Shown: positions 1 to 33,804 of the stretch, piece by piece | Layout: every line of letters begins with the position of its first letter | Position numbering within the stretch: position 1 is the stretch's first letter | Origin: Gemmatales bacterium | GTDB taxonomy: Bacteria > Planctomycetota > Planctomycetia > Gemmatales > HRBIN36 | Direction of reading: 5' to 3' | Length of the DNA: 33,804 bases | Assembly: GCA_025055835.1 (NCBI GenBank) | Contig: JANWWR010000160.1 | Coordinates: 1-33,804, forward strand | Notes under the pieces: model-generated | What the model saw: the letters and a program-made list of their open reading frames with translations, nothing else | Told to the model about the DNA's origin: nothing | The model's database searches: none | Made by a program: the position numbers and the translations under genes

Positions 1-312
1 GCACGCTCCACGGTAACGGCTTTGGAGCCGGCGGGCGAGGTGGATCGCTTTCTGCTCATGCCTCCCCTCTTGGGTTGTTCCCTTCTCCGCGGTTTGTTTG
101 CCTCCCCCTGTCAGATTCCCGATTCACGGACAAGGGCAAAAAGGGGGAGCCGGGCGGCTGGATCTCCTGTCACTTCCAGCCGAGGGGCGAAAGCTAGCGG
201 CGGATGCTAGCTTGTGAAAATGGGAAAAGCAAGGAAAAAGGGGAAGGCCCACGCGATTTTCGAGGGGCTTCTGGACCCCGCTCTGATCACGTGTCAACCA
301 TGCGGCCGGCGG
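1..312. other. Non-coding stretch at window start
   Basis: No convincing gene is visible in these 312 bases. The short open frames here have unusual composition and no recognisable domain. The only clear structure is a perfect 8-bp inverted repeat at 191-213, listed separately. The stretch lies downstream of the minus-strand permease gene that ends at 313, so it probably holds that gene's 3' untranslated end and possibly the upstream region of whatever lies left of the window. Confidence 0.5.
191..213 (-). terminator. Possible hairpin terminator after ABC-2 permease gene
   Basis: AAGCTAGC (191-198) and GCTAGCTT (206-213) form a perfect 8-bp stem with a 7-nt loop, about 100 bases past the permease stop codon. 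On the minus strand the right arm ends in a short T-rich run (CTTTC) but not a long T tract, so it is at best a weak intrinsic terminator. It could instead be a plain 3' stability hairpin. Confidence 0.35.
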
Positions 313-2154
313 TCAGCCGTCGGGCGTCTGATTGTACTCAACGACTTGGCGGGGAACGACTTTGGGTTGACGTTTCCGCTCTCTCCGCCAATGCCGGGCA
401 CGGTCGTAGTCCGCCACACGCTTTTCCGCCTCGCGGAGGAAGAACCAGGAGCCTAGCAGGAAACCCAACGCCAGGGCGATTTGGCCCGCAATCGCGAAAC
501 CGGCAAAGGTTCCCAGCAACACGCCGCTTGCATTTCCTGTCAGGAACAACAGGAATAATTCCACAACCATAACGATGACAATCCAAATCGCGAACAGAAG
601 CGGAAACAGGGCGATGAAGGCGAGGAAGCCGCCGAGGTAGGCCCAGGCCAGGGTGCCGACCAGACTTCGCCAGGAGCTGTTCGACCGGGCCGAGCACCAC
701 AAGCCGGTCGAGCCGGTGTAGAACATCGCCAGCCACGTCACCCCCAAAGAGATGACAAAGCTGATCACGCACACCGGACCGCCCAGGAGGCTGAGGAGGA
801 ACATCGGGATGGCGTACATGAGCAGATACGGATAAGTGGCTCCGAGGATGCCCCAGAGCTTGGCCTGCACCAGGGACTGCGTTTCCAGCGGCGTCATCAG
901 CAACGACTCCCAGGTGTGTTTCTCCCGCTCGCCGGTGATCGCCCCGGAACAGCGGATGCCGACGATCAGGCTGGACAGGAACAAGACGATGAGGGAAATC
1001 CAGGTGACGAATTGGGTAATGGAATCCTGGTCCACCTGGAACTGCTCAGGCTGGGTAAACATCTGGAGCACGCTGTTGGGACCGGTGATGCAGCTTGCGG
1101 CGACGAGAACGGCAATCGTCGTAGTCCCCAAAAGAATGAGAAGCATGACGAGGTTCTGGGGGATGTAGCGGAGCGCGGGCAGTGGCGCGATGCCGGTGAC
1201 GTAGCGTTCCTTCCAGCGCACCGGCTCGCCGTGGATCGGCGGACGCGCCCACCACAGCAACGCCTTCCTGCGCTGGCCGATGCCCTCCAACTGACGGTTG
1301 TACGCCGGCCGCAGCCGCCAGGCGGCGACCGCCAGACAAAGTACCCCAACCCCAACCCAGGATAGACCAGCGACAACAGCCCGGGCGAAGACCATCGCCG
1401 AGCCAGCACCTTCCAATTCCGGTTTGAGAACCAGGCTGGGATCGAAATAGCTCAGCACGTCCGCCGCGGTTGCCGCCAGCCGTTCCGTCGTCGTTCCGCG
1501 GGCCGATCCGCTGATCCCCATCGCGCCGGTAACCTGCAACCCAAGAATGACCAGCAAAAACAGCAAGCCGAGGACCAGGTAGAGATGCACGATGGCGTCC
1601 CGCGTCCGCTTGGCCCAGACGGAAGCCAGGATGCTGGCGGACGTGGCGGCAAAGGCGATGGCCGCCGCGTGAACCACGGCACCGGCAAGGAAGCCTGGAC
1701 TGACCCGCAAGGCTCCGCCGACGGCGAAGAGAAACGGGATTCCCGTGGCGAAGATGGTCGCGATGATGACCAGTCGGCCCAGCAGTTTGCCCAGCACGAT
1801 CTCGCTCGACGTCAAATCCGCGGTCAGCAGATATTGCAGGGTGCCCCGTTCCTTCTCGTCGGTGATCGCTCCGGCGGCGATGGCTGGCGAAACCAGAATG
1901 ATCAAAACCATCTGCTGCCAGAGAAAAAGCTCCAGGAAGCCAGAGAGGAACTTCTGGGTAGCGGCGGGGTCCGGACTCACTCCCGAACCGGCAGCCATCA
2001 TGCTGGAAGCGATGACCTCCACGATCCAGTACATGAACCAGAGCCAGCAGAACTGGAGCACGAGCCAACCGCCGTAAATGTAGCGCCAGAGGAAGTGGCT
2101 GTTTCGCCGACTGGTCAGCACAAGCTCCATCTGGGCGACATCGAGAACGGCCAT
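313..2154 (-). CDS. Two-module ABC-2 type transporter permease
   Basis: This is a polytopic membrane protein of about 613 residues that looks like two ABC-2 permease modules in one chain. Each half has a cytoplasmic signature followed by hydrophobic helices: DEKERGT around residues 99-105 and GEREKHTWESLL around 408-419. Such motifs are typical of ABC-2 permeases of the NatB/GldF/YhaP type, which pair with a separate ATPase to export a substrate. No ATPase gene lies in this window, so the partner is encoded elsewhere or left of position 1. The open frame extends to a GTG at 2211. The ATG at 2154 is preferred because GAGGT sits 6 nt upstream and the residues from there on (AVLDVAQME) fit the usual permease N-terminus. 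The substrate cannot be told from sequence. Confidence 0.8.
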   Translation of the reverse strand: MAVLDVAQMELVLTSRRNSHFLWRYIYGGWLVLQFCWLWFMYWIVEVIASSMMAAGSGVSPDPAATQKFLSGFLELFLWQQMVLIILVSPAIAAGAITDEKERGTLQYLLTADLTSSEIVLGKLLGRLVIIATIFATGIPFLFAVGGALRVSPGFLAGAVVHAAAIAFAATSASILASVWAKRTRDAIVHLYLVLGLLFLLVILGLQVTGAMGISGSARGTTTERLAATAADVLSYFDPSLVLKPELEGAGSAMVFARAVVAGLSWVGVGVLCLAVAAWRLRPAYNRQLEGIGQRRKALLWWARPPIHGEPVRWKERYVTGIAPLPALRYIPQNLVMLLILLGTTTIAVLVAASCITGPNSVLQMFTQPEQFQVDQDSITQFVTWISLIVLFLSSLIVGIRCSGAITGEREKHTWESLLMTPLETQSLVQAKLWGILGATYPYLLMYAIPMFLLSLLGGPVCVISFVISLGVTWLAMFYTGSTGLWCSARSNSSWRSLVGTLAWAYLGGFLAFIALFPLLFAIWIVIVMVVELFLLFLTGNASGVLLGTFAGFAIAGQIALALGFLLGSWFFLREAEKRVADYDRARHWRRERKRQPKVVPRQVVEYNQTPDG

Positions 2155-2313
2155 GCACGGACCTCGCAGGGCTGAAGGCGTCGCCCGGGGAGGTTCGAGG
2201 TTTCCGTCCACCCCGAGGCGTCAACGGGACACGGCTATCTTACGGGTTATTCGCTCGGGCAGGGCCGTCATCGCAGCGGCAGCCGGTGATCTGCCGACCG
2301 TCCGACGGCTGCG

Positions 2314-3435
2314 CTAGTCGTTGTTTTTCGACATGAGTTGGGCCAGCCAGCGGGTTTCCTCGATGCTGGCGAGGACGGACTTGATGACGACCAGCAGCGG
2401 CACGGCCAAGAGCATACCGACGATGCCCCAGATGCTGAACCAGAAGGCCAGAGCGACCAGAATCAGCAGCGGACTGAGGTTGAGCCGATGCCCGGCCAGA
2501 AGCGGTTCGATGATCAGGGCGACGATGTTTTGCAGCACGGTGAGGACCACGACCACGGCCAGGGCGGTCCCCAGCGAGCGCATCTGCACGAGGGCCAGCA
2601 ACGTCGGCAAGACCACGGCCACGAAGCTGCCCAGGTAGGGAATGAAGTTGAGCAGGAAGGTGAGGATGCCCCAAAGGATCGGGTAGTCCACGCCGAACAG
2701 GAACAGGGCGATCGTCGTCAGTGCTCCGATCAGGAGGCTGACCAGCGTTTTGACGGAGATGTAGCGTTCGATCAGGTCGCTGGCATTGCCGAGGACTTCC
2801 CGAACGGTGTTGGCCCGCTCGGCCCCGAAAGCGCGATTGATGCGTTCGTTGGCCCCGGCCACTTCCCACAGCAGAAACACCAGGTAGATCGCCACCAGGA
2901 CGAGGTACGGCACGATGCCGAGGACCTGGCCCAGCATCGCCCCGAGCCGTTGCAGGTTCTGCTCGGCGTCCCGAGAGCCTTCGATGGCGGTTCGCAAAAC
3001 GGCATCATAAATCCATTCCGGCAGCTGGTTCTGAAGCTCCTCGGTCATGGCCTCGAAGTTTTCCCGGTAGGTCGGCGCCTTGACGAGAAAGTCCTGGAAA
3101 TTCGTGTAGATCAGAGTGCCCAGGCCGAAGGCCAGTCCGGAGGCCATCAACAGGATCACAATGTACGCGGGCAGCAGCGGCATGCCCCGACGCAGCAGCC
3201 AGCGTTGCGCCGGCAGGATGAGATAGACGAGGAACCCGGCGATGGCGACCTGCTGGAGAATGACAGCGAATTCCCGCAGCAGATGGATTGACAGCACGAC
3301 GATGAGCAGACCCAGCGCAGCGACGTGCAGCCGCCGATAGAACCGGGTCGCCGGTTCCCACAGCGGAGGCTTTTCCGGTCCGTTCCCGGCTTCCGGTCTG
3401 TCCGGCGAGTCCGCCAAGCGAGGTGTTGACGTCAT
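2314..3435 (-). CDS. AI-2E family transporter (PerM/UPF0118-like)
   Basis: A 373-residue membrane protein of the PF01594 family. These proteins have about eight transmembrane helices and include the AI-2 exporter TqsA, E. coli PerM and sodium/proton antiporters, so the substrate is not predictable. A Pro-rich cytoplasmic N-terminus is followed by a helix pair (about residues 40-90), a long soluble loop rich in Glu and Gln, then the C-terminal helix cluster with the conserved 'YPILWGILTFLLNFIPYLG' stretch and a final 'GMLLAVPLLVVIK' helix. The open frame runs back to 3951 but overlaps the HdeD gene in another frame. The ATG at 3435 overlaps that gene's TGA (ATGA), which marks it as the real, translationally coupled start. 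Confidence 0.87.
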   Translation of the reverse strand: MTSTPRLADSPDRPEAGNGPEKPPLWEPATRFYRRLHVAALGLLIVVLSIHLLREFAVILQQVAIAGFLVYLILPAQRWLLRRGMPLLPAYIVILLMASGLAFGLGTLIYTNFQDFLVKAPTYRENFEAMTEELQNQLPEWIYDAVLRTAIEGSRDAEQNLQRLGAMLGQVLGIVPYLVLVAIYLVFLLWEVAGANERINRAFGAERANTVREVLGNASDLIERYISVKTLVSLLIGALTTIALFLFGVDYPILWGILTFLLNFIPYLGSFVAVVLPTLLALVQMRSLGTALAVVVVLTVLQNIVALIIEPLLAGHRLNLSPLLILVALAFWFSIWGIVGMLLAVPLLVVIKSVLASIEETRWLAQLMSKNND

Positions 3436-3998
3436 TCGAGCGTCGTGGTCATCAGGCTGCGCAGCGACAACCCGAGCATGATCCAGGACCACCCCTGGAA
3501 CAGCAAGGCGATGCCGATGCAAAGCCCCAGGAAGATTTGGCCCGTCTCCGGCCAGCCGATCAGAATCAGGACGCCCAGCAGAGCGGAGACGATGCCGCCC
3601 ACCAGCGTCCAGCCCCAGTTGGGAAAGCGAATCGCCGTCGCCGCCCCGATGCGGAACGACCCGCTGACGATGAACCACGCCGCCAGCAGGAAGGTGATGA
3701 CCTTGGCGGCTTCGACCGGCCAGGCGATCATGAACAGGCCGAAGACGATGTCCAGAATGCCCAGCAGCAGTTCGAGCAGGAAGCCGTTCCAACGCAGGGC
3801 CAGGAAGGCATGGGCGGTCTGAAACACGCCGGCGAGCAGCACGAACACGCCGAGCAGAAGAATCACGGCTTCGGTCACCACGAGCGGGGCCGCGATCGCC
3901 AGCACGCCTAGCAGCACCAGCAGCACGCCGAGCAAAAAGAAGAATCGCCAACCGCCGCCGATGGAACCAACCGAGGTGACCCAGGGATTCATGCTCAT
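3432..3998 (-). CDS. HdeD family membrane protein (DUF308)
   Basis: A small 188-residue protein made almost wholly of hydrophobic helices, with repeated patterns such as LLLGVFVLLAGVFQ and LLAAWFIVSGSFRIG. This matches the HdeD/DUF308 family, whose E. coli member is linked to acid resistance at high cell density; the molecular role is unknown. Its TGA overlaps the start of the AI-2E-type gene by 4 bp, so the two are almost surely one transcript with coupled translation. An AGGAAG Shine-Dalgarno lies about 11 nt before the ATG. It may be a partner or a general envelope-stress protein; the context does not decide. Confidence 0.85.
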   Translation of the reverse strand: MSMNPWVTSVGSIGGGWRFFFLLGVLLVLLGVLAIAAPLVVTEAVILLLGVFVLLAGVFQTAHAFLALRWNGFLLELLLGILDIVFGLFMIAWPVEAAKVITFLLAAWFIVSGSFRIGAATAIRFPNWGWTLVGGIVSALLGVLILIGWPETGQIFLGLCIGIALLFQGWSWIMLGLSLRSLMTTTLE

Positions 3999-4044
3999 AT
4001 TCAGGGCGACTTCCTTTCGACGTTTCGGGGCCGGATGGAAGACT

Positions 4045-4881
4045 CTACTTCCCCGCGGTAACGGTCAGCGGGATCGTCACGACGGCGGATTTGTTGCCGA
4101 CCAGGTCCCGGGCCGACAGTTCCACCGTGAACTTGCCCGCCCGATTGAGCGTGATCGGGAACTGCATCGGGATGAGCTTGAGGTTTTCGGGAATGTTGCT
4201 GTTCGCTTCGCCGGTGAGCGGATTCTTCAGCGTCGGCTGGCCGTTCTCGTCCAGGATCCGCAAGGCGACACTGACGCGCGGCTGCTTGGAAACCTTGTCC
4301 CGCTCGAAGCCGACGGCGGCGAAGTTCAGGAATACGGTTTCCCCGAGGATGCCGTGGGCCGCCTCGGGGATGAGGGCGTCGGGATCGGAAGAAAAGCCGA
4401 CCTGCACCAATCCGAACCCGTGCGGAAGCACCTCGAACTTCCGCTCGACGGACTTGGTGGTTTTGGCGGCCTGATCCGCGACGGTGATCTTGACCGTGTA
4501 GGTGCCCGCGGGCTGCTCCGTGCCGATTTGCAGATGTGCCGACCCAGGCAGCAGGTTGCCCCCCAGGTAGTTGAGGGCTTCCTGGGATTTAGGTTCCTGT
4601 CGCAGCACGGTTTCCCCTTTGGCGTCCGTGACCAGCATGCCGACGGCGTAGCTGGCCTTGCCTTCGTTGTTGAACTTCAGGCCGGTGATGTGGAAGTCCA
4701 GAAACATCACGTCGCCGGGCAGGTAGCGATTGGCCGAGCGGATCGGACCGTTCGGGCCGTGGGTGAAGTTGACGTTGACGATGTCCAGACTGGCATCCTG
4801 GGCCGCCGCGGCGGTCAGGAGAACAGCAACGATGGAAGCGGTCCCCATGATTCGCTGCACCTCGCTTGAGCGGATTGCCAC
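4045..4881 (-). CDS. Exported Ig-like beta-sandwich protein, unknown function
   Basis: A 278-residue protein with an N-terminal signal peptide (hydrophobic segment from about residue 13, cleavage near AAAAQ-D). The rest looks like two beta-rich Ig-like domains. Phrases such as 'PAGTYTVKITVADQAAK' (about residue 125) and 'AGKFTVELSARDLVGNKSA' (near the C-terminus) are typical of bacterial Ig-like folds. No catalytic motif is seen. The start is ambiguous. The GTG at 4881 gives a positively charged n-region and has GGAG close upstream. The ATG at 4848 has a better-spaced GAGGT but an uncharged n-region. I kept the longer form. It is followed by no close partner gene; function unknown. Confidence 0.7.
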   Translation of the reverse strand: MAIRSSEVQRIMGTASIVAVLLTAAAAQDASLDIVNVNFTHGPNGPIRSANRYLPGDVMFLDFHITGLKFNNEGKASYAVGMLVTDAKGETVLRQEPKSQEALNYLGGNLLPGSAHLQIGTEQPAGTYTVKITVADQAAKTTKSVERKFEVLPHGFGLVQVGFSSDPDALIPEAAHGILGETVFLNFAAVGFERDKVSKQPRVSVALRILDENGQPTLKNPLTGEANSNIPENLKLIPMQFPITLNRAGKFTVELSARDLVGNKSAVVTIPLTVTAGK

Positions 4882-4975
4882 GATTCTCCAAATCGGTTTG
4901 GCTTGTCCTAGTGTCAGAGCTTGTCCTTCGGGGCAGGCAAGGTGGAAAACCGGCCCGGCCCGTTGGCCACCTTCC

Positions 4976-6274
4976 TTATCGCCGGGGTTCGTTCTGGTCC
5001 GGGTTGGGCAGATTCGGCCCGAGGCGGACTCGGAAGCCCGACACAGAGCCGAGGGCCGGAGAGAGTTCCAACTGCATCGCCTGCGCCACCATCGCCCGAT
5101 GGAGATCCACGTAGGCCTCTTCCTGCCCGGCGATGGCCGGAGCGAACCGCAGGTTGTTGGTCATCATGTACTTGACCAGTTGCGGCACGGTGTCGCCCCG
5201 GGCCGAGATCAGGCCATTGAGATAGTCCGCGGCGTTGGGTCTGCGGAGGATGGTGACGGCTCGCCGCAGGGCGTTGAGAAAACGGTTCGCCTGGATGTGT
5301 TGGTTGGGAGTGATCTCGCCGCTGTTGACCTGGCTGTCGAGGTGGTCGCCCAACTTTTCCAGCTCGCCTTCGATGGAGGCATACAGGGCCGAATCCACGG
5401 AACCTTTCGACCGCACCGACTGGACCGCCTCCGGGATCAGCTTGTCGAGCTTCTCCTGGGAAGGACCACGCAGCAGGTCCGGCCAGGGCAGCTTGTCGGT
5501 GAGCAGCAGGCTGACATTGACGCGATCATTGGCAGAGGCGACGGCCACCTGACGGAGTTCGCTCTGGTTCAGCGGGACCTCGGGAACGTTCTGGGCGCTG
5601 GCCAGGCGTTGATTCAATCCCAGGAGCAGGTCGTTGAGCGCTTGGCCGGAGATGATCTGCGACGTGGGCGGATCAGCGAGGCTGCGGCGATAGGCCATCT
5701 CCAGGTCCCGGGCGCGAATCTGCTCCGGAGTGAGCCGGTTCTGCTTCTCCCGCAGAGCCTGTTCGGCGGCGCGGCGGCGGTTTTCGAGTCGAATGGCTTC
5801 GGCTTCGGCTTGAAGACGCTGGGCCTCGGCCTGCTTGACCAGAAAAGCTCCCTGGGCGTTGTAAACGGCGGCGGCACCCTGGAGGTAATCACTGGGGTTG
5901 TACGTGAAGTTGTAAGTGACCGGCGGATAATATCCCCACCAGCCGGGCGGGTAGTACGGATAGTAGGGGTAGTAAGGATAAACAATGGGTGCCCAGGGCC
6001 GGTACATGTTCCACCAGTACGACGAGTTGTACCCGAACCCGTAGCCAGGCAGCAGAAATCCGCCGGGCCGATAGCCCATCGCCGCGTAGGTGTTGCGTAC
6101 CTGCCACGGAGTGTAGCCGTACTGTTGGTAATAGCTGGGCGGGAACCAGTGAGGCAGCAGGCCACCACGGTGCTGGGCGTGGACCGGCTCAGGCCCGGCC
6201 GCCAACAGGCACACAAGACCCGCAAGACACGCAAGAGCCACAGCGGTTGGCCAGCGACGACCGATCAGCGACAT
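4976..6274 (-). CDS. Exported Tyr/Pro-rich coiled-coil protein, unknown function
   Basis: A secreted protein of about 432 residues that I do not recognise by function. A clear signal peptide (positively charged MSLIGRR, hydrophobic core, cleavage near VHA-Q) is followed by a Tyr/Pro/Trp-rich low-complexity stretch with repeated PYY units (about residues 95-125). Next comes an Ala/Glu/Arg-rich segment with strong coiled-coil character (about 145-200, 'QAEAQRLQAEAEAIRLENRR'), then a mainly helical C-terminal domain. The open frame begins with a GTG at 6298, but the ATG at 6274 has AAGGAG about 10 nt upstream and is the likely start. Similar Tyr-rich secreted proteins are frequent in planctomycetes; an envelope role is inference. 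Confidence 0.75.
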   Translation of the reverse strand: MSLIGRRWPTAVALACLAGLVCLLAAGPEPVHAQHRGGLLPHWFPPSYYQQYGYTPWQVRNTYAAMGYRPGGFLLPGYGFGYNSSYWWNMYRPWAPIVYPYYPYYPYYPPGWWGYYPPVTYNFTYNPSDYLQGAAAVYNAQGAFLVKQAEAQRLQAEAEAIRLENRRRAAEQALREKQNRLTPEQIRARDLEMAYRRSLADPPTSQIISGQALNDLLLGLNQRLASAQNVPEVPLNQSELRQVAVASANDRVNVSLLLTDKLPWPDLLRGPSQEKLDKLIPEAVQSVRSKGSVDSALYASIEGELEKLGDHLDSQVNSGEITPNQHIQANRFLNALRRAVTILRRPNAADYLNGLISARGDTVPQLVKYMMTNNLRFAPAIAGQEEAYVDLHRAMVAQAMQLELSPALGSVSGFRVRLGPNLPNPDQNEPRR

Positions 6275-6353
6275 GGCGAAGCGTCTCCTTGAAAGCACTC
6301 CCGAACTCGGGGAGCCAGGCCCAAGCGGGATTGTCCCTCGGTCTCCGCGTGGC

Positions 6354-7658
6354 TCAGGGCCGCTTGTCCGATTCCGGGACCACCTTGGGAGGCAGTTCTC
6401 CCGGCGGGATCAGCGCCTTCCAGCGCCTGACCGCCTCGGCTCGCTTTTCCGGCGGATCGGCGGCATCGAACGGTATCTCACTGCCCGCGGGAACCAGCCG
6501 ATAGAGGTGGTATCGCACCAGTTCCCGGATCATGAGCGAGTCATGATTGAGGTAGGCCAGCAGCGTCGCGTAGAGTTCCGGCGACTCGGCCTCGTGTTCG
6601 CTGAAGCCGTAGAGGAGTTGCAGAAAGCCGGCGGCCTGGGCCGGGCTCAGGTTGAGTTTGCTGGTCAGATGCTCGTAGAGCCGGGCATCGTGCCCCGCCT
6701 GGCGGCCCAGCCAATGCCGCAGAATGATCACGGCCTGTTCCCGCACTTCGGGATGCTTGGGATTCTGAAGGGCGGCCAGCAGACCGTCGAGGTCGTCCGT
6801 GGCTCCCAGCAGCGTCACCCCCATCATGCGGATGCGCGGATCGGGATCTGCCAGGCATTCGGCGGCGACTTTGCCGGGCGGCATTTCGTTGAGCTTTTTG
6901 GCCCGGGCATAAACCGTTTCCGCCTGCTTGCGTTCCTCCGGCGTCAGGGGCCGGGCGAACTGGGGCAGTTCCTCGAGCCGGCGCGGCGCGGCGTCGTCTC
7001 CGTCCACGTTGCTCCAGTGGAAGACCGCCGGTCCGGGTGGTGCGTCCAGAGCGTAGCAGACGCCGTTGCTCGTCAACTCGATCCCGCCATTCAAGACCAG
7101 ACAGTACAAATTCAGCGTGGGTGACTCCTCGGGCTGGAACGGCTTGGAGCGGTCCGCGCCAAAGGGCCGTACCCCGACGGCATGACGACCGACGAGCATC
7201 AGGGCGACCCGGGTTTCGGGTTTCTCCAGGACGATTTCCCACAGGTGTTTGCCGACCCGGACGTTTACTTTGGCTTCGCCACGGTTGCGGCGGTGCTGGA
7301 GAATGACCAGACCGCGATCGAGGGACAAATCGAGATCGACCTCCTTGGGCGGATGGAGGCGGACAGCGCTTTCGTAGATCGGTTCGGGCAGCCGACGCCA
7401 CAGGTCGGCCAGCATTTGCAGGCGGACGTTGCCGTTGAGCGAGTCGATTTCTGCTTCCGGGAGGGCCAGCAGCAGCGTCTCGGCGGGGACCGACACGCCG
7501 GGCTTGACGGGCTTCCAGGTCGGGCCTTCGCCCCGCTGGAGCAAGGCCCCCGGCACTGCCGCCACCTTCCCAGCCGGCGGACCCTCGGCCCAGGCCGCCG
7601 TTGCTCCCAACACCATCAGCCCAACCGCCGCCAGACCTGCCCGGATGATCGTCTTCAT
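6354..7658 (-). CDS. Exported FecR-like / HEAT-repeat protein
   Basis: A 434-residue exported protein. Residues 1-24 are a signal peptide ending AWA-E. The next roughly 200 residues resemble a FecR-type beta domain: a value-setting start ('VPGALLQRGEGPTWKPVKPGVSV'-like), 'LDRGLVILQHRR' and 'LNGGIELTSNG'. The C-terminal half has helix pairs typical of HEAT-like repeats, for example 'DPDPRIRMMGVTLLGATDDLDG' around residue 270 and 'HPEVREQAVIILRHWLG' around 305. Planctomycetes often have FecR-like periplasmic proteins outside iron-signalling operons, so a regulatory role is not implied. No sigma-factor gene is nearby. It has its own promoter-like sequence upstream. Confidence 0.72.
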   Translation of the reverse strand: MKTIIRAGLAAVGLMVLGATAAWAEGPPAGKVAAVPGALLQRGEGPTWKPVKPGVSVPAETLLLALPEAEIDSLNGNVRLQMLADLWRRLPEPIYESAVRLHPPKEVDLDLSLDRGLVILQHRRNRGEAKVNVRVGKHLWEIVLEKPETRVALMLVGRHAVGVRPFGADRSKPFQPEESPTLNLYCLVLNGGIELTSNGVCYALDAPPGPAVFHWSNVDGDDAAPRRLEELPQFARPLTPEERKQAETVYARAKKLNEMPPGKVAAECLADPDPRIRMMGVTLLGATDDLDGLLAALQNPKHPEVREQAVIILRHWLGRQAGHDARLYEHLTSKLNLSPAQAAGFLQLLYGFSEHEAESPELYATLLAYLNHDSLMIRELVRYHLYRLVPAGSEIPFDAADPPEKRAEAVRRWKALIPPGELPPKVVPESDKRP

Positions 7659-7697
7659 GACTCGGCTCGACCCCAGGGAAGTTTCGCGTACGCCGCA

Positions 7698-7726
7698 ATT
7701 ATAGCTTGAGCTTAGCGATACGCCAG
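7698..7726 (-). promoter_or_regulatory. Sigma70-type promoter for the FecR-like/HEAT gene
   Basis: On the minus strand a perfect TATAAT (-10, at 7703-7698) follows CTGGCG (weak -35, 3 of 6 matches, at 7726-7721) with a 17-bp spacer. Transcription would start about 33 nt before the ATG at 7658. The perfect -10 stands out in this GC-rich DNA. It suggests that the FecR-like gene is transcribed separately from the amidohydrolase-like run upstream of it. Confidence 0.55.
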
Positions 7727-7779
7727 CGAATCCCGCTGCTTCCCGATTTCTGGCAGATTCAAGCCGGAAAGGACTCAGC

Positions 7780-9231
7780 TCACCGCTTCGTCTGGGTAGT
7801 GCTCTTGGGACGGTTCGGCAGATCGGGGTAGATGTTTTCCCGCACCCGGTCGTAGTAGACCTTGCCGCCGACCAGGGCCTTGTCCACGTGGGAGTGGTAG
7901 TCCAGTGGCGGGCCGGTGAGGATGAGCAGGTCCGCGTCCTTGCCGATTTCGATGCTGCCGATGCGCTTGTCGAGACCGAGCATCCGGGCCGGGTTGATCG
8001 TGATCGCGGCCAGGGCGGTGTCGTCGCTGCATCCTCCGCGAACCGCGAAGGCGGCTTCGAGCATGAGGCTGGTCAGGTCCCGACCGGGAATGCCGTCGAG
8101 ATTCACGGAATTGCCCAGCGTCGCCACGGCGAACGGCACGCCGGTCCGCTCCAGGATGCCCGCGGTTTCGATGGAACTGCCGGTCGAATCCTCCTTGCCC
8201 AGTTGCGGCCGACGTCGGCTCCGCGGCGTGAGGATGACCTGAGCCTGAGCCTCCTTGAGTTCTTCGGGAATCAGCCACGCTTCATGGACGCCTTCAAGAA
8301 TGACCGCGTATCCGAGTTCCTTCGCCAGGGCCAGCGCAGTGCGGATCTGTTCCACCGAGGCGGCATCGGTCCGCAGGGGAATCTTCTTCTCGACCAGTTG
8401 CACGACCTCTTCCGGAACCCGCCTTCCGAAGCCGCCACCGAACCCGCCGAAACCGCCTTCGTCCTCCCCTTCGTTGCGATCGCGCACCTGCTCCTTGGCC
8501 CGCTTGATCGTCTCCCGCCACTGGTGCTTGTTGAACGCTCCGGCAAAGGCCCCGGCGGGGAGGTGATAAAACGGCGACTCCTTGACGAGCATGCGGTCCA
8601 GCTCTCCGAACGTCATCCGCAGCACGGCATGGCGCCGCGGCGTCCGCTCCGTGGGATTGGGAGCGGTGATCGGCTCCAGCGGCAGATAGGTCATGCCGCA
8701 GCAGGGGCAGACGTTGGTTTCGTCGAGTTCTTCGAGATCGAGGGCATCCCGACCGAAGCGGCCGGTCCCGCCCCCGGAAACTTCCACGCAGGCCGTCGTG
8801 ATGCCCGACGCCAGGCAGAACAGGATGTTGCGATCGTAGGGGTTGATGGCGTCCACGACCCGGCCGGTGACGCCCTGCGGCGGGGCAGGCTCGCCGGTGC
8901 GGCCCCGTGCTCCGGTGCCGGTGCGGATGCCGACGTTGGAGGCACTGATGGCGACGAAACCCGGCGTCACGCATTTGCCCGCGGCCTCGATCCGAAGAGC
9001 GTTCTCGGGAATGGCCACGTCCTTGCCGACCGCGGCGATCTTGCCGTCCTGAATCAACACCGTGCCCCGCGGAATGACTCCGTGCGACACCGTGTACACG
9101 TCGCCGCCCACGATGGCGATGGGCGGGCTGGTCGGCTTGGCGCTTTGGGAGTCCTTGTTCTCCTCGGCAACGAGCAACGAGGCCATCATCATCAGGAAGG
9201 CGAGGCCGAGGATCGGGCGGTCACTGCGCAT
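7780..9231 (-). CDS. Exported amidohydrolase-like protein, degenerate metal site, CPCC motif
   Basis: A 483-residue member of the imidazolonepropionase-like amidohydrolase family (COG1228 type), last gene of the seven-gene run. A signal peptide (residues 1-22) precedes the N-terminal beta domain with 'QDGKIAAVGKD'. The C-terminal 'IGKDADLLILTGPPLD' is well kept. The catalytic ligands are not: the beta-1 HxH is S96-A-S98, the beta-5 His region reads LRTDAAS, and the beta-8 Asp region reads VATLGNSV. A CPCC motif (residues 175-178, coding at 8698-8709) and a Gly/Phe-rich insert near residue 260 are peculiar to this copy. Its ATG overlaps the upstream gene by 11 bp, indicating co-translation. 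It is probably not an active hydrolase. Confidence 0.82.
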   Translation of the reverse strand: MRSDRPILGLAFLMMMASLLVAEENKDSQSAKPTSPPIAIVGGDVYTVSHGVIPRGTVLIQDGKIAAVGKDVAIPENALRIEAAGKCVTPGFVAISASNVGIRTGTGARGRTGEPAPPQGVTGRVVDAINPYDRNILFCLASGITTACVEVSGGGTGRFGRDALDLEELDETNVCPCCGMTYLPLEPITAPNPTERTPRRHAVLRMTFGELDRMLVKESPFYHLPAGAFAGAFNKHQWRETIKRAKEQVRDRNEGEDEGGFGGFGGGFGRRVPEEVVQLVEKKIPLRTDAASVEQIRTALALAKELGYAVILEGVHEAWLIPEELKEAQAQVILTPRSRRRPQLGKEDSTGSSIETAGILERTGVPFAVATLGNSVNLDGIPGRDLTSLMLEAAFAVRGGCSDDTALAAITINPARMLGLDKRIGSIEIGKDADLLILTGPPLDYHSHVDKALVGGKVYYDRVRENIYPDLPNRPKSTTQTKR

Positions 9232-10480
9232 GGGTTATCCTCCCATCAATGATCGTGAGCCGGAGTCGGCTGGCGGGGTCGAGCGGATCGCCGGTGAATA
9301 ACAGCAGGTCGGCCGCCTTGCCAGGTTCGATGCTGCCGTGCGTCTTCTCGCAGCCCAGCAGGGCCGCGGGTTTTTTCGTCAGGGCTTCCAGGGCGATTTG
9401 GCGGGGCAACCCCGTCTTCACCTGCATGGCCACGGGGAACAGCGGGAAATCCCGTTCCACGCCGGGCACGGTCTGCTGTTCTTCCTCCTGTTGCTGCTGT
9501 TGCGTCGGCGGCGTGATGGCCGGAGGACGCGGCGGACGGGCCGTCAGACTGAAGACGACCTCGACGCCATTCTCATGCAGCATTCGCGGAGCACTGAAGC
9601 GGTCCCGCGACGCCGGCAGGAAATCGAAGCGGGGCCGAAGCACGACGCAGACTTTGCGTTCCTTCAGCAGCGGCAGGGTTTCCGGCACGGCATCTCCCGC
9701 GACGAACAGCACGAGTTTGACATCCGGGTACGCTTGCAGGAACTTGACCACGTGGACGACCGCAGCGGCGGTGTTGGCCTCGACCAGGAGCGGCTTCTTG
9801 CCTTCGAGCACATCCTTCCACGGGTCGTTGAGTGCGGCGGACGGAGCCGGAGCGGTCGCGGAGCCCGTCGGCGCAGGGCCGGAACCTCGACTTCCACGCT
9901 GCAGGCGGGAACGAATCTGATCGAGGCTTTCCGTGGAGTTCGTGACGCTGGCGTAGATCGGACCGTCGGGCTGGACCAGCATCGTTTCCGGCTGGTCCGG
10001 GGTGCAGCGGATGACCGCCGCCTGGCCGACGCCGCTGGAGACCACGTTCGCCCGGCAGATGCCGACCCGGGGCAGCGGCTTGAGGCCGGGGTCGTAGGGG
10101 TAGAAATTGTCGGCGATGCGGGTGAAAGCCGACGCGGTTCGTCCGCCGAACCCGCCGCCAAATGGGAAGGGCCGACCGCGTATCACCGTCGTCCGTTCGC
10201 CGCTGTCCGAGCTCGCAGGGGTGATGGCGACCTGGAAATACGGATCCACGATGCCTGGCATCAACGTTCCGCCTTGGGCGTCAATTACCCGGGCGAAGTC
10301 GGGCACGGGCACATCCTTGCCGACGGCCGCGATCTTGCCGTCGCGGAGAATGACCGTGGCTCCCTCCAGACGGCCCGCCGGTCCGAGCGTCTCGACGACG
10401 GCATTATGGATCACCACGGTCTGCTGAGCCGCGGCCAGCACGGGAACACACAGCAACACGCAAAAGGCGAAGCACCGCAT
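9221..10480 (-). CDS. Exported amidohydrolase-like protein, degenerate metal site
   Basis: A 419-residue amidohydrolase-like protein with signal peptide (cleavage near AAA-Q). The N-terminal 'LRDGKIAAVGKDVPVPD' and C-terminal 'SIEPGKAADLLLFTGDPLD' match the family. The HxH after 'MPGIVDP' is replaced by Y81-F-Q83. The beta-5 His site reads LLVEANT, the beta-6 site FVAGDAV, and the beta-8 Asp site VVFSLTAR, so every expected ligand is missing. A Gln/Glu-rich low-complexity insert sits near residue 330. It starts 2 bp after the stop of the intact amidohydrolase and overlaps the next gene by 11 bp. The placement beside the intact enzyme suggests a partner or pseudoenzyme role; this is inference. 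Confidence 0.82.
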   Translation of the reverse strand: MRCFAFCVLLCVPVLAAAQQTVVIHNAVVETLGPAGRLEGATVILRDGKIAAVGKDVPVPDFARVIDAQGGTLMPGIVDPYFQVAITPASSDSGERTTVIRGRPFPFGGGFGGRTASAFTRIADNFYPYDPGLKPLPRVGICRANVVSSGVGQAAVIRCTPDQPETMLVQPDGPIYASVTNSTESLDQIRSRLQRGSRGSGPAPTGSATAPAPSAALNDPWKDVLEGKKPLLVEANTAAAVVHVVKFLQAYPDVKLVLFVAGDAVPETLPLLKERKVCVVLRPRFDFLPASRDRFSAPRMLHENGVEVVFSLTARPPRPPAITPPTQQQQQEEEQQTVPGVERDFPLFPVAMQVKTGLPRQIALEALTKKPAALLGCEKTHGSIEPGKAADLLLFTGDPLDPASRLRLTIIDGRITHAQ

Positions 10481-10482
10481 GG

Positions 10483-11730
10483 TCAGAACCGCCGCCTGTC
10501 TTTCTTCACGTCGTACACCGACCTGCCGTCGATGAACACTTCCACCACATAGTGCCGGGGATCGAGGATCGAGCCGGTGGTGATGACGATGTCCGCGTCC
10601 TTGCCGACTTCCAGCGAACCGACGCGGTCTGCGATCATCAGGGCCTTGGCCGGTTCGATGGTCAGGCCGCGGATGGCATCCTCGTCGTTCCAGCCGAGCC
10701 GGACCGCCATCGTCGCCTGAAAAGCCAACTCCTCCTGGGGCACGACCGGCGAGTCCGTGTTGACGCCGAGGGCCTTGACGCCGCGATCCGCGAACCCCGC
10801 TACCTGGCCTTTCACCTGCCCGTCGGCCGGGTCGTAGCGGAAGCCGCGCGGCCCCGCCATGACCGGAATGCCCCGCTTGAGAATCTCCTCGGACAGCAGA
10901 TTGCTGTCAAAGCAGCCGTGGCCGATGATCACCTTGAGGTTCATCTCGTCGTGCAGAATCCGCAGCGTGCTCATGATGACCTGGTAGCCCTGGGTGTGGA
11001 CCAGCACGGGGATCTGACGGCGGAACAGCGGCTTGAAGTATTCCAGGCGGAGATTGACGGCGGGCTTGTCGGGCCGACGACCGGCTTCGTAGTCGTCCCA
11101 GTCCTTGACGTAGCCCATGCCTTCACGGAGCTGTTCGCGGATGATGTGGTTCATGCCCATGCGTCCGCTGCCGACCTCGCCGCCGCGCCGCTCCGGGTTG
11201 CCCGCCTGAGCGATCTTGAGCACGCCGGGGAAGCGGATGAGCACGTCTTCGAGCTTGCCCGGTCCGGTCTTCATCAGCGCGCCCCAGCCGCCCATGTTCG
11301 TGCCGGAACCGGGGATGAAAGTGATCGTGGTGACGCCGCCAGCCACGGCGATTTTCAGCTGTTCGTTGTGCGGCCGGATCACGTCCAGCACCCGCAGTTC
11401 GGGATTGGTCTGATAGACCATCTCGTTGATGTCGCCCATCGCGCCGCCGATGTGGCTGTGGGCGTCGATCATGCCCGGCATGGCCCAGCGGGTGCCGTGA
11501 TCGATGACCTGATAGCCCTCCGGCACGACGACCTCGCCGCGCTTGCCCACCGCCTGGATCTTGCCGTCGGCGACGAGAATGGTGGCGTTCTCGATGGGGT
11601 CGCCGGCGCAGGTGATCGCTTTGGCGACGTGAATGGCCAGCTTCGGCTTCTCCGCCGCCCCGACCGGGGTGGCCAGCAGAATGGCCGCCAGACTCAGCCC
11701 GATGCCGTGCCAGGGATTTTGTGCCGACAT
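10483..11730 (-). CDS. Exported amidohydrolase, intact metal-binding set
   Basis: A 415-residue exported amidohydrolase of the imidazolonepropionase-like group, the only module of this run with a complete site. The ligands are H91 and H93 (DAHSHIGG), H245 (PVLVHTQG), H271 (IIGHG) and D326 (VNTDSPV). K172 in 'LKIAQAGNPER' is a likely beta-4 position. A signal peptide (about residues 1-25) ends near VGA-A, so it acts in the periplasm. The open frame extends to 11799, but the ATG at 11730 gives a proper signal peptide and avoids overlap with the upstream gene. The family hydrolyses cyclic amides, amino-acid amides or dipeptides; the substrate here is unknown. It lies in the middle of six relatives with degenerate sites. 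Confidence 0.88.
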   Translation of the reverse strand: MSAQNPWHGIGLSLAAILLATPVGAAEKPKLAIHVAKAITCAGDPIENATILVADGKIQAVGKRGEVVVPEGYQVIDHGTRWAMPGMIDAHSHIGGAMGDINEMVYQTNPELRVLDVIRPHNEQLKIAVAGGVTTITFIPGSGTNMGGWGALMKTGPGKLEDVLIRFPGVLKIAQAGNPERRGGEVGSGRMGMNHIIREQLREGMGYVKDWDDYEAGRRPDKPAVNLRLEYFKPLFRRQIPVLVHTQGYQVIMSTLRILHDEMNLKVIIGHGCFDSNLLSEEILKRGIPVMAGPRGFRYDPADGQVKGQVAGFADRGVKALGVNTDSPVVPQEELAFQATMAVRLGWNDEDAIRGLTIEPAKALMIADRVGSLEVGKDADIVITTGSILDPRHYVVEVFIDGRSVYDVKKDRRRF

Positions 11731-11773
11731 GGAGATATTTCCCGCAAAGTTCCAGGGCATTGTCAACCCCGTG

Positions 11774-14170
11774 TCACTCGTGAACCCATTCTCCGTCAAT
11801 CATCACGGCCAGGACGCGCGTCGCCGGGTCGAAGGGCGGGCCGGAGAGCACGACGAGATCGGCGTCCTTCCCCGGCGTCAGCGTGCCAATCTGCCTCAGC
11901 CCCAAAAGCTGGGCCGCCCGAGCGGTCAGACCGTGCAGGCCGTCGGCGGGAGCCAGACCCCGATGCACGGCGTAGCCGACCGCCTGGGGCAGCAGCCGCG
12001 ATCCCTGGCCCGCCTGCGATTGAAAGCCGAAGGTCACGCCGCCCAGGGCCAATTCCATCGGCAGGTTGGTTTCGCCCTCGTCGGCGCTGCGGACCAGTTG
12101 CGGACCCACGATCACGCCGACGCCTTTGTCCGCCAGAAGACCGACGACCCGCGGCGCATCCTCGGCCCCGACGAGAATGAGCCGAACATCGAACTCATCC
12201 CGGCAGATGGCGACGGCCAGGCGGATCGCGTCCTCCCGCTGGGCTTCCACCAGCGCGGGAATCCTGCGGGCGAACAAGGCTCGATACGGCTCCAGGGCCG
12301 GATTCGTCTGCGGACGCTCCGGAGCACGCGGCGGTTCCGGCTTCTTCTCGTCCTTCTTTTCCTCGGCTTTCTGTTCCTGTTGCTCGGACGCCGCCCGAGC
12401 CTGCTGCTGAGCGGCGATCTGGGCGTCGTACTCCTTCTTCTTCTGTTCGTAGATCGGCAGTTCCTTCTCGTAGCGGTCCCAGGCGTCGGCGTAGGTCCTG
12501 CCGGCCCGAAGCGTTTCCCGCAGGGACGATGCCGAGGACGACAGATTGCCCCGCAAAGCGAAACGCAAGGCCACCGGATCCTGGACGACCCGCGGGTTGT
12601 CCGTCGGCTTGTAAGCGACCACGGCGGCAGTCGCGGGACCGGAAAGCAGCACGGTGGTGATGCCGGACTGGCGCACGGGCTTGTAGGCCGGATCGGCGAC
12701 GACCAGCCGTTCTCCCAGCCGCGTTTGCAGCGGCACGGCGGCATTGAGCGACCCGCCCACGCCGAATGTCACGCCCATGTCAATGAACCCGGGAACGATC
12801 ACGGCATCGGAAAATTCCTGTACGACGACGTCGGGCGGCTGAGCGACTTCCCGGCCGACGGCTCGGATTTTGCCCTGGTCAATGAGGATGGCCGCGTCGG
12901 TGAGCACCTCGCCGGTCCCCGTGTGAATCCGAGCGGCCCGCAGCAAGCGGCGCGGGCTTCGACCTTCTTCCGGGCCGATCCGCTCACCGTCCCCATAGAC
13001 CTGTCGGATTCGCGTCTGCACGGCGAAGGGTGGTCCACTGAGGACGACGAAATCAGCATCCTTGCCCGGAGCCAGCGTGCCCACCCGATCGGCGACTCCC
13101 AGCACCGCCGCGGCATCGGCCGTGACCAGCCGCAACGCTTCGACCTCGCTGAGCTGCGGTCGAAACTGCCCGGCCAGATAGAGCAGATCTTTCAGGTCGG
13201 CATCTTGAACGGGCTTGATGGCCACGGGCAAGCCGGCGGAAAGAATCTGCCGAGCGAGGTCGGCGGGAGGTCGCGGCGGTGATCCGTCACTGATGACCCC
13301 CGGGCGGACGCCGACATTCAGCACCACGCCCTCGACGTGCGGCTTCCACTCGGCCACCCGGGTGCCGGTCAGATTCGGTTCCACGAGGACCAATCGCAGG
13401 TCGAACTCCTTGGCCAAGGCCAGCATCGCCGGAACATCACCGGCCGCGGAAGCCGTGACACGGACGCGGACCTTCTCGGTCCACGGCAACGCCAGGGCGT
13501 TCAGGATCGGGTCGGTTTGCGGACCGCGATTGCGAGCGGCGAGGAAAGCGCCGCGCAGCCCGGCAACGGCGGCGGCGAGGCTGCCGGCCAGCTGCGGCTG
13601 TGTCGGCTGAAGCGGCCGGTCCACGGAAACGGCCCCGACTGGCGGCTCGTAGATGCGCGGCGGGTTCTTGTAGGCGTCTCCCAGGAGGATTCTCAGGCTT
13701 TCCGGGGCCTTCACGATGCGACGGTCGAAGTCGGTGCCGTGAAGTTTGATGACGGCCCCTTGACCGGGAAGCAATCGGCGGGAACCCGGTGACACCTGGA
13801 CAGTCGTGACGCCGCCGGACAGAGCCGCCGCGTAATCGCCGTACCAGTCGAAGCCGTCCACGGCCCGGTGATGCGGGGTCAAGGCGTAGGCGTCGTCCCG
13901 GCCGGACTCGGCCAGCGACGTTTCCGCGGCGATCAGTCCGGGAATGATGACCGCCTTGCCCAGGTCCTGCCGAACCGCTCCTTCGGGAACCGTCACCTCG
14001 CTGGCCTTGCCGACCGCGAGAATCTTGCCGTCCTGCACGACCAGCACGGCATCGGCAATCGGCGGACCGTTGCCCGGCCACAATTGGGAAGCGCGATAAG
14101 CGCGAACTTCTCCGGCCGAGATCGGAGCCAGTGATGCTGCCAGGATCACCAGGGCGGACGCGAATCGCAT
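11774..14170 (-). CDS. Exported tandem (two-module) amidohydrolase-like protein, degenerate
   Basis: A protein of 798 residues that contains two complete amidohydrolase-like modules in tandem behind one signal peptide (ends near ISA-G). Module 1 (about 20-400) has 'QDGKILAVGK', 'IIPGLIAAE' and 'LAPGKDADFVVLSGPPF'; module 2 (about 410-798) has 'DQGKIRAVGREV', 'IVPGFIDMG' and 'LTPGKDADLVVLSGPPFD'. Neither has an HxH: module 1 has E83-T-S85 and module 2 has G-V-T. The beta-5 and beta-8 ligands are also lost (for example VTASAAG and VEAQRED in place of the His). A Lys/Glu/Gln-rich probable coiled coil interrupts module 2 near residue 600. The ATG at 14170 is preferred to a GTG two codons upstream. 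Confidence 0.82.
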   Translation of the reverse strand: MRFASALVILAASLAPISAGEVRAYRASQLWPGNGPPIADAVLVVQDGKILAVGKASEVTVPEGAVRQDLGKAVIIPGLIAAETSLAESGRDDAYALTPHHRAVDGFDWYGDYAAALSGGVTTVQVSPGSRRLLPGQGAVIKLHGTDFDRRIVKAPESLRILLGDAYKNPPRIYEPPVGAVSVDRPLQPTQPQLAGSLAAAVAGLRGAFLAARNRGPQTDPILNALALPWTEKVRVRVTASAAGDVPAMLALAKEFDLRLVLVEPNLTGTRVAEWKPHVEGVVLNVGVRPGVISDGSPPRPPADLARQILSAGLPVAIKPVQDADLKDLLYLAGQFRPQLSEVEALRLVTADAAAVLGVADRVGTLAPGKDADFVVLSGPPFAVQTRIRQVYGDGERIGPEEGRSPRRLLRAARIHTGTGEVLTDAAILIDQGKIRAVGREVAQPPDVVVQEFSDAVIVPGFIDMGVTFGVGGSLNAAVPLQTRLGERLVVADPAYKPVRQSGITTVLLSGPATAAVVAYKPTDNPRVVQDPVALRFALRGNLSSSASSLRETLRAGRTYADAWDRYEKELPIYEQKKKEYDAQIAAQQQARAASEQQEQKAEEKKDEKKPEPPRAPERPQTNPALEPYRALFARRIPALVEAQREDAIRLAVAICRDEFDVRLILVGAEDAPRVVGLLADKGVGVIVGPQLVRSADEGETNLPMELALGGVTFGFQSQAGQGSRLLPQAVGYAVHRGLAPADGLHGLTARAAQLLGLRQIGTLTPGKDADLVVLSGPPFDPATRVLAVMIDGEWVHE

Positions 14171-14209
14171 AATCACCCGTCAACAAGGCGAAGCCGAGGC
14201 AGCGTGGTG

Positions 14210-15631
14210 CTACTCGGCTTCGGGTTTCAGCAGGGCCTTGATCTTCCGGTCGTTGGCACGTTCATAGACGATCCGTCCGTCCACGATCGTCGTTTCAACC
14301 CAGGTGTCGAGCTTGAGCGGGTCGCCGCTGAGGATGACGACGTCGGCCGCTTTGCCGGGCTCCAGGGAACCGCGGCTGTCGGCGATGCCGAGCACCTCCG
14401 CGGGACGAAGGGTGATCGCCCGCAGGGCCTCGTCGTAGGGCACCCCGTATTTCACCGCCGTGGCTGCCTGGAACCACAGATAGTTCGTGCCGAGCATGGG
14501 CGGCTGGCTGCCTCCGCCGCGGCCTCCTCCCGCGGACTGCGTCGGCGTCACCGTGAATGTCACGGGCACGCCGGCCTCCCGGTACAGCTTCGGCAACACG
14601 ATCTGCTTCTCCTCCCCGCTGCGGGGATCGGTTTCCCAGAGAACCAGCGTGGGTTCCAGAATGACCGGCAGGCCCGAGGCGGCGACTTGTTTGACAGCCC
14701 GATGACACTGCGGACCGAGCACCAGCACGCCACGCAGCTTGTAGTCCTTGACCAGGCGAATGGCCTGGGGCACGTCCATCGGCAGTTCGCAGTAGATGAA
14801 GGCGAGCTGCTCGCCCTTGAGAAGCCTGGCCAGGGCGGCACGGACGAGGGCGGCGTCAGGATTGGTCTCCTGGCCGGGCTGATCGCCGCCGCCGGGACGG
14901 GGCCGACGCTGCTGAGTGTCCTCGTCGTCATTGGCCGCGGCGGACTCACCTCCTCCCCCGGGCGGGTCGGCTGGCTCGGCGTTGCGAGCTTCCGGGGAGC
15001 CGGTGCCCCCCTTGGCGTCCGGCGCCGGCTGCGGCTGAGCCTGCGAGGTACGGCCCCGCTCGGTCATCGCCTCCCGAGCGGCATCGAGTTCGCGTCGGAT
15101 GGCCGCCACCTGACCCATGCGGTTGCGGTCGCCGGTCGGTCGCAGGGAAATCTTGATGCCGATGTCCCGCTTGATCAGCATCTCGTTGAGGAACTGGCCC
15201 GACGTCCGCACAATCGCCGCCTGTCCGCCGAAGATCGTGTTGTTTCCCGGCACGATGGCCGCGGTCGTGATCCCCTGCCGCCGACATTCCTCGAAATAAT
15301 CCTGGCTGGGATCGATCGCATCCACCACGGACAGAAACGGCACGATGGGGTTGGTTTCGTTCGTCTGGTCCATGCCGCGCGAGGAATGGACTTCGATCAG
15401 ACCGGGAACGACCACCTTGCCCGTGGCGTCGAGCACCTTGGCTTCGGAGGGAATGGGCACGTCCTTGCCGACGGCCTCGATCTTGCCGTTGCGGAGGACG
15501 ATCACGCCCTGCTCGATGACCGGGCCGGAAACGGGCAGAATCTTGCCCCCTTTGATGGCCAGCACCTCGTCGGCGGAGGCCAACCCCGCCGTGGCCAGAA
15601 GCAGCGGCAAAACGAAGGTGTGACAACGCAT
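14210..15631 (-). CDS. Exported amidohydrolase-like protein, half-degenerate HxH
   Basis: A 473-residue exported amidohydrolase-like protein; the signal peptide ends near ASA-D. Family signs are 'LRNGKIEAVGKDVPIPSE', 'VVVPGLIEVH' and 'LEPGKAADVVILSGDPLK'. It keeps only the first histidine of HxH (H82, then S83 and S84), so it is a partial intermediate between the intact copy and the fully degenerate ones. The beta-5 site reads FIYCELP and the beta-8 site FTVTPTQS. A long Pro/Gly/Gln-rich low-complexity insert lies around residues 190-245. The frame extends to 15700; the ATG at 15631 is chosen because it begins a canonical signal peptide and lies 2 bp after the upstream stop. Confidence 0.82.
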   Translation of the reverse strand: MRCHTFVLPLLLATAGLASADEVLAIKGGKILPVSGPVIEQGVIVLRNGKIEAVGKDVPIPSEAKVLDATGKVVVPGLIEVHSSRGMDQTNETNPIVPFLSVVDAIDPSQDYFEECRRQGITTAAIVPGNNTIFGGQAAIVRTSGQFLNEMLIKRDIGIKISLRPTGDRNRMGQVAAIRRELDAAREAMTERGRTSQAQPQPAPDAKGGTGSPEARNAEPADPPGGGGESAAANDDEDTQQRRPRPGGGDQPGQETNPDAALVRAALARLLKGEQLAFIYCELPMDVPQAIRLVKDYKLRGVLVLGPQCHRAVKQVAASGLPVILEPTLVLWETDPRSGEEKQIVLPKLYREAGVPVTFTVTPTQSAGGGRGGGSQPPMLGTNYLWFQAATAVKYGVPYDEALRAITLRPAEVLGIADSRGSLEPGKAADVVILSGDPLKLDTWVETTIVDGRIVYERANDRKIKALLKPEAE

Positions 15632-15633
15632 AG

Positions 15634-16782
15634 TCACGGCTCCTCGGCGCGGATGACGCCGTCGATCATGGTCCACAACACGCGGCTGGTGCCATCCCAC
15701 GGATCGCCGCTGAGGGCGACGAGATCGGCATCCCGTCCCGCCTGGATGCGGCCGACCCGCTGTTCCAGTTGCAGCACCCGGGCCGGCTGCACGGTGATCG
15801 CTTCCAGGGCGGCATCCTTCGGCAATCCGAAGCGGACGGCAAAGCGGGCCTGATCGAGCAGATCGCCGCCGGTCAGGCAGAACGGAATGCCGGCCTCGTG
15901 CAGAACCCCCGGGAGGTTCAAAATCGTCTCCGTGCTTTCCGGTCCGATTCCCGCGCTGGTGCTGAGCGGAGCCAGAAGCACGGGCACTTTCGCCGCCGCG
16001 ATCTGCTGCCGGACGCGATAAGCCTCCTGCCCGCCCACCAGCACCAGCCGCATCGGAAACTCTTCCCGCAGCCGCAGCGCCGCCAGCAGGTCGGTGTCCA
16101 GCCGGCTCGTGCAGAACACCGGCCGCGCTCCGGAGAGCACTTCCCGCAGCACGGCGCGATCCGGCGTCGAAGTCCGCGTCGCCAGGCCGAACTCGCTGCG
16201 CAGAATCCAGACGACGCCCATGCGATTGGTCGGCTGCCGGTTGTAAGGCGAATCGGGACGATTGCGGGAGGAGTTGCCTTCCGTCGGATCGGAGGAGGTG
16301 GTGATGGCCAGGCCGTGATCTTCACGGAGAACCCGGTTCTTGCGGTCGCCGCTGGTCTTGAGGATGCAGCTCAGGCCGCTGATAACGTTGTCCGTGCCGG
16401 GCAGAATATGGACGGTCGTGACACCCTGCTGACACAGCCGACGCAGGGAGGAATGCGACGGGTCCACGGCGTCGCAGGCCCGGATGCGGGGACTGACTTC
16501 GACGGTGGACTCGGTCCGTCCGCCGTCCAGGCCGGCGGAGCTGGCGGCGTCGATGAAGCCGGGCAGAAGCACGCCGGAGCCGAGATCGCGGAAGCGGCTG
16601 CCGGGCGGGATGGCGAGTTCCCCGGCCACGGCGACGATCTTGCCGTCCCGAACGTGAACGACGCCGGGAGCCAGCGGCGGACCATCGAGGGTATAAACCC
16701 GGCTGGCCTTGATGAACAAATCCTCGGCCTGGGCCGTCATCGGCACGACCACCGCCAGGATCGCAAAGCACCAGGGACGCAT
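15634..16782 (-). CDS. Exported amidohydrolase-like protein, degenerate metal site
   Basis: A 382-residue member of the same family with a signal peptide ending near AQA-E. Conserved pieces are 'VRDGKIVAVAGELAIP', 'LLPGFIDA', 'GVTTVHILPGTDN' and 'IQAGRDADLVALSGDPWD'. The HxH is replaced by A80-S-S82; the beta-5 site reads VFCTSRLD and the beta-6 site VLVGGQEA. An Asp in 'CLTGGDLL' lies close to the beta-8 position and may be the only surviving ligand. The frame allows an ATG at 16806; the one at 16782 is chosen because the signal peptide then starts 'MR', as in four other genes of the run. The next gene begins 2 bp after its stop, so the two are probably coupled. Confidence 0.8.
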   Translation of the reverse strand: MRPWCFAILAVVVPMTAQAEDLFIKASRVYTLDGPPLAPGVVHVRDGKIVAVAGELAIPPGSRFRDLGSGVLLPGFIDAASSAGLDGGRTESTVEVSPRIRACDAVDPSHSSLRRLCQQGVTTVHILPGTDNVISGLSCILKTSGDRKNRVLREDHGLAITTSSDPTEGNSSRNRPDSPYNRQPTNRMGVVWILRSEFGLATRTSTPDRAVLREVLSGARPVFCTSRLDTDLLAALRLREEFPMRLVLVGGQEAYRVRQQIAAAKVPVLLAPLSTSAGIGPESTETILNLPGVLHEAGIPFCLTGGDLLDQARFAVRFGLPKDAALEAITVQPARVLQLEQRVGRIQAGRDADLVALSGDPWDGTSRVLWTMIDGVIRAEEP

Positions 16783-16825
16783 TTTCGTTTTTCCGTGACT
16801 TAGCATGACGCCTGTCCGCAGCCGT

Positions 16826-19261
16826 TCAAGGAGCCGATCCGGCGACCCGCTTGCCCTCCACGATCACCGCCACGGGCCGACTGGTCAGGTCGAGCGGATC
16901 GCCGGACCAGATCACCAGATCGGCGGGACTTCCCGGGGCGATTCGGGACGCCGCCGCGGTCGGGGCCAAGGTTTCCACATCGGCGGCGATCAAGGCTCGT
17001 CGCGCTGCCGCTCGGGGCGTCCCGGCCGCTGCCAACACCGCCGCTGTCGTCCGCATCTCCACCGCGTCGCCTCCCAGGGCCAGCGGCACCCCGACCGAAG
17101 CCAGGCGGGACAACGCCTGCACGGTTCGCTCGGCATCGGTCGGTCGGGTCGGAGCGAGGACCACCCCGACCGTCGCGGATCGCAAGACCTCGCCCAGGCC
17201 GTCCACGTCCCGTGGATTCACGAGGAGAATCCGAATTCGAAACTGTTCCGCCAAGCGCAGAGCTGCCTCGATCTCGGCCCGTGTCTGGGCCTCGATCAGC
17301 ATCGGCCAGGCCCGACTGCGAACGAGGTCCAAGCGTCGTTCCCGCTCAGCCAGCAGAGCCTGGCGGATCGGGTCGGGCAGGTACAATCGGGTTTCCGAGT
17401 TCATGCCTCGGATGCGGTCCGAGAGCAGTCCATATTGACCCGCAAGGCTGGCCGGATAGCGATCCCGATTGCGCGCGGAAGCGGTCAGCACACCTTTGAA
17501 GGCGATGTCCCGCGGTGCTCGTTCGGTGATAGCGGGGGTCTTGCCTGCGTCGCTCGTCGGTCCGTCGGTCGGCGTCAGCGTGACGACGCCGGCCAGCACG
17601 TTGGCTGAACCGGGGGCGATGACCGCCCACAACATGCCCGCTTCCCTCTGCGAGCGCAGTCGGGGTTGTTCGGCAAACAGCAGATCGGCGGCGCGAAGAT
17701 GGGAGGCATCAGCGTCTGGAGTCTGTTCCGCCGTCAGCGGAAAATGGCCCGACACCAGGCCGGGGGTGACGGCCAGGTCTCCCAGGTCGATGGTGACGAC
17801 CGAGTTATCGCCTGCCAATTGCGATTCGGCCACGAACCGGCCGTCGCTGACATGCAAGGCTCCTTCCTTCCACGTTCCATCGGGAGCCAGCAGACGGCGG
17901 GTGCGGAGCGTGAAGCGGTTCGGCAGCTTGTCGGGCGTCGAAGTGCCGACCAGCCGGGGCGTCTCGGCGGCCTCGGCTTCCCAATTCTCGTGAGTGATCC
18001 TGCCCTGGCTGATGGCGAGCCGAACCGGCGCGGAGGGATCGAGCGGATCGCCGGCGAAAACGGCCAGGTCGGCAACTCGTCCCACGGCCAAGCGACCGAG
18101 TTTGTCGCCAACGCCGAGCAAGTCCGCCGCTTCGCTGGTCAGGGCACTGAGAACGCGGTTGCGGGGATAGCCGGCCGTCACTGCCGAGGCAGCATGGAAT
18201 CGCAAGGCCGCCGTGCTTTGCGGATCCGATCCATAGGTGCCGATGGCAAACTTGCGGGCTTCGCCGACTCCCTCACGGCCTCCGCTCGAACCCAGGACGA
18301 GATCGCGGATGGCGATTGAAGGTCGCTCCGGCCACAAGGGGCCGATCACCAGGCCGCAGCGGGATTTGCTCAATTCCTCGGGAATGACTCGGCAGCGTTC
18401 AACCCGTTCGAAGACCATCCGCAGGTTGAAGTCGGCAGCGAGACGAAGGGCGTTGCGAACGTCGTCCTCGTAGTGGACCTCCATGCGGACGGGAATGCGT
18501 CCTCGGATGGCCTCGGCGAGCAGTTCCCGGGCGCGGTCTTTGCGGGCCGGGGGATTCTCAGCGTAGCGTTTGGCGGCATCGAATTGGCCGCGAAGCTGCT
18601 CGTACTGCGCGTAGCGGGTCAAGGTAGTGGCTGGAGGAGGAGCGGCGGGTTGCTGCGGTTGCACGGGAATCTGAAAACCGCGACTCCGCAATAAATCCAG
18701 CAACGGGCTGGTCGCTGGGGTCTCGGCCCGCGGAGCGATTCCCAGACACGCCTGGACGGCCGCGGGGGATCGGATCACCAGGTCGGTCGGCGTCTCGGCG
18801 GGAGCGATGCGGAGCACGGCCCCGCTGCCGCCCAGGTTGCCGCTGCCGGCTGGTTGCACGGCTACGGCGGTCACGCCGTGTCGAGCGGCGGTCCGCCAGT
18901 CGTCGGCGTAGGGATCGACGGCGTCGAGGATGTCCAGCGTGCCGTCACGCCCACCTTCGGAAGCCGCCGAAGGATTCAGGCCCACGACGCCGCGAGCATC
19001 CACCAGCCCCGGTGTAATGACGCAGCCGCTGACGTTCACGACACGGGCATTGCCGGGCGGCTGCACGTCCGGCCCCAGAGCGACGATCCGGCCCTTGTCC
19101 ACGACCAGGCAACCGACGAAATCCCCCGCTTCGGTCTGCGTCCGAATCAGTCCGCCGACCAGGGCGAGCGGTTTTTCGTCCGGTTGCTTGTCCGCGGCTG
19201 AGAGTCCCAGGAGGCACGTCCACAGAAGCAGAGCCGGAAAGCCGCCGCGTGGCAAACCCAT
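16826..19261 (-). CDS. Exported tandem (two-module) amidohydrolase-like protein, degenerate; first gene of run
   Basis: An 811-residue exported protein, first and longest of the seven-gene run. A signal peptide (about residues 1-23) is followed by two amidohydrolase-like modules. Module 1 has 'VDKGRIVALGPDV', 'VITPGLVDARG' and 'LAVGRVADLAVFAGDPLD'; the HxH is R90-G-V92. Module 2 has 'AVTPGLVSGHFPL', where only the first His remains, 'PMLIEAQTRAE' at the beta-5 site, and 'ALGGDAVEM', which keeps an Asp near the beta-8 position. Its C-terminus has 'IAPGSPADLVIWSGDPLD'. A Gln/Pro-rich insert lies near residue 205. It starts 103 bp after fabF and no strong promoter is visible between them. Confidence 0.82.
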   Translation of the reverse strand: MGLPRGGFPALLLWTCLLGLSAADKQPDEKPLALVGGLIRTQTEAGDFVGCLVVDKGRIVALGPDVQPPGNARVVNVSGCVITPGLVDARGVVGLNPSAASEGGRDGTLDILDAVDPYADDWRTAARHGVTAVAVQPAGSGNLGGSGAVLRIAPAETPTDLVIRSPAAVQACLGIAPRAETPATSPLLDLLRSRGFQIPVQPQQPAAPPPATTLTRYAQYEQLRGQFDAAKRYAENPPARKDRARELLAEAIRGRIPVRMEVHYEDDVRNALRLAADFNLRMVFERVERCRVIPEELSKSRCGLVIGPLWPERPSIAIRDLVLGSSGGREGVGEARKFAIGTYGSDPQSTAALRFHAASAVTAGYPRNRVLSALTSEAADLLGVGDKLGRLAVGRVADLAVFAGDPLDPSAPVRLAISQGRITHENWEAEAAETPRLVGTSTPDKLPNRFTLRTRRLLAPDGTWKEGALHVSDGRFVAESQLAGDNSVVTIDLGDLAVTPGLVSGHFPLTAEQTPDADASHLRAADLLFAEQPRLRSQREAGMLWAVIAPGSANVLAGVVTLTPTDGPTSDAGKTPAITERAPRDIAFKGVLTASARNRDRYPASLAGQYGLLSDRIRGMNSETRLYLPDPIRQALLAERERRLDLVRSRAWPMLIEAQTRAEIEAALRLAEQFRIRILLVNPRDVDGLGEVLRSATVGVVLAPTRPTDAERTVQALSRLASVGVPLALGGDAVEMRTTAAVLAAAGTPRAAARRALIAADVETLAPTAAASRIAPGSPADLVIWSGDPLDLTSRPVAVIVEGKRVAGSAP

Positions 19262-19364
19262 GACCGTACCCGCGATGCCGATTCACAGCTGGGTTGGGAA
19301 AACGGCTTCAAAGTACTGAGATTGGGCCGCCCTTGCAAGGAGGCGTCAGCGTTCTCATCGAGTT

Positions 19365-20615
19365 TTAACGAGTTTTCGGATCGAACGTGCCGACCACGAG
19401 GCAGGCATTGTGGCCGCCGAAGCCGAAGCTGTTGGAAATGGCCCGCCGGACGGTCATCTGCCGAGGCTGGTTGGGAACGTAATCGAGATCGCAGGCGGGA
19501 TCCGGGGTTTCGTAATTGATGGTGGGGTGGACCCAACCGGTGTGCACGGACATGACCGTGGCGATCAGCTCCACGCCGCCGCTGGCCCCGAGCAGGTGGC
19601 CGATCATGCTCTTGGTGCTGGAGACAGCCAGCTTGTAAGCGTGGTCCTTGAAGACCAGCTTGATAGCCTTGGTCTCGGCTTCGTCGCCCAGCGGGGTGCT
19701 GGTGCCGTGGGCGTTGATGTACTGCACTTCGTCGGGATTGGTGCGGGCGTCGCGCAGGGCCAGTTGCATCGCCAGGGCCGCCCCGCTGCCGTCCGGGCAG
19801 GGAGCGGTGATGTTGTAGGCATCCGCCGACACGCCGTAGCCGAGCAGTTCGGCGTAAATGCGGGCACCGCGGCGGAGGGCATGCTCCAGCTCCTCCAGAA
19901 TCAGAATGCCGGCACCCTCGCTGAGCACGAAGCCGTCGCGGTCCTTGTCGAAAGGTCGGCTGGCCTTGGTGGGGGCGTCGTTGCGTTCGGACAGGGCGCG
20001 GGCTGCCACGAAGCCGCCGATGCCCATGGGCGTGATGGTCGCCTCCGTGCCGCCGCTGACAATGACATCGGCATCGCCGCGCTGGATGGTCCGCATGGCC
20101 TCGCCGATGGCGTTGGCCGCCGAGGCACAGGCCGTGGACACCGACATGTTCGGCCCCCGCAGGCCGTAATGCAGCGACACCTGGGCCGGGGCCGCGTTCG
20201 GCATCAGCTTCGGGATGACGAACGGGCTGATGCGGTTCGGCCCCTGCTTGAGCAAGCGGGTGTGCTGTTCCTCGTACTCGTTCAAGCCGCCGATCCCGCT
20301 GCCGAGGATCGAGCCGCAGCGGTTGACATCTTCCTTGCCGAAGTCGAGTCCGGAATCCTTCACGGCACTGATAGCGGCGACGATGGCGAACTGGGCGAAG
20401 CGGTCAAGCCGACGAGCAGTACGGGCGTCAAGAATCTTTTCCGGTTCAAAGTTGCGAACTTGCCCGGCGAAGCGGACGCGGAAGTCGCTGGGATCGAACA
20501 GGTCGATCGGACCGATGCCGCTCCGACCTTCCAGCAGGCCCTTCCAGAACTCCTGGAGGTCGCTGGAGAGCGGATTGACGGTGCCCATGCCGGTAATGAC
20601 AACCCGTCGGCCCAT
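19365..20615 (-). CDS. fabF: Beta-ketoacyl-ACP synthase II
   Basis: A 416-residue condensing enzyme that elongates acyl-ACP by adding a two-carbon unit from malonyl-ACP, in the cytoplasm. The Cys-His-His triad is complete: C163 (STACASA), H303 (INAHGTSTPLGD) and H340 (STKSMIGHLLGASGG). These numbers equal those of E. coli FabF. The C-terminal 'NSFGFGGHN' carries the gatekeeper Phe. Length and all main motifs are normal. It follows acpP after a 157-bp gap and precedes the amidohydrolase-like run. KASI-type FabB is less likely given the overall pattern. Confidence 0.95.
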   Translation of the reverse strand: MGRRVVITGMGTVNPLSSDLQEFWKGLLEGRSGIGPIDLFDPSDFRVRFAGQVRNFEPEKILDARTARRLDRFAQFAIVAAISAVKDSGLDFGKEDVNRCGSILGSGIGGLNEYEEQHTRLLKQGPNRISPFVIPKLMPNAAPAQVSLHYGLRGPNMSVSTACASAANAIGEAMRTIQRGDADVIVSGGTEATITPMGIGGFVAARALSERNDAPTKASRPFDKDRDGFVLSEGAGILILEELEHALRRGARIYAELLGYGVSADAYNITAPCPDGSGAALAMQLALRDARTNPDEVQYINAHGTSTPLGDEAETKAIKLVFKDHAYKLAVSSTKSMIGHLLGASGGVELIATVMSVHTGWVHPTINYETPDPACDLDYVPNQPRQMTVRRAISNSFGFGGHNACLVVGTFDPKTR

Positions 20616-20772
20616 GACTCGCGTCCGGCGTCCTTCGTGTCCCTACGTCCGGTCTTGCCTCCGCTCCGCTTTCCCGGGACGGACAAGCCCGGTGAGTGAG
20701 GAGCTGATGAGGCGGCGGGGAGGTCAGCCCCTGGGCAGGCGCAGGCTGACTGGCGAGCTTCGATCGCGACTC

Positions 20773-21063
20773 TCAATCCTTGGTGGCGGCCCCAGTGCCC
20801 TGGCCTTCCCAGCTCCCGCTTTTCTTGTGCTTCAGTTCCTGCTCGATGTAGTCGATGATCTGCCCGATGGTGTGGATGTTCTGCTGGGCCGTGTCCGGAA
20901 TCTGAATGTGGAACTCTTCTTCCAACTCCATGACCAGTTCGACCACGTCGAGCGAATCCGTCTGGAGATCCTTGATCAGGGAAGTGTCACGGGTGATCTG
21001 GTCCTTGGCCACGCCCAGTTTATCGCTGACGATTTCGATCACGCGCTGTTCAATCGAATTCAC
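20773..21063 (-). CDS. acpP: Acyl carrier protein
   Basis: A 96-residue acyl carrier protein. The phosphopantetheine serine is S37 in 'DLQTDSLDVVELV'. The start is a GTG at 21063 (VNSIEQRV...), chosen because GGAGG lies 9 nt upstream and the N-terminus then aligns with other ACPs. A longer frame to 21144 would add residues not seen in the family. The C-terminus carries about 17 extra residues (HKKSGSWEGQGTGAATKD) beyond the usual four-helix bundle. It sits between fabD and fabF, as in classical fab clusters. Confidence 0.93.
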   Translation of the reverse strand: MNSIEQRVIEIVSDKLGVAKDQITRDTSLIKDLQTDSLDVVELVMELEEEFHIQIPDTAQQNIHTIGQIIDYIEQELKHKKSGSWEGQGTGAATKD

Positions 21064-21318
21064 GATTAAAGTCCTCCGAAGTCTGCTGGCAGGCATTCGC
21101 GGCGCTGCCATCCCCCGACCGGCCTGCGGGTTACATCCTCCCACGTCCGGCCCTTGATATAACCCAACTCCTCCACCTTGTCCACTCCAAGTCGTCCCTG
21201 ACCCGCCGTGTGCGATTCCTTCAGGAATATACGGAAGTTCCCACGTCCCGTCACTTGTTCTTCACGTCCTGCCGCCTGCCGGCCTTCTGCCAGGAGAGGG
21301 CGCAGTGCGGCGGGCGAC

Positions 21319-22227
21319 TCAGGCGGCGATGTTGCGGCAGTCGGCCTTGCGCTGGATGCGCTTGAGCAGTCCCGCCAGCACACGCCCCGGCCCGATCTCG
21401 TAGAAACGGTCGAAGCCCTCGGCCAGCAGGTTCCGCAGCGTCTGCTCCCATTGCACCGGCTGAAGCACCTGCCGCACCAGCAGACCGCGGATTTCCTGCG
21501 GATCGGTATGCGGCTGGGCATCCACATTCGACCACACCGGGATGCGCGGCGTGCGGATTTCCACCTGATCCAGCGCCTCTTTCAAGCGCTCGTCGGCGGG
21601 CCGCATGATGGCCGTGTGGAACGCTCCTGCCACGGCCAGACGCACCGTTTTCATGGCCCCGGCTTCGGTCGCCAACTGTTCGATCCGCTCGCAGGCCGCC
21701 TTGGCTCCAGAAACCACGACGTTGCCCGGACAGAGGTAGTTGGCAATGCTGACAGGACCGCAATCGGCCGCTTTCCTGCACAATTCTTCGACCTGGGGAA
21801 TTTCCAATCCCAGGATGCTGACCATGCCGCTGGGCGTGGCGTCCGCCGCCGCCTGCATGGCCTCGCCGCGCCGCTTCACCACCCGCAGCCCGTCGGCGAA
21901 CGACATCGCCCCGGCGAAGGTCAACGCGGTGTACTCTCCCAGGCTCAGCCCCGCCGCCGCCTGACACTCCGCCACCGCCTCCGGTTCGCTTTTTCGCAGC
22001 GATTCCAGGGCTGCCAGACTGGCTGTGAAGATGGCCGGTTGACTGACCGCCGTGGAGTTCAGCCGTTCCTCCGGCCCTTCGGCGCACAATCGCAGCAGGT
22101 CGTAGCCGAGGATTTCCGAGGCCTGCTCGAAGATGGCTCGCGCGGTCGGGTCGCTGTCGCACAGGGCCTTGCCCATGCCGACGTATTGGGCACCTTGTCC
22201 GGGGAATAGAAAGGCAATCTTGGGCAC
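21319..22227 (-). CDS. fabD: Malonyl-CoA:ACP transacylase
   Basis: A 302-residue transacylase that loads malonate from CoA onto ACP, supplying the extender for fatty-acid synthesis. Catalytic S95 lies in GLSLGEYTAL, H204 in AGAFHT, and R120 and Q11 (FPGQGAQ) are in place. Length is normal for FabD. The gap upstream to plsX holds REP-like hairpins and no fabH; the gap downstream to acpP is 255 bp and holds no fabG. Confidence 0.95.
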   Translation of the reverse strand: MPKIAFLFPGQGAQYVGMGKALCDSDPTARAIFEQASEILGYDLLRLCAEGPEERLNSTAVSQPAIFTASLAALESLRKSEPEAVAECQAAAGLSLGEYTALTFAGAMSFADGLRVVKRRGEAMQAAADATPSGMVSILGLEIPQVEELCRKAADCGPVSIANYLCPGNVVVSGAKAACERIEQLATEAGAMKTVRLAVAGAFHTAIMRPADERLKEALDQVEIRTPRIPVWSNVDAQPHTDPQEIRGLLVRQVLQPVQWEQTLRNLLAEGFDRFYEIGPGRVLAGLLKRIQRKADCRNIAA

Positions 22228-22260
22228 GGTGGTTCCTCGAAGGTGGTGGCGGAGGTCGTC

Positions 22261-22502
22261 GTCACGGAGGGCTGACTCCCTCCGCTCGGATGCGTTCTTG
22301 TTTCGCTACCTGCCGCACGATCCTCTTGAAGCGAGCGGGCAGCGTCAAGGCGAACACGCAGCGTCAAGGCGAGCGGGCAGCGTCAGCTGCCCGGTGCCTT
22401 CCGCTCGTCAGAACCGGAGGCCTGACGGCCTCCGCTCGCCGGGATGATACGATTAGGGCCTCCGCTCGCCGGCGATGATGCGCTTCGGGCCTCCGCTCGC
22501 CG
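22261..22502. repeat. REP-like palindromic repeat cluster between fabD and plsX
   Basis: Most of the 309-bp gap 22228-22536 is a cluster of hairpins and short repeats. There are three perfect or near-perfect palindromes with similar loops: CGGAGGG-CTGACT-CCCTCCG (22265-22284), GGGCAGC-GTCA-GCTGCCC (22375-22392) and CGGAGGCC-TGAC-GGCCTCCG (22415-22434). The 15-mer GGCCTCCGCTCGCCG occurs three times, at 22427, 22457 and 22488, about 30 bp apart. GGCAGCGTCA-type units repeat at 22338-22385. This resembles REP/BIME elements mobilised by RAYT transposases; no transposase gene is here. It may act as a transcript-end or stability element. Confidence 0.75.
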
Positions 22503-22536
22503 TCGGAATTTGTTGCGAATTCTAACGCTGAGGAAG

Positions 22537-23466
22537 TCAACCGTCTTCCCCGACCGCTCCCACCAGCGGGCCAAATTGCAGGTGCTCGGCGATCCCGTCG
22601 TTGAGCCGGGCGGATTCCAGCCGCTGAGCCAGGCTCACCGCCTCCGGCAAGGCGCCCAGATCGGTCAGATGAATCGGATAGCCGATGAAGCCCAGGAGCG
22701 GACGAACGGCGGAAACCCGCGGCCCCGGCAACTCCGCCTCGCGGAGCAGATCGGCGACGCTGTTGCCGGTGCGCATCAGGACCGCGCCGAGACTTCCCGA
22801 GCAGACCAGCACCTCGGCGTCGCTGCGGAACGCCCCGGCGGGTTCGACGATGCCGGCATATTGGTGCGGGCTGAGTCCCGCCTCCAGAAGCCGATCCGCC
22901 TCTCGTTGGTTTTCCGCGTTCGCCCCGCGCAGCAGAACGCAACGGCCCTTGTCGCTTTCGCTCAAGACGCGGTGCAGCATCAGACCCATGACGCCATATT
23001 GATATAGATGAGGGGGAGTTGCCTCGGCGAAGGCCCCAGCGTCAACCACCAGCCAGCGGCTCCGTGTCGTCTGGATCAGGCCGGCCAGTCCGGGTCGCCG
23101 CACCTGGGGCACCAGGCGTCGCAAACGCATGCCCGCAGCCACCACCGCATTCAACGGACCGAGCGAGATCAGCCCGTCCACCTTGCGTTCGATCAAAAGC
23201 TGCCAGCAACGGCCGATGGACGTGTCCGGTCGGAAGCGCAGGGCGGTTTCCGGGTCTTCTCCTTCGTGAATCCCCTGCGAAGCGGGGTAAACAGAGATCC
23301 GTTCCCGGGTGCGGCCCTCCACGCCGGAAAGAGCACCGTTCAAACTGTGCGGATCTCCGACGAGGGTGAGCCGAACATCTTTGGTGGCGGCCAGCGCCTT
23401 GGCGGCGGAGGCGGCCACGGCTTCCGGGGAGATCGAGGCGGCAAGGGCGTCCAGTGCCAACCGCAT
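22537..23466 (-). CDS. plsX: Divergent PlsX-like phosphate acyltransferase
   Basis: A 309-residue protein in the plsX position between rpmF and fabD. PlsX makes acyl-phosphate from acyl-ACP for phospholipid synthesis. Family signs are 'LVVDAGAFAEATPPHLYQYGVMG' pattern residues, matching 'DvGAnvdckpehLlqfAvmG', and the 'EEDPETALRFR'-like region near residue 70 (GEDPETALRF). It is unusual in lacking the N-terminal GGD (LDALAASISPEA instead of DAMGGD) and the SAGNTGA loop (SLGPLNAVVAAG), and is shorter than the usual 330-350 residues. The assignment rests on context as much as on sequence. Its start overlaps a good ribosome site formed by the rpmF stop (TAAGGA). Confidence 0.72.
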   Translation of the reverse strand: MRLALDALAASISPEAVAASAAKALAATKDVRLTLVGDPHSLNGALSGVEGRTRERISVYPASQGIHEGEDPETALRFRPDTSIGRCWQLLIERKVDGLISLGPLNAVVAAGMRLRRLVPQVRRPGLAGLIQTTRSRWLVVDAGAFAEATPPHLYQYGVMGLMLHRVLSESDKGRCVLLRGANAENQREADRLLEAGLSPHQYAGIVEPAGAFRSDAEVLVCSGSLGAVLMRTGNSVADLLREAELPGPRVSAVRPLLGFIGYPIHLTDLGALPEAVSLAQRLESARLNDGIAEHLQFGPLVGAVGEDG

Positions 23467-23478
23467 CGCTTTCCGTCC

Positions 23479-23667
23479 TTACTTCTTCTTCTCTTTGATC
23501 TTCTCGACCTCAACCCCGCGGTAGAAGCCGCAATTCGTGCAGACGCGATGAGGCAACACCGGCTCCTTGCAATTGGGGCAGTATTGCACCTGCGGCGCGG
23601 TGACATGGAGATGACTCCGCCTCATGCCCTGGCGGGAGCGGGAGACGCGACGCTTCGGAACGGCCAT
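23479..23667 (-). CDS. rpmF: 50S ribosomal protein L32
   Basis: A 62-residue zinc-ribbon ribosomal protein. It has the standard N-terminus [14 protein letters not shown] and the four zinc-binding cysteines C30, C33, C43 and C46 (CPNC and CTNC). It is 12 bp from plsX, in the rpmF-plsX arrangement common to many bacteria. The C-terminal tail is lysine-rich (EKIKEKKK). This is the zinc-binding form, not the Cys-less paralogue made in zinc shortage. Confidence 0.96.
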
Positions 23668-23789
23668 GACGATGCCCTTCCCTGCATGGGATCATCGGAA
23701 AGCACGGCGACTAAGCTCGGACGACCAGCCGGGACCGTCCGATCCACTCGGATCGACGAGATTACGTCGGTGCCACCGTGTCCACTTTT

Positions 23790-25436
23790 CTACGGGGAGG
23801 TTCCGAGGCCGTCCACCCGGGCATCGTCGGGCAGCCGCAACACCATGCCCGCTTCGAGCCGGTTGACGTCGGTGAGGACATCGCGGTTGAGCCGAAGAAT
23901 TTCGGGCCAGCGTTCGCCGCTTCCCAGGGTCCGTTTGGCAATGTTCCAGATCGTGTCGTTGGGCTGGACCCGGTAGCGTTTCTGCCCCGGCGGCGGCGAG
24001 GAACCGGGAGAGACCGGTCGAAAATCGGCGACCTGTTGAATGGCATCGCCCTCGGCGGCTTCACTCCGAGTCGGCCCGGGCGGCGGGGGCGGCGAGTTGG
24101 AGGGAGCATTTCGGCCGGACCCGGCGGGCGGTTCCCGTCCCGGCATGGCCACGCCGTAGCGGCGTTCCAGGTAGCCTGCCGGCGGCAGGAAGATCGCCAT
24201 CCCCGGCTGGGGGTTGGCGAGCCGCGGGTCGCGTTCCCGATTGAAGCGGGCCAGGGCGTCCTGATAGCGGTCGCTGCGGTAGCGGTGTTGGCTGACCGTG
24301 GCGTAGCTGTCGCCCTGCTTCCAGAGGTAGACCTCGAGATCGAAAGACTCGACGGCGGCCGGCGGCCTGCCGTCCGGGGTGTTCCACACGGGCGGCTGCA
24401 CGACCACGGGAATGCCGGCATCGTTGCGGACGTTGCCGGGCTGCGGACGGACCGTCAGCGGAATGCCGGAACTGTCCGACCGCTGCGAGGCGGGATTGGC
24501 CTGGGGAACCGATCCTGCCGTGCCGCGGGCCTGGGAATCGGCCACGGGTCGGCCCAGCACGGGCACCTCGTACTTGCGGTCGAAGGTCGTCGGCGGAGGC
24601 GGCGGCGGAACGGAACCCGGAGCGGACCTCGGCGGCGGAACGTCCCTGGGTTCCGTCGGCGGAGCGGAGGGCCGCGGCGATTCGGGAAGCACCGCTGGCT
24701 GTGACATGGGCATGTCACTGGAGCGCGGCATGGGCGGCGTGAGAGACGGCGGAGCGGGCGGCTCCTCCGGCGCAGGAGGTGTCATCGGTTCCCGCGGCGG
24801 ACGCGGCGGATCTCCGGCAGCTGGCGGCGCGGGCTGGACCGGCGGTTCGATTCGCGGAGGCTCCGCCGATGGAAGCGGCGGCATGGGCGGCGGCGGGTCC
24901 GCCCTGGACGGCGGCGGCGGTTCGACGGGCGGAAGTCCCGAAGGTTCCTGGGGACGCGATGGCACGCTGCCTGGCTGTGACATGGGCATGTCACTGGAGC
25001 GCGGCACGGGCGGCGTCAGGGACGGCGGAGCGGTCGGCTCCTCGGGGGGAGGAGGAGGCGCGGGCGGACCCGGCGGGGTCAGCAGGGGGGGACGTGACAG
25101 CGCAGGCGGCTCCTCGGCAGGCGCGGGGCCGGGGGGACCGCCGAGCACGGGGGCCGATTCCCCTTGAGCCACTTGCCGCCCGGGGAGCGCCGGCGGCTCC
25201 TCCGGCGGGGGCGGCGAATCGCCGTGCTGTGCAGCCGGGCCGGGGCGGGTTTCCTTGGCCACCTCCGTGGCGGTGTCCACCGGCTCGGTTTCTGCGGAGG
25301 CCTGTGCTGTCTGCGTTTCCTCGGCTTCCCCCAGAAGCGGGTCCTGCGTGAAATAGAGCTTGTAGGTGAGCACTCCGCCCACCAGCGACAGGAACAGGGC
25401 GGCTACTGTCAATCCGACCTTGGTTTCGCGGGTCAT
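23790..25436 (-). CDS. Membrane-anchored Pro-rich protein with C-terminal LysM domain
   Basis: A 548-residue protein. One transmembrane or signal-anchor helix (about residues 9-29) is followed by a very long Pro/Ser/Ala/Glu-rich linker (about 40-330) and two LysM-like regions. The C-terminal LysM is clear (about 487-536, 'YRVQPNDTIWNIAKRTLG'... 'MVLRL'); the other (about 355-415) is weaker. LysM binds peptidoglycan or chitin, so the protein probably reaches across the periplasm to the cell wall. A 71-bp DNA repeat lies within the linker. It is next to rsmH (51 bp), where ftsL lies in classical division clusters. A good GGAGG site precedes the ATG. Confidence 0.8.
   Translation of the reverse strand: MTRETKVGLTVAALFLSLVGGVLTYKLYFTQDPLLGEAEETQTAQASAETEPVDTATEVAKETRPGPAAQHGDSPPPPEEPPALPGRQVAQGESAPVLGGPPGPAPAEEPPALSRPPLLTPPGPPAPPPPPEEPTAPPSLTPPVPRSSDMPMSQPGSVPSRPQEPSGLPPVEPPPPSRADPPPPMPPLPSAEPPRIEPPVQPAPPAAGDPPRPPREPMTPPAPEEPPAPPSLTPPMPRSSDMPMSQPAVLPESPRPSAPPTEPRDVPPPRSAPGSVPPPPPPTTFDRKYEVPVLGRPVADSQARGTAGSVPQANPASQRSDSSGIPLTVRPQPGNVRNDAGIPVVVQPPVWNTPDGRPPAAVESFDLEVYLWKQGDSYATVSQHRYRSDRYQDALARFNRERDPRLANPQPGMAIFLPPAGYLERRYGVAMPGREPPAGSGRNAPSNSPPPPPGPTRSEAAEGDAIQQVADFRPVSPGSSPPPGQKRYRVQPNDTIWNIAKRTLGSGERWPEILRLNRDVLTDVNRLEAGMVLRLPDDARVDGLGTSP
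24697..24767. repeat. 71-bp direct repeat, copy 1 (linker of the LysM protein)
   Basis: This 71-bp unit is nearly identical to 24973-25043, 276 bp away, differing at only a few positions. It encodes the linker segment containing RSSDMPMSQP. Inside it, GTGACATG-GG-CATGTCAC (24701-24718) is an inverted repeat with 8-bp arms. It probably arose by internal duplication of the Pro-rich linker. Confidence 0.8.
24973..25043. repeat. 71-bp direct repeat, copy 2 (linker of the LysM protein)
   Basis: Second copy of the unit at 24697-24767, same strand and frame. The inverted repeat GTGACATG-GG-CATGTCAC lies at 24977-24994. The differences from copy 1 are few, so the duplication is recent or kept by gene conversion. 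Whether the palindrome is functional or a by-product of the codons is unknown. Confidence 0.8.
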
Positions 25437-25487
25437 GGGTCTGGTCTCCTCCGTGAGCGGCTGTGTTGTCCGCGCTTCCGACGCGGT

Positions 25488-26390
25488 TCAGGCCGCGGAC
25501 TTCAGCCGGGCGGCTCGCAGCTTGGCGCTGCGGCTGCGTGGGTTGGTCGAGATTTCCGCTTCGCTCGGCGTCACCGGCTTGCGCGTCAGCACTTCCCAGG
25601 GTCCGGAGCGAAAGGCGTTCTTGACGAGGCGATCCTCCAGGGAATGAAAGCTGATGACGACGGCCCGCCCTTCGGGCTTCAGACACCTTGGCAACTGCTC
25701 CAAAAACTGCTCCAAGGCTTCCAGTTCGTCGTTGACGGCGATCCGCAGCGCTTGAAAGACCCGCGTCGCCGGGTCCATGCCGCCTCGGCTTCGGGGCACG
25801 CAGCGGCGGACCAGATCAGCCAGTTGCGTTGTCGTCGTGATCGGTTGTTTCTGCCGGATCTCGACGATGCGGCGGGCCACGCGGCGGCTGAAGCGTTCCT
25901 CCCCATATCGCCAGAAAATGTCCGCCAGTTCCCGCTCGCTGAGCCGGTTCACCAGTCGGCTGGCCGGTTCTCCCCGCGAGGGATCGAGTCGCATGTCCAG
26001 CGGCCCTTCGGCCTGAAAACTCAGTCCGCGGCGTGGATCGGCCAACTGGTCCGAAGCGAAGCCCAGGTCCGCCAGGACACCGTGCACACGGTCCACCTTC
26101 TGCTCGTCGAGCAGATGGCGCAGCTCGGCGAAGTTGCCGTGGACCAGCGTGACCGGGGCCGGGGCGTCCTTCAGCGTATTTCTTGCTAACCGGAGCATGG
26201 CTTCGTCCTGATCGATGCCGATCAAGCAGCCGTTGGGAGCGATCCGCTGGGCGATTCTTAAAGCATGTCCGCCGCCGCCGACCGTGGCATCCACGATGAT
26301 CTGGCCCGGCTGCGGATCAAGCCAGCGCAGCACTTCGAGCGGCATGACGGGGATGTGCAGCGGAGAGGCAGGCTCGGACACGGAAGCCAC
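25488..26390 (-). CDS. rsmH: 16S rRNA (cytosine(1402)-N4)-methyltransferase RsmH
   Basis: A methyltransferase of about 300 residues that methylates C1402 of 16S rRNA using S-adenosylmethionine. Motifs include DATVGGGGHA for SAM binding, GIDQDEAML, 'LADLGFASDQL', 'GLSFQAEGPLDMRLD', 'TRVFQALRIAVNDEL' and 'VVISFHSLEDRLVK'. The frame opens at 26543, but residues before about 52 do not fit the family. A GTG at 26390 with AGGA 8 nt upstream gives the usual length, and a promoter-like sequence at 26458-26485 would start the RNA downstream of the 26543 codon. In many bacteria rsmH heads the division cluster; here no mraZ, ftsI or mur gene is adjacent. Confidence 0.92.
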   Translation of the reverse strand: MASVSEPASPLHIPVMPLEVLRWLDPQPGQIIVDATVGGGGHALRIAQRIAPNGCLIGIDQDEAMLRLARNTLKDAPAPVTLVHGNFAELRHLLDEQKVDRVHGVLADLGFASDQLADPRRGLSFQAEGPLDMRLDPSRGEPASRLVNRLSERELADIFWRYGEERFSRRVARRIVEIRQKQPITTTTQLADLVRRCVPRSRGGMDPATRVFQALRIAVNDELEALEQFLEQLPRCLKPEGRAVVISFHSLEDRLVKNAFRSGPWEVLTRKPVTPSEAEISTNPRSRSAKLRAARLKSAA

Positions 26391-26457
26391 ATCGAAGTTC
26401 CTGGCGCATCGAAGTCTGCGGCGCAGACCCATACCGACGCACCGAATCGCATCGGCG

Positions 26458-26485
26458 ACTATAGCCTCGGTTGCTACTCGTGCAA
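26458..26485 (-). promoter_or_regulatory. Candidate sigma70-type promoter for rsmH
   Basis: On the minus strand TTGCAC (26485-26480) is separated by 16 bp from TATAGT (26463-26458), a 5-of-6 match to the -10 consensus. The start of transcription would be near 26451, about 60 nt before the GTG at 26390. It also overlaps the end of the sixA region, so rsmH can be transcribed apart from sixA. Confidence 0.4.
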
Positions 26486-26494
26486 GGGCAATTG

Positions 26495-26992
26495 TCAACG
26501 GCTTTGCAGCGTCGGCGTCACCAGCCAGATCAGCGATGCGCAACCCTTCTCGATGGGCGTCCGCGCTTCCAGACAGGCCACCCCAGCCTTGGCGAATTCG
26601 ATGTGAGCGCGCTTGCTGCCGATCAGCCAGCCCGTGAAACGCCCCAGATCGGGTTCATGGCCCACGAGAAACACGACCGCACTGTTCACCTTCGCCAGGC
26701 GTTTCGCCAGCTTCTTGCAGGAGCCGCCCAGGGCCAGTTCGTCTTCAAGAACCAACTCGCATTTCCCCTCGCCCAGGCCCATGCGTTCCAAGAGCCGTTC
26801 CGCCGTCTGCCGGGACCGTAGCAGCGGACTCGATAGGATCACTCCCGGTTCGACCCCCAGGCGCTTGAAGAAACGGGCCAGGTCATCGGTCTGTTCCATG
26901 CCTTTGGCCGTCAACGGACGTTCCTCATCGGTCTGCACTCCCGCCGCTCCCACGGGTTCCGCGTCGGCATGGCGAATCAGGTAAATCTGCAT
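26495..26992 (-). CDS. sixA: SixA-type phosphohistidine phosphatase
   Basis: A 165-residue histidine-phosphatase superfamily protein. The phosphate-handling 'RH' is R7-H8 in 'IYLIRHADAEP'. Further motifs are 'SSPLLRSRQTAERLLE' around residue 55 and the second catalytic His in 'VFLVGHEPDLG' near 110. The family includes SixA, which removes phosphate from histidine-phosphotransfer proteins such as ArcB and PtsO. The actual substrate is unknown, as no two-component or PTS gene is adjacent. The start fits, with the first Met directly before the conserved strand. Length is normal. Confidence 0.87.
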   Translation of the reverse strand: MQIYLIRHADAEPVGAAGVQTDEERPLTAKGMEQTDDLARFFKRLGVEPGVILSSPLLRSRQTAERLLERMGLGEGKCELVLEDELALGGSCKKLAKRLAKVNSAVVFLVGHEPDLGRFTGWLIGSKRAHIEFAKAGVACLEARTPIEKGCASLIWLVTPTLQSR

Positions 26993-27041
26993 GGCTGCAC
27001 CATCTGCGAAGGTTTACTCTTGAACGCCGCTCCGACCTAAT

Positions 27042-27059
27042 GTAGCCTGAAGTGGCTAC
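27042..27059. other. Small inverted repeat in the divergent intergenic region
   Basis: GTAGCC and GGCTAC form a 6-bp stem with a 6-nt loop in the 217-bp gap between divergent sixA and the first PilB-type gene. It is too short and lacks a T tract to be a terminator. An operator for a dimeric regulator is possible but unproven. No convincing promoter or known riboswitch is seen in the rest of the gap. Confidence 0.3.
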
Positions 27060-27209
27060 CAGTCCCAGGAAAAAGGCGGCGACCCGCGGCCGGGGCCGTT
27101 GACGTTTTGCTTCGCGAAAGATCGCCAAGGGATGCCGCCATGACGGCTCGGCCCTCGGATACGGGCTGCGCTTGGGCTTTTCCGGCCGGTTCTTCGGGAG
27201 ATCACCACC

Positions 27210-28928
27210 ATGAGCATGGGCAAAGGTCGAGGAGACTTCACCGACATCCTTATTAAGAAGGGCATCATCAGCCGCGATCAGCTCCAGGAAGCCACCGCCG
27301 TCCAGAAGTCCACCGGTGCAAAGCTGTCCGATGCCCTGGTCAAACTCGGCTATTGCTCGGCCCAGGACGTGATGACCGCCATCGCCGAGTTCCACAACCT
27401 TCAGTTTGTGGACCTGACCGAGTTGACCATTCCGGCGGCCGTGGTGGAACTGGTTCCGGAATCGGTGGCCCGCGAAAACGTCATTCTGCCGCTGGCCCAG
27501 GACAACGGCACGCTCAAGATCATCATGAGCGACCCGATGGACCTGGACACCATTCAAAAGCTCCAGTTCATCCTTAACAAGGACATCCAGCCCGTTCTCG
27601 CCCCACGGGAACAGATCATCGAGGCGATCAACCGCTACTACGGCCAGAGCGAAACCGAGTCGGTGGACTCGATGCTTCAGGAATTCACTGACACGGCCAT
27701 CGACACGACCGAGACGGAGTCGGCCCAGCGGATGGCCGAAATGGACGACAGCGACGCTCCGGTCGTGAAACTGGTGAACCTGATCATTCAGGAAGCGATC
27801 AGCCTGCGGGCCAGCGACATCCATATCGAACCGTTCGCCGACCGCATCCGGGTCCGGTACCGCATCGACGGCGTGCTGGTGGAACGGGACAGTCCGCCGA
27901 AGCGGCTGCTGCCCGCCATCCTGTCGCGCATCAAGATCATGGGCAACATCGACATTGCCGAAAAGAGGCGTCCCCAGGACGGACGCATCAAAATGGTCGT
28001 CAACGGCAAGCACTTCGACCTGCGCGTCAGCATCCTGCCGACCAACCACGGCCAAGCCTGCTGCATGCGCATCCTCGACCGCAGCAGCATCCAGGTGAAC
28101 ATCCGCGACCTGGGCTTTGCCGACGACGACTACCAGCGGTTCCAGCAGATCATCAAACGGCCCAACGGCATCTTCCTGGTGACCGGCCCCACCGGTTCGG
28201 GCAAGACCACGACGCTCTACGCCGCATTGAACGAACTGAACCGGCCTGACCGGAAGATCATCACCGCGGAAGACCCGGTCGAGTATTACTTGCCAGGTGT
28301 GAACCAGGTGGAGGTCAAACACCAGATCGGCCTGGACTTCGCCCGGATCATCCGAGCCATGCTTCGGCAAGCGCCGAACATCATTCTGGTGGGCGAAATC
28401 CGCGACTGCGAGACGGCGGAGATCGCTATCCAGGCTTCTTTGACTGGACACTTGGTTTTCAGTACGCTACATACGAACGATGCGCCTAGTGCGATCACCC
28501 GTCTCATCGACATCGGCATCCAGCCGTTCCTGGTGGCGTCGAGCCTGATCGCCATCATGGCCCAGCGTCTGGTGCGGGTCGTCTGTCCGAAGTGCAAGGA
28601 GCCGGATCAGCCGAGCATGGCGGAAATTCGCGCCGCCGGTCTGACGCCGGATCGCCTCGCCAATGCCACGTTCATGCGGGGCCGTGGCTGTAGTCATTGC
28701 CACCACACGGGTTACCGCGGCCGGACGGGCATCTTCGAAATGATGAAGATGAACTCCACGCTGCGGGAAATGACCTTCCGCCGCGAGCCGACCCAGGCCA
28801 TCCGTCGGCAGGCCCGCTTGCTCGGCATGAGGACTCTGCTGGAGGACGGCGTGAACAAGGCCCTCCGTGGCATCACGACGCTGGAAGAGGTGCTCTCCAC
28901 CTGCCACCATGAAAGCGCTTTGGTGTGA
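27210..28928 (+). CDS. GspE/PilB-type assembly ATPase (first paralogue)
   Basis: A 572-residue secretion/pilus ATPase. An N-terminal MshEN-type domain (about residues 8-150; such domains often bind c-di-GMP) precedes the T2SSE ATPase domain with Walker A at 326-334 (GPTGSGKTT), the Walker B and Asp-box 'ILVGEIRDCETAEIA' near 395, the His-box 'STLHTNDAP', and a four-Cys zinc element (CPKC ... CSHC) followed by 'HTGYRGRTGIFE'. This ATPase type powers pilin polymerisation. GGGAG lies 9 nt before the ATG. It is first in the pilus-type run, with PilT following after 178 bp. PilB and GspE cannot be told apart here. Confidence 0.92.
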   Translation: MSMGKGRGDFTDILIKKGIISRDQLQEATAVQKSTGAKLSDALVKLGYCSAQDVMTAIAEFHNLQFVDLTELTIPAAVVELVPESVARENVILPLAQDNGTLKIIMSDPMDLDTIQKLQFILNKDIQPVLAPREQIIEAINRYYGQSETESVDSMLQEFTDTAIDTTETESAQRMAEMDDSDAPVVKLVNLIIQEAISLRASDIHIEPFADRIRVRYRIDGVLVERDSPPKRLLPAILSRIKIMGNIDIAEKRRPQDGRIKMVVNGKHFDLRVSILPTNHGQACCMRILDRSSIQVNIRDLGFADDDYQRFQQIIKRPNGIFLVTGPTGSGKTTTLYAALNELNRPDRKIITAEDPVEYYLPGVNQVEVKHQIGLDFARIIRAMLRQAPNIILVGEIRDCETAEIAIQASLTGHLVFSTLHTNDAPSAITRLIDIGIQPFLVASSLIAIMAQRLVRVVCPKCKEPDQPSMAEIRAAGLTPDRLANATFMRGRGCSHCHHTGYRGRTGIFEMMKMNSTLREMTFRREPTQAIRRQARLLGMRTLLEDGVNKALRGITTLEEVLSTCHHESALV

Positions 28929-28969
28929 CAAAAAGCCCGATCATGAACTGACTTTTTTCTCATGGAAGG

Positions 28970-28998
28970 TTGAATCGGCTCCAAAGAGTGGGGATAAT
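28970..28998 (+). promoter_or_regulatory. Candidate sigma70 promoter for pilT
   Basis: TTGAAT (28970-28975, 4 of 6) and GATAAT (28993-28998, 5 of 6) are separated by exactly 17 bp, the optimum spacing. They lie in the gap between the first PilB-type gene and pilT. Transcription would begin near 29005, giving a leader of about 100 nt before the pilT GTG. Confidence 0.55.
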
Positions 28999-29002
28999 GG
29001 CT

Positions 29003-29043
29003 GTGTCCAACATGCGTCTGGAACACCACGTTTGCTTGGACAC
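29003..29043 (+). other. Leader stem-loop upstream of pilT
   Basis: GTGTCCAA (29003-29010) and TTGGACAC (29036-29043) are perfect 8-bp inverted arms around a 25-nt loop. The left arm sits at the predicted transcription start of the pilT promoter, so the RNA would begin with this hairpin. It could protect the 5' end or regulate the transcript; it could also be an operator in DNA. No known riboswitch class is recognised. Confidence 0.45.
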
Positions 29044-29106
29044 CTGGATTTCTGACAGATCATCTGACCGGTCAATTCCAGGGATAGTACAGGAAAGGGA
29101 GCGACT

Positions 29107-30303
29107 GTGGCTGCTGGCACGGTCCTGATGGAGAAGCTGCTTGAGACGGTGTACACCCTCAAGGCCAGCGACCTCCACATCTCGGTTGGCCAACCGCCGG
29201 TGATCCGGCTTCATGGGCGGCTGCGCAGGCTGGACGCCAAGGTGCTCGAACCCGACGACACCATGGCCCTCATGAAAAGCATCACCCCCGACCGCTGCCA
29301 ACAGGAGCTTCAGGAGCGGGGCGGAGCGGACTTCGGGTTCGCCTACAGCGACAAGTGCCGCTTCCGCGTTGCCATCTTCAAGCAGAAGGGCAACGTGTCC
29401 ATCGTCTGCCGCCGCATTCCCAGCCAGTTCCTGACCTTCGAGCAGATCCGCATGCCGGACGCCATTCGTCGGCTCATCACCCGGCCGCGCGGTCTGCTGC
29501 TGGTCACGGGGCCGACCGGCTCCGGCAAGACGACCAGTCTGGCCTCGATGATCAATTGGCTGAACGAGAACTACGACAAGCACATCATCACCATCGAAGA
29601 CCCGATCGAGTATTACCACACGCACAAAAAGAGCACGGTCAACCAGCGTGAAATCGGCGTGGACGTGCCCAGCTTCGCCGAGGCCCTGCGCCGCGCTTTG
29701 CGGATGGACCCGGATGTGATTCTGGTCGGCGAAATGCGCGACCTGGAAACAATCCACGCCGCCCTGGAGGCCGCTGAGACCGGCCACGTCGTCTTCGCCA
29801 CGCTCCACACCAGCGGAGCGGCCAGCACGATCAACCGGATCGTGGACGTGTTCCCCAAGGAGCAGCAGGACCAGATCCGCACCCAGCTTTCCACCGCGCT
29901 GATCGGCGTGCTGTCCCAGGCCCTGCTGCCCCGCAAGCCGGATGGTCTGGTGGCAGCCTACGAAATGATGGTCGTCACGCCCGCCATCCAGAACCTCATC
30001 CGCGAAAACAAAGTGTACCGCATCGACTCCAGCATTCAGACCGGACGCAAGCACGGCATGTTCCTGCTTGACGAAAGCCTCTTCCGACTCTGGAAGGAAG
30101 GGCTGGTCGAGAAGGAAGAGGTGTTGATGCGGTCGTCCCGACCGGCCGAACTGGCCGCCAAGATCGCCCAGGCGGAACGCGGTCTGCTTGAAGAGGAAGA
30201 AGAGGAGGAAGAGGAGTACGACGAGGACGAAGACGAGGAGTACGAGGACGACGAGGAGGACGAAGAGGAGGACGAGGGTCCCCGCCGTCCGGGTCGTCGC
30301 TGA
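29107..30303 (+). CDS. pilT: PilT-type retraction ATPase with acidic C-terminal tail
   Basis: A 398-residue PilT-family hexameric ATPase, which drives pilus retraction and twitching. Walker A is at 135-143 (GPTGSGKTT), the Asp-box/Walker B region is 'DVILVGEMRDLETI', the His-box is 'FATLHTSGAASTINRIVD', and the PilT-specific 'AIQNLIRENK' segment is near 300. It starts with GTG at 29107 with GGGAG just upstream. The final part is odd: after residue 361 the chain is 29 residues of almost pure Glu and Asp with two Tyr (362-390), then GPRRPGRR. PilT proteins normally end before this. The tail may mediate binding or be a neutral expansion. Confidence 0.93.
   Translation: MAAGTVLMEKLLETVYTLKASDLHISVGQPPVIRLHGRLRRLDAKVLEPDDTMALMKSITPDRCQQELQERGGADFGFAYSDKCRFRVAIFKQKGNVSIVCRRIPSQFLTFEQIRMPDAIRRLITRPRGLLLVTGPTGSGKTTSLASMINWLNENYDKHIITIEDPIEYYHTHKKSTVNQREIGVDVPSFAEALRRALRMDPDVILVGEMRDLETIHAALEAAETGHVVFATLHTSGAASTINRIVDVFPKEQQDQIRTQLSTALIGVLSQALLPRKPDGLVAAYEMMVVTPAIQNLIRENKVYRIDSSIQTGRKHGMFLLDESLFRLWKEGLVEKEEVLMRSSRPAELAAKIAQAERGLLEEEEEEEEEYDEDEDEEYEDDEEDEEEDEGPRRPGRR
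30190..30276 (+). repeat. Purine-rich GAG/GAA/GAC tract encoding the acidic tail
   Basis: About 87 bp of mostly GAG, GAA and GAC codons encode the acidic tail of the PilT-type protein. The region is simple-sequence-like and is likely to vary in length by slippage in multiples of three. The GC-rich background makes it stand out in base composition. Confidence 0.7.
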
Positions 30304-30410
30304 ACTCGTTCGTCCAACGCGGCCTTTCCTCCCTGGAACATACTGGCGAAGTTTCGACGGCTGATGGTTTGGCCGTCGCATGATCCCCTTGATGCACAGG
30401 CGAACGCACC

Positions 30411-32258
30411 ATGCCTCCACCTCGTAACGGCGACAAGAAACCCGCAGCCAAGCCCGCAGCCGGGGCTGCCAAAGCCGCGGCCAAGAACGTCAAGCCGGCT
30501 CCCAAGCGCGTGGCCGGTCGGACCGACGCCATGGAGTCGATGCGGGGGGCGGCCACCAAGAAGCTGGGCCAGGTCATGGTGGACCTCGGGTTCATCGACG
30601 AGGACCAGCTGTGGGACATCCTTCAGGAATCGCGGGATACCGGCCAGCTGTTCGGCCAGGTGGCGGTGGCCCGGGGTCTGATCACCGAAGATCAGCTGCT
30701 TCAGGCGCTCGCGGAGCAGTACGGCCTCAAGCTGGTCAACCTCAACGAAGTCAAACCGCAGGCCGAGGCCCTGTCGCTGGTTCCCGAGGCGATGGCCAGC
30801 GTTTACAAGATCGTGCCGCTGTCGGTCAAGGACAACGTCCTGACCGTGGCTATGGCCGATCCAAGCAACCTCCTGGCCCTCGACGACCTCCGCAACCTCA
30901 TTGGCGTCAGGGAAGTGCGGGCGGTCGTCGCCCCGCTCAAGGCCGTCACCGAGGCCATTCCCCGCTTCTACGCCGGCAAGGAAGAGAGCATCGTCGAGAT
31001 CATCCAGAAGCTGGAGGAGGACCCGAATCTCGGTCGGCTCGAAAAGGAAACCAGCATCGACCTGGAAAGCCTCCAGGAACTCCAGGACTCCGCTCCCGTC
31101 CGCAAACTGCTCAACATGGTGATGCTGCTGGCCATCAAGGACCGGGCCAGCGACATCCACTTCGAGCCGTTCGAGGACGAGTACAAGATGCGTTATCGCT
31201 GCGACGGCGTGCTGTACGAAATGGTCCCGCCGCCGCGGCACCTGTCGATGGCCATTTCCAGCCGCATCAAGGTCATGGCCAACCTCGACATCGCCGAGCG
31301 GCGTCTGCCCCAGGACGGCCGCATCGAACTCAACGTCGGCGGCAACCCCGTGGACATGCGCGTGTCCGTGCTGCCCACGATGTTCGGCGAGAGCGTGGTC
31401 ATCCGGGTGCTGGACCGGACGGTGGTCCAGCTCGACCTGGACAAGATCGGCATGGAGCCGGCCACTCTGGCCCGCTTCCGCGAAATCATCCGCAAGCCGA
31501 ACGGCATCATCCTCATCACCGGGCCGACCGGCGCGGGCAAGACCACGACCCTCTACTCCGCTCTCAACGAACTCAACGACGTCAGCGAGAAGATCATCAC
31601 CACGGAAGACCCGATCGAGTACGACATCGACGGCATCGTGCAGATTCCGATCAATCCGGACATCGACGTCACCTTCGCCAACGCCCTGCGCGGCATCCTC
31701 CGGCACGACCCGGACAAGATCCTCGTCGGCGAAATCCGCGACCTGGAAACCGCTCAGATCGCCGTGCAGGCGTCGCTGACCGGGCACATCGTCTTCAGCA
31801 CGCTGCACACCAACGACGCGCCCAGCAGCATCACCCGCTTGCGCGACATGGGCCTGGAGCCGTACCTGATCACCGCCACGCTCGAAGGCATTCTCGCCCA
31901 GCGGCTGGTGCGCAAGATCTGCGTGGACTGCCGCACCGAGTACGAGCCTAGCCCCGAACTGCTCATGGAACTCAACCTTCGGCCCCAGGACGTCAAGGGC
32001 AAGAAGTTCTACTACGGCCGAGGCTGCGACCGCTGCAACAACACCGGCCACCGCGGCCGCACCGGCATCTTCGAGCTGCTCGTCGTGGACGACGAGATCC
32101 GCGATCTGATCGTCAACAACGCCTCGACCGACGAACTTCGCGTCGCTGCCCGCAAGAAGGGTATGTCCACCCTCCGCGAGTCCGGTCTGCGGGCCATCTT
32201 CAATGGCGTCACCACCATCGAAGAGGTCGTCCGGGAAACCGTCCTCGAAGAAGATTGA
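30411..32258 (+). CDS. GspE/PilB-type assembly ATPase (second paralogue)
   Basis: A 615-residue second ATPase of the same family as the gene at 27210. It begins with about 45 residues of Lys/Ala/Pro-rich low-complexity sequence, then an MshEN-type domain (about 45-190) and the ATPase core with Walker A at 371-379 (GPTGAGKTT), 'ILVGEIRDLETAQIA', 'STLHTNDAPSSITRL', and the zinc element (CVDC ... CDRC, then 'NTGHRGRTGIFE'). It is only 14 nt from the platform gene, so this copy is probably the one working with it directly. The Shine-Dalgarno is weak; an internal ATG (about residue 41) is an alternative start that would remove the basic leader. Confidence 0.92.
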   Translation: MPPPRNGDKKPAAKPAAGAAKAAAKNVKPAPKRVAGRTDAMESMRGAATKKLGQVMVDLGFIDEDQLWDILQESRDTGQLFGQVAVARGLITEDQLLQALAEQYGLKLVNLNEVKPQAEALSLVPEAMASVYKIVPLSVKDNVLTVAMADPSNLLALDDLRNLIGVREVRAVVAPLKAVTEAIPRFYAGKEESIVEIIQKLEEDPNLGRLEKETSIDLESLQELQDSAPVRKLLNMVMLLAIKDRASDIHFEPFEDEYKMRYRCDGVLYEMVPPPRHLSMAISSRIKVMANLDIAERRLPQDGRIELNVGGNPVDMRVSVLPTMFGESVVIRVLDRTVVQLDLDKIGMEPATLARFREIIRKPNGIILITGPTGAGKTTTLYSALNELNDVSEKIITTEDPIEYDIDGIVQIPINPDIDVTFANALRGILRHDPDKILVGEIRDLETAQIAVQASLTGHIVFSTLHTNDAPSSITRLRDMGLEPYLITATLEGILAQRLVRKICVDCRTEYEPSPELLMELNLRPQDVKGKKFYYGRGCDRCNNTGHRGRTGIFELLVVDDEIRDLIVNNASTDELRVAARKKGMSTLRESGLRAIFNGVTTIEEVVRETVLEED

Positions 32259-32272
32259 TTCAGGAGCGATCC

Positions 32273-33526
32273 ATGCCGACCTACAAGTTCGAAGCGATGA
32301 GCACCACCGGCGAGGAGGTCAAGGACTCCATCGACGCCGCTTCGGAAGAAGAAGCCCAGCAGAAAATCCGGCAGATGGGCTACTTCGTCACCCGCATCCA
32401 GGAGGTGGGCGGGACCAAGAAGGGCAAGGCCGCCAAGACCACCAAACGCCGCAAGAAGGGCCAGACCTGGACCATCGGCGGCGTCTCCTCCAAACAGCTG
32501 TGCACCTTCACCCGGCAGTTCTCCACGCTCCAGGACGCCGGTCTGCCCGTGCTGCGCAGCCTCAAGATTCTCGAAGGCCAGATGAAGCCCGGCGTGCTCA
32601 AGAACGCCCTCATCGACGTGGTGGACGACGTCGAATCCGGACTGACCCTCAGCGAAGCCTTCGCCAAGCACCCCAAGTGCTTCGACCGGCTCTACGTCAA
32701 CATGGTGCGGGCCGGGGAGGCCGGCGGCGCGTTGGAAGTCATTCTCCAGCGTCTGGCCGATTTCAAGGAAAAGGCCCAAAGCCTCAAGCGCAAGATCATC
32801 GGCGCGATGGTCTATCCCGTGGTCGTCATCCTGGTGGCCATCGGCATCTTGACCTTCATCCTCATCTGGATCATCCCGAAGTTCAAACAGATCTTCAAAG
32901 ACTTCGACATGAAGCTGCCGACCATCACCCAGGTCCTGCTCGACGTCTCGGACTTTGCCAAGTCCTACTTCTGGGTGGCCCCGCTGGTCGTGCTCGCCTT
33001 CTGGTTGTTCATCAAGCTGATCAAGCTGCACCGCATCGGCCGGTACATCGTGGACTGGACCAAGCTGCACATTCCCATCATCGGGCTGATCATCGCCAAG
33101 ACGATCATCGCCCGAACCACGCGGACGCTGGGCACGCTGGTCAGTTCCGGCGTGCCGATCCTCGAAGCCTTGAGCATCACCAAGGAAACGTGCAACAACG
33201 CCGTCTACGAAAACATGTACCAGCGGGTCTGGGAGTCGATCCGCGAGGGCGAAACCATCGCCGTGCCCCTCAAGGAGAGCCGACTGGTGGACGACATGGT
33301 CGTCAACATGGTGGACGTCGGCGAGGAGACCGGCGACCTCGACCGCATGCTCTACAAGATCGCCGAGGTCTACGAGGAAGAGGTGGACGTGCTGGTCGAA
33401 AGCCTGGTCAGCCTGCTGGAACCGATCATGATCGTGTTCCTGGGCGGGGCGGTCGGCTTCATCGTCATCGCCTTGTTCTACCCGATGCTGGCGATCCTGG
33501 AAAAACTCTCCGGCGGAGCCAAATAA
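32273..33526 (+). CDS. PilC/GspF-type inner-membrane platform protein
   Basis: A 417-residue inner-membrane platform protein of the T2SSF family, which couples the ATPase to pilin assembly. After the N-terminal 'PTYKFEAMSTTGEEV' segment two T2SSF domains follow ('FTRQFSTLQDAGLPVLRSLKIL' pattern and 'TTRTLGTLVSSGVPILEALSI' pattern), separated by long hydrophobic helices (about residues 175-205 and 225-245), with a final helix near the C-terminus. The frame opens 6 codons earlier at 32255, but AGGAG 6 nt before the ATG at 32273 fixes the start. The gene starts 14 nt after the second ATPase, indicating one operon. Confidence 0.94.
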   Translation: MPTYKFEAMSTTGEEVKDSIDAASEEEAQQKIRQMGYFVTRIQEVGGTKKGKAAKTTKRRKKGQTWTIGGVSSKQLCTFTRQFSTLQDAGLPVLRSLKILEGQMKPGVLKNALIDVVDDVESGLTLSEAFAKHPKCFDRLYVNMVRAGEAGGALEVILQRLADFKEKAQSLKRKIIGAMVYPVVVILVAIGILTFILIWIIPKFKQIFKDFDMKLPTITQVLLDVSDFAKSYFWVAPLVVLAFWLFIKLIKLHRIGRYIVDWTKLHIPIIGLIIAKTIIARTTRTLGTLVSSGVPILEALSITKETCNNAVYENMYQRVWESIREGETIAVPLKESRLVDDMVVNMVDVGEETGDLDRMLYKIAEVYEEEVDVLVESLVSLLEPIMIVFLGGAVGFIVIALFYPMLAILEKLSGGAK

Positions 33527-33586
33527 GCGATCATCCGGGCTGCCGCGTCGCAGGGCGCGGCCGACGCTGCTAGCGAGGAGGTCTTC

Positions 33587-33804
33587 ATGTTGCTGTCATC
33601 ATCCCGACGGGCCAGGCCGGCCTTCACCCTGCTGGAATTGATGGTGGTCATCGCCATCGTGGTGCTGCTGGCCGGCATGCTCCTGTCCGCCGTCACCAAG
33701 GTCCTCATCTACGCCGACGAAGTCCGCACGGTTTCCGAGATCGGCCAACTGTCCCAGGCCCTGGAGGCGTTCCGGCTCGAGTTCGGCCTGTATCCCCCGT
33801 CCCA
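33587..33804 (+). CDS. Prepilin-type protein, truncated by window end
   Basis: The first 72 residues of a prepilin/pseudopilin. A short basic leader (MLLSSSRRARPA) ends in the class III prepilin cleavage site, with Ala-Phe rather than the common Gly-Phe, followed by the canonical FTLLELMVVIAIV hydrophobic helix including the essential Glu at mature position 5. AGGAGG at 33576-33581 lies 5 nt before the ATG. It follows the platform gene by 60 bp. The mature part reads on as a soluble helix; the rest lies beyond the window. Whether it is a pilin of the T4P type or a T2SS pseudopilin (GspG/H-like) cannot be decided. Confidence 0.9.
   Translation, partial: MLLSSSRRARPAFTLLELMVVIAIVVLLAGMLLSAVTKVLIYADEVRTVSEIGQLSQALEAFRLEFGLYPPS

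Follow-up and report, generated by a model that had tools for sequence, protein, structure and literature searches.

The locus described here raises the question why a bacterium should carry, in one tight run, a series of exported amidohydrolase-like proteins of which most modules have no metal site. The window, by which we mean the whole stretch of 33,804 nucleotides that was analysed (contig JANWWR010000160.1 of a Gemmatales bacterium), contains seven intact ORFs on its minus strand between positions 7780 and 19261, transcribed in the order G-F-E-D-C-B-A. The original prediction, made from the letters alone, read them as seven exported amidohydrolase-like proteins with nine modules, and this is borne out. 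The ORFs lie where they had been placed, all seven proteins score above the curated cut-off for Pfam Amidohydro_1/Amidohydro_3 in a profile search, and end-to-end alignment resolves nine modules, with two each in G and D. According to a crude hydrophobicity script, Sec-type N-termini are present in all seven and in nearly all of their counterparts in other arrays. As detailed below, we consider it fairly probable that these genes form an old planctomycete operon encoding a secreted nine-module assembly, in which C would be the catalytic module and the other eight its pseudoenzyme partners.

The first gene of the run, G (16826-19261), encodes an exported protein composed of modules G1 (17984-19258) and G2 (16829-17926). 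It is followed by the exported single modules F (15634-16806) and E (14210-15631), the latter best read from the ATG at position 15631, which leaves a gap of 2 bp to F. Gene D (11774-14176, with a probable ATG at 14170) again encodes an exported two-module protein, D1 corresponding to positions 12968-14176 and D2 to 11777-12958. The ORF of gene C (10483-11799) starts with a TTG codon; the true start is probably located downstream, near the signal peptide. Genes B (9221-10480) and A (7780-9231), both exported single modules, complete the run. The tight packing that had been claimed is real, with an 11-bp overlap between A and B (9221-9231) and 2 bp separating B from C (10481-10482). Gene A contains a CPCCG insert, common to its counterparts in a genome of the same genus (G001) and in one of the same family (G005), which is perhaps a small metal or redox site. 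Other genes near the run in the window encode FabF, HEAT-repeat, AI-2E, ABC-2 and LysM proteins.

In the amidohydrolase superfamily the metal ligands are provided by an HxH motif after strand 1, a K after strand 4, an H after each of strands 5 and 6 and a D after strand 8. Within the window gene C is the sole module with the full set (H114, H116, K195, H268, H294 and D349 in ORF numbering). The earlier list of residues at the HxH position proved right, i.e. HSH in C and SAS (A), YFQ (B), ETS and GVT (D), HSS (E), ASS (F), RGV and HFP (G) in the others, as did the statement that the HxH is kept only in the gene at 10483. Ligand loss extends past this motif: aligned on C, none of the six ligands is present in A, B, D1 (ligand columns E,S,R,T,E,V), D2 (G,T,R,E,G,Q), F and G1 (R,V,Q,E,R,Y). 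Module E keeps only the first H and the K (H,S,K,Y,L,T), and G2, the least fully degenerated module, the first H, the K and the D (H,P,K,E,N,D).

Comparison of the arrays of many genomes gives the same picture, with a full ligand set in 30/30 C modules versus 0/148 of the other array modules, and not one of the six ligands in any of 19 A modules. The ligand columns of C have a mean conservation percentile of 0.97; the corresponding values are 0.51-0.69 for D2, E, G1 and G2 and 0.27-0.46 for A, B, D1 and F, where these positions are among the less conserved columns. In module E, across arrays, the first H is kept in 17 of 18 cases, the K in all 18 and a Y at the H5 place in 16 of 18, together with an invariant C residue, and all of these are among its most conserved columns. 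This modified H/K/Y/C pocket suggests ligand binding instead of pure scaffolding. In two deep arrays G2 has five of the six ligands (H,K,H,H,D; L141, positions 2489-3754, and L142, positions 15580-16830), the second H of the HxH being the missing one, and in these lineages G2 may still be active.

It had been suggested to look for the gene set and the ligand losses in related planctomycetes, and both turn out to be conserved throughout the phylum. The same-genus genome G001 and the same-family genome G005 contain the whole array, in frame and with C alone intact. The module order G1-G2-F-E-D1-D2-C-B-A is invariant in every complete array inspected, including those of other families, orders and classes, even though gene boundaries differ, G1 and G2 sometimes being separate genes or G1, G2 and F being fused. 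A scan of genome contigs with C-specific patterns gave ten matches, in planctomycete or bacterial MAGs, and the complete arrays among them consist of the same seven genes and nine modules with the same order and ligand pattern. The recurrence of array, order and ligand pattern in G001, G005 and many more genomes excludes chance. Of 392 Planctomycetota genomes drawn, 105 (~27%) have a match to C at an E-value <= 1e-60 and 128 a match to gene E at an E-value <= 1e-40, the weaker of the latter including modules of two- and three-module proteins. Among the matches listed, C is found in 102 genomes, E in 104 and both in 100; in 89 genomes E lies upstream of C, in the same orientation and no more than 12 kb away, with a median gap of 3.0 kb, which is about the size of D. 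Within the window's own order the array is present in only 3 of 102 genomes, so that the distribution is patchy. In the arrays inspected no neighbouring gene is conserved beyond close relatives, and this includes transporters and regulators; the gene set thus stands alone. In some arrays C is tandemly repeated two to five times with all copies intact, and the dead modules are single-copy. These tandem copies (L145, positions 7447-13888; L147, positions 7675-12851; L146 and L148) are mostly lineage-specific duplicates.

The paralogues are old. In a FastTree phylogeny of 208 modules every module position forms its own clade, with support of 0.95-1.0 for eight positions and 0.12 for G1. A second tree, calculated without the ligand columns and with single-gene relatives from Bacillota and Actinomycetota as root, recovers the same groups except that G2 splits. 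There the eight dead groups fall together (support 73), adjoining the dead modules found in three-module proteins and in an alphaproteobacterial pair (81), and C and the remaining intact modules are placed outside them; branches inside the dead clade are weak. The simplest reading of these trees would be an early pseudoenzyme branch, arisen beside the active one and grown to eight members in the planctomycetes. In the two-module proteins the dead module is placed elsewhere, which points to at least one separate loss. Independent recent loss of ligands in each genome was considered and rejected: the pattern of every position was already fixed in its own clade, G2 being a partial exception. Mirror-tree correlation between modules has a median of 0.86 overall but is weak among nearer arrays (median 0.57), and it contributes little to the case for an assembly.

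Simpler combinations of active and dead modules exist elsewhere in the order, where proteins of ~900 aa join an intact to a dead module and proteins of ~1400 aa run dead-intact-dead. These planctomycete proteins (L043-L060, e.g. L048, positions 6233-8896, and L047, positions 3669-7946) each combine a single intact module with one or two that lack the ligands. On a plasmid of Qipengyuania citrea (L150, positions 5794-8579) an intact exported amidohydrolase with a lipobox-like N-terminus lies adjacent to a dead partner, with a peptide MFS transporter alongside. Amidohydrolase pieces on a Hymenobacter plasmid (L149, positions 4242-8442) look like a broken three-module gene of the dead-intact-dead type. 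Such fusions or pairs were thus found in Planctomycetota, Alphaproteobacteria and Bacteroidota, and active and dead modules of this subfamily are repeatedly found together, sometimes in one chain.

Retention of the fold in modules without ligands had been proposed as well, and the structure predictions made for D and E are in agreement with it. The AlphaFold models (E: pLDDT 83, pTM 0.79; D: pLDDT 86.5, pTM 0.54) both have as top structure match, by a wide margin, the Thermotoga maritima amidohydrolase 3OOQ, with TM scores of 0.83 for E and 0.82 for D by target length. 3OOQ is also the best PDB sequence match of D and of C (E-value 3e-53), and its sequence aligns a complete ligand set with that of C. 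In the D model, as its pTM of 0.54 reflects, inter-module confidence is too low to place the two modules relative to each other. Module D2 contains a predicted 56-residue helix insert, which is a possible assembly element.

What keeps eight dead modules next to an active one? The missing metal site in eight of the nine could by itself point to a duplication array that is specific to the lineage and losing function, maintained by chance or gene conversion, and a decaying array had been named in advance as the result that would speak against retained subunits. We found neither frameshifts nor relaxed selection. Between the window and G001, NG86 omega amounts to 0.037 in C and 0.062 in A and lies at 0.12-0.17 in the remaining genes, with dS of 0.54-0.95; the suggested dN/dS comparison therefore gives purifying selection on all genes. 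The values for the neighbouring fabF (0.077) and HEAT-repeat gene (0.14) are in the same range, which means that the dead genes are constrained like ordinary genes. In addition, the module clades are far older than the genus and the same pattern recurs in many genomes; with conservation across classes, a pseudogene array is refuted and we attach next to no probability to decay. Selection to keep the dead modules beside an active C is well supported by the phylum-wide set and order, the position clades, omega, the absence of frameshifts and the ligand counts. The other result named in advance as speaking against the idea, alternative ligands in the degenerate barrels, may still apply to E with its H/K/Y/C set and to G2 of the two deep arrays.

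In an alternative reading the eight modules would not be partners of C at all, acting instead as independent exported binding proteins or neofunctionalised enzymes with other sites, co-expressed for one catabolic or envelope function. The conserved pocket of E, the CPCCG insert that protein A has in the window, G001 and G005, and the H/K/H/H/D set of G2 in L141 and L142 are all in keeping with such individual functions. However, in A, B, D1 and F the positions of the former ligands are comparatively poorly conserved, and neither the fixed nine-module set and order over the phylum nor the active-dead fusions are readily explained by proteins that work apart; we therefore regard this alternative as unlikely, if worth keeping in mind. 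Still less probable, in our opinion, is a set of regulators or decoys, in which the dead modules would capture substrate or product and regulate C or its transport, but no stable complex would form. The genes are exported and co-linear, and the related active/dead pair of Q. citrea does lie beside a peptide MFS transporter, but no conserved transporter or regulator accompanies the planctomycete arrays.

We thus return to the secreted nine-module assembly as the preferred reading. C would belong to the 3OOQ-like subfamily and act as a metal-dependent hydrolase of the amide or peptide type. Its centre would probably be binuclear, with a carboxylated lysine as the bridge, and it might cleave an amide bond in small compounds of peptide-like or N-acyl nature. 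The modules A, B, D1, D2, E, F, G1 and G2, keeping the barrel, would hold or stabilise C or feed substrate to it, as a hetero-oligomeric counterpart to the homo-oligomers that are frequent in the superfamily. The fusions and the adjacent pair in Qipengyuania link the two kinds of module, and amplification of C alone into several intact copies is what one would expect if catalytic subunits could be exchanged on a scaffold that stays the same. The original prediction of pseudoenzyme subunits around one active enzyme holds insofar as the dead modules are retained by selection together with the active one, as seen from the clades, omega, co-occurrence and ligand counts; that they physically surround it is the conditional part. 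Tentatively, and with somewhat less than even confidence, we would go further and propose a hetero-nonameric or larger barrel assembly secreted from one operon, phylum-wide, in which one exchangeable subunit is catalytic and eight different pseudoenzyme modules are obligate, the amplification of C providing specificity variants.

How does this compare with known systems? The 3OOQ-like amidohydrolases, comprising the T. maritima protein, which is the best PDB match of C, E and D, and single-gene relatives in Bacillota and Actinomycetota, have the same full H,H,K,H,H,D set as C. They differ from the array in being single genes with an intact site, and no dead partners are present in the four plasmid loci read. 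The planctomycete ~900-aa and ~1400-aa proteins resemble the array in joining one intact module to one or two ligand-less ones; in contrast to it they are fused, have two or three modules instead of nine, and the dead modules among them group apart from the array clades. Plastid ClpP/ClpR and the proteasome are fixed, old paralogue sets in which only some members are catalytic. CCT/TRiC is built from eight paralogous subunits (PMC5413064). All three share with the array a fixed set of old paralogues, but they have unrelated folds and their assembly is proven, where we infer it here. Within the superfamily, the nearest established precedent is the inactive dihydroorotase chain of Pseudomonas aspartate transcarbamoylase (ATCase), whose activity requires the inactive dihydroorotase subunits (PMC7053772). 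As in the proposed assembly, amidohydrolase-superfamily pseudoenzymes are needed there by an active partner (PMC7053772), but there the active enzyme is unrelated to the dead subunit, which is of a single kind and is not exported. We found no description of a nine-paralogue amidohydrolase operon in the open-access literature searched. NCBIfam equivalogs such as those for imidazolonepropionase, Xaa-Pro dipeptidase and dihydroorotase name no member either, since the best-scoring models listed all stay below their curated cut-offs with each of the seven proteins.

The genes of the array are now annotated simply as amidohydrolases, and the eight dead modules misannotated as hydrolases inflate predicted catabolic capacity. 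As about a quarter of the sampled planctomycete genomes contain the array, its role is probably a common one in these bacteria. If the assembly is true, eight dead modules out of nine would be an unusually extreme dead-to-active ratio for a conserved bacterial enzyme system. The natural series from a single gene to an active-dead pair, to fused proteins of two or three modules and to a nine-module operon would lend itself to the study of how pseudoenzyme subunits arise and become obligatory.
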